From NCBI GenBank assembly GCA_013426805.1, contig JACDZG010000049.1:1-50959 (forward strand): a stretch of DNA of 50,959 bases, in the 5' to 3' direction. Below, piece after piece: positions 1 through 50,959 of the stretch. The notes beneath the pieces are model-generated. The model was not told where the DNA came from and searched no databases. It saw only the letters and a program-made list of their open reading frames with translations. Every line of letters begins with the position of its first letter. Position 1 is the stretch's first letter. Source of the stretch: Chromatiaceae bacterium (GTDB lineage: Bacteria; Pseudomonadota; Gammaproteobacteria; Chromatiales; Chromatiaceae). The position numbers and the translations under genes are program-made.

Positions 1-22
1 TCACCGCCAGGGCCTATCCCAA

Positions 23-54
23 AACCCCCGCTCCCACAAGCGGGGGTTTTTTTT
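23..54 (+). terminator. Rho-independent terminator
   Basis: A 10-bp GC-rich stem (positions 23-32 pairing with 39-48) closes a 6-base loop and runs into a stretch of eight T on the plus strand (47-54). This is a strong terminator for a plus-strand gene lying before the window. On the minus strand the same hairpin is followed by only four T, so it may also end the ATPase operon, whose last gene stops at 120. Confidence 0.85.
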
Positions 55-75
55 GCCCGGTGCCAGGGTGATCGC

Positions 76-124
76 GCTAAACCGCCCATAAAAATTACGC
101 TTTTCGCGCTGGACGCGGTTTAGC
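76..124. repeat. 10-bp inverted repeat at the end of the ATPase operon
   Basis: Positions 76-85 are the exact reverse complement of 115-124, with a 29-base spacer. The right arm covers the stop codon of the subunit D gene. It could fold in the mRNA 3' end of the operon and work together with the terminator at 23-54. It has no T-run of its own, so it is not called a terminator. Confidence 0.5.
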
Positions 125-743
125 CGGTATCGCGTGCACGCAGCAGTTTCACTTGAAACAGCGTGTTGCGCTCCTCTTCCTCGAGTGTCGACGCAATGAA
201 GTGAATGGTCCGGCGATAGAGTGGGATGATGTTATATTTCAGTGCATTGACCCTTTTTTGTGCCTTGCGTTGTTCTTCCATCAGGCGGTGTAGCGCGATT
301 TCGACTTCGCCTAACTGGGCGAGTATGACGGCCGCGTCGGCGAGGTGATCGCGGGTCGTGTCGAAGCTGGCGTCGGTGCCGAGCAGACCGACCGGCTTGA
401 GCGGCAGGCGTTCGGCACTGACCGACGGGTATTCGACGCCAAGTGCGCGGCGGGGAAGGATGTCGACCTTCAATGCGGGTTCGGCGCCGAGTGATGCCTG
501 ATGGATGCCGCGGCTGCCCATCCGCAGGTGGGTGAGGCTGAGGCATCGAAAGGCCTCGCTCAGTGCGCGTTCGGCGTCGGCGCGCAAGCGCCGGTAGTCG
601 CCGATGCGTTCGTAGACCAGTCGGGTCAAGAGTTCACGTTTGCGCTCCAGCAGGTCGTGCCCTTCTTCAAGGAACTTTGCCTGCTTCTTGAGTTTGAGCA
701 GGGTGTTCTTGGTCGGCGGAACCTTGATCAGTTGTTGGGCCAT
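120..743 (-). CDS. atpD: V/A-type ATP synthase subunit D
   Basis: This is the central rotor shaft of the V1/A1 sector. It couples rotation of the proteolipid ring to catalysis in the A3B3 head. The 207-residue product opens with the family pattern PPTKNTLLKLKKQ. It has long helices at both ends (about 1-75 and 130-205, including RLMEEQRKAQKRVNALKY) that form the coiled-coil shaft, with a globular segment between. The length is normal for the family. It is the last gene of the operon. It is separated from A and B by a DUF29 gene and a cysteine-cluster gene, whereas B and D are usually neighbours. Assignment is firm; V-ATPase gene symbols differ between databases. Confidence 0.95.
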   Translation of the reverse strand: MAQQLIKVPPTKNTLLKLKKQAKFLEEGHDLLERKRELLTRLVYERIGDYRRLRADAERALSEAFRCLSLTHLRMGSRGIHQASLGAEPALKVDILPRRALGVEYPSVSAERLPLKPVGLLGTDASFDTTRDHLADAAVILAQLGEVEIALHRLMEEQRKAQKRVNALKYNIIPLYRRTIHFIASTLEEEERNTLFQVKLLRARDTG

Positions 744-806
744 AAGGAGACGCGGCGAACTCTGAGTGACAAGTGGTTGGCGTGTAAGGTGCGCGGAACC
801 CAGGCG

Positions 807-1094
807 CTAGCCTTGGTGATGGTCCCAGCCTGCCCGTTCGGCGAGGCAGTCAGGTCCGCCCTCTTCAAATTCCCGACAGATCAGCGGGCGCTGCTCATAG
901 ATGCGGCAGCGCAGGGTATCGCGGTCCAAGGCGGCGCACCAGCCGTCCGGCAGGCGGTCCATGGAGGGGACACCGCCCGAGTTGAGTCTGGTGTAGCGGC
1001 GGGGGACACCGGTTTCGGTGATGCATAGGACCTCAAGCCGACAGCACACCGCGGCGCAGTGATCGCAAGTGACGGGAGCAATCGGCTTGGCCAT
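807..1094 (-). CDS. YkgJ-family cysteine-cluster protein
   Basis: A small protein of about 95 residues with the YkgJ/UPF0153 cysteine pattern: CDHCAAVCC near the N-terminus, then CAALD, CRIYEQRPLICREF and a final C. Such clusters are thought to bind zinc or an Fe-S centre; the biochemical role is unknown. The ATG at 1094 matches where family members usually begin (MAKPIAPVTCDHC). A GTG at 1124 overlaps the DUF29 stop by four bases and would add ten residues with translational coupling, so the start is not settled. It sits inside the ATPase operon between B and D and is probably co-transcribed. Nothing in the sequence links it directly to ATPase function. Confidence 0.8.
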   Translation of the reverse strand: MAKPIAPVTCDHCAAVCCRLEVLCITETGVPRRYTRLNSGGVPSMDRLPDGWCAALDRDTLRCRIYEQRPLICREFEEGGPDCLAERAGWDHHQG

Positions 1095-1120
1095 GGATTG
1101 GAATAGATGGCCTATCTCGA

Positions 1121-1594
1121 TCACTCGACGCCCGGCCAAAAGTCAGGGTCCAAGGCTTCATCGACACTGAAAGGGCACTCCGGGGGGAAGATTCGTTCAG
1201 GCAATCCGGTCTCGTTGGACGCGTTGAAGCGGGCATCGGAATAGGCCTCCCTGACTGCCTCCGCGAGTCGAACCCGCAGGCTCGGGCTTTCTTTCAATCG
1301 CTTGATGATCGCGCGCCGGCTGTTGAAAATGGATCCCCGCCAACTGTTGCTCCGTTGCTGTGGCTGAAACTCCCACTTGAGGAGATGCATCAGCAGGATG
1401 CCCATGTAACTCTCGATCGCCCGATACTCGCTACGCCCCATGTCTTCCAATTCCTCGACGATGTTGGCGATATCGGCCTCAGCTAACCGTCCTTCGCGCA
1501 ACAGTCGGGCGTTGTCGAACAACCACCGGCTGTAGTCGCTCTCATAGCGCCCGATCATCTGCTCGGGTGCTGGTGTCTTGAACGCGAAGGCCAT
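1121..1594 (-). CDS. DUF29 domain protein
   Basis: A 157-residue soluble helical protein of the DUF29 family. Typical pattern: YESDYSRWLFDNARLLREG, then DIANIVEELEDMGRSE, a central helix with LLMHLLKWEFQP, and a C-terminal FPPECPFSVDEALDPDFWPG. The family is abundant in cyanobacteria and purple bacteria and has no established function. The gene starts only three bases after the stop of ATPase subunit B and continues the operon, so it is almost certainly co-transcribed. Its place in the middle of an ATPase operon is unusual and may reflect insertion of a two-gene cassette with its YkgJ neighbour. Confidence 0.88.
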   Translation of the reverse strand: MAFAFKTPAPEQMIGRYESDYSRWLFDNARLLREGRLAEADIANIVEELEDMGRSEYRAIESYMGILLMHLLKWEFQPQQRSNSWRGSIFNSRRAIIKRLKESPSLRVRLAEAVREAYSDARFNASNETGLPERIFPPECPFSVDEALDPDFWPGVE

Positions 1595-1597
1595 GAT

Positions 1598-2977
1598 CTA
1601 ATCTGTCCCCGTGTAGTACTTGGCCAAATCCGTCTCTTTCACGCGGGTGAGCATGTCCCGCGGGAAGCTGCTCATGAGTTCCCAGGCGAGGTTGAGCGTC
1701 GCCTCAATGGAGCGGTCCTCGGATTCACCCTGGCCGACGAAACGGGTGTCGAAGGCGTCGGCGAAGGCAAGATAGCGCCGATCACGCTCGGACAGTTCGT
1801 CCGCACCGATGATGGAGGCGAGGTTGCGGGTCTCCTGGGCGCGCGCATAGAGGGCGTAGATCTGGGCCGAGACGCGCGGATGATCCTCGCGGGTATCGTC
1901 CTTGCCGATGCCGTCCTTCATCAGGCGCGACAGGCTCGGTGAGATATGCACGGGTGGATAGATACCCTGGTTGTGTAACTCACGCGACAGGACGATCTGA
2001 CCCTCGGTGATGTAACCCGTGAGGTCTGGAATGGGGTGGGTGATGTCGTCCGAGGGCATCGATACCACGGGCATCATGGTAATCGAGCCATGGCGCTGGT
2101 GGATGCGCCCGCAGCGCTCGTAAATCTCGGCCAGGTCCGAATAAAGATAGCCAGGATAGCCCTTGCGGGCCGGCACATCGCCCTTGGCCGTGGCGACCTC
2201 GCGCAACGCTTCCGCATAGTAGGTCATGTCCGTCATCACCACGAGCACATGGCGGTCCAGGTCATAGGCCAGGTATTCGGCGGCGGTGAGCGCGGTGCGC
2301 GGCAGGGTGAGACGCTCCACCGGCGGATCATCCGCCAGATTGATGAACATCACCACGTTGCGCAAAACGCCCGAGGAGGCGAATTCATCACGGAAGAACT
2401 TGGCGTCGGCGTAAGAGACACCCATGGCCGCGAAGACTACTGAAAAACTGGTGTCCTCGTCCTTGAGCTTGGCCTGGCGCACGATTTGTGCGGCCAATCG
2501 GTTATGCGGCAGACCGGAGCCGGAGAAGATCGGCAGCTTCTGGCCGCGCACCAGGCTGTTGAGCCCATCAATGGTGGAGATGCCGGTCTGGATGAACTCT
2601 CGCGGATAGGTGCGTGCGGCAGGGTTGATCGCGGACCCGGCGACCGGTCGGCGCAGGTTGCTGAGGATCGGTGGACGGCCGTCGCGGGGTTCCCCCAGTC
2701 CGTTGAATTCACGTCCCAGCAGTTCCGGCGACAGGGCGATCTCCACCGGCTCATCCAAGAAGCGGACCCAGGTCTGCTCCAAGTCCAGATCGTCCGTACC
2801 CTCGAAGACGAGGACCAAGACCGCGTCGTCAGCGGCACGGATCACTTGGCCGTTGCGGATACCGCCCGAATAGTCTTCGATCCGCACGCGGTCGCCGAAG
2901 GCCACCCCGGGGGTATCCTTCACGATTAGCAGTCCGCCTCGGGCTTGCGTTACTGTCCTGTATTCTTTGATGCTCAT
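1598..2977 (-). CDS. atpB: V/A-type ATP synthase subunit B
   Basis: The regulatory, non-catalytic nucleotide-site subunit of the A3B3 head. The 459 residues show the expected B-subunit features: an N-terminal beta-barrel (about 1-75), the segment GREFNGLGEPRDG, FIQTGISTIDGLNSLVRGQK, and a degenerate P-loop region (FSGSGLPHNRLAAQI) in place of a Walker A. The later motif SITMMPVVSMPSDDITHPI is the counterpart of the catalytic-subunit SLIGA region. The length is normal. It follows subunit A after about 110 bases without a gene and precedes DUF29 by three bases. Identification is certain. Confidence 0.97.
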   Translation of the reverse strand: MSIKEYRTVTQARGGLLIVKDTPGVAFGDRVRIEDYSGGIRNGQVIRAADDAVLVLVFEGTDDLDLEQTWVRFLDEPVEIALSPELLGREFNGLGEPRDGRPPILSNLRRPVAGSAINPAARTYPREFIQTGISTIDGLNSLVRGQKLPIFSGSGLPHNRLAAQIVRQAKLKDEDTSFSVVFAAMGVSYADAKFFRDEFASSGVLRNVVMFINLADDPPVERLTLPRTALTAAEYLAYDLDRHVLVVMTDMTYYAEALREVATAKGDVPARKGYPGYLYSDLAEIYERCGRIHQRHGSITMMPVVSMPSDDITHPIPDLTGYITEGQIVLSRELHNQGIYPPVHISPSLSRLMKDGIGKDDTREDHPRVSAQIYALYARAQETRNLASIIGADELSERDRRYLAFADAFDTRFVGQGESEDRSIEATLNLAWELMSSFPRDMLTRVKETDLAKYYTGTD

Positions 2978-3087
2978 GCGTGCTACAACCCCTGGGAAGC
3001 GTGGTGTGGGCGTGGCCTGCCGATGCGGCCTGCGCGTGGTTCATGGCGACGCAGGGACGCGCGGCAAGCCGCTCTCACGGGGAAGGC

Positions 3088-4890
3088 CTAGGACACTGCG
3101 GGTTCACCCTGCTTGGCATACTCGATGCGGATTTCTCCCATGGCTGAGTTGACCTCTCCCCGGAAAGCCTGGATTTGGTTCATCTGGTCGCTCGTGTACA
3201 TCGACTTGATACGGCGCATCTTGGCCAGGATCGGCAGGTTCTGCAATTCGGACACGGGGACTCCGATCGCGATCAACTCCGCACCGCTGCTGTAGATTGT
3301 GATCGCGATGTCGAGCAGGGCGAATTGCTTCTGAGGCGAGCAGAAGGTGTCCACGTCGTCCAGAGCGCTCTGCTGCAAGACGCCCTCCTTGATCAGTGAT
3401 GCGCCTTCCAGTTCCCAGCGCTGGGCGTCGGACAGGGCCTCGGGTCCCACCAGATTGACGATGCGCGAGAGCTCGGCATCACGGGCAAGCAGCGCGAGTG
3501 CCGCGGTCCGGCGTCGTTCCCAGTTTGGATCTACCTCCTTGTGCCACCACTGGGCGGCCGTGTGGACGTGCCCGGAGAAGCTGGTGACCCAGTCGATCGA
3601 CGGGTAATGGCGGGCGTCCGCGAGCTCTTTGGACAGGGCCCAGAAGGTCTCGATGATGTCCTTGGTGTGGCTGGTGACAGGCTCGGAGAAGTCCCCGCCG
3701 GGGGGCGAGACGGCGCCGATCAGCGTCACCGATCCAGAGCCGGCCCCATAGGTCTCGACCCGGCCGGCGCGCTCGTAAACGGCGGCCAGACGTGATGCCA
3801 GATAGGCTGGATAGCCTTCCTCCACCGGCATCTGACCCAGCCGTCCCGATACTTCGCGCAAGGCCTCCGCCCAACGCGACGTCGAGTCCGCCAGCATCAC
3901 GACATCGTAGCCCATGTCCCGGTAATACTCCGCCATGGTGACCCCGACATAGATCGACGCCTCGCGGGCGACCACCGGCATGTTGGAGGTATTGGCCACC
4001 AGCAGGGTCCGCTCCATCAGCTTGCGCCCGGAGTAGGGATCATCCAACTGCGGAAAGCTCTCCAGTACGTCGACCAACTCGTTACCGCGTTCACCACAGC
4101 CGACGTAAATGACGATATCCGCATTCGACCAGCGGGCGATCTGCTGCTGGACCACCGTCTTGCCCGCGCCGAATGGGCCGGGAACCGCCGCTTTGCCGCC
4201 CTTGAGCTGGGGGAAAAAGGTATCGATGACCCGTTGTCCGGTGATCAGTGGTGAGATCCCGTCGTCGCGTCGCAGATAAGGGCGGGGCCGCCGTACCGGC
4301 CAGCGGTGATACATACTGAGTTTGAGGATATGGCCTTTGGCGGTACGCACGCGGGCGATGGACGCCTCAATGTCATAGTCCCCGGCGGGCGCGAGTTCTT
4401 CCAACTCGCCGGCGATCCCCGGCGGTACCAGGATGCGATGCGTGACGGTCAGGGTCTCTTGTACCCGGCCGAGCACCAAGCCGCCGCTCACCTTGGCGCC
4501 CGGCTCCAGCGCCTCATTGGGTTCGAACTCCCACTGTCTGGCGCGGTCCAGTGCCGGTACGCTGATGCCGCGACGGATGTAATCACCCGACTGCAGCGCG
4601 ATTTTCTCGAGCGGGCGCTGCACCCCATCGAAGATGCCGCCCATCAGGCCGGGACCCAACTCAACGGAGAGCGGAAATCCCAGCCCGACGGCGATCTCGC
4701 CAGGTCGCACCCCGTCGGTGGATTCATAGGTCTGGACCACCGCCGTCGTGCCGGCCAGCGAGATCACTTCGCCAAACAGACCTAATTCGCCAATCTTGAC
4801 CTGCTCGCCGCTGCGGGCGCCGGGTAGGTCAACAGTGACGATGGGGCCGTTGATGTCACGGATGGCACCGGTTCTGCTGGGTTCTGTCAT
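3088..4890 (-). CDS. atpA: V/A-type ATP synthase catalytic subunit A
   Basis: The catalytic subunit of the V1/A1 head, which hydrolyses or makes ATP at the A/B interface. The 600-residue product has an N-terminal barrel (INGPIVTVDLPGARSGEQV), the A-specific bulge domain (about 110-190), a P-loop GPFGAGKTVVQQQIARW, the segment IVIYVGCGERGNE, and MLADSTSRWAEALREVSGR. The ATG at 4890 (MTEPSRTG) is preferred to a GTG 12 codons upstream. It leaves four bases to the subunit E stop, while the GTG would overlap E. All catalytic motifs are present. Whether the coupling ion is H+ or Na+ cannot be read from this subunit. Confidence 0.96.
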   Translation of the reverse strand: MTEPSRTGAIRDINGPIVTVDLPGARSGEQVKIGELGLFGEVISLAGTTAVVQTYESTDGVRPGEIAVGLGFPLSVELGPGLMGGIFDGVQRPLEKIALQSGDYIRRGISVPALDRARQWEFEPNEALEPGAKVSGGLVLGRVQETLTVTHRILVPPGIAGELEELAPAGDYDIEASIARVRTAKGHILKLSMYHRWPVRRPRPYLRRDDGISPLITGQRVIDTFFPQLKGGKAAVPGPFGAGKTVVQQQIARWSNADIVIYVGCGERGNELVDVLESFPQLDDPYSGRKLMERTLLVANTSNMPVVAREASIYVGVTMAEYYRDMGYDVVMLADSTSRWAEALREVSGRLGQMPVEEGYPAYLASRLAAVYERAGRVETYGAGSGSVTLIGAVSPPGGDFSEPVTSHTKDIIETFWALSKELADARHYPSIDWVTSFSGHVHTAAQWWHKEVDPNWERRRTAALALLARDAELSRIVNLVGPEALSDAQRWELEGASLIKEGVLQQSALDDVDTFCSPQKQFALLDIAITIYSSGAELIAIGVPVSELQNLPILAKMRRIKSMYTSDQMNQIQAFRGEVNSAMGEIRIEYAKQGEPAVS

Positions 4891-4894
4891 GGTT

Positions 4895-5536
4895 TCATCC
4901 GGAGAAAAGGTTGCCGGTCTCGACACCGCCGGGCAGCAGACGTTCCAGAATGACCTGCTGAATGCGCGGGCGCAGCCGTGCGAGTCGGCCGTCGAAGGTC
5001 TGGTCGACGCGGATACGGCTATCGCCGCTGGTCAGCAGGACGCCGCCGAGGGCGTCGATCGGGTCGTCCGTCAGGTCCAGGTTGCGGGTCGGCCCAACCG
5101 CCTGGGTGATCCTGTCCCAGCAGGAGCGCAGGTGCTTCTGGTCGGCAAGGTTGGCACTGACGTTGATCTGATGATGTTCGATCAGCGTGGCGGCGCCCGC
5201 TACCAACTGCTGAAGCCAGGCGCTGTAGGCGTCGGTGTCCGCCATGAAGTGGCGCATCCGTTCTCGTAGTTGGCGCTCGACGTCCTGCACCAGATTCCAG
5301 CGCATCAGATCGAGTTGACTTTGCATTTTGAGTTCACTCGCCTGCACGCGCTGGCGGAAGGTCCGTTCGGCCAGGGTCTTGGCGATGGCGTCCTCGCGTG
5401 CCTCGCGCAGGCGCAGGCGTTCCGCGGCCTCACGCAAGATACTGTCGCGGCTGCGCGTGCCGCGTTCGCGGAACTCCGCGGCCAGGCGCTCGGCGCGGGT
5501 CAGGATGGCCTGTTCCAGTTCTTGGACCTGATTCAT
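4895..5536 (-). CDS. atpE: V/A-type ATP synthase subunit E
   Basis: Peripheral-stalk subunit that holds the catalytic head against rotation and pairs with the H/G-like subunit. The 213-residue product has a long N-terminal coiled-coil rich in Glu, Arg and Ala (about 1-110) and a C-terminal globular domain with GGVLLTSGDSRIRVDQTFDGR and RIQQVILERLL, both typical of E. The start lies in the last copy of an 11-bp tandem repeat that joins it to subunit F, so initiation may depend on that junction. It is followed after four bases by subunit A. Confidence 0.92.
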   Translation of the reverse strand: MNQVQELEQAILTRAERLAAEFRERGTRSRDSILREAAERLRLREAREDAIAKTLAERTFRQRVQASELKMQSQLDLMRWNLVQDVERQLRERMRHFMADTDAYSAWLQQLVAGAATLIEHHQINVSANLADQKHLRSCWDRITQAVGPTRNLDLTDDPIDALGGVLLTSGDSRIRVDQTFDGRLARLRPRIQQVILERLLPGGVETGNLFSG

Positions 5537-5574
5537 TTGGGATTCATTTGGGATTCATTTGGGATTCATTTGGA
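5531..5574. repeat. Four tandem copies of an 11-bp repeat at the F/E junction
   Basis: Four head-to-tail copies of ATTCATTTGGG (plus strand; the last copy ends in A) span the junction between subunits F and E. On the coding strand each copy contains ATGA, a stop overlapping a start. The outermost copy supplies the TGA of F, and the innermost supplies the ATG of E. An ATG in frame with E also lies at 5569 but runs into a TGA four codons later. Since 11 is not a multiple of three, each copy sits in a different frame. The arrangement suggests termination-reinitiation whose efficiency could change with copy number. Confidence 0.9.
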
Positions 5575-5952
5575 ATTCACCGGGGCTTCGCCCGACTGGC
5601 CGGATAAGCCGGATGGAACAGCGGCGGCGCCGAACAGCGTGTTCAGGCGGTCCGCGACTTGGCTGGACAGGATCGGCGGGGCGTTCAGCAGCGGAACCGC
5701 GACGACGACGATCCGCCCGCCCTCCCGGCGGACCCGCTGGAGGTTGGGAATGTCCGCCCGCATCACTTGATCGTCCACTACGACGAAGGCCTTCTCGCGG
5801 TTGCGGCTGAGGTCGCGCAAGATGCGGTCGGCCTCTTCCGGCGTCGGATTGGGGTGGGTTTCAAAACCGATCAAGCGAAATCCGTCGGCCAGGCTCGCCT
5901 CGCCCAAGAACACCATGCGGGTTGAATTGCCTGGTTCGTGCTCGGTCGTCAT
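5566..5952 (-). CDS. atpF: V/A-type ATP synthase subunit F
   Basis: Small central-stalk subunit that binds subunit D and can modulate ATP hydrolysis. The 128-residue product shows the CheY-like fold expected for F: MVFLGEASLADGFRLIGF near the start, a middle strand KAFVVVDDQVM, and GRIVVVAVPLLNA. Its last residues (after about 105) are a loose extension, part of it encoded by the tandem-repeat junction. It begins 11 bases after subunit K ends and runs into the repeat preceding subunit E. Confidence 0.9.
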   Translation of the reverse strand: MTTEHEPGNSTRMVFLGEASLADGFRLIGFETHPNPTPEEADRILRDLSRNREKAFVVVDDQVMRADIPNLQRVRREGGRIVVVAVPLLNAPPILSSQVADRLNTLFGAAAVPSGLSGQSGEAPVNSK

Positions 5953-5963
5953 CGCGGCGACAC

Positions 5964-6416
5964 TTATATCTTGTTGAGCAACAGGATCGAGATAACCAAA
6001 CCGTAGATGGCGATACCCTCCGCCAGACCCAGATAGATCAGGGTGCGCCCGAGGATTTCAGGCTTCTCGGTGATGGCGGCTAGCGACGCGGCGCCGATGG
6101 GGCCCACGGCGATGCCGGCACCGATCGTGGAGAGGCCGGTGGGGATGCCCGCGCCGATGATGGCCAACCCCATGCCGGTCGACATCTCGGTCGCCGCGCC
6201 GGCCGCTGCCGCGGTTTCGGTCGCGGCGAAGGCATCCTGCATGCCGAGCAGGAGCAGGCCGAGTTGAGCGCCGACGAAGGTGACCAACTGAGTTCCCAGC
6301 GCCGGTCGATACCAGGGCCGGATCCGCATGGCCAAACTGGGGCGCAGTTCCAGCAGAATACCGGAGACGATCAGACCGAGGATGGCGAGGGAGAGCAAGG
6401 CGACGAGCCAGTACAT
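5964..6416 (-). CDS. atpK: V/A-type ATP synthase proteolipid subunit K
   Basis: Ring-forming membrane subunit that carries the coupling ion. The 150-residue protein has two N-terminal hydrophobic segments (about 3-22 and 40-60), a linker rich in Ala, Thr and Glu, and one c-type hairpin from 82 to 150. The hairpin has the glycine-rich helix (IGAGIPTGLSTIGAGIAVG) and the ion-binding glutamate E133 in YLGLAEGIAIYG. The N-terminal half lacks a second acidic ion site, so it is not a duplicated hairpin as in four-helix K subunits. An AFA motif at residues 62-64 resembles a signal-peptidase site, so the mature ring subunit might be only the last hairpin; this is inference. Confidence 0.93.
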   Translation of the reverse strand: MYWLVALLSLAILGLIVSGILLELRPSLAMRIRPWYRPALGTQLVTFVGAQLGLLLLGMQDAFAATETAAAAGAATEMSTGMGLAIIGAGIPTGLSTIGAGIAVGPIGAASLAAITEKPEILGRTLIYLGLAEGIAIYGLVISILLLNKI

Positions 6417-6451
6417 GAAACACTCCGGGGGTGGTGGTCGGTTCTAAGCGA

Positions 6452-8332
6452 TCATGACAGCGCCGATTCCCGCCGCAACCGCAGCGGCGCGAACGCGTGG
6501 CCCTCCCCCGCAAAGTAGCGGGAGAAGCCTTCATAATATTGCAGCCGCATCACCTGGATCATCACGATCCCACCCTCCATGACCAGGATGAAGACGTTCC
6601 CCAGGATCACGGTGATCACGTGGCCGAAGGCCCCCATCATGCCGGCCAGGGTGAATACCGCGATCGACAGGGCGACATGGTTCAGGCTGAATGCGGCAAT
6701 ACGCAAGAACGACAGGGTATTCGATATATAGCCGATAACCGTCTCCAGCGTTTCGATGAAGACGACCAGAATCTTTTCGCCGAGTGGCGCTTCCAGGTGC
6801 CGCCAGGCATACCAGGCGAGTGCGGCCAGGGCCGTGCTGACCAAGAGCGTCGGCATCGTGCCGAAGGACTCACCGCGGCCGAGGTGCAGCCCGCCCCACA
6901 CCAGCGCGAGATAGAAGATCAGATTGACGATCCCGTGATGGCCGAACAGTGCCCCCCACCAGTTCCTGATGACCAGCCGATTATAGATGGCGATGAGACA
7001 AGCGCTGGTCAGGAACACGACGCCGTAACCCAAGGCGATTTTGAGCATCAGAATCGGATCATGGATGGGACTCATCCAGAGGGCGGGCAGGACCTCCTCG
7101 TAGCCGAAGATGCTGCCATAGACGAAACCAAACACCATCGACGCCAGGCCCGCCATCAGCCCGAACAGCCAGAAACGCCCGAGCCTGGCGCGGAACCACC
7201 AGGCGAGTCCGGTGATCGCCGCACCTTGTCCGACATCGCCGAACATGGAGCCGAACATCAGCAGAAAGGTTACGGCGAACAGTGGGGTGGGGTCGACCTC
7301 CCCGTATTCGGGGATGCCGTACTGCTGCACCAGCATGGCAAAGGGTTCGAGCAGACGGTTCTTGGTCGCGACGGTCGGGACCAGTTTGCGCTCTGTCGGC
7401 AAGGGGTCCCGGGCCTGCAGATCGAACGGCAGTGCGAGCGATCGGCCGAGGCTGGCGGTGAGGTCGTCGACCGCGCGGGCCGGCACCCAGCCGGCGAGGT
7501 GGACCAGATGTCCCGAACTGCGGACGGATGGGTCCAGGGCGACCATGGGTTCAGCCAGCAGCAGGGTCCGGCGGGCGTCGACCAGACGCTCCAGGAAGGG
7601 CGTCGACCACTCGGCAATGCGCTCGTACTCGGACTGGCGGCGGGCGCGGTTCGTCAGGTGCTGTGCCTCCAGGTCCTGGCGGAGCTGTTGCGGGTCGTCA
7701 TCCAGCCCTTCCGGAATGGGTAGGGGCTGGAAGCCGGCGGCGTTGAGGACTGCCGAGAGTTGCGCCGCGGTGGTCCCGGTGGGTCCGATGATGACCACAT
7801 GGGATTGGTCGCCGCGCTGCATATAGACGTGGAGCAGATGGTCGGCGAGTCCCACCGCGCCTTCGAGTTGACGCAGATTCTCACGCGGCACGATGCCGAC
7901 ATAGAAATCCAGGAAACGCGTCTTGTTGCGGAGCATCCGCAGGTCGATCTGTAAGTGCTGGAAGTTGGCGAGCGCGGCTTCCTGTTCGCGAATCAGGCGT
8001 TCATGATCGTCCAGACGCCGTAAGTCTTCTTCAAAACCGGATGCTTTCTGCCAGACTTGACCCAGCCAGTCGTTGAGCTGAGCGAGTTCCGCGGGCTCCA
8101 CCACGCGGACCTGATCGAGCTCGGGAGCTTCGGGTACGGTGATCAGCTTGGCGATCTTATCGAGCCGCGACCGTGCCTGATAGTAGGTGTCGCGATAGGT
8201 GCGCCCGGGCAGCCCGGTCAGCGCGGGCTCCAGGGGCGGTCTGGTATCCGGGTGGAAGCACTCGGTTTGGGCCAGCGTCAGGGACGCTTGCGGCAGGTCC
8301 TCGGTGAGGACGAGCAGGCGCACATGCTTCAT
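6452..8332 (-). CDS. atpI: V/A-type ATP synthase subunit I (a subunit)
   Basis: Membrane stator that forms the ion half-channels against the proteolipid ring. With the ATG at 8332 (MKHVRLLVLTEDL) the product has 626 residues. The first 310 or so are a soluble, partly coiled-coil arm. The rest holds about seven to eight membrane helices, beginning near TPLFAVTFLLMFGSMFGDVG, a family hallmark. A late helix carries the conserved arginine region NTLSFLRIAAFSLNH. The upstream in-frame starts would overlap subunit C and add a segment with no resemblance to the family, so the shorter start is preferred. Confidence 0.94.
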   Translation of the reverse strand: MKHVRLLVLTEDLPQASLTLAQTECFHPDTRPPLEPALTGLPGRTYRDTYYQARSRLDKIAKLITVPEAPELDQVRVVEPAELAQLNDWLGQVWQKASGFEEDLRRLDDHERLIREQEAALANFQHLQIDLRMLRNKTRFLDFYVGIVPRENLRQLEGAVGLADHLLHVYMQRGDQSHVVIIGPTGTTAAQLSAVLNAAGFQPLPIPEGLDDDPQQLRQDLEAQHLTNRARRQSEYERIAEWSTPFLERLVDARRTLLLAEPMVALDPSVRSSGHLVHLAGWVPARAVDDLTASLGRSLALPFDLQARDPLPTERKLVPTVATKNRLLEPFAMLVQQYGIPEYGEVDPTPLFAVTFLLMFGSMFGDVGQGAAITGLAWWFRARLGRFWLFGLMAGLASMVFGFVYGSIFGYEEVLPALWMSPIHDPILMLKIALGYGVVFLTSACLIAIYNRLVIRNWWGALFGHHGIVNLIFYLALVWGGLHLGRGESFGTMPTLLVSTALAALAWYAWRHLEAPLGEKILVVFIETLETVIGYISNTLSFLRIAAFSLNHVALSIAVFTLAGMMGAFGHVITVILGNVFILVMEGGIVMIQVMRLQYYEGFSRYFAGEGHAFAPLRLRRESALS

Positions 8333-8405
8333 GATTCGTGGCCGCGGCATCTGGTGTCTGTTCCGTATAACTGGTGTGGTCGGGGTCCGCCGGGCAGGTC
8401 CTGGA

Positions 8406-9488
8406 TCAAGCCGCCGCGGCACCATGTCGGGCGGCCGTTCCCAGGTTCCAGGGACAGTCAGGCTCGATGATCTCCAGCGCGATGTCCACGACCTCGGTCG
8501 AGAGGTTCAACAGACGCCCCTGAATCAAGGCGAACAGCAGGTACAGGTCCATCTCGCGCAGCATCAGGTAGGCGAGCGCCCGGGCGACCGCGGATGGACT
8601 CTGGAGCAGCAGCCGCTGCGCCGCGTGAGCGACATGGCGACCCATGTGCCGTTGGACGTCGATGATCGTTCGACAGTCGGTCAGCAGGGCATCCAGCGGC
8701 GGCGGCAGCGCCGCCAGGACGCCCGCCAGGTCCTCGACATTGACCAGTGCCAGTAGCCGCTCGCGGTGCAGCAGTCGCATGGACGGTACCAGTTGATAGA
8801 AGGTCTCCGAGGGCGAGAACTGGTAGGAGAAACGAAAGCGCAACAGCCAGAGCAGGGCGGTACGGTCCAGTTCGGCGCCGATCAGTTGCTGCAGCGGGTG
8901 CAGGTTGGTGTCATAGAACTGCATGACTTGACGGGCCAGACCGGCGTAGTAGCGCTGGTCGATGGCGGCTTCCAGGGCGAAGGGTTCGCGTCGCTGTTCG
9001 TAGGCCTCCCGCGCCTGATGGGCAATCAGCCGGTGCGGCCCGGCCTCCAGTTGGCGCAGCAGTTCCGGCACATTCTCGGCGCGGAGCAATTCCTGATCGG
9101 GTGGATCAATGATACTCGGCAGGTCGAACAGGCTGTCGCGGATTTCCTGTTGATCCAGTGCGTAAAGCTTCCCGCGGATCAACGTCTTCAGATTGAAGAG
9201 TGCGTACTTGCGGCCCCAGGCCAGCACGACGGCCCGTTCGGTCGCGGGCATTGGCCGCACCAAGACCTGTAATTCGGCGAGCAGGACCTGAATCAGGGTT
9301 TGTTCGATGGCGCGGCCGCGGGTTCGGGCGCTCAGTTGCTCGTCGAGCAGCGCGGCGAGTGCGAAGCGCTCGGCCAGCTCAGGCAACTGCAGTTGGGACA
9401 ACTGACCGATGGTGTCCGGATCGAACAAGCGCGTTGCCATCACGGCGACGCGGGTGTTCAAGTAGGCATGTGCGGCGGCGTTGCTCAT
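8406..9488 (-). CDS. atpC: V/A-type ATP synthase subunit C
   Basis: The funnel-shaped V0D/AC39-type subunit (360 residues) that docks the central shaft onto the proteolipid ring. It is almost wholly helical, with repeated Leu/Arg/Glu-rich helices. Family-like segments are AYLNTRVAVMATRL at the N-terminus, EMDLYLLFALIQGRLL near the C-terminus, and LKTLIRGKLYALD in the middle. It starts about 50 bases after the H-like subunit and is followed by subunit I. Divergence within this family is high, so the call rests on both sequence character and operon position. Confidence 0.88.
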   Translation of the reverse strand: MSNAAAHAYLNTRVAVMATRLFDPDTIGQLSQLQLPELAERFALAALLDEQLSARTRGRAIEQTLIQVLLAELQVLVRPMPATERAVVLAWGRKYALFNLKTLIRGKLYALDQQEIRDSLFDLPSIIDPPDQELLRAENVPELLRQLEAGPHRLIAHQAREAYEQRREPFALEAAIDQRYYAGLARQVMQFYDTNLHPLQQLIGAELDRTALLWLLRFRFSYQFSPSETFYQLVPSMRLLHRERLLALVNVEDLAGVLAALPPPLDALLTDCRTIIDVQRHMGRHVAHAAQRLLLQSPSAVARALAYLMLREMDLYLLFALIQGRLLNLSTEVVDIALEIIEPDCPWNLGTAARHGAAAA

Positions 9489-9537
9489 CGTAGGCGCGGG
9501 ATGATGGACGATGCGGTGACGTTGAGGCGTCGGCTGG

Positions 9538-9855
9538 TCAGCGGCTCGGGTCGATCAGGATCTGGAATGCGGCTTCCAGGGCCGCTTCCTCCCGCTGCTC
9601 GGCCTGGTTGCGCAAATGCACGTGGCGCTCGTCGTAACGGCGGCGCAACTCGGCGATATTCTGCTCCGCCCGCTCCTCGGCCTTGGCGATGAATGACCGG
9701 TGCAGATCGGGAATGCGGCTGGTAAACCGCTCATTCTCGGACTTGGCGTCCGCCAGCGCCTGTTGGATCAGTCGGTCCTGCTCGAGTTCGGCCTGGCTCG
9801 CAAGCGTCTCGGCCCGCAGTTCGGCGGCCAGCAGGCGTTGCAGGGTGTCTTCCAT
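9538..9855 (-). CDS. V/A-type ATPase H/G-like peripheral-stalk subunit
   Basis: A 105-residue, highly charged coiled-coil protein (MEDTLQRLLAAELRAE, then AKAEERAEQNIAELRRRYDE). It is the expected partner of subunit E in the peripheral stalk and opens the ATPase operon proper. The ATG at 9855 is chosen because GAGGAAA sits seven bases upstream. The open frame continues upstream for another 239 codons into a Nudix remnant, so an automatic caller could annotate a false Nudix-coiled-coil fusion. The H/G assignment rests on length, coiled-coil character and gene order. Confidence 0.8.
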   Translation of the reverse strand: MEDTLQRLLAAELRAETLASQAELEQDRLIQQALADAKSENERFTSRIPDLHRSFIAKAEERAEQNIAELRRRYDERHVHLRNQAEQREEAALEAAFQILIDPSR

Positions 9856-9975
9856 CGCGGTTTCCTCGACCAATGGGCTACTACCACCGCATACCTTACG
9901 ACAAGACCCAGGAAAATGCGCGCGTGATCGCCACGGTCGGTGCGTCCGGTCTAGTTCAGATCGCGGGCTGGTCCA

Positions 9976-10308
9976 GAGTCGGCACGCATCAACCTGCTCC
10001 GGGGCCAGTCCGATCTCCTCGCGCGCCTCGCGCAGCGCGGTGGCGACGCAGTCCGGGTCGGTCGCCTGGCGGCGCCCGCCGGGAAATCCGACCTCGCCGC
10101 TATGTCGGTCCCGTGGGTGCGCGGCACGGCGGATGAACAGCAGGTGCCAGGCGCCGTCCAATCGATACAGCGGCAGGAGGACAGCCGCCCGCTGCACCGG
10201 CGCGACCGCGAGCCCTGCCAGTTCTTCGATCGGAGCGCCGCCGCAGGTCTCCGGGCGCAGCCGCGCGTGGATGTGGTCGCAGGTGAGCCAATCGAGTCGA
10301 CGGGGCAT
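9976..10308 (-). pseudogene. Truncated Nudix hydrolase (CoA pyrophosphatase-like)
   Basis: From the ATG at 10308 about 111 residues match the N-terminal half of a YeaB/NUDT7-type Nudix protein: PVQRAAVLLPLYRLDGAWHL, FIRRAAHPRDRHSGEVGFPG and a Nudix box ending ALREAREEIGL. After that the family sequence stops, and the frame runs through unrelated codons into the H-like subunit. The C-terminal third expected in a protein of about 200 residues is missing. It is probably inactive, although the core Nudix glutamates remain. An ATG at 10338 is another possible start. It lies between the orphan HPt gene and the ATPase genes on the same strand. Confidence 0.75.
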
Positions 10309-10382
10309 GTCCACTGAATCCTTCGCGATCTGGTACATGAGGTTCCGGCAATCGCCTGAGCCGGCCGTGCGGGACCCGCCCG

Positions 10383-10739
10383 TCAGCCTGTCATCTGCAC
10401 GCGCAGTGCCTCGTCTTCCAGGTTGGCGAACGCCTGCGCGATCAAGGCCGGGTCGTCGATCCGGGCGGCACGTTCCAGGGCTTCGGTGGCCTCGTCCAGG
10501 GCGGGCACGCCGCAATAGCGGGTGGCCCCGCGCAGCTGATGGGCATGCTCGGCCAGTCCGACCCAGTCGCATTCGGCGAGAGCGGCACGCAACTCGTTCA
10601 GTTCCTCCGGCAGTCCCGCGACCAGGGCGGCGAACAACTCGGCAGCGAGGTCCGCGTCGCCGCCGGCCGCGGTCAGCGCGGCGACGGGATCACGGGCGGG
10701 CAGTTGGGCGAGGCAGGCCCTAACAGTGTCTTGGTACAA
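10383..10739 (-). CDS. Orphan histidine phosphotransfer (HPt) protein
   Basis: A 118-residue four-helix HPt domain. The phosphorylatable histidine is H67 in HAHQLRGATRYCG, the classic HPt motif also seen at the end of BarA/GacS-type hybrid kinases. The start is a TTG at 10739, which is preceded by GGAAGGAG at a normal distance; no in-frame ATG fits. It would relay phosphate between a hybrid kinase and a response regulator, neither of which is in the window. It is divergent from cysM. In pseudomonads gacS lies near cysM and rlmD, so this may be a free-standing remnant or split-off output of such a kinase; that is inference. Confidence 0.88.
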   Translation of the reverse strand: MYQDTVRACLAQLPARDPVAALTAAGGDADLAAELFAALVAGLPEELNELRAALAECDWVGLAEHAHQLRGATRYCGVPALDEATEALERAARIDDPALIAQAFANLEDEALRVQMTG

Positions 10740-10822
10740 GATTGCGCTCCTTCCGGTTTGAAACGAACGGCACTGTATCGGCATGGCCGGGTCCAGTCTA
10801 CCGGCGTCGGCGGCCACCCGAC

Positions 10823-10851
10823 TTGGTTGCTCGACAGGGCTGGTGCACAAT
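10823..10851 (+). promoter_or_regulatory. Candidate sigma70 promoter for cysM
   Basis: TTGGTT (10823-10828) and CACAAT (10846-10851) are separated by 17 bases. The -10 ends 44 bases before the cysM ATG. Both boxes match the consensus only partly, so this is a plausible promoter rather than a proven one. It lies in the intergenic space shared with the divergent HPt gene. Confidence 0.4.
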
Positions 10852-10895
10852 CTCCGATTACCGAGTCCCGGCGGCCAGTCTGTTCCGAATCCATC

Positions 10896-11825
10896 ATGAC
10901 CCAACCGACCACAATCCATCCAGCCGGCGAGCCCGTGCGTGATCGCACGATCGACCAGTTCATCGGCAACACCCCCCTGGTACGTTTGCAGCGCCTGCCC
11001 GGCAACAGCGATAACCGTATCCTGGTCAAACTCGAAGGCAGCAATCCGGCCGGCTCGGTGAAGGACCGCCCAGCCCTGAACATGATCCGGCGCGCCCAGG
11101 AACGCGGCACCATCCGCCCGGGGGATACACTGATCGAAGCGACCAGCGGCAACACCGGGATTGCGCTCGCGATGGCGGCGGCCATCATGGGGTATCGTCT
11201 GGTGCTGATCATGCCCGAGCATATGAGCATGGAACGGCGGGCGGTGATGAAAAGCTTCGGGGCGGAAATCGTGCTGACAGCGCAGGCGGGCGGGATGGAG
11301 GCCGCCATCGATCTGGCCCAGGCGATGGAAGCGCAGGGGCAGGGATTGCGGCTTGATCAATTCTCCAACCCGGACAATCCCGCCGCCCATTACGCGACCA
11401 CCGGCCCCGAGATCTGGCGCGATACCGCGGGGGGCATCACGCATTTCGTCAGCTCCATGGGGACCACCGGGACCATCATGGGCACCGGACGCTATCTCAA
11501 GGAGCAGAACCCGGCGGTGCAGATCGTCGGTGTTCAGCCCGAAGAGGGTTCGAGCATTCCGGGTATCCGTCGCTGGCCTCAAGCTTACCTGCCGCGCATC
11601 TATGACCCGGCCGGGGTGGATCGGATCATCGATGTCTCGCAAGCCTTGGCCGAGCAGACCACCCGCGATCTGGCAGCGCGGGAGGGGATCTTCGCGGGGG
11701 TGTCCTCGGGTGGCGCGGTGGCCGCGGCACTGCGGCTGGCGCAGGAACTCAGCGGGGCGGTGATTGTCGCCATCGTGTGTGATCGGGGCGACCGCTATCT
11801 TTCCACCGGGGTCTTTCCGGCGTGA
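10896..11825 (+). CDS. cysM: Cysteine synthase B (O-acetylserine sulfhydrylase)
   Basis: A PLP enzyme (309 residues) that makes cysteine, or S-sulfocysteine from thiosulfate, using O-acetylserine. The PLP lysine is in the motif EGSNPAGSVKDRPAL. The phosphate-binding loop is TSGNTGIALAMAA, and the later SMGTTGTIMGTGRYL and GVSSGGAVAAAL are also conserved. The short form and the ERRAVMKSFGAEI segment favour CysM over CysK. Thiosulfate use would suit a sulfur-oxidising host. It is followed 75 bases later by rlmD, a pairing common in gammaproteobacteria. Confidence 0.95.
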   Translation: MTQPTTIHPAGEPVRDRTIDQFIGNTPLVRLQRLPGNSDNRILVKLEGSNPAGSVKDRPALNMIRRAQERGTIRPGDTLIEATSGNTGIALAMAAAIMGYRLVLIMPEHMSMERRAVMKSFGAEIVLTAQAGGMEAAIDLAQAMEAQGQGLRLDQFSNPDNPAAHYATTGPEIWRDTAGGITHFVSSMGTTGTIMGTGRYLKEQNPAVQIVGVQPEEGSSIPGIRRWPQAYLPRIYDPAGVDRIIDVSQALAEQTTRDLAAREGIFAGVSSGGAVAAALRLAQELSGAVIVAIVCDRGDRYLSTGVFPA

Positions 11826-11900
11826 ATACGACAGGCGCCGGATCAACGGGTTTCTCATCAGCAGCACAAACCACTGCGCTAATAGATCGCTAAGAATATT

Positions 11901-13232
11901 TTGTCAAAGAAACGCAAACCACTGCCCCAAGGCTTAGTCGAGGTCGAGATCGAGGGTCTGACCCACGAGGGTCGGGGCCTGGCCCACTTCGACGGCAAGG
12001 CGCTCTTCATCGACAATGCCTTGGCCGGGGAGCGGGTCCGCTTCCGCTACACCCGTCTCCAGCGTCGCTTCGACGAGGGCGTTGCCGTCGAGATCCTGCG
12101 GGCATCGCCCGAACGGGTCACACCGCGCTGCCCCCATTTCGGCCTCTGCGGCGGTTGCAGTCTGCAACACCAGGACCCGGCCGCGCAGATCCGTATGAAA
12201 CAGGAAACCCTCGCCGATGTCTTCACCCGGATCGGCAAGGTCAGCCCCGAGACTTGGCTCGACCCCTTGGTCGCGGGGCATTGGGGGTATCGGCGCAAGG
12301 CGCGGCTGGGGGTGAAGCATGTGATCAAGAAGGGCCGCACCCTGGTGGGCTTTCGCGAGCGTGGTACCCCCTATCTGGCCGACCTGAGTGGCTGTGCGGT
12401 GCTGCACCCGGCCGTGGGCGAGCGGCTTGCGATCCTGGCCGAGGCGGTCGGGCAACTGAGTATCCGCGATCAGGTCCCGCAGATCGAGATGGCGGTCGGT
12501 GAGGCCCCCTGTGTCCTGGTGTTTCGTGTCATGGCGCCGCCGAGCGACGCCGATCTGGGGGTCTTGCAGCGCCTGGGTGAGGATCATCGCTTCCACATCT
12601 ATCTCCAGGAGGGCGGGGTGGACACCATCCGGCCCATGCCCGGTCACCAACTGGACTTGCACTATGACCTCCCGCGTCACGGCGTCCGCTTGGAGTTTCT
12701 GCCCACGGATTTCACCCAGGTGAATCTGGAGTTGAACCGCCTGATGGTCGATCAGGCGCTTGATCTTCTGGACCCGCAACCGGATGAACGGGTGCTGGAC
12801 CTGTTCTGCGGGCTCGGTAACTTCAGCCTGCCTTTGGCGCGGCGCTGCGCCGATGTCGTGGGGGTCGAGGCGGATGCCGGGCTGGTGTCACGGGCTGCGG
12901 CCAATGCCCGGCGCAACGGGATCGCTAACGTGCGCTTCGAAACCGCCGATCTGTACGGTGACCTCGCCGCGGAGCCCTGGCTGCGGGGGTACTACCACAA
13001 GGCCCTGCTGGATCCGCCGCGTAGCGGCGCGCTCGCGATGCTCGACTGGTTGCCGCGCTTGGGTGTCCAGCGTATCTGCTATGTTTCTTGTTATCCCAGT
13101 ACCCTGGCGCGCGATGCGGATCGGTTGGTCAACGGCTTGGGCTACCGGATGGTTCAGGCGGGGGTCATGGACATGTTTCCGCACACTGCCCATGTCGAAT
13201 CCATGGCGATCTTTGCACGGGCGGAGGATTAA
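11901..13232 (+). CDS. rlmD: 23S rRNA (uracil-1939-C5) methyltransferase
   Basis: An RNA m5U methyltransferase of 443 residues. It has an N-terminal TRAM domain (VEVEIEGLTHEGRGLAHFDG), a 4Fe-4S cysteine set (CPHFGLCGGCSLQHQ plus a later Cys), the SAM motif VLDLFCGLGNFSLPLA, and the catalytic cysteine in ICYVSCYPSTLARD. The reading frame begins with TTG at 11901; no ATG lies near the conserved N-terminus, so TTG is accepted. The CYTH gene follows after three bases, suggesting one transcript. Confidence 0.95.
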   Translation: MSKKRKPLPQGLVEVEIEGLTHEGRGLAHFDGKALFIDNALAGERVRFRYTRLQRRFDEGVAVEILRASPERVTPRCPHFGLCGGCSLQHQDPAAQIRMKQETLADVFTRIGKVSPETWLDPLVAGHWGYRRKARLGVKHVIKKGRTLVGFRERGTPYLADLSGCAVLHPAVGERLAILAEAVGQLSIRDQVPQIEMAVGEAPCVLVFRVMAPPSDADLGVLQRLGEDHRFHIYLQEGGVDTIRPMPGHQLDLHYDLPRHGVRLEFLPTDFTQVNLELNRLMVDQALDLLDPQPDERVLDLFCGLGNFSLPLARRCADVVGVEADAGLVSRAAANARRNGIANVRFETADLYGDLAAEPWLRGYYHKALLDPPRSGALAMLDWLPRLGVQRICYVSCYPSTLARDADRLVNGLGYRMVQAGVMDMFPHTAHVESMAIFARAED

Positions 13233-13235
13233 ATC

Positions 13236-13715
13236 ATGGCACTCGAAATCGAGCGTAAGTTCCTGGTCAAGAATGACGCATGGCGTGAGGCGGTCGAGCA
13301 GGAGTGGCACATTGTCCAGGGCTATCTGGCGACCACCGGGACCCTGACCTTGCGGGTGCGCATGAAGGACGATGATGCCTACCTCACCATCAAAGGACCG
13401 CCGCACGGCATCACCCGGTCGGAATTCGAGTACCCCATCCCGCCCGCGGATGCGCAGGCCATGCTGCGTGAACTGGCGATTCTGCCGGTGATCTCGAAGG
13501 TGCGTTATCGGGTTCGTTACGGCGACGGCATGTGGGATCTGGATGTCTTCAGCGGCGCAAATGACGGCTTGGAACTGGCCGAGATCGAACTGAAGCGGGC
13601 TGACGAACACGTGTCCCTGCCTCCTTGGGCGGGTGTCGAGGTCACGGCCGATCCGCGTTACTCCAATGCCAACCTGGCACGGCATCCTTACAAGGACTGG
13701 TGCGGCGAGCCGTGA
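13236..13715 (+). CDS. CYTH-domain (inorganic triphosphatase-like) protein
   Basis: A 159-residue single-domain CYTH protein. The signature EIERKFLV opens the protein, and the tunnel-forming basic and acidic strands follow: TLRVRMKDDDAYLTIKG, SKVRYRVRYGDGMWDLDVF and GLELAEIELK. Such bacterial proteins hydrolyse inorganic triphosphate or related organic polyphosphates with a divalent metal. The alternating charged residues needed for this are present. It is co-directional with rlmD and ends 18 bases before the converging photolyase gene. Confidence 0.92.
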   Translation: MALEIERKFLVKNDAWREAVEQEWHIVQGYLATTGTLTLRVRMKDDDAYLTIKGPPHGITRSEFEYPIPPADAQAMLRELAILPVISKVRYRVRYGDGMWDLDVFSGANDGLELAEIELKRADEHVSLPPWAGVEVTADPRYSNANLARHPYKDWCGEP

Positions 13716-13732
13716 GCAACGGACCACGGGGG

Positions 13733-15199
13733 CTATGATGGCGCGGTGTCTTGCCCTTTTCCGGTGGAGCCTTTGATCGTTTCGAATCCGGCCAGCGCCT
13801 CCAGCCGCGAACGCGCCAGATCGACGCTGGGGGTCGGATAGTCGACCCCCAGGGTCAGACCGGCCGCGCGCCGGGTCGCGGCGGGGGCGGCCCAGGGCTG
13901 ATGGATGAACTTGTCAGCCAGTCCCGCCAACTCCGGGCACCAGCGCCGCACATAGGCGCCTTGGGGGTCGAACCGTTCGCCCTGACGGACCGGATTGAAG
14001 ACCCGGAAGTAGGGGGCGGCATCGGCCCCGCAGCCGGCAGTCCATTGCCAGCCCAGGGTGTTGGCCGCCAGGTCCGCGTCCACCAGCGTGTCCCAGAACC
14101 AGGCGGCGCCGGTCTGCCAGGGCAGACGCAGGTTCTTGGTCAGGAAGGAAGCGACCACCATCCGCACCCGATTGTGCATCCAGCCGGTGTGCCACAGTTC
14201 ACGCATCCCGGCGTCGACCAGGGGGATGCCGGTCCGGCCCTGTTGCCAGGCGGCGAGCAGTTCGGCAGTGCCCGCGGTGCGCCAGGGATAACGGGTGAAC
14301 CGCGGGTCCAGGGGAGCGGTCGCGGTGTGTGGGAAGTGGTAGAGCAGATGATGCGCGAACTCCCGCCAACCGAGTTCGCGCACATAGGCTTCAGCGGCGG
14401 GTGCCTCCACCGTCCCGTAGCGCGCGGCGATCAGGGCCAGCACCTGGCGCGGGCCGATCTCGCCGAAGTGCAGATAGGGTGAGAGACTGGAGGTGCCCGT
14501 GGTTCCAGGAAGGTCCCGACCCTGGGCGTAAGTGTCCAGCGCGCTATCGACAAACGTGATTGCGCGGTTCATTGCGGCGTCCGCTCCGGGTTGCCAGCGC
14601 TCGCGTAGGCCCTGATCCCAGGGAATTCGCGGTAGCAACCCCAGGGTCTCGCTGCGCAGGCTGCCCACCGCCGGTGCCGGCCGGAGACTGGGCGGTGCCG
14701 GTACCGGGGTGCAGCCAGCCAATCCGGGGGACGACTTGCGCCAAAAAGCGCTGTACACTTTGTACGGTTCCCCGGTGGCATTCAGGATCGTCCAGGGCTC
14801 GCGCAGCAGCAGCGCGTTGTGGCTCTCGGCACCCAGTCCCTGAGCGCGTAGGGCGAGCTTGATCCGGGTGTCGCGCGCGCGGGTGGCCGGATCGTAGAGG
14901 CGGTTCCAATAGACGCGGGTCGCGCCCGTCTGCGCGGCCATCCGTTGGATTACCGCGAGTGCATCCCCGGTATCGATCATCAGGCGGCTGCCGCGTTCGC
15001 GCAGTGATCGATCCAGGTCCTGTAAGCTCCAATGCAGCCACCAGCGACTGGCTGCCCCGGGAGCCCAGGGAGACTCCCCGGCTGGTGCGTGAATATAGAG
15101 CGGCAACACCTGATCATTCGCGGCCATGGCCTGGGCCAGGGCGGGATTATCAGCGAGGCGCAGATCGCGCCGGAACCAAATGATTGCAATGTTAGGCAT
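13733..15199 (-). CDS. phrB: Deoxyribodipyrimidine photolyase (class I)
   Basis: A light-driven DNA repair enzyme (488 residues) that splits cyclobutane pyrimidine dimers using FAD and an antenna cofactor. The N-terminal Rossmann domain starts IIWFRRDLRLADNPAL. The FAD-binding helical domain carries SSLSPYLHFGEIGPRQ, LGWREFAHHLLYHFP, MRELWHTGWMHNRVRM and NTLGWQWTAGCGADAAPY. The ATG at 15199 matches the family N-terminus; the frame extends 26 codons upstream without support. It is divergent from the NACHT gene. A phototrophic or surface lifestyle would explain it. Confidence 0.94.
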   Translation of the reverse strand: MPNIAIIWFRRDLRLADNPALAQAMAANDQVLPLYIHAPAGESPWAPGAASRWWLHWSLQDLDRSLRERGSRLMIDTGDALAVIQRMAAQTGATRVYWNRLYDPATRARDTRIKLALRAQGLGAESHNALLLREPWTILNATGEPYKVYSAFWRKSSPGLAGCTPVPAPPSLRPAPAVGSLRSETLGLLPRIPWDQGLRERWQPGADAAMNRAITFVDSALDTYAQGRDLPGTTGTSSLSPYLHFGEIGPRQVLALIAARYGTVEAPAAEAYVRELGWREFAHHLLYHFPHTATAPLDPRFTRYPWRTAGTAELLAAWQQGRTGIPLVDAGMRELWHTGWMHNRVRMVVASFLTKNLRLPWQTGAAWFWDTLVDADLAANTLGWQWTAGCGADAAPYFRVFNPVRQGERFDPQGAYVRRWCPELAGLADKFIHQPWAAPAATRRAAGLTLGVDYPTPSVDLARSRLEALAGFETIKGSTGKGQDTAPS

Positions 15200-15327
15200 G
15201 TTGACGTCTGACCGGTGGAGGCAGCGTACCCGCGGCGGCGCGAGGCGCCGCGTTGCGGCGAACGGGCGACGCTGCACTGTTGCCGGTCATTGGCGGGAAA
15301 TCGTGCAAGGGATCATCCAAGTTCGTC

Positions 15328-18117
15328 ATGGGGGCAACCGTGGCCAAGGATAACAGTTCGGAACCGTCAGGATTGCGTGCGCAGCTTGCGGCGTTGGAAG
15401 ATCAACGTCGCGCCCTGATTGCGCGCTTGTCGTCGCATATGGCTGGCCAAGCGGCGGCCATTTGCACGCCGACCGCCGCAGATCCCGGCATCCTCAAAGG
15501 GATCTTCGTCGGCGAGCGTCCCAGTTCCCCCGATAAGCAACTCGATTGCCTGCGGCGGGTGCTGGCATGGCGCACCCGCTCACTGCCCCTGCGCGGGATC
15601 GACAGCCGAACGGATGGCAGCCACTGCATCGTCAGTCTTTACGTGCCGCTGATGACTGATCTCGCACTGTCCGAGGAGGCGACGAAACGCGCACTCGTGG
15701 AGGCCGGGCGCGGCCTCCCGGTGACTTATCCGGCTCCGGACCCGAACGCCGAGCGCATCCTGGATCGAGATCGGGCGCGCAGGCTCAGTGCGCTGGAGGC
15801 GATTTGTCTGCGCCGTTCGCTGGTGATCCTGGGGGATGCCGGCTCGGGAAAATCCACGCTGCTCGCCTTTGTCGCCCACGTCCTGGCGACCGGGGCTCGG
15901 GGCGCGTTGCCCGGTTGGCCGGAAACCGAATGGTCGTGTATCCCGGTGCTCTTGCGACTGCGCGATTTCAGCACCTGGTTGGCCGCGCGGGAGACGTCGG
16001 AGCGGTCCGCCGAGCGTTTGGCGTGGGCGTTTCTGCGCCATGAGTTGACCGACCGCAACCTGGGTTTTTGTCTGCCTGCGCTTGAAGCGGCGATCCACGA
16101 GGGGCGTGCCCTGGTGCTGTGGGACGGGCTGGACGAGGTCCATCCCAACGGGCTGGCCCAAGTACGCGCGAGTCTGATTGAGTTTCGTCGGGAGGCCCCC
16201 AAGTGCCGCTTCGTACTCACCAGCCGGATGTTCGCCTACCAGCACCTCGATTGGCGGTTGCCGGAAGCTGAGTTTCCGATCGCCGTCTTGCAGCCTTTCG
16301 GCCGCGATCAGGTGGATCGTTTCGTGACCGACTGGTTTCAGGAGTTGGGTGCCCACGGCGGGCTTCTGCTGACCGAGGCGGAGGCTCTGGCGGATACGTT
16401 TCGTCAGGAAATCAAGCGTACCCACTGTTCGCGCCTGGCGTCCAATCCCCTGTTGCTCACGCTCATGGTGCTGGTCTTCACTGAGCGTCGCGAACTGCGG
16501 GAGGAGCGGGCGCGGTTGTTCGAGGGCGCCGTCGATGTGCTCTTTTCACGGATGGATCGCGGCTTGAATGCCGAGGATACGCGCATTACCGATTTGCTGC
16601 GGGAGGCCCGGCGGGATCGTTGTGATGCCATCAGCCTGTGCGAACGTCTGTCCATGGTGATGCAGCACCAAGGGGACGCCGATCGGTCATCGGCCGATCC
16701 CGGCCAAGGCGCGGCCGCAGGTATCGGTGAGGCCGAGTTGGTGGACGCCCTGCGGTTACTGCATCCGCGCCAGGATTTGGATTGGGCGCAATCGCTCACG
16801 GAGCTGTTCAAGCAGCGCGCTGGTCTGCTGTCCGAGGAGCGACCGGCGGTTTACGACTTCCCGCATCGGGCGATACGCGAGTATCTGGCCGGTTGCGCGT
16901 TGGCTCATGCCCCGGACTTCGCACGGCAAGTGGCTGGTCTGGTCCATCACCGGACCTACTGGCGCGAGACCATTTTGCATGCCGTCGGCTTCCTGGTCCA
17001 GAGTCAGCGAGAGCTTGCGCGGCCGTTGGATTTGATCGAGTGCCTGTGTCCGCCCGATGCCGACATGGGTGATGCCTTATGGCGCCGTGTCTGGCTGGCG
17101 GGTGAGGTGGCCATCGCCATCGGCTATGGGCGGGCCGCCGATACGCCGCCCGGCGCCGGGCGTTTTCAGCGCGTTCGTTACCGCCTGGCGGCCCTGGTGG
17201 AGTCCGGTAGGCTGCATCTGGGGGAACGGGCAGCCGCCGCGGCCGTGTTGGCACGGCTCGGGGACCCGCGTTTCGAACACCGAGGGTTCCAACTTCCGGC
17301 ACGCTATCACGGCGAGCATGAGCGAGCCCTGGGGATGGTGGCGATCAAACCAGGTCCGATCGTGTTGGGTTGTTCGCCCGATGTTGCGGGGGTGCTGCCG
17401 AACGAGCTTGGCGGGAATGTACCGGTCGCACTGGACTATGCTTTCTGGACCGGGCGCTACCCGGTCACCGTGGGCCAATTCCGCGTCTTCGTCGCCGCGC
17501 GCGGCTATGAGCGGCGCGAGTGGTGGTCCGAGTTGGGGTGGGTCTGGTGCCATGGCCAGCGGCGCAAGGAGCCGGTGGGCTGGGTCGATCAGCGTGCCGA
17601 GACCAACCGTCCGGTGGTCGGTGTCACCTGGTTCGAGGCGCTCGCGTATGCGGCCTGGCTCGACGCCATGTTACGCAAGCGCAGCAGCAGTCTACCTGCC
17701 GGTTATGGTCTGCGCCTGCCCACCGAGGCCGAGTGGGCGCTGACGGCGCGCGGGACCGAGGGACGCGTCTATCCCTGGGGCGATCACTTTGGGGACGGTT
17801 GTGCCAACTGTCTCGGGACCCTCGGTGAGCCGTCCGCCGTTGGCCTGTTCCCCCTGGGCGTTACGCCCGAGGGCGTAGCGGACATGGGCGGTAACGTCTG
17901 GGAATGGACTCTGAGTCGGGACCAGCCCTATCCTTACGAGGTCGGTGACGGCCGCAACGACGTGGATGCCGAGGGCGCGCGCATCCTGCGCGGGGGATCC
18001 TTCGACGCGGGTCCGTTGCGGACCAGGACCACCGCGCGCGCGCACGCGGCGACCCGTGAAACCGCGCGTGACCTCGGCTTCCGCCTCGTGCTCTCCCTGT
18101 CGGAAGAGGCGGTTTGA
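15328..18117 (+). CDS. NACHT NTPase fused to a C-terminal FGE-fold domain
   Basis: A 929-residue STAND-type protein. An N-terminal helical segment (about 15-45, LRAQLAALEDQRRALIARL) precedes the NACHT domain. The NACHT domain has Walker A GDAGSGKST (169-177), Walker B LVLWDGLDEV (262-271), and a following LTSRMFAYQHL sensor region. A winged-helix and helical region runs to about 660. The last 260 residues form an FGE-sulfatase/C-type-lectin fold with LRLPTEAEWALTARG, GNVWEWT and ILRGGSF. The domain ends in GFRLV, and the active-site cysteines of true formylglycine-generating enzymes are absent, so it is probably a binding module. Such fusions occur in bacterial conflict systems. It is less GC-rich than the SEFIR-MoxR genes that follow. 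Confidence 0.9.
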   Translation: MGATVAKDNSSEPSGLRAQLAALEDQRRALIARLSSHMAGQAAAICTPTAADPGILKGIFVGERPSSPDKQLDCLRRVLAWRTRSLPLRGIDSRTDGSHCIVSLYVPLMTDLALSEEATKRALVEAGRGLPVTYPAPDPNAERILDRDRARRLSALEAICLRRSLVILGDAGSGKSTLLAFVAHVLATGARGALPGWPETEWSCIPVLLRLRDFSTWLAARETSERSAERLAWAFLRHELTDRNLGFCLPALEAAIHEGRALVLWDGLDEVHPNGLAQVRASLIEFRREAPKCRFVLTSRMFAYQHLDWRLPEAEFPIAVLQPFGRDQVDRFVTDWFQELGAHGGLLLTEAEALADTFRQEIKRTHCSRLASNPLLLTLMVLVFTERRELREERARLFEGAVDVLFSRMDRGLNAEDTRITDLLREARRDRCDAISLCERLSMVMQHQGDADRSSADPGQGAAAGIGEAELVDALRLLHPRQDLDWAQSLTELFKQRAGLLSEERPAVYDFPHRAIREYLAGCALAHAPDFARQVAGLVHHRTYWRETILHAVGFLVQSQRELARPLDLIECLCPPDADMGDALWRRVWLAGEVAIAIGYGRAADTPPGAGRFQRVRYRLAALVESGRLHLGERAAAAAVLARLGDPRFEHRGFQLPARYHGEHERALGMVAIKPGPIVLGCSPDVAGVLPNELGGNVPVALDYAFWTGRYPVTVGQFRVFVAARGYERREWWSELGWVWCHGQRRKEPVGWVDQRAETNRPVVGVTWFEALAYAAWLDAMLRKRSSSLPAGYGLRLPTEAEWALTARGTEGRVYPWGDHFGDGCANCLGTLGEPSAVGLFPLGVTPEGVADMGGNVWEWTLSRDQPYPYEVGDGRNDVDAEGARILRGGSFDAGPLRTRTTARAHAATRETARDLGFRLVLSLSEEAV

Positions 18118-18282
18118 CGCCCAGGGGCTAAGTCCGACCGGCTGCCAGGGTCCGCCGTGCGGACCCATCCCCGCCGACCGCAACGATGACCGAGGCCCGG
18201 CGCCGGGCGCAAACGCCTTGCATCGACACCGGCCCTGGGTACACTCACCATTGGCACAAGAAAATCAGCACGGGCGCCAGGC

Positions 18283-19587
18283 ATGGTCGGGATACCGCGG
18301 GTCTTCATCAGCTACAGCCACGACTCGGACGGGCACCGCGAGCGGGTCCTCGCACTGTCCGAGCGCCTGCGCCGGGACGGCATCCCCACCGACCTTGACC
18401 GTTACGTCAATGGCTCCCCGCCCGAGGGCTGGCCGCGCTGGATGATGGACCGGCTGGAGGAGGCGGATTTCGTGCTCCTGGTCTGCACCCCGACCTATTA
18501 CCTGCGCTTTCGCGGCCACGCGGAACCGGGTCAGGGGAGGGGGGTCGACTGGGAGGGGGCCATCGTCACCCAGGAGATCTACAACGCCCGCAGTCGCACC
18601 CGCCGCTTCATCCCGGTCCTGTTCGATCCGGCGCACCAGCCCTACATCCCCGAGCCGGTGCGCGGCCACAGCGTCTATTGCCTGGACGCAGAACCGTGCT
18701 ACCTGGCGTTGTGCGACGCGCTGCTCGCTCAGTCGGGCGTCGAGCCCGGCCCGGTCGACACGCTGCTGTGGAAAGCGCGTCCGCGCGCCGCGCCGCTCGC
18801 CTTCCCGGATGCGGGCCCCAGCGACGCGGCCCCGGACCACGAACACGCCATGGACCCGCCGGGCGCCTTGCTGGCCCGCATCCTGGATCATCAGGAGCAA
18901 CTGAACGCCGTCCGCAAGCTGTTCCGCGACCCGGCGTGCGCCTGGGCCATCGCGCTCGTCGAGTGCTGCTCCGCGGACTCCCCCTATGACCTGGCGGACC
19001 ACCTCCAGTGGCGCTATGGCCCGCCGGGTGGACCCCGGCGGGAAGCCGTGCAGGTCCCCCTGGAGGGTTGCGGGGACCCGGACGCCTTCTGGGACAGGTT
19101 GTGGGGGCAGCTGGTCCCCGAGAGTCCGATGGCGCCCGGGCTGCGGGTCATCTTCGTTCCGGTCAATTTGAAGCGCTTTGCCGGCCGCCTGCCGGGCATC
19201 ATTCAGGCTGGCGGGGCGCGGCTCGCCGCCCTCGATGCGGTCGTGCCCGGGGCCCAGGTCCTGGTGCTCTTTGCGGCGGAGCGGGTCGGGTCCGCGGCGC
19301 CGCTGTGGTGGCGCTGGATCGCGCGCCCGCGCCTGCTGCGTCTGGGTTGCTGCCATGAACTGCCGGCCTTGCGTCCCCTGGAGGAACCCGACGTGACCGA
19401 GTGGCACGCCGCCTTTCCGGCGCACCTGCGCGGCCGCTACGACCGCGACCGGCTGCGGATCGAACTGCGTGCCTTGTTCCGGGACGGGCGCACCCAGGTC
19501 CGCTACGACGAGGCTCTGTCCCGTTTGCTCGGGCGCGACGGCGCACCCGGGGCACTGGACCGCGCCTGCCGGCCCCTTGCGCCCTAG
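18283..19587 (+). CDS. SEFIR (TIR-like) domain protein
   Basis: The first 160 or so of 434 residues form a SEFIR/TIR-type domain: RVFISYSHDSDGHRERVLAL, then GIPTDLDRYVNG, and EEADFVLLVCTPTYYLRF with IVTQEIYNA. In bacteria these domains act as NAD-consuming effectors or as signalling adaptors. The remaining part has an alpha/beta pattern (AWAIALVECCSADSPYDLA, LRVIFVPVNLKRFAGRLP, ALVLF-type strands) that resembles an inactive STAND-like module but has no P-loop; that reading is tentative. The gene is very GC-rich and starts a tight run with MoxR (27-base gap) and the membrane FGE protein. Confidence 0.88.
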   Translation: MVGIPRVFISYSHDSDGHRERVLALSERLRRDGIPTDLDRYVNGSPPEGWPRWMMDRLEEADFVLLVCTPTYYLRFRGHAEPGQGRGVDWEGAIVTQEIYNARSRTRRFIPVLFDPAHQPYIPEPVRGHSVYCLDAEPCYLALCDALLAQSGVEPGPVDTLLWKARPRAAPLAFPDAGPSDAAPDHEHAMDPPGALLARILDHQEQLNAVRKLFRDPACAWAIALVECCSADSPYDLADHLQWRYGPPGGPRREAVQVPLEGCGDPDAFWDRLWGQLVPESPMAPGLRVIFVPVNLKRFAGRLPGIIQAGGARLAALDAVVPGAQVLVLFAAERVGSAAPLWWRWIARPRLLRLGCCHELPALRPLEEPDVTEWHAAFPAHLRGRYDRDRLRIELRALFRDGRTQVRYDEALSRLLGRDGAPGALDRACRPLAP

Positions 19588-19614
19588 CCCCCGCCACCCG
19601 CCGAGGACCGACCC

Positions 19615-20751
19615 ATGAACGACACCCCCTATTACCAGGGCCGCGGCGCGCGCGACCCCCGGCGCGCCGCGGCCCTGCCCCCGGTGGACCCCGAGCGCCT
19701 GCGCCACCCCGCCGCCTACCGCGCCACCCCCGGGCTCGCCGCCGCGCTGGACGTGGCCCTCACGCTCGGGATGCCGCTGCTCCTGACCGGCGAGCCGGGC
19801 TCCGGCAAGTCCGGCCTGGCGGACAGCCTAGCCTGGGAACTGGGGCTCGACCCGGTGCTGCGCTTCGCCGTCAAGTCCGACACCGAGTCGCGCGACCTCT
19901 TCTATCGCTTCGACACCGTCGGGCGCTTCCACGCCGCCCAGACCAGCAAGAACGACGCCGACTCGGACCCGGCCCGCTTCATCACCTTCGAGGCCCTGGG
20001 CCTGGCCATCCTGCGCGCCCTGCCGGTGCGGGTGGCGCGCGATCTCGGGCTTTCCGAGCAGGCGCTGCAACACCCGGGGGCGCCGCGCCGCTCCGTGGTC
20101 CTGATCGATGAGATCGACAAGGCCCCGCGCGACGTCCCCAACGACATCCTGGTCGAGATCGAGACCATGAGCTTTACGATCCCCGAACTCTGTGGTGCCG
20201 ACCGGTCCCGGGTGGACATCGGGCTGGGCAAGGACGACCAGGACTGCCGGCCCATCGTCGTCTTCACCAGCAACTCCGAGAAGACCCTGCCGGACCCCTT
20301 CCTGCGCCGCTGTGTCTATTACCACCTGGCGTTTCCGTTCTTCGATGCGGAGTTGGCCGCGGCGGCGAAGGTCTTGCCGGCGGACCTGCCGGAGGATCGG
20401 GTCACCGTCGACTCCATCGTCGCCGCCCGCCTGGGAGACCGCTGGGAAGGCGCGGGCGAGCCCTTCGGCCCCGTCGCCCTGGCGCTGGACTTCTTCCACT
20501 TCCTGCGCGCCGAGGGCAACGGGCTGGAGCGCCGCCCGACCCTGGCGGAGGCCCTGGCCTGGCTCGATTACCTGATGCCCGTCGGGGTGCCGCCGGCCGA
20601 CTGGGGCGCGCTCGCGGCGCTCTCCGCGCCCGCCGCGCCCGGCCCCGAGGCGCGGCTCATCGCCGCCATCGCCACCCTGCTGCTCAAGAAGCCGCTCGAC
20701 CAGGCGCGCGCCGGCCCGTTGCTCGCGACCTGGCGCGGCGCCCGCTCCTGA
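19615..20751 (+). CDS. MoxR-family AAA+ ATPase
   Basis: A 378-residue AAA+ ATPase. Walker A is GEPGSGKS (59-66), Walker B is VVLIDEID (161-168), sensor 1 is in VFTSNSEK (N220), and the arginine finger is at R231/R232 in PFLRRCVYYHLAF. The segment ESRDLFYRFDTVGRFH is typical of MoxR proteins linked to conflict operons. MoxR proteins usually act as chaperone-like remodelers of a partner, often one with a vWA domain. No vWA gene is present here, so the partner is probably the membrane FGE protein ten bases downstream or the SEFIR protein upstream. A good ribosome site (GAGGA) precedes the ATG. Confidence 0.92.
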   Translation: MNDTPYYQGRGARDPRRAAALPPVDPERLRHPAAYRATPGLAAALDVALTLGMPLLLTGEPGSGKSGLADSLAWELGLDPVLRFAVKSDTESRDLFYRFDTVGRFHAAQTSKNDADSDPARFITFEALGLAILRALPVRVARDLGLSEQALQHPGAPRRSVVLIDEIDKAPRDVPNDILVEIETMSFTIPELCGADRSRVDIGLGKDDQDCRPIVVFTSNSEKTLPDPFLRRCVYYHLAFPFFDAELAAAAKVLPADLPEDRVTVDSIVAARLGDRWEGAGEPFGPVALALDFFHFLRAEGNGLERRPTLAEALAWLDYLMPVGVPPADWGALAALSAPAAPGPEARLIAAIATLLLKKPLDQARAGPLLATWRGARS

Positions 20752-20761
20752 GCCCGCGCCC

Positions 20762-23700
20762 GTGACCCAGCCCGCGGCCCCCGGGCCGCCGCCGGACCGG
20801 CCCCCCGGGCCGCTCGCCCGTTACCACCAGGCCCTGCCGGGCCTGGCGGGACTGCTGCGCGGCGCCGGCCTGTCCGTGGGGCCGGACCGCTGGCAGAACA
20901 TCTATGACCTGCTGGCGGCCCTGGCCGCCCAGGGCCGGCTGCCGGCCGGGGCCGCCGGTTTGGCGCCCCTGATCGCCCCCCTGGTCTGCCGCAGCGAGCA
21001 GGAGCAGCAGGCGTTTCCCGCCCTCTTTGCACGCTGGCTGGAGGGGCTGGCGCCCGACCTGCGGGGCCTGGGGTCGGCGGCGCCCGCACCAGCCGCCGCC
21101 GGCCCCGGGCAGACCGGACCGGCCCCCGCGCTCCGGCTGCGCTGGTGGCTGCTGGGCCTGACCCTGCTGTTCGCCGCGCTGCTGGGCGTGGCCTATTGGG
21201 CGCAGCGGCCCGACCCGCCGACCGTGGCGGAGACCCCGCCGGCCGCGGTGCCGAACGTGCCCGTGACGCCATCGCCGGCCCCGCCGCCGTCACTCGCCGC
21301 ACCGACGCCGCCGCCCACCGCGCCGGCCGTCCTCCCGCGCCGCCCGCTGCTCCTCGACCGGGTGCTGGACCCGGACCATCGCTCCCTGCACGCCATCCTC
21401 GGGGCCTTCTGTCTCCTGCTCCCGCCCTTCGTGGCGCTGGCCTGGCTGCTGCTGCGCTGGCTCACCTGGCGCACCGTGCTGGAGCGCCGCCGCGGCGACC
21501 CGCGGGACCCGCTCACCGCCATCCGCCTGCCGGTCGCGGCCGACGACCTGCTCCAGGCCCCCGCCCTGCGCGAGGCGCTGCGGCACCTGCACCAACCGGT
21601 GTCGGTCGTCACCCGGCGGCTCGACGCGGACGCCACCGTCGCGCGCACCGCCCGCCACGCCGGCCTGTACCGGCCCGTCACCCGGCGGCGCCGGTTCGTG
21701 CCGGAGCTCGTGGTACTGGTGCAGACCCGTCACCCCGGCGACCAGATGGCCGGGCTCGCCGGCCAGTTGGCCGCCCGTCTGGGCGAGGCCGGCCTTGCGG
21801 TGCAGCGCTACGACTACCGCGACAGCCCGCGCACGGCCGTCGGCGCGGACGGCCGCCGGCACACCATCGCCGATCTCCTGGCCCGCCACGCCGGCGCCCG
21901 GCTGCTCCTGATCGGCGAGGCCGCCGCCCTGCTCGACCCCCTGTCCGGTCGCCCCCTGGACTGGACCGCGGCCCTGGCCGCGGCACCGTCCCGCGCCCTG
22001 CTCGCCACCCGGCGCCCGCCGGCCGCCTGGGAGCGTGCCCTGAGCGCCGCCGGCTTCGCGCTGGCCGAGGTCTCCAGCCGCGGCCTGGAGACCCTGGCCT
22101 GGCACCTCAGCGGCCTCGGCCGCCCCGCCGGCTCCGCCCTGCCCGCGACCGCCCGGCCGCTCCCGCGTCTCCTGCAGGACGCCCGGCGCTGGTCCCAGCC
22201 GGTGCCGCCGCCCCCGGCCGAGCGCGCCGCCCTGCTGCGCGCCCTGGACGACTTCCTGGGGCCTGAGGGTGCCTGGCTGCTCGCCGCCATGGCCGCCTAC
22301 CCGCAACTGCACTGGGGCCTGACCCGGGTGCTGGACCTGCACCTGTTCCCGCCGCCCGCTGCGCGGGCCGCCGTGCCGGGTGCCCTGCCGGACGAGCGAC
22401 CGGGAGGGCCGGCTGCTGCGTATCGCCCGTCTGCCCTGGTGCCGGCTCGGCTGGCTGCCGGACTGGCTGGGCGCCGCCCTGCTGGGGCGGCTGGGGCGCC
22501 CGGACCAGCGTGCCGTCCGCCGCGTCTACCGGGCCCTGCTCCAGCGCGCGACCACCGCGCCCGGCGGCCCCGGCGAGGTCGCCATCGCGCTGCCGGTCTC
22601 GCTCCCGCGCAGCGCCGGCCTGCGCGCCGGACTGTGGGACTGGCTGCGGCAGCGCGGCTGGCGGCTCGACCGCTGGCTCCAGGGCCAGCGCGCCCTGTCC
22701 GACGGGCGCGGCGTGCTCGACGACGCCATCTTCGCCGACTGCCTGTTCGGCTGGCGCCCGCGGCTCCTGGACTTCATCGCGCCCCGGCCCCTGCTGCGGC
22801 GCCACCTGGGCGGTGCCCTGGGGCAGGCCCTGGCCCCGCGCCTGCTGCTGGCCCTGGTGCTCGGCGGCGGCGGCGCCTGGCTCGCGGGGCTGGCCTGGCA
22901 GGAGTGGCTCGCCGCCCGCGCCGAGCCCTGGTTCTTGGACCGCCAGCACGGCGTCCACCATGGCTACCGGGTCGCGGTCGAGTGCCGGGAGGCGACCGCC
23001 GCCCTGGCCGACGATCTGCGCACGACGCTGGAGGCCGACGGCTTCGTCGTCCAGGTCGGCAAGCCGCTCCCGGCGGGGCCCGCCGCACCCGGGCCCCGGC
23101 CGATCCTGGTCAACCGGGTCCAGTGGGATGACGCGGCAGATGCGCTGCTGGCCGCGCACGTCGCCGATCGCCTGGCCCGGCTCGCCGGGGGCGAGCCGCC
23201 GCGAGTGACGAACCGGCTGCCGCGCTGGGGGCATGGGCTGAGGCCGGTCAGGTCGGGGGGCCTGCGGGCGATCTGGGTCGTTCTGGAGACGGACGGGGGA
23301 GTCGTCGACAGTGCCCCGGAGCCTGCGGACCCGGAGCTGCCGCCCGTGGAGCCGGCACCAGTGACCATCCTTCCGACCGACGCCGCGCCCGACCAGGGCA
23401 CCGGCACGCCCGCCGAGCCGGACGCGAGGCAGCGGTTGATGGCGCAGATTCAGGCGTTGGAGACCACGATCACCGGGCTCGAGGCCGAGCTGCGGCTGGA
23501 ACTGGCCGGGGGCAACGGACGCCGCCCCGGCTACGGCCCCGCGGCCAAGGCCGTCGAGGGCAAGATCAAGGAGGCGCGAACGCGCCTGGCGGACCTCCAG
23601 CGCCAAGGCTGGCCGCTGCTGAGTGAGCGCGAGCGTGAGGCGGCGCTGGACGCCGACAAACAGGCGCTCCTGGCCCAGGCCCAGGCCAACCAGACCGACC

Positions 23701-24974
23701 AGGCCCTTGCCGCCCTGGACCTGCTGCGCGGCCGGCTGGGCGCCGCGGACCCCTTCGTCACCGGCGCGGCCCCGCGTGCCATCGCCCAGGCCCATGTCCG
23801 CCTGGCCGGGCAGGCCGCCGCGCGTGGTCGCGACGCGGAGGCCCTGAAGCTGCTCGATCAGGCGGTCGCGCTGGACCCGGAGACCGCCGACGGCGGTCTG
23901 CGCGCGCGGATCGAACGGGGCCAGGTCTACGCCCAGCTGAGCGCCCGGATCAGCGGCGCCGACGCCGCCGGGTTGGCCGCCCTGGCGAATGAGCTCGGCG
24001 TCCTCAAGATCACGGCCGCGGCCGACTATCCCCGGTGGGAGACCGCCTGGGCGAAGACCCTTGCGGCACGGGTCAAGGCCGAACCGGACCCGGCGGCGGC
24101 CGAGCGGCTGTTGGGGGCGGCGCGGGAACTCTTCCCGCGCGCGGCGGGGCTGGCGCAACTGCGCAGACCGGCGGCGGCCGCGCTGCCGCCCATCGTGCCC
24201 GTGGCGCCCGACCCGCGGTCCGTCTTTCGCGACCGGCTCCAATCCGGCGGCGAGGGGCCCGCGATGGTCCGGCTGCCGGGCGGGGACTTCCTGATGGGCT
24301 CACCCGAGGCTGAGCCGGAACGGTACAATGACGAGACGCAGCATCGGGTTGCGATCAAACCCTTCGCCATCGGCCGCACCGAGGTCAGCTTCGCCGAGTA
24401 CGACCGCTTTGCCGCGGCCAAAGGGCGCGCCAAGCCGGTTGACGGGGGCTGGGGCCGCGGGGACCGCCCGGTGATCAATGTCTCCTGGGACGATGCCACC
24501 GACTACGCCGCCTGGCTCAGCGCCCAGACCGGTCGGCGCTACCGCCTGCCGACCGAGGCGGAATGGGAGTACGCCGCCCGGGCCGGGACCCAAACCCCGT
24601 TCTGGACCGGTGACTGCATCGCTACTGACCAGGCCAACTATGACGGGACCCGCAAGTACGCGGGCTGCACGGCCAAGGCCAGCGTCTACCGTGAACAAAC
24701 GGTCCCCGTCGGCAGCCTGGCCCCCAACCCCTGGGGCCTCTATGAGATCGCTGGCAATGTCTGGGAATGGACCTGCTCCAAGTACGAGGCGGCTTATGCG
24801 GGGGAAGAACTGATTTGTATTAGCAAAAATGATGCCATATATGGGCCGCTCCGGGTGTTCCGCGGCGGCGCGTGGAACATCCAGCCTGCGTGGCTGCGGT
24901 CCGCGAACCGTGACAGGGACGGGCCGTCGAACCGGTACGTCCCCCTCGGTTTCCGCCTCGCCCAGGACTTATGA
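20762..24974 (+). CDS. Large membrane protein with C-terminal FGE-fold domain (frameshift near 22.4 kb)
   Basis: Two overlapping frames make one gene of about 1,400 codons. The first frame (GTG at 20762) is coherent to about 22395, and the second from about 22396 to 24974; the move corresponds to one extra base near 22396-22404. Part 1 has a proline-rich cytoplasmic start, a membrane helix at about 128-148, a Pro/Ala linker and a second helix at about 209-234. Part 2 has another hydrophobic helix (near 22840-22915), a helical region with TPR-like repeats (23430-24170), and an FGE/C-type-lectin domain from about 24255 (LPGGDFLMGS, YRLPTEAEWEYAARAG, GNVWEWTCS, GFRLA). The FGE cysteine site is absent. 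The end resembles a DGR variable region. Whether the shift is a sequencing error, a mutation or programmed is unknown. Confidence 0.8.
24840..24971 (+). other. Candidate DGR variable region (VR) at the end of the FGE domain
   Basis: The last 44 codons follow the pattern of known DGR target tails, in which a template rich in AAC codons is copied with random changes at A. At the places where such tails usually have Asn, this gene has ATC (24879), GAC (24912 and 24918) and the run TAC-GTC-CCC (24936-24944). Each differs from AAC only at A positions. An A-free stretch (24938-24963) ends the region, as expected for the initiation site of mutagenic homing. Just upstream is the segment ICISKNDAIYGPLRVFRGG, also common in such targets. 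No template repeat or reverse transcriptase was found in the window, so this is a prediction from pattern. Confidence 0.55.
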
Positions 24975-25370
24975 CCTTTTCTCTCTTCGCTCTTCCCCTT
25001 TTCTCCCCTCTTCTCTTGCCCTGGTTCCCAAACGCCGAGGCCAAGGCGTCAAGCTCGCCAAGAAATACAAGAGGGTAGATCCAATATCAAGATCTCCCGG
25101 CGGGTGAGTCGCGCAACGTCGATACCCGATGGGAAAACCTTGGCGCGCTTGGCGCCTTGGCGTGATAGTTGTTCTTTCCGAGATGATCAATGCCTGCCGC
25201 GCTTGATGCAAGGGGCGCAATCCCGTCACCCCAACCCGAAGCAGTCGGTCTGGATATCCGGTGTGAAGGCTCTAATCCGTGCGGGCGGCGGGGATATACC
25301 GGTAGAGGGTTGCAGGCGAACAAGATTCTGATCAACCGCCGAAACTCGTGCGTAACCGATGAGCATGGCG
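24975..25370. other. Non-coding stretch after the FGE gene
   Basis: No gene is supported here. It begins with a pyrimidine tract (24976-25018, almost all C and T) and contains an imperfect 23-bp inverted repeat (25040-25062 with 25139-25161). The sequence was scanned by eye for a near-copy of 24840-24971 that could be a DGR template repeat, and none was seen. Confidence 0.6.
25040..25161. repeat. Imperfect 23-bp inverted repeat
   Basis: The arms 25040-25062 and 25139-25161 are reverse complements at 21 of 23 positions, built on the motif GCCAAG/CTTGGC, with a 76-base spacer. It may be a folded, non-autonomous repeat element that occurs elsewhere in the genome. No flanking target duplication was recognised. 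Confidence 0.65.
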
Positions 25371-25976
25371 TTATTTGTCGCTTTGCGGGCCGTCGCGGTT
25401 CATCAAATGCGCTCGCAATGCCGCGCGGGCCGGTTCTGTGGACGCGGGGTATCGCTGATGCTCGACGTTGCGCTCTTTCTCGGCAGCCGCATCAAGAATG
25501 TGATCAGCGGATTGAATGCGTCCGGCAGCCTCTAATTCATGGAGTAAATCTCCTGTCGAAAGAGCGGTTACACGTTCGGGAAGTCCCCGCACAAAGCTTC
25601 GCTTTCTGACATCATTGTCCTCGAACAGAAGAATTGCCTCAATGTCTGCGTCGTTGTCGATCTCGGCATTGAGCACTTCCAGTGCTGATTGCTCGCCCCG
25701 TCCCTTTGAGCGCGTTCTTTCATCGGCGGCTCGCAGAACCTGAAACTCCGCAAAGACGGACGTTATCATAATCTCGACCTGTCCATGGTGGCGTCGCGCC
25801 CATTGAACGATGTCTTCGGCTCCCGTTTTGGCGAGGTCCTGGGTCACCTCGAAATACACCATATCGGGAATCAGAACGCGCAACCCCGGCATGGTGAGAC
25901 ACTCAAGCGCTTCCGCTGCCGCAAGGGTAATCAACGGTGAAGCATCCGTAACAAGAATGCCAAGGCGCTGAGTCAT
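25371..25976 (-). CDS. PIN-like ribonuclease toxin
   Basis: A 201-residue PIN-superfamily protein, the likely toxin of a type II pair. The first acidic strand is LGILVTDASPLITLAAAEAL, followed by LIPDMVYFEVTQ with a conserved Glu. The third acidic segment is GRGEQSALEVLNAE and the fourth strand AILLFEDNDVRKRSF. This spacing matches PIN nucleases, which cut RNA with Mg or Mn. A C-terminal tail of about 40 residues follows the domain. Its start overlaps the stop of the small upstream gene by four bases. Composition is less GC-rich than the FGE cluster before it, consistent with a separate origin. Confidence 0.85.
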   Translation of the reverse strand: MTQRLGILVTDASPLITLAAAEALECLTMPGLRVLIPDMVYFEVTQDLAKTGAEDIVQWARRHHGQVEIMITSVFAEFQVLRAADERTRSKGRGEQSALEVLNAEIDNDADIEAILLFEDNDVRKRSFVRGLPERVTALSTGDLLHELEAAGRIQSADHILDAAAEKERNVEHQRYPASTEPARAALRAHLMNRDGPQSDK

Positions 25977-26200
25977 CGGGGCTTCGCTTCCTGAAGCGCT
26001 TGCCGGATCAGGGCGCGGCCTCGAAGCCGCGCCTCTACGTTCGGCCCGTCCATTGGGGCCGTGGGCGGACGAAGCCCCAAATCCCCTAAACCGGCCAACA
26101 CGTCGCGGTAGTTCTCAATGCCGCGCCCCCGCAAAGATGTCCACGTGATTTCACCGGCGGCGTACTGCCGTAAAAGCATTTCTCTGTCACTTTCGGTCAT
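25973..26200 (-). CDS. Small antitoxin paired with the PIN toxin
   Basis: A 75-residue protein (MTESDREMLLRQYAAGEITW, then a Gly/Leu/Pro-rich middle and an Arg-rich end). I do not assign a named family. Its size, its place directly upstream of a PIN gene and the four-base overlap make it the likely antitoxin. The predicted helix at 5-20 and the charged end could contact DNA and toxin respectively. The pair would be co-transcribed and autoregulated if it behaves like other type II systems. Confidence 0.75.
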   Translation of the reverse strand: MTESDREMLLRQYAAGEITWTSLRGRGIENYRDVLAGLGDLGLRPPTAPMDGPNVEARLRGRALIRQALQEAKPR

Positions 26201-26701
26201 GAGACAAACTCCTCTCTAAACGCTATGCCCAGCGTAGGTTTTGAGAACAAAATATCAAGAGTCAGTGTTGAGAAGCTGAACCTCCAAGTCGGTGAGCATG
26301 GTGTAGGTCCACCACAGCGGCTCGGCGTCCCAGGTCAGTTCATTGGTGCCAGGGGGAGGGTCGCGAAGTCGACCTCCAGCAATTCCCCCAGCGCACAGCG
26401 GCACCGACTCCGCGCCCACACTGCGCGGGCGGCTCAGCGCCAGCGAGTCGACATCGACCGCCTGCACCTCGCCGCCCGCGGGGTCGGCGGTCGGCGGGGC
26501 CACGCCCTGACGCGCCAACTGAGCAGATGGGCCGGCAGTTGTCACGCCAAGCCGCCCCTACGTCCGGTGATCACGTCCGCAGGCTATACGCGCGACCCCG
26601 GTGTGGATTAAGACGATGCGTTGCATCCGTTCCCGAACCCGCCTATCCTTGGTTGCTGCGGTGCAGCAAACGCGCATCGGCGGTGCCTCGGTGACCAGTG
26701 A
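26201..26701. other. Gene-poor stretch
   Basis: No convincing gene. A 96-codon minus-strand frame (26255-26545) starts Thr/Ala/Gly/Pro-rich and ends with a more protein-like segment near the motif WDAEPLWWTYTMLTDLEVQL. It could be the tail of a lost gene, but no family is recognised. Confidence 0.4.
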
Positions 26702-27634
26702 TCAGGCGTGCCCGATCAACTCGTCCACATGGGTGCTGACGCAGCGTCCGAGGGCCGAGAGGGTGTACCCCCCCTCCAGGCAGGAGACGATGCGCTCCTG
26801 GGCATGGCGCCCGGCAAGCTTGTGCAGTTCCCGCGTGATCCAGGCGTAATCCGGCTCACGCAGGTTGAAGTGCGCCATGTCGTCCTCGGCGTGACCGTCG
26901 AACCCGGCCGAGACCAGGATCATCTCCGGGGCGAAGGCGTCGAGGCGCGGTAGCCAGGCCCGTTCCACGGCGGCGCGGAAGTCGGCGCCGCTGGTCAGTC
27001 GCGGCAGGGGCAGGTTGATGATGTTCGGCGCGACCGTATCGGCGCCGGTGCCCGGATAGAAGGGGTGCTGGAAACTGGAGCAGAACAGCACCCGCGGGTC
27101 GTCGATAAAGATATCCTCGGTGCCGTTGCCGTGATGCACATCGAAGTCGACGATGGCGACGCGTTTGAGCTGATGCTGTTCCAGTGCGTGCGCCGCGCCG
27201 ACCGCCACGTTGTTGAAGAAGCAGAAGCCCGCCGCGGAACTGCGCCCGGCATGATGACCCGGTGGGCGGACGCAGCAGAAAGCGGTCGGATGTTTGCCGC
27301 TCATCACCAGATCGACGCCAAGGATGGCGGCGCCGGCGGAGTGCAGCGCGGCCGGCAGGGTGCGGCTGTTCATGGCCGTGTCCCCGTCCACCCAGGCCAG
27401 ACCCGGACCGGTCGTGGGTGCCGTATCGAAGATCTGGCGAATGTAAGCGCGGTCGTGGACGCGTGCCAGTTGCTCGATGCTGGCCTGGGGTGCGTCATAG
27501 TGGGTGACCAGCATCTCCATACCGGAGGCGATCATGCGGTCTTTGATCGCATGCAGTCGCGCCGGGCACTCCGGGTGGTAGTCACCCATCTCATGCTCTT
27601 TGCAGGTATCGTGGGAAATGAAAGCTAAGCTCAT
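26702..27634 (-). CDS. Class II-type histone deacetylase/AcuC-family protein
   Basis: A zinc-dependent deacetylase of 310 residues. Metal and catalytic motifs are intact: RPPGHHAGRSSAAGFCFFNN (catalytic histidine pair), IVDFDVHHGNGTEDIF (zinc Asp and His), and SAGFDGHAEDDMA (second zinc Asp). The end carries SCLEGGYTLSALG with the conserved tyrosine. Bacterial members deacetylate acetyl-lysine proteins (AcuC), acetylpolyamines or other small amides. It is divergent from a Pat-type acetyltransferase with 165 bases between the two starts, so a protein-lysine deacetylase role is the most economical reading, but an acetylpolyamine substrate is possible. Confidence 0.92.
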   Translation of the reverse strand: MSLAFISHDTCKEHEMGDYHPECPARLHAIKDRMIASGMEMLVTHYDAPQASIEQLARVHDRAYIRQIFDTAPTTGPGLAWVDGDTAMNSRTLPAALHSAGAAILGVDLVMSGKHPTAFCCVRPPGHHAGRSSAAGFCFFNNVAVGAAHALEQHQLKRVAIVDFDVHHGNGTEDIFIDDPRVLFCSSFQHPFYPGTGADTVAPNIINLPLPRLTSGADFRAAVERAWLPRLDAFAPEMILVSAGFDGHAEDDMAHFNLREPDYAWITRELHKLAGRHAQERIVSCLEGGYTLSALGRCVSTHVDELIGHA

Positions 27635-27799
27635 GGACTGTCCCCGTCGCGCGACCGCCGCGGGAGCCGACTCGGTCGCGGGCTGACCAGCCAGGCGTTG
27701 CGGGCGATTCTCGTTACCGATACTTTGGTTGTCCGCCGGGCCTCGTCTGCGCGGCGTCGCTGAAGCTTAACCCTAATTCAGCCCGGGAGGGCAGTCCAG

Positions 27800-30478
27800 A
27801 TGCACTTGTCCGATGTCGACCAGTTGTTCACCCCGGGTGCCGTGGCCGTGTTCGGCGCCAGTGACAGCGAGGGATCTGTCGGTGGTCAGGTCTACCGTAA
27901 CCTGCTCGGCGGGACCTTCAAGGGGCACAGCTACGCCATCAACCCCAAGTACGATGAGGTCGCCGGGCGGCCCTGCTACAAGGATCTGGTCAGCCTCGAC
28001 AAGCATGTGGACCTGGCCCTGATCGCGACGCCGGCGGCCCAGGCGGCGGCTATTCTGGAGCAGTGCGGCGCCGCCGGCGTGCGGGTCGCGGTGGTCTACT
28101 GCACCGGGTTCGGTGAACACGGCGAATCCGGCGCGGCCCTCCAGGACCGGCTGGTGGAAGCGGCGCGGCGTAACCGCATCCGGATGCTCGGTCCGAACTG
28201 TCTCGGGGTCATGCGTCCCCAGCATGGCCTCAATGCCAGTGTCGGACCCGACATGCCGCGCCGTGGCAACGTCGCCTTGGTGTCCCAGTCGGGGGCCATT
28301 TGCACGGCCATGATCGACTGGTCCGAGCGGCGCGAACTCGGGCTCTCCGCGGTGGTCTCGCTCGGGGCCGCGGCCGATCTGGACTTCGGGGATATCCTCG
28401 ACTACCTCGCCATGGACGGCCAGACCCAGTGCATCCTGCTATACGTCGAAGGCATTCGCAACGCCCGCCGCTTCATGAGCGGACTGCGGGCGGCGGCACG
28501 CCTCAAGCCGGTGGTGGTGGTCAAGGCCGGCCGCCACCCGGCCGGCAGTCGCGCCGTCAAGTCACATACCGGGGCCTTCGTCGGCTCGGACGATGTCTTC
28601 CGGGCGGTCACCGAGCGGGCCGGCGTGGTGCAGGTGGATCATCTGGAGGAATTGTTCGCCGCCGCCCAGGTATTCGGAACCGGCCGGCGGCTGACCGGCG
28701 AGCGCATCGCCATCATCACCAACGGGGGCGGACCCGGGGTGCTCGCCGCGGACCGTGCCCAGGATCTGGGGCTGTCGCTGGCGACGCTGTCGGAAACGAC
28801 CAACCAGACGCTGGAACAGGCCCTGCCGGCGCACTGGTCGCACGGCAACCCGGTCGACATCATGGGCACCGCCACCCCGGAACGCTACCGCATCGCCATT
28901 GACGCCTGCCTGGCGGATCCGGGCGTCGACGGGGTCCTGGTCATCCTGGCCCCGCTGACGTCCGGTGACCCGCAGGGCACCGTGGAGCAGGTGATCGAGG
29001 CGGTGAAAAAGACCAAGAAGCCCGTTCTGACCTGTTGGATGGGCGGCAAGCGCGTGGCCGCCGCCAAGGCGCTGCTTGCCGAATATCATATCCCCCAGTT
29101 CGAGACCCCGGAGTTGGCCATCGAGGCCATGTCCTTTCTCGCCCGCCACCTGCGCAATCAGCGCCTGCTGATGCAGTCGCCGGAGCCGATCTCCCAGGAA
29201 GATACCCCGGACGTGGAAGGGGCGCGCCTGATCATTGAGGGGGTAATGGCCGAGGGACGCAAACAGCTCGGCATCATCGAGGCCAAGGCGATCCTCGCCG
29301 CCTTCCGCATTCCGACCATGCAGGCCGTCTTGGCGCGCACCGCCAACGAGGCCCTGATGGCGGCGGAGGCGGTCGGCTTCCCGGTGGTGGTCAAGATTCA
29401 CTCGCCGGATTTGAAGTACAAGTCCGACGTGGACGGCGTGGCCCTCAACATCGCCGATGCACAATCGGTCCGGCGGATCTTTACCGAGATCGTGGAGCGC
29501 GCCGCGCGCTTGCGTCCGGATGCCCACATCGAGGGCGTGACGGTGGAGCACATGGTGTCCAAACGCGCCGCCCGCGAACTGATGATCGGGGTCACCCGCG
29601 ACCCGATTTTCGGGCCGGTGATCAGCTTCGGCGCCGGCGGTACCGAGGTGGATATGCTGGAGGATCAGGCGTTGGGGCTCCCCCCGCTCAACGCCTTTAT
29701 CATCCAGACCATGATCGACCATACCCGCGTCTCGCGGCTCATGGCGGCCCGCAACCAGATTCCGCCCATGAATCGGGTGGCCCTGACGCGCACCCTGCAG
29801 CGCGTCTCCGAGATGGTCTGCGAACTGCCCGAAATCATCGGAATGGAGATCAACCCATTGATTGGAAATGATAAAGAAGTCATCGCGGTGGATGCCCGCA
29901 TCGAGGTCAACTACCGTCCGCCGCAGCAGACCACCTACGGGCACATGGCCATCCATCCCTACCCGGTGACCCTCATCGAGCACGTCCAATTGCCGGACGG
30001 CAAGGAGCTGGTCATCCGCCCGATCCGCCCGGAGGACGCCAACATGACGCAGGAGTTCGTCCGCGGGCTGTCCGAGCAGACCAAGTACTTCCGCTTCATG
30101 CAGGCCGTCAAGGAGTTGACGCCTGAGATGCTGGTGCGCTTCACCCAGATCGACTATGACCGCGAACTGGCCCTGATCGGCGTGGTCGAGCAGGACGGCG
30201 CCGAGGTCCAGGTGGGCGTGTCACGCTACATCTCGCGCCCCGGCGGGGAGGTGTGCGAGTTTGCCATTGTGGTCGCCGACAACTGCCGCAACCTGGGTAT
30301 CGGCGCGCGCCTGATGCGCTCCCTGATGGCGAACGCCCGGCTGCGCGGTTTCCGCATCATGGACGGCGAGGTCCTGACCGCCAACAGCCGCATGCTGGCC
30401 CTGATGAAGTCGCTCGGGTTCCGCATAGAGAACGATCCGCAGGACCCGGCGATCAAGCTGGTGGCCAAGGTGTTGTGA
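27800..30478 (+). CDS. pat: Pat-type protein lysine acetyltransferase (acyl-CoA synthetase-like plus GNAT)
   Basis: An 892-residue protein with the PatZ/YfiQ layout. An NDP-forming acyl-CoA synthetase-like part contains a CoA-binding domain (AVAVFGASDSEGSVGGQVYR), a succinyl-CoA-ligase-like domain and an ATP-grasp domain (VGFPVVVKIHSPDLKYKSD). The C-terminal GNAT domain from about 725 has VVADNCRNLGIGARLMRSLM as its acetyl-CoA loop. Pat enzymes acetylate and switch off acetyl-CoA synthetase and other metabolic enzymes. The motif SHTGA (His near 256) sits where ADP-forming synthetases have their phosphohistidine, so some synthetase activity cannot be excluded. GGGAGG precedes the ATG at 27800. 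The divergent neighbour is a matching deacetylase. Confidence 0.93.
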   Translation: MHLSDVDQLFTPGAVAVFGASDSEGSVGGQVYRNLLGGTFKGHSYAINPKYDEVAGRPCYKDLVSLDKHVDLALIATPAAQAAAILEQCGAAGVRVAVVYCTGFGEHGESGAALQDRLVEAARRNRIRMLGPNCLGVMRPQHGLNASVGPDMPRRGNVALVSQSGAICTAMIDWSERRELGLSAVVSLGAAADLDFGDILDYLAMDGQTQCILLYVEGIRNARRFMSGLRAAARLKPVVVVKAGRHPAGSRAVKSHTGAFVGSDDVFRAVTERAGVVQVDHLEELFAAAQVFGTGRRLTGERIAIITNGGGPGVLAADRAQDLGLSLATLSETTNQTLEQALPAHWSHGNPVDIMGTATPERYRIAIDACLADPGVDGVLVILAPLTSGDPQGTVEQVIEAVKKTKKPVLTCWMGGKRVAAAKALLAEYHIPQFETPELAIEAMSFLARHLRNQRLLMQSPEPISQEDTPDVEGARLIIEGVMAEGRKQLGIIEAKAILAAFRIPTMQAVLARTANEALMAAEAVGFPVVVKIHSPDLKYKSDVDGVALNIADAQSVRRIFTEIVERAARLRPDAHIEGVTVEHMVSKRAARELMIGVTRDPIFGPVISFGAGGTEVDMLEDQALGLPPLNAFIIQTMIDHTRVSRLMAARNQIPPMNRVALTRTLQRVSEMVCELPEIIGMEINPLIGNDKEVIAVDARIEVNYRPPQQTTYGHMAIHPYPVTLIEHVQLPDGKELVIRPIRPEDANMTQEFVRGLSEQTKYFRFMQAVKELTPEMLVRFTQIDYDRELALIGVVEQDGAEVQVGVSRYISRPGGEVCEFAIVVADNCRNLGIGARLMRSLMANARLRGFRIMDGEVLTANSRMLALMKSLGFRIENDPQDPAIKLVAKVL

Positions 30479-30879
30479 CGCGGTCCGGCAGGCAAGGGAG
30501 AAACAAAACGCAAGCGTTTTAAAACGGTTTTGTTATATCGGCTGCGTGCGGGGTGAACGTGCTCGTGCTGGTCGCGGCGATCATAGTCAGTCCATTGCAC
30601 CAGCGAGTCCGGGGCTCGAACGGTTCCGTCCGGGCGCAAACCGCGTTCGGCCTTGTTTGTCGTCCTCGCAGTCGCTACCATCATTCAAGCGAACGGCGTC
30701 AGGCCGCTCGCGTACTGTATCCGTCATCCGCCGTACCACGCAGGTTTTTGCTGGAAAACCGGATTGAACCGGGGTTATTCATGTGGTCGATCGCCGGCTT
30801 CAGGTATCGATCGTGTACGTCAATATCATGAAACATGCCCCGTTGGTCGAGGATCGGTTGCCGATTCCAGTGGGGCGGG
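30479..30879. other. Intergenic stretch between pat and the FNT channel gene
   Basis: No supported gene. A 7-bp perfect hairpin with a 2-base loop (30505-30520, AAAACGC/GCGTTTT) directly follows pat and could act as a weak terminator. The rest holds minus-strand codon runs of uncertain meaning (for example near 30560-30680 and 30740-30860) that do not match a family I recognise and may be decayed coding sequence. Confidence 0.45.
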
Positions 30880-31779
30880 ATGGCAAGCATGTCGGATATG
30901 TCAGAGTCGGGTGGATACCCAGCGGCAGCGGCGACCCTGCCGCTCACTTTCGATGACCGATTGTCCAAAGAGGTCGAGGAGTTAAGCGAAGAAACCGGCG
31001 TCAAGAAGGCCAATAATCCGCCGCTCACCACCTTTGTACTCGGGATTCTGGCCGGTGCATTCATTGCGTTCGGTGCCTATTTTGCCGTCATCGTGTCGAC
31101 CGGTGCAGCGGATGTCTGGTACGGCGGCATCCAGTTGCTCAAAGGGATCGCCTTCTCGATGGGGTTGGTGCTGGTCATTGCCGGCGGGGCCGAGCTCTTC
31201 ACCGGGAATATTCTCATCGTCATGGCCTACGCAAGCCGTAAGGTCACGCTCCGGCGTATGTTGCGCAACTGGGGTCTGGTCTTTGTCGGCAATTTCGTGG
31301 GCGCGGTGGGGACGGCGGTGTTATTGATCCTGACCGGGGTCTACACCTCGGCCGGCGGCGATCTGGGGGTTGCCTCACTGAAGATCGCGGCAGCGAAGGC
31401 CGCGCTGGGTCCGGGTGAAGCCTTCTTCCGCGGTATCATGTGCAATGTACTGGTGTGTATCGCCATTTGGGTGGCACTCACCGCCCGGACGATCGGCGGC
31501 AAGATCGCCGCGCTGACCATGCCGATTGCGATGTTCGTCGCTGCCGGATTTGAACACTGCGTCGCCAATATGTTCTTTCTGCCGTATGCGCTCCTGCTGT
31601 CCTGGTGGGACCCCGCATTCGTCGCGCGTGTCGCCGACCATGTGCCCCATCTGGACGCGCTGACCTGGTGGAATTTCCTCTACGGCAATCTCACCTTCGT
31701 GTCGCTGGGCAATATCGTCGGCGGGGGCGGTTTTGTGGGGATGGCGTACTGGGTGATCTACAAGTACCTGCCGCGGTAA
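30880..31779 (+). CDS. Formate/nitrite transporter (FNT) family channel
   Basis: A 299-residue inner-membrane channel of the FocA/NirC family, expected to form pentamers and pass formate, nitrite, hydrosulfide or related small anions. Six membrane helices can be traced, starting with TFVLGILAGAFIAFGAYF. The re-entrant regions GGAELFTGNILIVMAYASRK and YGNLTFVSLGNIVGGGGFVG are conserved. The pore histidine is H226 in GFEHCVANMFF. The N-terminal 40 residues are soluble. Three ATGs lie close together (30880, 30889, 30898); the first follows a G-rich stretch and is chosen. Sulfide handling would suit a sulfur bacterium, but the substrate cannot be read from sequence. Confidence 0.92.
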   Translation: MASMSDMSESGGYPAAAATLPLTFDDRLSKEVEELSEETGVKKANNPPLTTFVLGILAGAFIAFGAYFAVIVSTGAADVWYGGIQLLKGIAFSMGLVLVIAGGAELFTGNILIVMAYASRKVTLRRMLRNWGLVFVGNFVGAVGTAVLLILTGVYTSAGGDLGVASLKIAAAKAALGPGEAFFRGIMCNVLVCIAIWVALTARTIGGKIAALTMPIAMFVAAGFEHCVANMFFLPYALLLSWWDPAFVARVADHVPHLDALTWWNFLYGNLTFVSLGNIVGGGGFVGMAYWVIYKYLPR

Positions 31780-31804
31780 GTAACTTTGGATACCGGTCAG
31801 TGTA

Positions 31805-31855
31805 GGTGCGACTTCAGTCGCACCTGCGTCCGAATCGGTGCGACTGAAGTCGCAT
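31805..31855. repeat. Pair of inverted REP-type palindromes
   Basis: Two hairpins built on GTGCGACT..AGTCGCAC stand in opposite orientation: 31805-31824 with a TC loop and 31837-31855 with a GA loop. The two units are reverse complements of each other, so the whole could fold as two small hairpins or one large one. It lies 25 bases after the FNT stop and may stabilise the mRNA end or serve as terminator. Confidence 0.8.
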
Positions 31856-31978
31856 CGACATCCGAGCCGATGGTGGTTGGTAATCCGGTGTTCCGAAAAT
31901 CACCCGAGTGTCATTCTTGCCCAACCAGGATTCCACGCGTAGCATCCCGGCACCGCACCCTCAGCCACTCCCAACGAC

Positions 31979-34678
31979 ATGGACGACGACCCCCGCACGC
32001 CGCCCCCTGACCTGGACGACCCCCTGGCCGCACCGGACGACACCCCGGCGGCGGCCATCGACGCCTTCATTAGCCGCTGGCAACACGCCACCGGCACCGA
32101 GCGCGCCAACTACCAACTGTTTCTTACTGAACTGTGCACCCTCCTGGACCTGCCGCGGCCGGAGCCGGCGCGCGAGGATCATCAGGACAACGCCTACTGT
32201 TTCAAACGCCGGGTCATCTTTGAGCACGGCGACGGCAGCCAGAGCCAGGGGTTCATCGATCTCTACCGCCGCACCTGCTATGTGCTGGAGTGCAAGCAGA
32301 CCGGACTGGGGCTCGACACCACCGGCTGGGACAAAGCCATGCTGCGCGCCCATGGTCAGGCCGTGCAGTATGCCCGCGGGCTGCCCGCCGCCGAGGGCCG
32401 GCCGCCCTTCGTGGTGGTGGTCGATGTCGGGCGCAGCATCGAACTCTACAGCGAATTCAGCCGCAGCGGCGGCGCCTACATCCCCTATCCCGACCCGCGC
32501 TCACACCGCATCCGGCTGGAAGATCTGCGCCGCCCCGCCATCCGCGCCCGCCTGCGCGCCGTCTGGCTCGACCCCCTGTCGCTCGACCCCAGCCGCCGCG
32601 CCGCCCGCGTCACCCGCGACATCGCCACCCGCCTGGCGCGCCTGGCCTGCTCACTGGAAGCCGCCGGCCACCCGCCGCAACTCGCCGCCGCCTTCCTGAT
32701 CCGCTGTCTCTTTACCCTGTTCGCCGAGGACATCGGCCTGTTGCCCAAGGCCGCCTTCACCGACCTGCTGCGTTCGGTGCGCGACACACCCGCGCAGTTC
32801 GTCCCGCTCACTCGAACACCTCAAGCGCTTGGAGGGCGAGGTGCTCGACACCCTGGAGTCGCTCGGTCAGCGGCAACTGCTGATGGCGATGGAAGGGGTC
32901 GGCGTCGACCCGCACCAGTTGCTCGGTCTGGAGCTCAACCCGCGCGCCGCCGCGATTGCCGAGATGGTCCTGTGGATCGGCTACTTGCAATGGCATTTTC
33001 GCACCCACGGCGCGGTCAACCCGCCGGAGCCGGTGATCCGCGACTTTCGCAACATCCAGTGCCGCGACGCCGTGCTCGACGCCGACCGTGTGGAGTTCGT
33101 CACCGACGCCGCCGGCCAAACTATCACCCGCTGGGACGGACGCACCACCAAGCCCCACCCGGTGACCGGCGAACCGGTCCCGGATGAAACCGCCCGCGTC
33201 GCGCTGGAACGCTATGTCAATCCGCGCCCGGCGCAATGGCCCGAGGCGGATTTCGTGGTCGGCAATCCGCCGTTCATCGGCGCGTCAACCATGCGCCGCG
33301 CACTCGGCGACGGCTACGTGGAGGCCCTGCGCGCCGCCTGGCCCGAGGTCCCCGAGTCCGCCGACTATGTCATGTACTGGTGGGAACGCGCCGCCGCCCT
33401 GACGCGTGCCGGCCACCTGCGCCGCTTCGGCTTCATCACCACCAACAGCCTGCGTCAGACCTTCAACCGGCGCGTGCTGGAGCGGCATCGCAGCGCCGCC
33501 GAACCGCTGTCGCTGTGCTACGCGGTGCGGGATCACCCCCTGGGTGGATGCCGCCGACGGGGCCGCGGTGCGCATCGGCATGACCGTCGGCCAGGCGGGG
33601 ACCTTTCCCGGTGTGCTGGAGCGGGTGACGGCCGAGCGCCCCGGCCAGGGCGCGGGGCTGGAGGTCGATCTGGAGCGCACCGCGGGACCCATCCATACCG
33701 ACCTGCGCATCGGGGCCGATGTCGCCGCGGCGGTCCCGCTGCTGGCCAACCTGGGCCTCTCCTCGCCCGGCGTCAAACTGCACGGGGCCGGCTTCATCGT
33801 CACGCCAGACCAGGCGGCGACCCTGGGGCTTGGCCGACTGCCGGATTTGGAGCGGCACCTGCGGTGCTACCGCAACGGCCGCGACCTGACGCAGACCCCG
33901 CGCGGAGTCCTGGTCATCGACCTGTTCGGGCTCACCGCGGATGAGGTCAGGGGGCGCTATCCGGAGATTTATCAGTGGGTTCTGGAACGGGTGAAGCCGG
34001 AGCGGTCTGGACGCGCACCGCAAACAGCGCCAGGCGCTGCATCCGGGCCTGACCATGACCGGGATGTACAACGTCCTGGAGCACCTGCGCACTGGTGCGC
34101 CGCTGAGCCCCAAGGACCGGGTGATCCATGAGCAAGGGCTGGTCGCGATCCTGCGTCAGCTCCATGACGAACTCGACGCCGCCGTGCTGGCCGCCTATGG
34201 CTGGGACGACCTCACCGCGGCCCTGTTGGCACCGCGCCCTGTAGGATGCGGTGACGCAGGAACCGCATCAGGAGAGACCGCGTCCGCCACCCCGCCCGCC
34301 GACGTTGAGGAACTCATCCTACAACGCCTGGTCGCACTCAACGCCGAGCGGGCCGCCGAGGAACGCCGCGGCCTGATCCGCCGGCTGCGCCCCGCGTTTC
34401 AGCACCCCGCGGGCACCGGCGCGGTCGCCGCGGAATTGGCGCCGGACGCCGCCGCCGCGGTCGGCACCGGACCCAAACCGGACTGGCCCAAGACCCTGCC
34501 CGAGCAATTCCAGGCGCTGCGCGCGGCCCTCGCCGCCCGTGCCGCACCGGTCACCGCCGCCGACCTGGCCCAAGGCTTCACCCGCGCGCCCCGCGCCAAA
34601 GTCGCCGAACTCCTGGACGCCCTGGTCAGCCTCGGCCATGCCCGCCGGCTGGACGACGGGCGGTACCTCGCCGGCTAG
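31979..34678 (+). pseudogene. Degenerate MmeI-like type IIL restriction-modification enzyme
   Basis: The remains of a single-chain restriction-methylation enzyme. 31979 to about 32810 encodes the nuclease part (FIDLYRRTCYVLECKQ, a PD-(D/E)XK-type core) and the helical spacer. The frame then jumps to about 32815-33520, which starts at [20 protein letters not shown] and carries the methylase motif NPPF. In family members the segment with motif I (DPACGSGNF type) lies between these parts and is missing. A further frame change near 33525 leads to a region ending at about 34000, and another, with a second internal loss, to the C-terminal part (34030-34678, [14 protein letters not shown] to the end). 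At least two deletions and three frameshifts make it non-functional. Confidence 0.88.
34245..34269. repeat. Small REP-like palindrome inside the pseudogene
   Basis: Positions 34245-34252 and 34262-34269 form a perfect 8-bp inverted repeat (GATGCGGT/ACCGCATC) around a 9-base loop. It falls in an in-frame insertion of about 20 codons that is not expected in the enzyme family, which suggests that a repeat element landed in the gene. Confidence 0.6.
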
Positions 34679-34741
34679 GACCGGTCGGAGGGGAGCGCCG
34701 GGCGCCCATGGCTCAGGGATTCGCCGCACGCGACCAAGTTG

Positions 34742-34823
34742 GTAGGATGGGCAGAGCGCAGCGATGCCCATCATTCGGCGCCGCGGTAACCGGATGGGCA
34801 TCGCTGCGCTCTGCCCATCCTAC
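34742..34823. repeat. 82-bp palindromic element with perfect 31-bp arms
   Basis: The arms 34742-34772 and 34793-34823 are exact reverse complements, separated by 20 bases. Each arm begins GTAGGATGGGCAGAGCGCAG. Perfect arms imply either recent insertion or ongoing gene conversion. A second, partial repeat-like stretch (around 34840-34875, containing GTGGATCAGCGCAACGCATC) follows directly. The element lies after the restriction pseudogene in a zone without active genes. Confidence 0.9.
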
Positions 34824-34848
34824 GGCAACGGCGGTTTCGTCGGGTGGA

Positions 34849-35185
34849 TCAGCGCAACGCATCCAACCTACGGCCCTCCAGGGCCATGGCGAGGGCGAGG
34901 TCGCCGAGCTTGGCCTGGATGCGCCGCAGTTCGGCGCGCACCTGGTCGTTTGCACCGTGATGGTGATCATGGTCAATCCGACCGCTCGGGCGTCGCCAGC
35001 AATGACACCGGGTCGAACGGCCCGAGCGACTGATCCGCCCAGGTCAGATTCAGCAGCGCGGCCTGTTCCTGAATCAACCCGATCAGGTCGCTGTAGGCGA
35101 ACGCCTGGCCCTGCGCGTGCGCCCTGCCGCCCGCCGCCTCCGCCCGCGCCCGCGCCCGTTGGCCGGCCGTGATCGCGTGGGTCAT
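34849..35185 (-). pseudogene. Frameshifted small gene of unknown function
   Basis: From 35185 a 70-codon frame encodes a helical, Ala/Gln/Arg-rich protein (AFAYSDLIGLIQEQAALLNL, LGPFDPVSLLATPERSD). After its stop at 34973 the adjacent frame continues with protein-like sequence (HHHGANDQVRAELRRIQAKL), then runs into a repeat and stops at 34849. This looks like one short gene broken by a single-base shift, with its end supplied by repeat DNA. No family is recognised. About 180 bases upstream (35190-35368) hold no supported gene. Confidence 0.4.
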
Positions 35186-35368
35186 GATCTCTTCGAGAAT
35201 CGCCTACGTTTTATCCACGTCCACTGTCGAACACCTGTAACAGCATCATCAGAATGTCGCGCTGCTCGGTTTGGCGCGCGATGTCTTCCGGGCACTTCCG
35301 GCTGACGCACCGTGCCACGTCGGCCGCGCTGGGGGCTTTCCGGGTACGTCCTCTATTTCCCCCTTTTC

Positions 35369-35779
35369 CTAGTCCTGGGGGACAAGTGCTATTTGAACTT
35401 TTGTGTTCCTTGAAAGGCTACTCAGAAATACGGACTCACGTGGCATGTGTGGCATATTTGACCACGGGTCCATCCAGCCATGCTCAGTCTTAAGGAGATA
35501 GTGTCCACTACCTTTGTACCGTCCCCACGTCTCAGACAGAAATACTATACTCCCAAGTGGAAAATTCGTTAGGTCCGTTGTTGCCAATACACAAATTCCT
35601 GCATCCTGAAGAACACTCATGATTGGCTCAAGTTCTAACCCTCCTGGATCGATAGGGCTCCCTTTATATTCTTCCAGTCGCTTTTTTGCTTCATCGTACT
35701 TAATCCCAAGCTTCGACGCCACGCAAGCGACGCCGCATCCCCACTCGTCTTCCTGTGTTACGAGTCGACTTCTCTCCAT
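35369..35779 (-). CDS. C39-like peptidase-domain protein
   Basis: A 136-residue protein with the start of a C39-type papain-like fold: QEDEWGCGVACVASKLGIKY supplies the oxyanion Gln and the nucleophile Cys. The histidine is in YKGSGHYLLKTEHG, and MDPWSNMPHMP supplies the later Asp. C39 domains process leader peptides or act as stand-alone peptidases; no transporter or peptide gene is nearby. The gene and its surroundings (about 35380-35830) are markedly richer in A and T than the rest of the window, which points to recent acquisition. No signal peptide is visible. Confidence 0.75.
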   Translation of the reverse strand: MERSRLVTQEDEWGCGVACVASKLGIKYDEAKKRLEEYKGSPIDPGGLELEPIMSVLQDAGICVLATTDLTNFPLGSIVFLSETWGRYKGSGHYLLKTEHGWMDPWSNMPHMPRESVFLSSLSRNTKVQIALVPQD

Positions 35780-35871
35780 AATTGATACCCCTGATTTATC
35801 CTGGCTAGTATTGGTCTTATCGTTAAGTCGGTCTCGCCAGACCGCGGGGCGGCGAAGTAGGTCTACCCGCT

Positions 35872-36168
35872 TCAGACGTACCTGTGAGGCTCCATCCGCC
35901 CGTGCAGCACGCGCACGATCTCTATCAACTGTAGCGGATCGCCATGAGCTCGAAAGTAGATCACATGGCTCTGCTGTGGGTAGCTATAGAGCCCGTCGGC
36001 GATGTCCGGCCGAGCCTTCCACAGCGAAGGGTTGTTGCAGAGCCAATCGAAACGGCTCACCAAGGAATCAACATACCGATCGGCCTGATCAAAATTCCAT
36101 TGTTCGGCGGAGTACACCCAGATCTCAGCGAGATCCGCTTCCGCCGTGGACGACAGCCGATAGATCAC
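35872..36168 (-). CDS. parE: ParE/RelE-superfamily toxin
   Basis: A 98-residue toxin of the ParE branch: YRLSSTAEADLAEIWVYSAE at the start, a middle RYVDSLVSRFDWLCNNPSLW, and the closing strands VIYFRAHGDPLQLIEIVRVL with HGRMEP. ParE members poison DNA gyrase. The gene overlaps the antitoxin stop by four bases. The toxin is full length with the normal C-terminal strand, so the pair may be active. Confidence 0.92.
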   Translation of the reverse strand: MIYRLSSTAEADLAEIWVYSAEQWNFDQADRYVDSLVSRFDWLCNNPSLWKARPDIADGLYSYPQQSHVIYFRAHGDPLQLIEIVRVLHGRMEPHRYV

Positions 36169-36455
36169 TTCTTGGCGAGTTGCTCGCGGCCAGCGGCCTT
36201 GATCCGCGCGGCGAGCTTCTGCAGATCGTCAGCCTCATAGTCGGTGCACGCACCGCGCTCAAGGTCCGCGAGCCCCAGATTGATCTCCGCGCGGAGCTGC
36301 CGAAGCTTGATGTCGTTCAACGCGTCGTACTCCTCCTTGGAGACCACGACAGCGACGGCCCGACCGTGGCGCTCAATGACCACGGGCTCACGCCTGGCCG
36401 TCTCCAGCAGTTGGCCGAAGCGGGCTTTGGCGTTGTCGGCGGAAACGTGTTGCAT
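36165..36455 (-). CDS. Phd/YefM-family antitoxin
   Basis: A 96-residue antitoxin. The N-terminal Phd fold binds DNA (VSADNAKARFGQLLETARRE, VVIERHGRAVAVVVSKEEYD), and the helical C-terminal part neutralises the toxin (YEADDLQKLAARIKAAGRE). It is the first gene of the two-gene ParE/Phd operon and would repress its own promoter, which should lie just above 36455. The promoter was not resolved in sequence. Confidence 0.92.
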   Translation of the reverse strand: MQHVSADNAKARFGQLLETARREPVVIERHGRAVAVVVSKEEYDALNDIKLRQLRAEINLGLADLERGACTDYEADDLQKLAARIKAAGREQLAKK

Positions 36456-36888
36456 GAGGACTTCAGAAAGCGTGGTCTATTACGGTAAAAATAGGCCGAT
36501 CCAGACTTGGCTGCAAGCAGAAACCGCGGGTGTGGTTCCTGAGGGCCGGGGTCAGGCCGTGCTCTGCGGCGCAAGGTATCTGGGGTCGAAGGAGGGCGGC
36601 GAGCGCACAAGGCGCCGGGTCGCACAGCGCCTGGAATCGCCCTTTGACCCTGCGCTCTCTAGGCAGCCTCAGCCGCCGGACCCAACCGCGTCCCATGCGG
36701 ATGCGTCAGCGGGTAGCGCCTAGAACCAGGCGCTGTTGTCCAGCGCATCCTTGTCTGGCCTTCGCCCAACCCGCGTCCTGCGGCAGCGGAGCGCCCTTGT
36801 CGCCCCCCACGCCGCGAACTGCCCGACCACAAATGCGGCGCGCGGCTGCGCAATCGGCCACGTGCCGGATATCGGCTATACTTTCCGA
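36456..36888. other. Intergenic stretch upstream of a possibly leaderless gene
   Basis: No gene supported. The right end carries TATACT at 36877-36882, six bases before the ATG at 36889. That spacing would place the transcription start at or next to the A of the ATG. No good -35 element is visible. The left end should contain the promoter of the Phd/ParE pair on the minus strand. Confidence 0.4.
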
Positions 36889-37173
36889 ATGGAAACGATC
36901 TTCGACCACGCTCCGACCCCCGATGAACTGCGGTATCTGGCCGACCCAGACGTGACGGCGTATCGGGCGCACGTCACCGCAGACGAAGCGCTGGAAGCGC
37001 TCAGTATGTTGTTCGCCATGCGCGGCGACGCGGAGCGGTCGATCGCCTATGCCCGCCGGATGTCTGACCAGGATTACGTTAGGTTCAACCTGCTGAATCA
37101 TGACTTGATCGCCTCTACCAGCGTGAAGAAACGCGCCTCATCGGGCATCGCCAAGGCGTCTAAAGCCGCCTGA
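36889..37173 (+). CDS. Small hypothetical protein
   Basis: A 94-residue acidic, helical protein (METIFDHAPTPDELRYLADP, then DEALEALSMLFAMRGDAERS and DQDYVRFNLLNHD). No family is recognised. The last 25 codons overlap the end of a degraded minus-strand gene and are Ser/Ala/Lys-rich, so the true end may have been altered. A TATACT box six bases upstream of the ATG suggests a leaderless transcript. Confidence 0.5.
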   Translation: METIFDHAPTPDELRYLADPDVTAYRAHVTADEALEALSMLFAMRGDAERSIAYARRMSDQDYVRFNLLNHDLIASTSVKKRASSGIAKASKAA

Positions 37174-37970
37174 ATTGGACTCCTCGGATAGCCGCTACGC
37201 CGGGCCAGCATCGTCGCGACGTGTCGCGTGCCCTCCAATAGATCGGCCGCCCGGTTGATCGTCGCCAGGTCTCCCGCGAGGTCCAGCGGCTCCGATCCGC
37301 ATTCCTGGATCACCCACCACAGTCGGCTAACGGTCGCGGCGTAACCATATCCGCTGTTCAGCACCCACGCTTGGTGCGTTGCCTGCCCCCTTAGCGTTCG
37401 ACGAAGCGGGCGTAGGTCAACCGGGCCACGGCCTGATTCAGCGTTTCGGCAAAGCGGCGCACCGGGTGCGCCGACGGCAACGCGACCACCGCATCCATCC
37501 CCGTTTGCCGGTTGTGCCAGATCTCATGCCACAGGGATTCAAGCGCGTATTCCTCGTCCCGCGTCATCACCGGGCGCTGTTTGTCGGCGCATTTGGCCAA
37601 GGCGCCGAACAGGTCGCGGCGCGAGTTGAAGGTGCCGTGCGCGATCTCGCGGAACCAGAACCCGCCCTTGCCGTTGGTGGTCATGTAGAAATCGTCAGCC
37701 GGGCCGCCTTCCAGCACGAAGTCAACGCCTCAACGCCGTGCGGCAGGTCGCCCGGCAACCGATAGGCGTACTCCTGAAGCAGGTCTGAAGGGTGCCCAGA
37801 TCCTGGGCCGGGAACCGTCGTGCGAGCCCCGACACCGGCCAGGCGGCCCGCACGTCGTCAATCTCGGTGTCGCGTTTGGTCATCAGGCGATGATCCAGGC
37901 GCGACACCTGTTGCGCAGCCGCCCGCTCTAACCCCGCCAGCGGCGATTGATCAATCGTGATGCCCCACAC
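37098..37970 (-). pseudogene. Broken gene with an HEIWH motif, possibly phage-derived
   Basis: Three successive minus-strand frames read as one gene. 37970 to about 37790 encodes SPLAGLERAAAQQVSRLDHR and a TKRDTEIDDVRAAW segment. 37717-37391 encodes DDFYMTTNGKGGFWFREIAH and the motif ESLWHEIWHNRQTG. 37380-37098 continues with ATHQAWVLNSGYGYAATVSR and ends in FFTLVEAIKS. The frame changes lie near 37725-37790 and 37380. HEIWH fits the HExxH zinc signature, but the overall look, with ordered blocks and no signal peptide, also suits a phage head-region protein. The family is not settled. Confidence 0.5.
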
Positions 37971-38237
37971 GGGCCGGTACTGGCGGGCACCCGGGCACTC
38001 GTCCCACGGCGGGTGCCGGCGGGGCGGGGTTGGTCAGGTGCTGCTCCTTGTCGGGGTCTGCGGGCGGGGCTATGCTGAGCGGGTAACGGCCGGTCAACTG
38101 AGGCTCCTGTTAATACGCGATCAGTAACCAGTCGGGGCCGTGCGGTAAACAGGCTCCCGCATCGTCACATCACGTCGGGCGCAGGTCGACGATGCGCTGC
38201 TCTTCTCTCTATTCGCACTGCGCTGTGGAGTCGCATC

Positions 38238-38465
38238 ATGGATTACCGGGATCGCATCACGATCGAGCCGGACAAGCGCGCCGGCAAGCCGTGCATCCGC
38301 GGCCTACGCATGACCGTCTACGATATTCTGGGCTACCTGGCATCAGGGATGAGCGAGGCCGAGGTCCTCAATGATTTTCCGGTGCTGGAGCCGGAAGACA
38401 TCCGCGCGGCGCTTGCGTTCGCCGCGGACTTCGAGCGTCGCCTCATGGCGGTGCCGAGCTTGTGA
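38238..38465 (+). CDS. DUF433-family antitoxin
   Basis: A 75-residue DUF433 protein: RITIEPDKRAGKPCIRGLRM, TVYDILGYLASGMSEAEVL and FPVLEPEDIRAALAFAADFE, which form a winged-helix DNA-binding fold. Members normally sit directly upstream of a DUF5615 PIN-like toxin. GGAG lies seven bases before the ATG. Here the toxin is reduced to a stub that starts in the usual overlap, so this antitoxin is an orphan. Confidence 0.88.
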   Translation: MDYRDRITIEPDKRAGKPCIRGLRMTVYDILGYLASGMSEAEVLNDFPVLEPEDIRAALAFAADFERRLMAVPSL

Positions 38466-38512
38466 AGCTCCTGCACGATTCCAGCGAGTTGACCTCCCAT
38501 GGATATCGGTAA
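38462..38512 (+). pseudogene. N-terminal stub of a DUF5615 PIN-like toxin
   Basis: A GTG at 38462 overlaps the antitoxin stop (GTGA), the usual arrangement of these pairs. It opens VKLLHDSSEL, close to the MKLLFDxNLS start of DUF5615 toxins. The frame stops after 16 codons, so almost the whole toxin is lost. The next gene (38499) starts within the stub. Confidence 0.6.
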
Positions 38513-39554
38513 GACCAGCCAATCCCGGTCGATTCGTCGCCACCTGATCGATGCCGTCAGGTCCGGGCGAGCGGACATCGTCGCCGAGACCTGTGAGCGG
38601 TTCGGCATCACCCGTCAGGCCGTGCACCGGCATCTGGCCCATCTGACCCGAGAGCGCTTCTTGGAGGCTGTCGGGACGACACGCGGTCGCACGTATCGCT
38701 TAGGACCGAACCGCTGGCAGCAAGGCAACTACGAACTCGGTGCCATCACCGAGGATCGCGTCTATGCCGGTGATTTCGAGTATATCGTCGAGGGACTGCC
38801 GAAAAACGTCCGGGATATCTGGCATTATGGGTTCACCGAAATGCTTAATAATGCGATCGACCATTCCGGGGGGGCGGTGGTGCGGATCGTCGCAAGGCGC
38901 AGCGACGAGTGGCTCGCACTACTGATTCGGGACGATGGCGAAGGCATTTTCAAACGCATTGCGCGTCTGCTGGGTCTCGGCGACCCCCGAGAAGCGATCC
39001 TTGAGCTGAGCAAAGGTAAGCTGACCACCGATCCGGAGAACCATACCGGGGAAGGCATCTTTTTTACGTCAAGGGTCTTCGATTTATTCCGAATCACTTC
39101 AGGCGATCTGGCATTCAGCCATATGGACGCGTCGGACCGGGATTTTCTGGTGCATCTCGAAGGAACAACGCAGGGGACCACGGTCGGCATGTATCTCTCG
39201 CCCAAGACCGAGCGCATACTGGCGTCCGTTTTCGACGAATATACCGATGCCGATACGCTGGACTTCTCCAAGACGGTTGTGCCGATCCGCCTGGCGCTGT
39301 ACGAAGGGGAGCAGCTCGTCTCCCGCTCTCAGGCCAAACGGATCATGAATCGCGTCGAGCGCTTCCGCAATGTCGTATTGGACTTCGCGGGCGTCGATAC
39401 GGTGGGCCGATCCTTTGTCGACGAGATATTCCGAGTGTTCTCGCAGCGTCACCCGGAGATCGTGATCGCGCCGATCAATATGAATGCGCAGGTGCAACGG
39501 GAAGTGGGCCGTTTTTCCGAAACGGACGACAGGACGACGGGTGCAGAGCCGTAG
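38499..39554 (+). CDS. HTH-GHKL ATPase-DUF4325 signalling protein
   Basis: A 351-residue protein in three parts. A winged-helix DNA-binding head (1-70, ADIVAETCERFGITRQAVHR) is followed by a GHKL/histidine-kinase-type ATPase domain (about 85-215) with N-box EMLNNAIDHS, G1 DDGEGIF and G2 HTGEGIFF. A C-terminal DUF4325 STAS-like domain (about 260-340) has VVLDFAGVDTVGRSFVDEIF. No phospho-accepting histidine domain is present, so it is not a classical kinase. It could be an ATP-dependent transcription switch or anti-sigma-type regulator. The stop codon lies inside a palindromic repeat, which may have trimmed the C-terminus. Confidence 0.85.
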   Translation: MDIGKTSQSRSIRRHLIDAVRSGRADIVAETCERFGITRQAVHRHLAHLTRERFLEAVGTTRGRTYRLGPNRWQQGNYELGAITEDRVYAGDFEYIVEGLPKNVRDIWHYGFTEMLNNAIDHSGGAVVRIVARRSDEWLALLIRDDGEGIFKRIARLLGLGDPREAILELSKGKLTTDPENHTGEGIFFTSRVFDLFRITSGDLAFSHMDASDRDFLVHLEGTTQGTTVGMYLSPKTERILASVFDEYTDADTLDFSKTVVPIRLALYEGEQLVSRSQAKRIMNRVERFRNVVLDFAGVDTVGRSFVDEIFRVFSQRHPEIVIAPINMNAQVQREVGRFSETDDRTTGAEP

Positions 39555-39625
39555 GTTGGAGTGAGGAACGAACCCCAACGGCCGGTGGCGGGGATGTTGG
39601 GGTTCGTTCCTCACCCCACCTACGG
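39549..39625. repeat. Palindromic element, copy 1
   Basis: The arms 39549-39579 and 39596-39625 are near-perfect reverse complements (GTAGGTTGG..GAGGAACGAACCCCAAC), around a spacer of 16 bases. The left arm contains the TAG stop of the HTH-GHKL gene. The same element occurs again at 42755-42827. It lies between converging genes and could stop transcription from both sides. Confidence 0.88.
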
Positions 39626-39772
39626 CCCTTGATCAGGCGGGTGAGGCTGTCGGCGCCGGTGTCGTTGCTGACCGTGAGGTCGACGATGCCGCCGCTGCTG
39701 AAATCGAAGACGTTGTTGGCAAAGTGCCCATCGGTGATGCCTTGGTCGTGGCGGTTCGGCGGCGGCAACCGA

Positions 39773-40501
39773 TCAGCGGAACGGTGCCAGGAACGCCGTC
39801 GCTCCGATCGCGGTCCCGGTCAGTTCGCGACGGATACGCCCGGCAGTTTCCGGCGCGATCGGCGCATGGCCGCCGAGCCACTCCTCGAGCTGCGCCTCAC
39901 CGACGTCGATCAGGGTGGCAAATGCGGCACTACGGGCCGAATCGTCATCCCCGAGCTTGGGGAAACCGGCCGTGATCGCCGCGAGCAACCCGTCTGCGTC
40001 GATAACGCGCTCAAAGCGATTCGGCTTAGCATCAACGAACAGGCCGGCATCCGCCTGCAGCGTTTGAATCAGCGCACCCTGCTGGGCCGGCGGCACCGCC
40101 TCGCGCAGTTCCATCCAATTGCGAACCGTCGCGCGCGCGATGCCGAGATGGCTCGCGAGCTCGGCGCTGGTCGGGAAGCGCGCGGACCTCGCAAGCGCAC
40201 GCCGCAGGCCCACGGCCCAGCGGGACTGCGAATCGCCGCCCGGCTGTCCGGTCGTGGGTCCTGCACCTTCCCCGGCGCCGGTTGTTTTTGTTCGCGTTTG
40301 CTTCGCCGCGGCGGACCCCGGACGACCGAACAGGGTTTCCAGGTTCGTGTCGAGCAGCAGGACCAGATCGCGCTGATAGCGCTCGGCAACGGGCGTGGCG
40401 CCCGCGCGCCAGGCTTCGACCAGATCCGTCGGCACGTTCAAGCGATACGCGAGGTCAGCCGTATCCATATGGCGGGCGTCCATCAGCGGAACAAGGATCA
40501 T
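39773..40501 (-). CDS. Putative DNA-binding regulator with two HTH-like segments
   Basis: A 242-residue soluble protein. Two similar helical units are visible: TADLAYRLNVPTDLVEAWRA near the start, and SAELASHLGIARATVRNWME in the middle. Both look like HTH units (helix, turn, recognition helix ending in W). They are separated by a Lys/Thr/Gly-rich linker (about 65-95). A third, weaker unit is near FATLIDVGEAQLEEWLGG. The repetition of the pattern with an internal W suggests a phage-repressor-like or plasmid-type DNA-binding protein. No exact family is assigned. The start at 40501 is chosen because AGGA lies just upstream, although the spacing is short. Confidence 0.6.
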   Translation of the reverse strand: MILVPLMDARHMDTADLAYRLNVPTDLVEAWRAGATPVAERYQRDLVLLLDTNLETLFGRPGSAAAKQTRTKTTGAGEGAGPTTGQPGGDSQSRWAVGLRRALARSARFPTSAELASHLGIARATVRNWMELREAVPPAQQGALIQTLQADAGLFVDAKPNRFERVIDADGLLAAITAGFPKLGDDDSARSAAFATLIDVGEAQLEEWLGGHAPIAPETAGRIRRELTGTAIGATAFLAPFR

Positions 40502-40657
40502 GTTCCTGCATTGCTCAGTTCCGGGTTCCATGCGAGATCGCGGCTGATACGGCCAGCGCACCGTGTGTGAGGCCGCTTGCGGCTACTTGGGTCAGCGGGG
40601 CGGTGTACGCACGCCGTCGCCGCGGAAGATCCATCGGGCTTGCCCCAAAGCGCCCGC

Positions 40658-41219
40658 TTACGCGATGTCGGCGAAGAAGCGGTGGCGACCGATCTTTTTC
40701 ACCAAGGTACCCGCGGCCGCCCAAGACGGTTCCGGGATACTGTCCGCGTAATAGTGCGTCGCGTTGCCGATAGGGTTCTGCACCTGTCGCGTCAACACCC
40801 GCCTTGCCGCGTCCATGGCTGAACGGAGGTCGGGGTCGTTCGCGCTCATGGAGTTGAGCTTCGCGGAGTTGGGGTCTTTCTTGTTCCAGCAGGAAAACTG
40901 CCAGGGATGTTTGCAGACCCCGATAATGTCGCGACCCCACCAGGACTTCGCATTGATCCGATTCAGCACCACGAACCCGATGGCTTCCTGGCCGAGCGGC
41001 GACTCGCCCCTGGCCTCGCCGAAAATCGTCTTTGCCAGGACTTCCAGCTCGTCGTCCGTGAAACCGGGGACCGGTGTGCGGCCGATCGGGGTTGCCACGG
41101 GCGTCGCGCAAGGGATAGTGAGGACCTCCGCTCTTGATCTCATTTGGGGTAGCGATCGGCGGATTGGCGTCCATGATCGCGTCGGGGTCGCATCCGAGAC
41201 GCTGCGCAATTCCATTCAA
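40658..41219 (-). pseudogene. Frameshifted LysM and SleB/CwlJ-type cell-wall hydrolase
   Basis: A Hydrolase_2 (SleB/CwlJ) domain occupies 40658 to about 41065: DDELEVLAKTIFGEARGESP carries the catalytic glutamate, followed by FVVLNRINAKSWWG and GNATHYYADS. The upstream frame encodes a LysM-like unit (GIAQRLGCDPDAIMDANPPI), and the two meet near 41130 with a one-base offset. The start of the LysM unit is also altered. The hydrolase domain itself is intact, so a shorter product could still be made from an internal start. Such enzymes cleave muropeptides; a phage or spore-like lysis role is possible. Confidence 0.7.
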
Positions 41220-41370
41220 GAGCGCTCCCTGTCGCGCCGGTCTACCGCATCCGCCCTCGCGGCGCGGATGCTTGACGAAGCCCTGTATTGCGCATGGACA
41301 TCAGCGGCCTCATCTTAGCCCCTACCGGCGGGCAACTTGTCCTGCAACCACCTGTCGAGAGTCTTGCACC

Positions 41371-42696
41371 ATGGCCACACCTCCACTGCCCAGCGGCCTG
41401 GCCGTCCCCAGCAAACGCTTGGCCCGACTCTGGCACTTGGGCCGTGCCACCGGTGACCTGGCGGCCGGGGTCGGGTTGCGCGGTCTGATCGAGTTGGCGC
41501 TCAATCGTGACGGCGAAATGAGCCGCATCCGGCTGTCGCCCGAACGCACCCAGCGCTTTACCGACCGCCTGGCGCGGATGCGTGGGGCCGCGATGAAGAT
41601 GGGCCAACTCATGTCCCTGGACGGCTCCGACATCTTCTCCCCGGAGGCCGCCGCGATCATGGCGAGCTTGCGCGACCGCGCCCAGCCCATGCCGCTGGGA
41701 CAGGTCAACCAGGTGCTCTCAGGTGAACTGGGGGCCGACTGGGACAAGCGCTTTCGCCGCTTCAACTTCACCCCCATTGCCGCCGCCTCCATCGGCCAGG
41801 TGCATCAGGCGGAGACCCGGGACGGTCGGCACCTGGCCATCAAGATCCAGTTTCCCGGGGTGCGCGAGAGCATCGACAGCGACCTCGACAATTTCGCCTT
41901 CCTGGGGCAGACCCTGGGGCTCGCGCCCAGGGGTGTGAACCTGGAGCCCATTCTGACGTTGGCGCGTCGTCAACTCCACCAGGAGGCCGATTACCTGGCC
42001 GAAGCCGACGCACTGGACGCCTACGCGGCACTCGTCGGCGACGACCCCGACTTGCTGGTGCCGAAGGTTCACCGGGACCTCTCCAGCACGCGCGTCCTCG
42101 CGATGGACTTCGCCACCGGCATCCCGGTGGATCAACTTACCGGCCAGGCGTTTCGCCGGGAGGAGCGTGACCGTGCCGCCACGCTCCTGGTCCGCCTCCT
42201 GCTGCGGGAGTTGTTTGACTTCGCGCTGGTGCAGACCGATCCGAACTACAGTAATTTTCTCTACCAAGCAGAGACGCGCAAGCTGGTCCTGCTCGATTTC
42301 GGTGCCACCGAGCGGATCGCCCCCGCGCTGGTCGGATACTACCGGCAGATGATGCAGGCGTCCGTCATCGGGGACACGGAAGCGGTGCGACAGTGCGCCC
42401 TGGCCTTGGGCTACCTGGACCCTGACGCCTCCCCGGAACAGGCCGCGGGCGTTGCCGAGTTGATCGCACTCACCGGCGAACCGTTGCGCCACTCGGGGCT
42501 CTATGATTTCGGGGCGTCCGATCTCTTTGAACGGATCTTTGTCGGCGGGCGGGCGCTTTTCTACGAGGACGCCTTCGGCCGGAAACCCGAGCCGGCGACC
42601 TTCTTCCTGCACCGCAAGTTTGTCGGCACCTTCATGCTGTGTCGCCGCTTGCGGGCGCGGGTCGATTTGAATGCAGTGACGGCGGCCTACCGGTGA
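41371..42696 (+). CDS. ABC1/AarF/UbiB-family protein kinase-like protein
   Basis: A 441-residue member of the ABC1 (UbiB/ADCK) family. Features are the KxGQ motif in MRGAAMKMGQLMSLD, the Ala-rich loop AAASIGQVHQAE, the ATP-site lysine in HLAIKIQFPG, the modified catalytic loop QTDPNYSNFLYQ, and the DFG motif LLDFGATER. Such proteins act as ATPases linked to ubiquinone or lipid metabolism rather than as ordinary kinases. No membrane helix is seen at the C-terminus, unlike UbiB itself, and no ubi genes are nearby, so it is not called ubiB. Confidence 0.9.
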   Translation: MATPPLPSGLAVPSKRLARLWHLGRATGDLAAGVGLRGLIELALNRDGEMSRIRLSPERTQRFTDRLARMRGAAMKMGQLMSLDGSDIFSPEAAAIMASLRDRAQPMPLGQVNQVLSGELGADWDKRFRRFNFTPIAAASIGQVHQAETRDGRHLAIKIQFPGVRESIDSDLDNFAFLGQTLGLAPRGVNLEPILTLARRQLHQEADYLAEADALDAYAALVGDDPDLLVPKVHRDLSSTRVLAMDFATGIPVDQLTGQAFRREERDRAATLLVRLLLRELFDFALVQTDPNYSNFLYQAETRKLVLLDFGATERIAPALVGYYRQMMQASVIGDTEAVRQCALALGYLDPDASPEQAAGVAELIALTGEPLRHSGLYDFGASDLFERIFVGGRALFYEDAFGRKPEPATFFLHRKFVGTFMLCRRLRARVDLNAVTAAYR

Positions 42697-42754
42697 GAAG
42701 CCACACGCGGCGGCCTTGATCACGGTTCCGGCCAGCGCTGCTCACATGGAGCCC

Positions 42755-42827
42755 GTAGGTTGGTGAGGAACGAACCCCAACAGCCGGCGGCGGGGATGTT
42801 GGGGGTTCGTTCCTCACCCCAACCTAC
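42755..42827. repeat. Palindromic element, copy 2
   Basis: The arms 42755-42781 and 42798-42827 match the copy at 39549-39625 closely, with the same GTAGGTTGG ends and GAACGAACCCC core. It stands between the converging ABC1 gene (plus) and lpdA (minus). Together the two copies bracket a 3.1-kb block with the regulator, the broken hydrolase and the ABC1 gene. Confidence 0.88.
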
Positions 42828-42872
42828 GACCCGGCGATCGCCGCGCCGATCCGCGGCGATCGTCCGCCCGAC

Positions 42873-44309
42873 TCAGCGTTTTTTCGGCGGCATCAGGTCG
42901 GTAATGGATCCGTGGGCCATCTCGGCAGCGAGGCCGATGGTCTCGTTGAGTGTCGGGTGGGGATGGATGGTCAGCCCCAGGTCTTCCATGTCGGCGCCCA
43001 TTTCCAGGGCCAGCACGGTTTCGCCGATCAGTTCGCCGGCGTTCACGCCGACGATGCCGGCGCCCAGGATGCGGTGGGTCTGGGGATCGAACAGGAGTTT
43101 GGTAAGCCCCTCGTCGCGGTGGATGCCCAGCGCCCGGCCGCTCGCCGCCCAGGGGAAGACGCCCTTTTCATAGGCGATCCCTTGTTTCTTGGCCTCGGTC
43201 TCGGTCAGCCCCATCCAGGCGACCTCCGGGTCGGTGTAGGCGACCGAGGGGATGGTCAGGGGGTCGAACAGGGCCGGCAGCCCGGCGATGACCTCGGCGG
43301 CGGTCTTGGCCTCGTGGGTGGCCTTGTGCGCCAGCATCGGGTTGCCCACCACGTCGCCGATGGCAAAGATGTGCGGGACATTGGTGCGCATATGTGCATC
43401 GACCGGGATGAACCCTCGCTCGTCGACGGTGACACCTGCGGCTTGGGCGTTCACCGACTGACCGTTGGGCCGTCGGCCAACGGCTACCAGCACCTTGTCG
43501 TAAGTCGCCTCACCGGGATGCTTGCCGTCGAACACCACCTTGATGCCCGCGGGTGTCGCGTCCATGGCGGCGACCTTGGTCTCCAGCATAATGCGGTCAT
43601 AGCGCGGTTTGATGACTTTCTCAAAGGCGTGGACCAGATCGCTATCGCAGCCGGGCATGAGCTGGTCCTGCAACTCCACCACCTCGATGCGGGACCCCAG
43701 GGCGGCGTAGACGCTCGCCATCTCCAGGCCGATGATGCCGCCGCCGACGATCAGCAGGCGTGCCGGGATGTCCCGAATCTCCAGGGCGCCGGTGGAGTCC
43801 AGCACCCGCGGGTCGTCGTGGGGAAAACTCGGGATGCGCACCGGGCGCGATCCGCAGGCGATGATGCAGTGTTCGAAGGTGACGTTCACCCGACCCTCGG
43901 CGGTCTCGACGCTCAACTGCTTGGCGCCTTCCAGGCGTCCCTCGCCGGTGACGATCTGCACCTTGCGCTGCTTGGCCAGGGCCGCCAGCCCGCTGGTGAG
44001 GCGGTTGACCACCGCTTGTTTGCCCGCGCGCATCTGGTCGAGATCAATCTGCGGCGGGGCGAAGGTCACGCCCATGATGCCCAGTGACTTGGCCTCCTCG
44101 ATGATGGCGGCGGCGTGCAGCAGCGCCTTGGAGGGAATACAGCCGACATTCAGACAGACGCCGCCCAACGCGTTGTAACGCTCGATCAGCACTACCCGCT
44201 TACCGAGGTCCGCGGCGCGGAAAGCCGCGGTGTAGCCGCCCGGTCCGCCGCCGATGATCGCCACCTCCGCGCTGAGGTCCTGGGTCGGGGTCTGGTTGGT
44301 TTCGCTCAT
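42873..44309 (-). CDS. lpdA: Dihydrolipoyl dehydrogenase (E3)
   Basis: A flavoprotein (478 residues) that reoxidises the lipoamide of pyruvate or 2-oxoglutarate dehydrogenase, passing electrons to NAD. The FAD motif is VAIIGGGPGGYTAAFRAADL, the redox-active cysteines C52 and C57 are in GGVCLNVGCIPSKALLH, and the NAD-binding GGGIIGLEMASVYAALG and C-terminal HPHPTLNETIG base region are intact. The partners aceE/aceF are not in the window. It is transcribed in the same direction as the DUF418 gene, with about 120 bases between them. Confidence 0.96.
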   Translation of the reverse strand: MSETNQTPTQDLSAEVAIIGGGPGGYTAAFRAADLGKRVVLIERYNALGGVCLNVGCIPSKALLHAAAIIEEAKSLGIMGVTFAPPQIDLDQMRAGKQAVVNRLTSGLAALAKQRKVQIVTGEGRLEGAKQLSVETAEGRVNVTFEHCIIACGSRPVRIPSFPHDDPRVLDSTGALEIRDIPARLLIVGGGIIGLEMASVYAALGSRIEVVELQDQLMPGCDSDLVHAFEKVIKPRYDRIMLETKVAAMDATPAGIKVVFDGKHPGEATYDKVLVAVGRRPNGQSVNAQAAGVTVDERGFIPVDAHMRTNVPHIFAIGDVVGNPMLAHKATHEAKTAAEVIAGLPALFDPLTIPSVAYTDPEVAWMGLTETEAKKQGIAYEKGVFPWAASGRALGIHRDEGLTKLLFDPQTHRILGAGIVGVNAGELIGETVLALEMGADMEDLGLTIHPHPTLNETIGLAAEMAHGSITDLMPPKKR

Positions 44310-44427
44310 GTTCGCTCTGCAAAGATTGCGTTGGTTAGGAGTCCGGGTGTCGGCTCGGCGTGAAGGCGCGCGATCCGGGCTGACGGACGGTATCGGTTGG
44401 GGGGATTATCGCGGTTTTGACCGCCGG

Positions 44428-45741
44428 TCACGATGCAGTGTTAAGCCCAGCGGCGATGCGCAGCGGCCGGATTCGTCCGTCGGTCAGTGATCGCCATACC
44501 CATTCCAGGGGTCCGTAGCGGAAACGCCGCAGCCACAGCAGGCTGAACAGGATCTGGGACGCGGCGACGGCAAGGAAAATCGCGGCCAGTTGCCACCGCT
44601 CCAGGCGCCCGAAGAGCGCGAAACCGAACCCGTAGAACAGCGTGATGCCGATCACCGTCTGGGTGATGTAGTGGGTCAGTGCCAGCCGTCCGGTAGCGGC
44701 CAGTGCGCCCGTCAGCCAGCCGGCGCGGCCCCATCGGCACAGCAGTCCGATCAGGCCGACATGACCGAGCGCCACCGGCAGGCGCCCGAGATCCAGGTCG
44801 CCTTGGGCGAGCCCGGCCAGCATCAGCGGGTCGAAACCCAGGCGGTAGGCCTGGTAGACAGCGGCCCCGCGCAGCCAGCCGCCCACCCCGAACCCGAACA
44901 GCGCGAGCAGCCAGTAGAGCGCCGCCGGGCGCTGCCCGGAGAGGACTCCCCAGCGGTACAGCGCCATGCCGATCAGCATCATGCCGCCGATCTCGAAACC
45001 ATGTCGCTGATAAAAGACCGTGGACTGTTGAGCTGCGACCTCCGCGGCCTGGGCGGCGAAGATGGTCAGGTATCCTGAGCTGTAGGTTTGGATGTCCTGT
45101 TCCAGTTGTAAGCGCAGCCAGCTCAGGAAGCGGGCGGCCTCCGCCGGGTCTGCACCGACCCCGACAGCCGCGGCGGTGGCGACGTCGGGTGACTCAGGCA
45201 GGCCGCGCAGCCGGTCGATCACCGCCGGCCAGTCGATCGTCAGGTCCGCAACACCCTGGAGCACCACCCCGATCAGGAGCAGCGCCACGGCCGGCAGGCG
45301 CCGCAGCGGGAAGAGAACGAGTCCGAGCAGCCCGTAGGCATAGAGCACGTCATGGGGCCACAGCAGCAGATAGGCATGGATCAAGCCGAACAGCATCAGG
45401 ATCAGATTGCGCCGGTAGAAGCGGTCCACCAACGCCACCCCGCCGCGGGCGAGCCGTGCCTCGTCCAGGTAGATCAGCGCGCTGGCCCCGAACAGCATGG
45501 AGAAAACGCCGCGTACGGCACCCTCCATGAAGACCTCGGTCGAGGTCCAGAGGGCGAGATTCAATGAACTGGCGGTGCCGAGCAGGGTCGGCAGGGCATT
45601 GGCCCCATAGGGCAGACCGAAAGCGCCGACGCCGATCCAGAAGACGCCGAGCACGGCGAAGCCGCGCAAGGCGTCGATTTGGGCGATGCGGCCGACGTCG
45701 GGAAGCCGCAATGACGGTGCTGCAGGATCGGCGGCAGTCAT
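44428..45741 (-). CDS. DUF418-domain membrane protein
   Basis: A 437-residue inner-membrane protein. The N-terminal IAQIDALRGFAVLGVFW is the hallmark of DUF418/YeiB-type proteins, which resemble acyltransferase-3 membrane enzymes. About eight to ten hydrophobic helices follow. The C-terminal DUF418 region includes TGRLALTHYITQTVIG and GPLEWVWRSLT. The substrate is unknown. It overlaps the glycerate kinase stop by four bases (ATGA), so the two are translationally coupled. Confidence 0.88.
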   Translation of the reverse strand: MTAADPAAPSLRLPDVGRIAQIDALRGFAVLGVFWIGVGAFGLPYGANALPTLLGTASSLNLALWTSTEVFMEGAVRGVFSMLFGASALIYLDEARLARGGVALVDRFYRRNLILMLFGLIHAYLLLWPHDVLYAYGLLGLVLFPLRRLPAVALLLIGVVLQGVADLTIDWPAVIDRLRGLPESPDVATAAAVGVGADPAEAARFLSWLRLQLEQDIQTYSSGYLTIFAAQAAEVAAQQSTVFYQRHGFEIGGMMLIGMALYRWGVLSGQRPAALYWLLALFGFGVGGWLRGAAVYQAYRLGFDPLMLAGLAQGDLDLGRLPVALGHVGLIGLLCRWGRAGWLTGALAATGRLALTHYITQTVIGITLFYGFGFALFGRLERWQLAAIFLAVAASQILFSLLWLRRFRYGPLEWVWRSLTDGRIRPLRIAAGLNTAS

Positions 45742-47033
45742 ACGCGGGTCACCAGGATCGCACGAAAATCGTTGACGTTGGTCAGGGTCGGACCGGTGAT
45801 TACCGAGTCGCCGAGGGCCTGGAAAAAACCGTGAGCGTCATTGTCTGCGAGGTGTTCCCGCGGTCGCAGACCCAGGGCCGCGGCGCGGGCCAGGCTGTCC
45901 GGGGCGAGCCAGGCACCGGCGATCGCTTCCTGACCATCCATGCCGTCGGTGTCGCCCGCCAGGGCATAGACGCCGGGTTGGCCGGCGAGCGCCACCGCCA
46001 GGGCCAACAGGAACTCGACATTGCGTCCGCCGCGCCCCTGGCCGCGGACCGTCACCGTGGTCTCGCCGCCCGAGAGCAGGACACAGGGCGCCGCGACCGG
46101 CTGGCCGTGCACGGCTACCTGCCGGGCGATACCGGCCATGACCGTGCCCACCGTGCGTGCCTCGCCTTCGATGCTGTCGCCCAGGATCCAGGCCGCGAGG
46201 CCGGCCCGACGCGCGACCGCGGCGGCGGCTTCGAGTGCCAGTTGGGGAGTGGCGATCAGTTCAACCTTGCCCGCGGCGAGGCGCGGGTCTCCTGGTTTGA
46301 TCGTCTCGCCCGCGCCGCTCGTGAGCAGCGCCCGTGCCGCGTCCGGCACGGCAATTCCGTAGCGGTCGAGGATCTGCAGGGCGTCCGCGCAACTGGTGGG
46401 ATCGGGGACCGTCGGACCGGACGCGATGTCGGTGGGATCGTCGCCCGGTACATCTGAGATCAATAGCGTCAGGACCCGTGCCGGTTGGCAGGCCGCTGCC
46501 AGGCGTCCGCCTTTGATCGCGGAGAGGTGGCGGCGCACGCAGTTCATCTCGGCGATGGTGGCGCCGCTCTTGAGCAGTGCCTGGTTCAGCGTCTGTTTGT
46601 CCGCCAGCGTCAGACCCGGCGCCGGCGCCGTCAGCAGGGCGGACCCGCCGCCCGAGAGCAGACAGAGCACCAGATCCGCGCGGTCGAGTCCGTGCACCAG
46701 GTCCAGGATGCGGCGGGCAGCTGCGCTGCCCGCGGCATCCGGTACCGGATGGGCCGCCTCGATGACCTCGATCCGTCGGCAGGGTACGCCGTAGCCGTAA
46801 CGCGTGACCACCAGACCCGTAAGATAGCCGGTCCAGTGCTGCTCCACGGTCCGGGCCATCGCCGCTGCCGCTTTCCCGGCGCCGATGACGATCAGCCGCC
46901 CCGCGGGCGGGTCCGGCAGATAGATCGGCAGACGGTGCGCGGGCTGGGCCGCGGTGATCGCCGCGTCGAACATGTCACGCAACAACGCCTTGGCGTTGAC
47001 TGCACTTGAACCGGTGATCCTGTTTGCGGTCAT
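45738..47033 (-). CDS. gckA: Glycerate 2-kinase (MOFRL family)
   Basis: A 431-residue member of the glycerate kinase type 2/MOFRL family (GckA/TtuD), making 2-phosphoglycerate from glycerate and ATP. Motifs are VIGAGKAAAAMARTVE near the start, CLLSGGGSALLTAPAPGLTL, SDVPGDDPTDIASGPTVPDP, CVLLSGGETTVTVRGQGRGG and a closing DTDGMDGQEAIAGAW. The ATG at 47033 is chosen; the frame runs 29 codons further without family support. A glycolate/photorespiration salvage role is likely. A TATACC box close to the ATG hints at a short leader. It is coupled to DUF418 downstream. Confidence 0.92.
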   Translation of the reverse strand: MTANRITGSSAVNAKALLRDMFDAAITAAQPAHRLPIYLPDPPAGRLIVIGAGKAAAAMARTVEQHWTGYLTGLVVTRYGYGVPCRRIEVIEAAHPVPDAAGSAAARRILDLVHGLDRADLVLCLLSGGGSALLTAPAPGLTLADKQTLNQALLKSGATIAEMNCVRRHLSAIKGGRLAAACQPARVLTLLISDVPGDDPTDIASGPTVPDPTSCADALQILDRYGIAVPDAARALLTSGAGETIKPGDPRLAAGKVELIATPQLALEAAAAVARRAGLAAWILGDSIEGEARTVGTVMAGIARQVAVHGQPVAAPCVLLSGGETTVTVRGQGRGGRNVEFLLALAVALAGQPGVYALAGDTDGMDGQEAIAGAWLAPDSLARAAALGLRPREHLADNDAHGFFQALGDSVITGPTLTNVNDFRAILVTRV

Positions 47034-47155
47034 CTTGGTATACTGTCTGATCTCTCGAACGCGGTCGCCTGTTCCATGTTTCGCACTGCCGTCATACGCG
47101 TCTTCATCCTGGCCGTCCACCCCGCAATGGCGCCGGCTGGACCGGGGGTCGGGGG

Positions 47156-47665
47156 ATGAGTGCCGACCCGCCGGAGTTCATTGCGTGCGACGCCTTGGGG
47201 GCGGGCGAGGCGCAGACCATCGCCGCCAGCCTCACCGACAGCGACCCCTGGCGGACCTTGGGCTACGGCACCGACGCGCTGGCGCGCGGACTCCAGCTCG
47301 CGCACCCGGACGTTACCCGCTATCTGGCGGTTCGCAACGGGGCGATTCAGGGGCTCGCGGTCATCCGTCACCCCTGGCTGCGCGGGGCCTACATCGAACT
47401 CTTCGCGGTCTTGCCGGGCGCTCAGGGCCAGGGGATTGGCCGCGCTCTCCTGGGGTTCATCGAGCGGACCTACCGCGGCCGGACTCCGAACCTCTGGCTC
47501 CTGGTGTCCGGTTTCAACTCAGGTGCCCGCGCCTTCTATGAGAAACAGGGTTTTCGCCCCGTTGGCCTGCTCACCGACCTGATCATCGTGGGACACGATG
47601 AGGTATTGATGCGCAAGGTGATTCAGGCCCATTCGACGGCTTCGTGCCAGACGCCATCGGCCTGA
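47156..47665 (+). CDS. GNAT-family N-acetyltransferase
   Basis: A 169-residue GNAT enzyme. The acetyl-CoA loop is in LFAVLPGAQGQGIGRALLGF (the Q/R-x-x-G-x-G/A type), followed by a typical C-terminal pair of motifs, WLLVSGFNSGARAFYEKQGF and PVGLLTDLIIVGHDEVLMR. The N-terminal segment is less conserved. The substrate cannot be inferred. It is divergent from the glycerate kinase gene, with about 120 bases between the starts. Confidence 0.9.
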   Translation: MSADPPEFIACDALGAGEAQTIAASLTDSDPWRTLGYGTDALARGLQLAHPDVTRYLAVRNGAIQGLAVIRHPWLRGAYIELFAVLPGAQGQGIGRALLGFIERTYRGRTPNLWLLVSGFNSGARAFYEKQGFRPVGLLTDLIIVGHDEVLMRKVIQAHSTASCQTPSA

Positions 47666-47730
47666 CCCGCGAGTGATGCGGTTGCCGGTGGCGCAGACCA
47701 AGCGGACCGCTAGGGGGCTGACCGCATCCG

Positions 47731-48132
47731 CTAGGCCTCGGCACCCTTCCGGCTGATCACCGCGCGCGCGATGGCGTCCACCAGGTATCCGAGTTCCTCG
47801 GCGGTGATGACCGTGAGGAGTCGCTGGATCAACTCTTGGGGCAATGTGACATAGATTCCGCCGCCGTCCGGGGTTTGAATGACGATCCCGCTGCCGTCGT
47901 CATCCCGGGCCGATTGGGGCAGATTCGTAAAATAAACCGACTGTTCGGCGGAAAACAGTTCGTCATAGACCGCCTCAATGCGTTCGGCCAGCTCGTCGTC
48001 CAGGCCAGCCTCGTCGACCACCACCAGGGTTTCCAGGTCCCCGGGTTCCAGGGTCCAGGCCAGGCCCTGCTCGGTGAGAAAATCCTGGAAGTGTTTGCGG
48101 GGCGCCTCTTGGAAAAAAACATACTCCAGCAT
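47731..48132 (-). CDS. Conserved hypothetical protein
   Basis: A 133-residue acidic protein. It starts MLEYVFFQEAPRKHFQDFL, has an alpha/beta middle (LVVVDEAGLDDELAERIEAV) and ends with a helical tail (ITAEELGYLVDAIARAVIS). No known domain is recognised. The pattern is coherent and codon use fits the neighbours, so it is a real gene. A regulatory or stress role is possible but not supported by sequence. It converges with the GNAT gene. Confidence 0.7.
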   Translation of the reverse strand: MLEYVFFQEAPRKHFQDFLTEQGLAWTLEPGDLETLVVVDEAGLDDELAERIEAVYDELFSAEQSVYFTNLPQSARDDDGSGIVIQTPDGGGIYVTLPQELIQRLLTVITAEELGYLVDAIARAVISRKGAEA

Positions 48133-48330
48133 GATCGGGCAACCTCCTGTGAACCTATCATCGTACTGTCGCGGACGCGCATCAGGCTGTCATGGCGCAA
48201 AGCGCATCCGCGGCGGGCGTCCTTAGTGTAACGTAACGCGACCCGTTACTGAGCGGACCCGTGGCGGCCTTGATCATCATCCCGGCAGCGCGTCAAGCAT
48301 TAACCCAACAATGGCTCGCGATGGCTCTCA

Positions 48331-49056
48331 ATGCAAAGCGCGTGTTCTGGTTCCCACTTCCGGCCCGGTCGTCTGCTCGCCCTCCTGTTCCCGCCGACCT
48401 GCATCTTGTGTGGAGCCCCGGGAGCGGACGGGCGCGACCTGTGCGCGGGATGCGCAGCGGAACTTCCGTTCAATCGACACAGTTGTCCGTGCTGCGCGGT
48501 GCCGTTCGACCAGTCGACGCCGGTTGCTGCACTCTGCGGGGCCTGCCAACGGCGTGCGCCTCCCTATGAGCGCGTATTCGCTGCCTTGCGCTATGAGACT
48601 CCGGTCCCGAGCCTGGTGGCGGATGCCAAGTTTCGCGGTCGCCTGAATACCGCCCGTCTGCTTGGCGACATCCTGGCGGATGGGGTGCGCGACCAGGGGG
48701 CGCCCTTGCCCCAGGTCCTGCTGCCGGTGCCCTTGCATCCGCGGCGGCTGGGCGGACGCGGCTACAATCAGGCACTGGAGATTGCCCGCGTGGTTGGGCG
48801 TGCCCTGACCATACCGATTGCGGCCCGGTCGTGTCGGCGCGTTCTGGCGACCCCGCCCCAGGCGGGTCTGGACGAGCCGGCGCGCCGCCGCAATCTCCGC
48901 GGTGCCTTCGCGGCGCAGCTGCCGCTGCCCTGGGCGCACGTGGCGATCGTCGACGATGTGATGACCACCGGGAGCACCGTGAGCGAGCTGGCGCGCGTCC
49001 TGCGGCGGGCTGGCGCAGTCACGGTCGTCGTCTGGGCCGTCGCGCGGACGGCATGA
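48331..49056 (+). CDS. comF: ComF-family amidophosphoribosyltransferase-like protein
   Basis: A 241-residue ComF protein. The N-terminal zinc-binding region has paired cysteines (CILCGAPG, LCAGCAAEL, CPCCAVPF and LCGACQRRAP). The phosphoribosyltransferase-like domain follows with KFRGRLNTARLLGDIL, LPVPLHPRRLGGRGYNQALE and the PRPP loop VAIVDDVMTTGSTVSEL. ComF is linked to DNA uptake in competent bacteria. The neighbouring biotin operon often found next to comF in gammaproteobacteria is not in the window. Confidence 0.93.
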   Translation: MQSACSGSHFRPGRLLALLFPPTCILCGAPGADGRDLCAGCAAELPFNRHSCPCCAVPFDQSTPVAALCGACQRRAPPYERVFAALRYETPVPSLVADAKFRGRLNTARLLGDILADGVRDQGAPLPQVLLPVPLHPRRLGGRGYNQALEIARVVGRALTIPIAARSCRRVLATPPQAGLDEPARRRNLRGAFAAQLPLPWAHVAIVDDVMTTGSTVSELARVLRRAGAVTVVVWAVARTA

Positions 49057-49129
49057 TGCCGGGAGCTGCGGTCAGCTCGATGCAGTTTGAAAAGAGATGT
49101 TGTACTTAGGCGATAAGGTGTTTCCTGCC

Positions 49130-49291
49130 ATGAAATTTCCCCACCTGCCGCTGGGACAGCGGTTTGTCTATCAGGATGAGCGCTATACCAAGACCGGCCC
49201 GATGACCGCCAGCCGTGAGCGGTTTTCATTGCCGTCATCCGGTGAATTCCGCTCGGCTTGGCTGCCGTGTTCGGGTGTTGCTCAGGGTTGA
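49130..49291 (+). CDS. Small hypothetical protein
   Basis: A 53-residue protein (MKFPHLPLGQRFVYQDERYT, then KTGPMTASRERFSLPSSGEF). The opening resembles small conserved proteins that begin with a hydrophobic pair, a GQRF-type turn and YxKTxP, but the function is unknown. AAGGTG lies upstream at a fair distance from the ATG. The ATG at 49130 is chosen over an upstream in-frame start that adds an unlikely leader. Confidence 0.55.
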   Translation: MKFPHLPLGQRFVYQDERYTKTGPMTASRERFSLPSSGEFRSAWLPCSGVAQG

Positions 49292-49298
49292 TGACGGG

Positions 49299-50561
49299 TC
49301 ACCGCGCGGCCCTCTGAAACAGGCGCAGCGCATCGATGTCGCGCTCGATCGCGGCGACGGCGCGGCGATAGGCCGGGCTCTTGGTGTCCTCGAAGGCCGC
49401 GGCGAAAGCGGTCGCGTTCATGCCTTCCGGCAGCCGGTCGATGGCGGGCATGAGGTCGTCCGCGGTGAGTCCCTCGCGGGCGGCGGCCTGGATGGCCTGG
49501 GCGTCCTGGCGTTTGCCGGTGGCGAGATCGGCTAAGCGGGTACCGGCTCGGTCCGCGGCCAGGTCGGCGAAGCTGAACCCACTGCCCCCGCGGGAATCCG
49601 CGACCTCTTTGTAGAGCCCCACCAGGTCCGAGAGCGCGCTGCCACCCTGGGCGGCGAGGGCCGCGGAGGTCATGAAATGTTGCGCCAGGTCGCTGCGGCC
49701 CAGCAGCGCAACGGGGCGGAAACGGGTGCGGGCGGAGCGGGCGTCGGGTGGACCCGGATCGCGGATGTGCTGTTGGTTCGTGTAGGCGGCGAGGGCGAGG
49801 ATCGCCGCCCGGTTCTGCGCGGCCGGATCGGACTGGGACGCGCCCTGGGACGCATCGTGGGCCGCGGACAGAACCACCGAGAGCAGGTCAGCCAGTGCGA
49901 TCGTCGGCGGCCTGGGATGGGCGGCCGCGTAGCGGACCAGCGCGTGCTGATAGGTGAGAATCCGGGCTCGCTCATCCGCCGAGACCAGACCGCTGCCCAG
50001 ACTGGCCAAGGCGTCGCGGTGCCACTCATAGGTGAGCAGCGCCAAGTCTGGTTGCAGATCGACATGATGCAGCAGTTGGGCCTGGTCCAAGGCGTTCACC
50101 AGGCGTTCCGCGATCGTTTGAACCAGGTTCTCGGGCAGGGGCAGGCCTGCCAGGCGCGCCTGTTCGATCCGGGGCAGGCGCTCGCCTCCGGCCAGGCTCA
50201 GGTCCAGATTCATGAAGCGCTGCTCAGGGTCCCAGGGCAGTCCCAGCGACGCGGCCACCCGCGCCCCGTCAGCCGTCAGCCGCACGTCGACTCGGCCTTG
50301 GCCGACTCTGTCGATCAGGTAGTTGCCGATGATATTGGCCTCGCGTTCCGATAGCGTCAGGGTGATGCGCTCCCCGTCGCGCAGACCGTGCGGCTTGGCG
50401 GCGACGAGCCACTCCCGTGCCCAGGCCCGCTCGGCCGCGCTCAGCGTGCGGTCCTCCGGGACCAGCGGCCGGCTGTCCAGGAACACCAGGACCATCAGTG
50501 CCGCCAGCCCCAGCAGGGTGATGGTCAGCAGCCAGCCCAAGATTTTGATCAGTATGCTCAT
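49299..50561 (-). CDS. Membrane-anchored hypothetical protein
   Basis: A 420-residue protein. Residues 1-28 form one membrane anchor (ILIKILGWLLTITLLGLAAL), leaving a large extracytoplasmic domain. The remainder is helical with Ala/Leu/Arg-rich stretches (AAERAWAREWLVAAKPHGL, TLSEREANIIGNYLIDRVGQ). No enzyme motif is visible. Conserved-looking segments DLVGLYKEVADSRGGSGFSF and NATAFAAAFEDTKSPAYRRA suggest a real domain family of unknown role. The start at 50561 overlaps the stop of the small zinc-ribbon gene (ATGA), so the two are coupled. Confidence 0.72.
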   Translation of the reverse strand: MSILIKILGWLLTITLLGLAALMVLVFLDSRPLVPEDRTLSAAERAWAREWLVAAKPHGLRDGERITLTLSEREANIIGNYLIDRVGQGRVDVRLTADGARVAASLGLPWDPEQRFMNLDLSLAGGERLPRIEQARLAGLPLPENLVQTIAERLVNALDQAQLLHHVDLQPDLALLTYEWHRDALASLGSGLVSADERARILTYQHALVRYAAAHPRPPTIALADLLSVVLSAAHDASQGASQSDPAAQNRAAILALAAYTNQQHIRDPGPPDARSARTRFRPVALLGRSDLAQHFMTSAALAAQGGSALSDLVGLYKEVADSRGGSGFSFADLAADRAGTRLADLATGKRQDAQAIQAAAREGLTADDLMPAIDRLPEGMNATAFAAAFEDTKSPAYRRAVAAIERDIDALRLFQRAAR

Positions 50562-50713
50562 AGTGATGTGCCCGGTTGGGCGGCGCGCAGGTACTGCAAC
50601 TGGCGCCACCAGAGTCGGGCACCCCGGAGCAGTGCCAGCCCCATGATGAGTGCTCCGAGCAGGTGACTGGCGTTGTCCGCCGACTGTTCGGCGCCGCACT
50701 TGGGACATTGCAT
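50558..50713 (-). CDS. 51-residue zinc-ribbon membrane protein
   Basis: A very short gene: MQCPKCGAEQSADNAS, with one CxxC pair as in zinc-ribbon starts. A hydrophobic stretch follows (HLLGALIMGLALLRGARLWW), and the end is Arg/Gln-rich. Only one cysteine pair is present, so a full ribbon would need dimerisation. Its TGA overlaps the ATG of the next gene by four bases. The coupling and the matched hydrophobic character suggest that the two proteins act together at the membrane. AAGG lies about eight bases before the ATG. Confidence 0.55.
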   Translation of the reverse strand: MQCPKCGAEQSADNASHLLGALIMGLALLRGARLWWRQLQYLRAAQPGTSL

Positions 50714-50927
50714 CGGGACGGCCTTCACCGTGGCGCTACCGCGAGATTTCGGGGGGATTCATCGTGCCAGTCTAGCGCGCCGCACGCCTGTCGCACAGTT
50801 CGGTGCGGGACAACTGCGGTTCGTCGTGGCGTCGTTCGGGACCGGCGCGTTATACTGACCAGTCTGACTAGCAGCCTGTCGGACTTTAGGCGATTTCCGA
50901 ATATGACGCTATCAAGAATCAAGCTCC

Positions 50928-50951
50928 GTAGGAGCCCGCTTGCGGGCGACG
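50928..50951. repeat. REP-like palindrome at the window end
   Basis: GTAGGAGCCCGCTTGCGGGC contains a 6-bp perfect hairpin (50934-50939 with 50942-50947) around TT. It is the common type of extragenic palindrome and is probably repeated in the genome. The preceding 50860-50927 holds no gene. Confidence 0.65.
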
Positions 50952-50959
50952 TGACCTGC

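Follow-up and report, generated by a model that had tools for sequence, protein, structure and literature searches.

The 122-bp variable repeat (VR) at positions 24844-24965 of the plus strand of the window, the whole stretch of 50,959 nucleotides analysed here, was very probably overwritten in trans: a diversity-generating retroelement (DGR) located on contig C198 of the same genome would have replaced it through mutagenic retrohoming. The window is the entire contig C295 of a draft genome (7.6 Mb, 349 contigs, estimated contamination of 3.98%), and its VR, at the C-terminus of an FGE-fold domain, is served by a template repeat (TR) at C198:53346-53467. VR and TR differ at 12 positions, all of which are adenines in the TR (12/12, 0 differences at other bases); with 25 A in 122 bases, the chance of such a distribution is 4e-10 (hypergeometric P). 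No difference leads towards A, so the change clearly ran from TR to VR and not the other way.

The variable repeat and its remote template

The differences alter ten codons of the target gene (824, 827, 834, 838, 845, 847, 848, 853, 854 and 855, in the frame that starts at 22380). A preliminary description of the window had recognised a DGR target pattern in this tail, which the location of all differences at TR adenines bears out, and had given its extent as 24840-24974; the tail is real, the VR proper being limited to 24844-24965. The codons named in that description are also real (AAC to ATC, AAC to GAC twice, and AAC-GAC-AAC to TAC-GTC-CCC, from template to window), but they do not all derive from AAC, since GTC comes from GAC, and four further altered codons had been overlooked, namely CTC (from AAC), TTC (from ATC), TGG and GGG (both from AGG). 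An A-free stretch of 26 bases, likewise reported, was located at 24938-24963. It overlaps the invariant 3' end of the VR (24945-24965, plus strand, 21 bp), which is identical in the TR and in five VRs of this genome, occupies the place of the initiation-of-mutagenic-homing site and presumably plays that role. No inverted repeat of at least 7 bases was detected directly 3' of the VR (24966-25300), the three pairs observed being all within the VR. A hairpin or cruciform downstream of the VR is known from phage DGRs and is not universal.

A search of the host genome with window positions 24780-24980 gave ten matches, two of them ~1.4 kb apart on C198. The second of these is the TR (122 bp, 25 A), which belongs to a complete DGR with a caspase-FGE protein as cis target, an Avd gene and a DGR-type reverse transcriptase (RT) gene, the latter two sitting between the C198 VR and the TR. 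The Avd protein matches NF033474 (88.3 bits, cut-off 80, E 3.5e-25), bAvd (PF22296) and phrog_3206 ('Avd protein of DGR'). The RT (371 amino acid residues) is encoded by a frame without stops (L009:8301-9416, in the C198 stretch), matches RVT_1 (E 6.4e-23) and carries YVDD and IGNLLSQ, a motif which we take to mark DGR RTs. Its best NCBIfam model is a group II intron RT, with a score far under the cut-off (140 versus 300 bits), so that the DGR label rests on the motif, on Avd and on the TR-VR pairs. The first 70 bases of the TR (L009:9347-9416) overlap the 3' end of the RT frame and, because of this overlap, the RT stop codon lies within the template. A scan of the C198 DGR for promoters and terminators gave nothing above chance.

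None of the genome's 12 RVT_1 matches is on C295, in agreement with the lack of a nearby RT noticed earlier, and the service is thus in trans, with TR and window VR at least ~38 kb apart. The remote DGR that had been proposed to explain this lack is supported: the expected near copy, differing from the VR only at its own A, is the 122-bp sequence at C198:53346-53467, and it is adjoined by both the expected Avd gene and a DGR-type RT gene without stops, whereas the VR is on C295. This pairing would be an artefact if C295 and C198 came from different organisms, as could happen in a draft of 349 contigs with a contamination estimate of 3.98%. Nevertheless, the GC contents are similar (0.663 in the window versus 0.655 in the C198 stretch), a dispersed repeat of ~80 bp is common to the two, and the exact match at non-A sites would still require a recent common template, and we consider such a mixture highly improbable.

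By analogy with DGR biology, overwriting in trans would proceed by copying of TR RNA by the error-prone RT together with Avd, with random bases entering opposite template A, and the resulting cDNA would take the place of the target gene's 3' end, with the invariant 21-bp end as its starting point. The product would be a variable end of an FGE-fold domain that is probably non-catalytic and probably membrane-anchored.

Five repeats fitting one template

A search of the genome with the TR (E up to 1) retrieved 29 matches: the TR itself, five (nearly) full-length VRs, ten matches with 70-79% identity, which fall on contigs that carry other DGR repeats, and a further 13 that are short. The five VRs that fit the C198 TR are located beside it (C198) and on four other contigs (C221, C295, i.e. 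the window, C349 and C279), so that one retroelement serves at least two target architectures, caspase-FGE and the set formed by SEFIR, MoxR-like and membrane-FGE genes. The differences to the TR fall at A sites in 18/18 (C198), 8/8 (C221), 13/13 (C349) and 17/22 (C279) cases; four of the five non-A differences of C279 lie within the first five bases and one of the five is synonymous. The TR adenines are distributed over codon positions 1, 2 and 3 as 13, 12 and 0, a stop codon is unreachable, and 2.7e14 proteins are reachable. All five VRs of this genome share a T at one template A (AGG to TGG), which may reflect selection for Trp or common ancestry and counts against free randomisation at that site; in congeners, the same site has G in both G005 VRs and T in the G002 VR.

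The DNA preceding the repeats has a different history from that of the repeats themselves. Upstream of the VR, the FGE coding DNA of the window and C221 is 0.72 identical over 696 bases (third positions, 0.60), that of the window and C198 0.68 (0.54), and that of the window and C349 0.50 (0.45), the last divergence being inflated by the missing first part of the FGE domain in C349. Within the VR, each of the three pairs agrees at all non-A positions (97/97) and all third positions (41/41), but of the 25 A positions only 13 (C221), 8 (C198) and 11 (C349) are the same as in the window; the non-A agreement between window and C279 is 92/97. At a rate of 0.60, the chance of 41 agreeing third positions is about 8e-10 (arithmetic). 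Diverged upstream DNA followed by complete non-A agreement argues for local overwriting and not for plain descent. FGE tails could also have become alike by duplication or gene conversion, with Asn codons changed by selection, in a genome with many paralogous FGE genes (59 matches to the target protein). However, such passive copying does not account for 12/12 differences at TR adenines, with none towards A, nor for a boundary of agreement that coincides with the TR itself, and selection at the protein level would not spare all 41 third positions; we find it scarcely credible.

The N-terminal extensions of the targets point in the same direction. In their tree, the window groups with G154, contig C1 of G195 and contig C295 of G197 (support 90/97), and C221 groups with G004 (100/100); VRs of a single TR are thus present in two operons with separate lines of descent. 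The idea that the entire FGE domain was captured from the caspase-type gene is unsupported: the FGE tree leaves the window row unresolved, and window and C221 fall on different branches of the extension tree.

Specificity was evaluated with a script that took the surroundings of the RT gene at six of the 12 RVT_1 loci and scanned them for TRs against 14 genome stretches. Six TRs with A-biased partners were found (C198, C259, C139, C311, C347 and C152), and the window VR shows 0 non-A mismatches with that of C198 alone. The TRs of C259, C139, C311, C347 and C152 were rejected as its source, with 36, 42, 45, 37 and 49 non-A mismatches, respectively, as were four TRs of relatives (26-39). The NACHT-FGE gene located directly upstream of the SEFIR gene (15253-18117) was considered as a second target in the window, but no TR among the six matches its tail (17951-18140), the non-A mismatches numbering 37-50.

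Besides that of C198, five further DGRs were found in the genome, on L014 (C259), L109 (C139), L110 (C311), L140 (C347) and L141 (C152), each with a TR and at least two VRs that differ from it mainly at its adenines; the C259 and C139 TRs also have partners on other contigs (C71 and C126). On the minus strand of C349 (L108:9305-10591), the target is a caspase-FGE copy with an internal deletion of the first FGE part, which still keeps a VR with 13/13 A-only differences. A relic on C65 (L015:202-422) consists of a caspase-type target start fused to the last VR bases and the DNA that follows.

VRs akin to the C198 TR are also present in congeners, with A-site differences of 10/13 in G002 (C112), 13/14 and 14/16 in G005 (C22 and C479), 14/26 in G007 (C1:4480695-4480809) and 18/29 in G003 (C537). 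No fitting TR was found in these four genomes, with 40 candidates scored per genome, so these VRs look like orphans. G007 has a TR-VR pair of its own (12/12 differences at A), whose TR was rejected as the source of the remote G007 VR (30 non-A differences); the template of the latter was not found among the candidates scored. Outside the window's genome, the nearest RT to that of C198 in the genus (8 genomes) is also in G007; it is 61% identical, and two stop codons interrupt the part that matches.

Target protein and gene neighbourhood

The target is encoded on the plus strand in two frames. The N-terminal extension (20762-22348, in a frame that continues to 23131) has two hydrophobic segments, according to hydropathy, and no Pfam domain at E up to 1. 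The C-terminal frame (22380-24974, 864 amino acid residues) comprises one hydrophobic segment, a coiled, DUF4407-like part and the FGE-fold (C-type-lectin-like) domain (24255-24962, residues 626-861), and the hydropathy scan suggests that the protein is probably membrane-anchored. The FGE fold assigned in the preliminary description is substantiated by PF03781 (E 3.2e-53) and by matches to FGE-fold proteins of solved structure, among them TvpA (2y3c), the DGR protein of Treponema denticola, with a profile match of E 8.7e-24 and a Foldseek match of E 1.4e-7. The Foldseek match was obtained with a predicted model whose mean pLDDT is 64; since pLDDT falls under 50 over most of the VR, the model served for the overall fold alone and not for placing the variable residues. 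In the alignment with human FGE, whose active-site pair is C336/C341 (numbering taken from the titles of mutant structures and the 2afy sequence), the Cys of GGSYMC faces the Ile of GGAWNI and the Cys of SYCYR faces a gap. Absence of both active-site cysteines makes enzyme activity unlikely, and the domain is probably non-catalytic, as judged from this alignment.

The two frames meet in a frame-change zone (22348-22395, plus strand): the G195 and C221 proteins align with one frame up to 22348 and with the next from 22401 and 22395, respectively, and in the three relatives examined (C221, G004 and contig C1 of G195) extension and FGE domain share a single open frame. The break in the window may reflect a mutation, a programmed shift or a mistake in the assembly; a real break would leave the target protein split or truncated. 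An alternative reading is that writing of this VR in trans has ceased and that the target is now silent, its gene broken by the frame change; this reading has the same past as the best explanation and departs from it on the present only. The VRs without a fitting TR in G002, G003, G005 and G007 and the A>T common to the five own VRs would, like the frame change itself, agree with such a silent target. Nevertheless, the 97 non-A sites still match the TR (97/97), although ~40% of the neighbouring third positions have changed, the frames of the TR-side genes are open and the break may stem from the assembly; we regard a target that is now silent as possible but less likely. Overwriting in trans from C198 is the preferred explanation, and we counted against it the target frame change, the non-A differences of C279, the shared A>T, the lack of a downstream inverted repeat, the low NCBIfam score of the RT and the draft state of a genome with 3.98% contamination.

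The window target ends a set of genes with the order SEFIR, MoxR-like and membrane-FGE target, and the identical three-gene order is present at the C221 target. The SEFIR/TIR-domain protein (18283-19587, plus strand) matches PF08357 (E 2.3e-12), as expected from the earlier assignment, and the PADLOC model bSEFIR (E 1.2e-39), and is likely the effector. bSEFIR has an anti-phage role; the window gene shares the SEFIR domain with this defence gene and, unlike it, adjoins an AAA ATPase and a DGR target. Directly upstream of the target extension is the AAA ATPase gene (19615-20751, plus strand), whose product matches AAA_5 (PF07728, E 2.3e-8) and AAA (E 1.1e-6). The MoxR neighbour described previously thus stands as far as the AAA_5 match is concerned, but no MoxR-specific model was matched, and the name MoxR-like is our reading of the AAA_5 match. 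We hypothesized that the FGE domain is a sensor which would trigger the SEFIR effector of a defence operon via the MoxR-like ATPase, a proposal whose chances we judge to be about even. In comparison with the VMAP ternary conflict system, which combines MoxR, vWA and VMAP, vWA was absent (E up to 1) from the window extension and from the C221 and G004 targets, and the neighbour is a SEFIR protein, in which SEFIR and TIR_2 were the only Pfam matches, rather than a VMAP protein. To our knowledge, the profile libraries used contain no model made for VMAP.

Of the 210 genomes of the family, 8 contain relatives of the extension, a number that includes the genome of the window. Three of the eight extension-type loci tested have a cis TR-VR pair (G195 C1, G195 C9 and G197 C1292), a count that leaves out three further extension matches (G197 C1547, C249 and G159); at the other five, no such pair was found in the fetched stretch. 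The differences at A are 14/21 and, with gaps, 23/42 in G195 C1, 14/15 and 17/17 in G195 C9, where the reverse direction also passed the filter with a weaker P, and 21/22 in G197 C1292. The order in G195 C1 is SEFIR, MoxR-like, target, Avd and RT, and the RT match of G195 C9 is a fragment only. The window set thus belongs to a family that is able to own a DGR, and is here served externally.

Relation to known systems

Both remote FGE targets and DGR sensors linked to MoxR have been described before and, therefore, the mechanism is of a known type. The closest case is Thiohalocapsa sp. PB-PSB1, a purple sulfur bacterium like the present one, whose published description includes many DGRs with C-type-lectin/FGE targets in putative conflict systems (PMC10907252). 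The VRs of its DGRs 4 and 5 depart from the DGR 2 TR at A sites only, which was read as service in trans, and a MoxR-like ATPase is directly upstream of a target with a domainless N-terminal extension, as in the window (PMC10907252). According to the same article, the MoxR-adjacent DGR sensors belong to RT clade 5A, and its authors state that their sensor proposal is still to be tested (PMC10907252). The two genomes differ in the SEFIR partner, which is present in the window set and is not named for PB-PSB1 in the main text, where the word 'SEFIR' is absent, and in the one TR fitting five VRs on five contigs, unlike what is described there; moreover, that study has population data, whereas here there is one genome per species (PMC10907252).

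In Treponema denticola, one RT and one TR were described as serving two to seven FGE-fold targets, most of them far from the core, and some isolates have targets without RT or TR (PMC4891356). Service of remote FGE-fold genes by one RT/TR is common to both cases, and the congener VRs without a fitting TR resemble the orphan targets of T. denticola; however, its targets are TvpA-like, whereas those of the window's genome are on caspase proteins or on membrane proteins beside SEFIR and AAA genes (PMC4891356). In cyanobacteria, 76 remote targets were assigned to DGRs of the same genome, also with C-terminal C-type-lectin domains on varied N-terminal domains; the assignment reported there relies on TR identity over 50%, whereas here four of the five VRs agree at all non-A sites (PMC7517822). 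Remote C-lectin targets are reported for Trichodesmium as well (PMC8867640).

Three details were not met in the parts of the literature consulted: a hub of five VRs, a SEFIR partner, and the coexistence of sets with cis and trans service in one family. None of the papers searched mentions both 'diversity-generating retroelement' and 'Thiodictyon'. As a tentative extension, possible rather than probable, one template would be written genome-wide into the sensors of caspase and SEFIR/MoxR-like defence sets, so that hypermutation would be outsourced and one recognition library shared within the cell. The case bears on the question of whether bacterial hypermutation feeds defence sensors, and offers a well-defined trans service (one template and five VRs, four of them with non-A sites exactly kept) together with related gene sets, with and without a cis retroelement, for contrast. 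Targets like these escape screens confined to the RT neighbourhood, a limitation that Roux et al. state for theirs (PMC8144416). The genus includes an isolate, 'Thiodictyon syntrophicum' Cad16T, with a closed genome (G007) and its own TR-VR pair, which makes the question approachable in related strains.

The ~80-bp dispersed repeat, perhaps MITE-like, is present in the window at 39547-39624 and 42754-42828, in C198 (L009:10110-10190), in C349, as shorter pieces, and in C126, where both orientations match.
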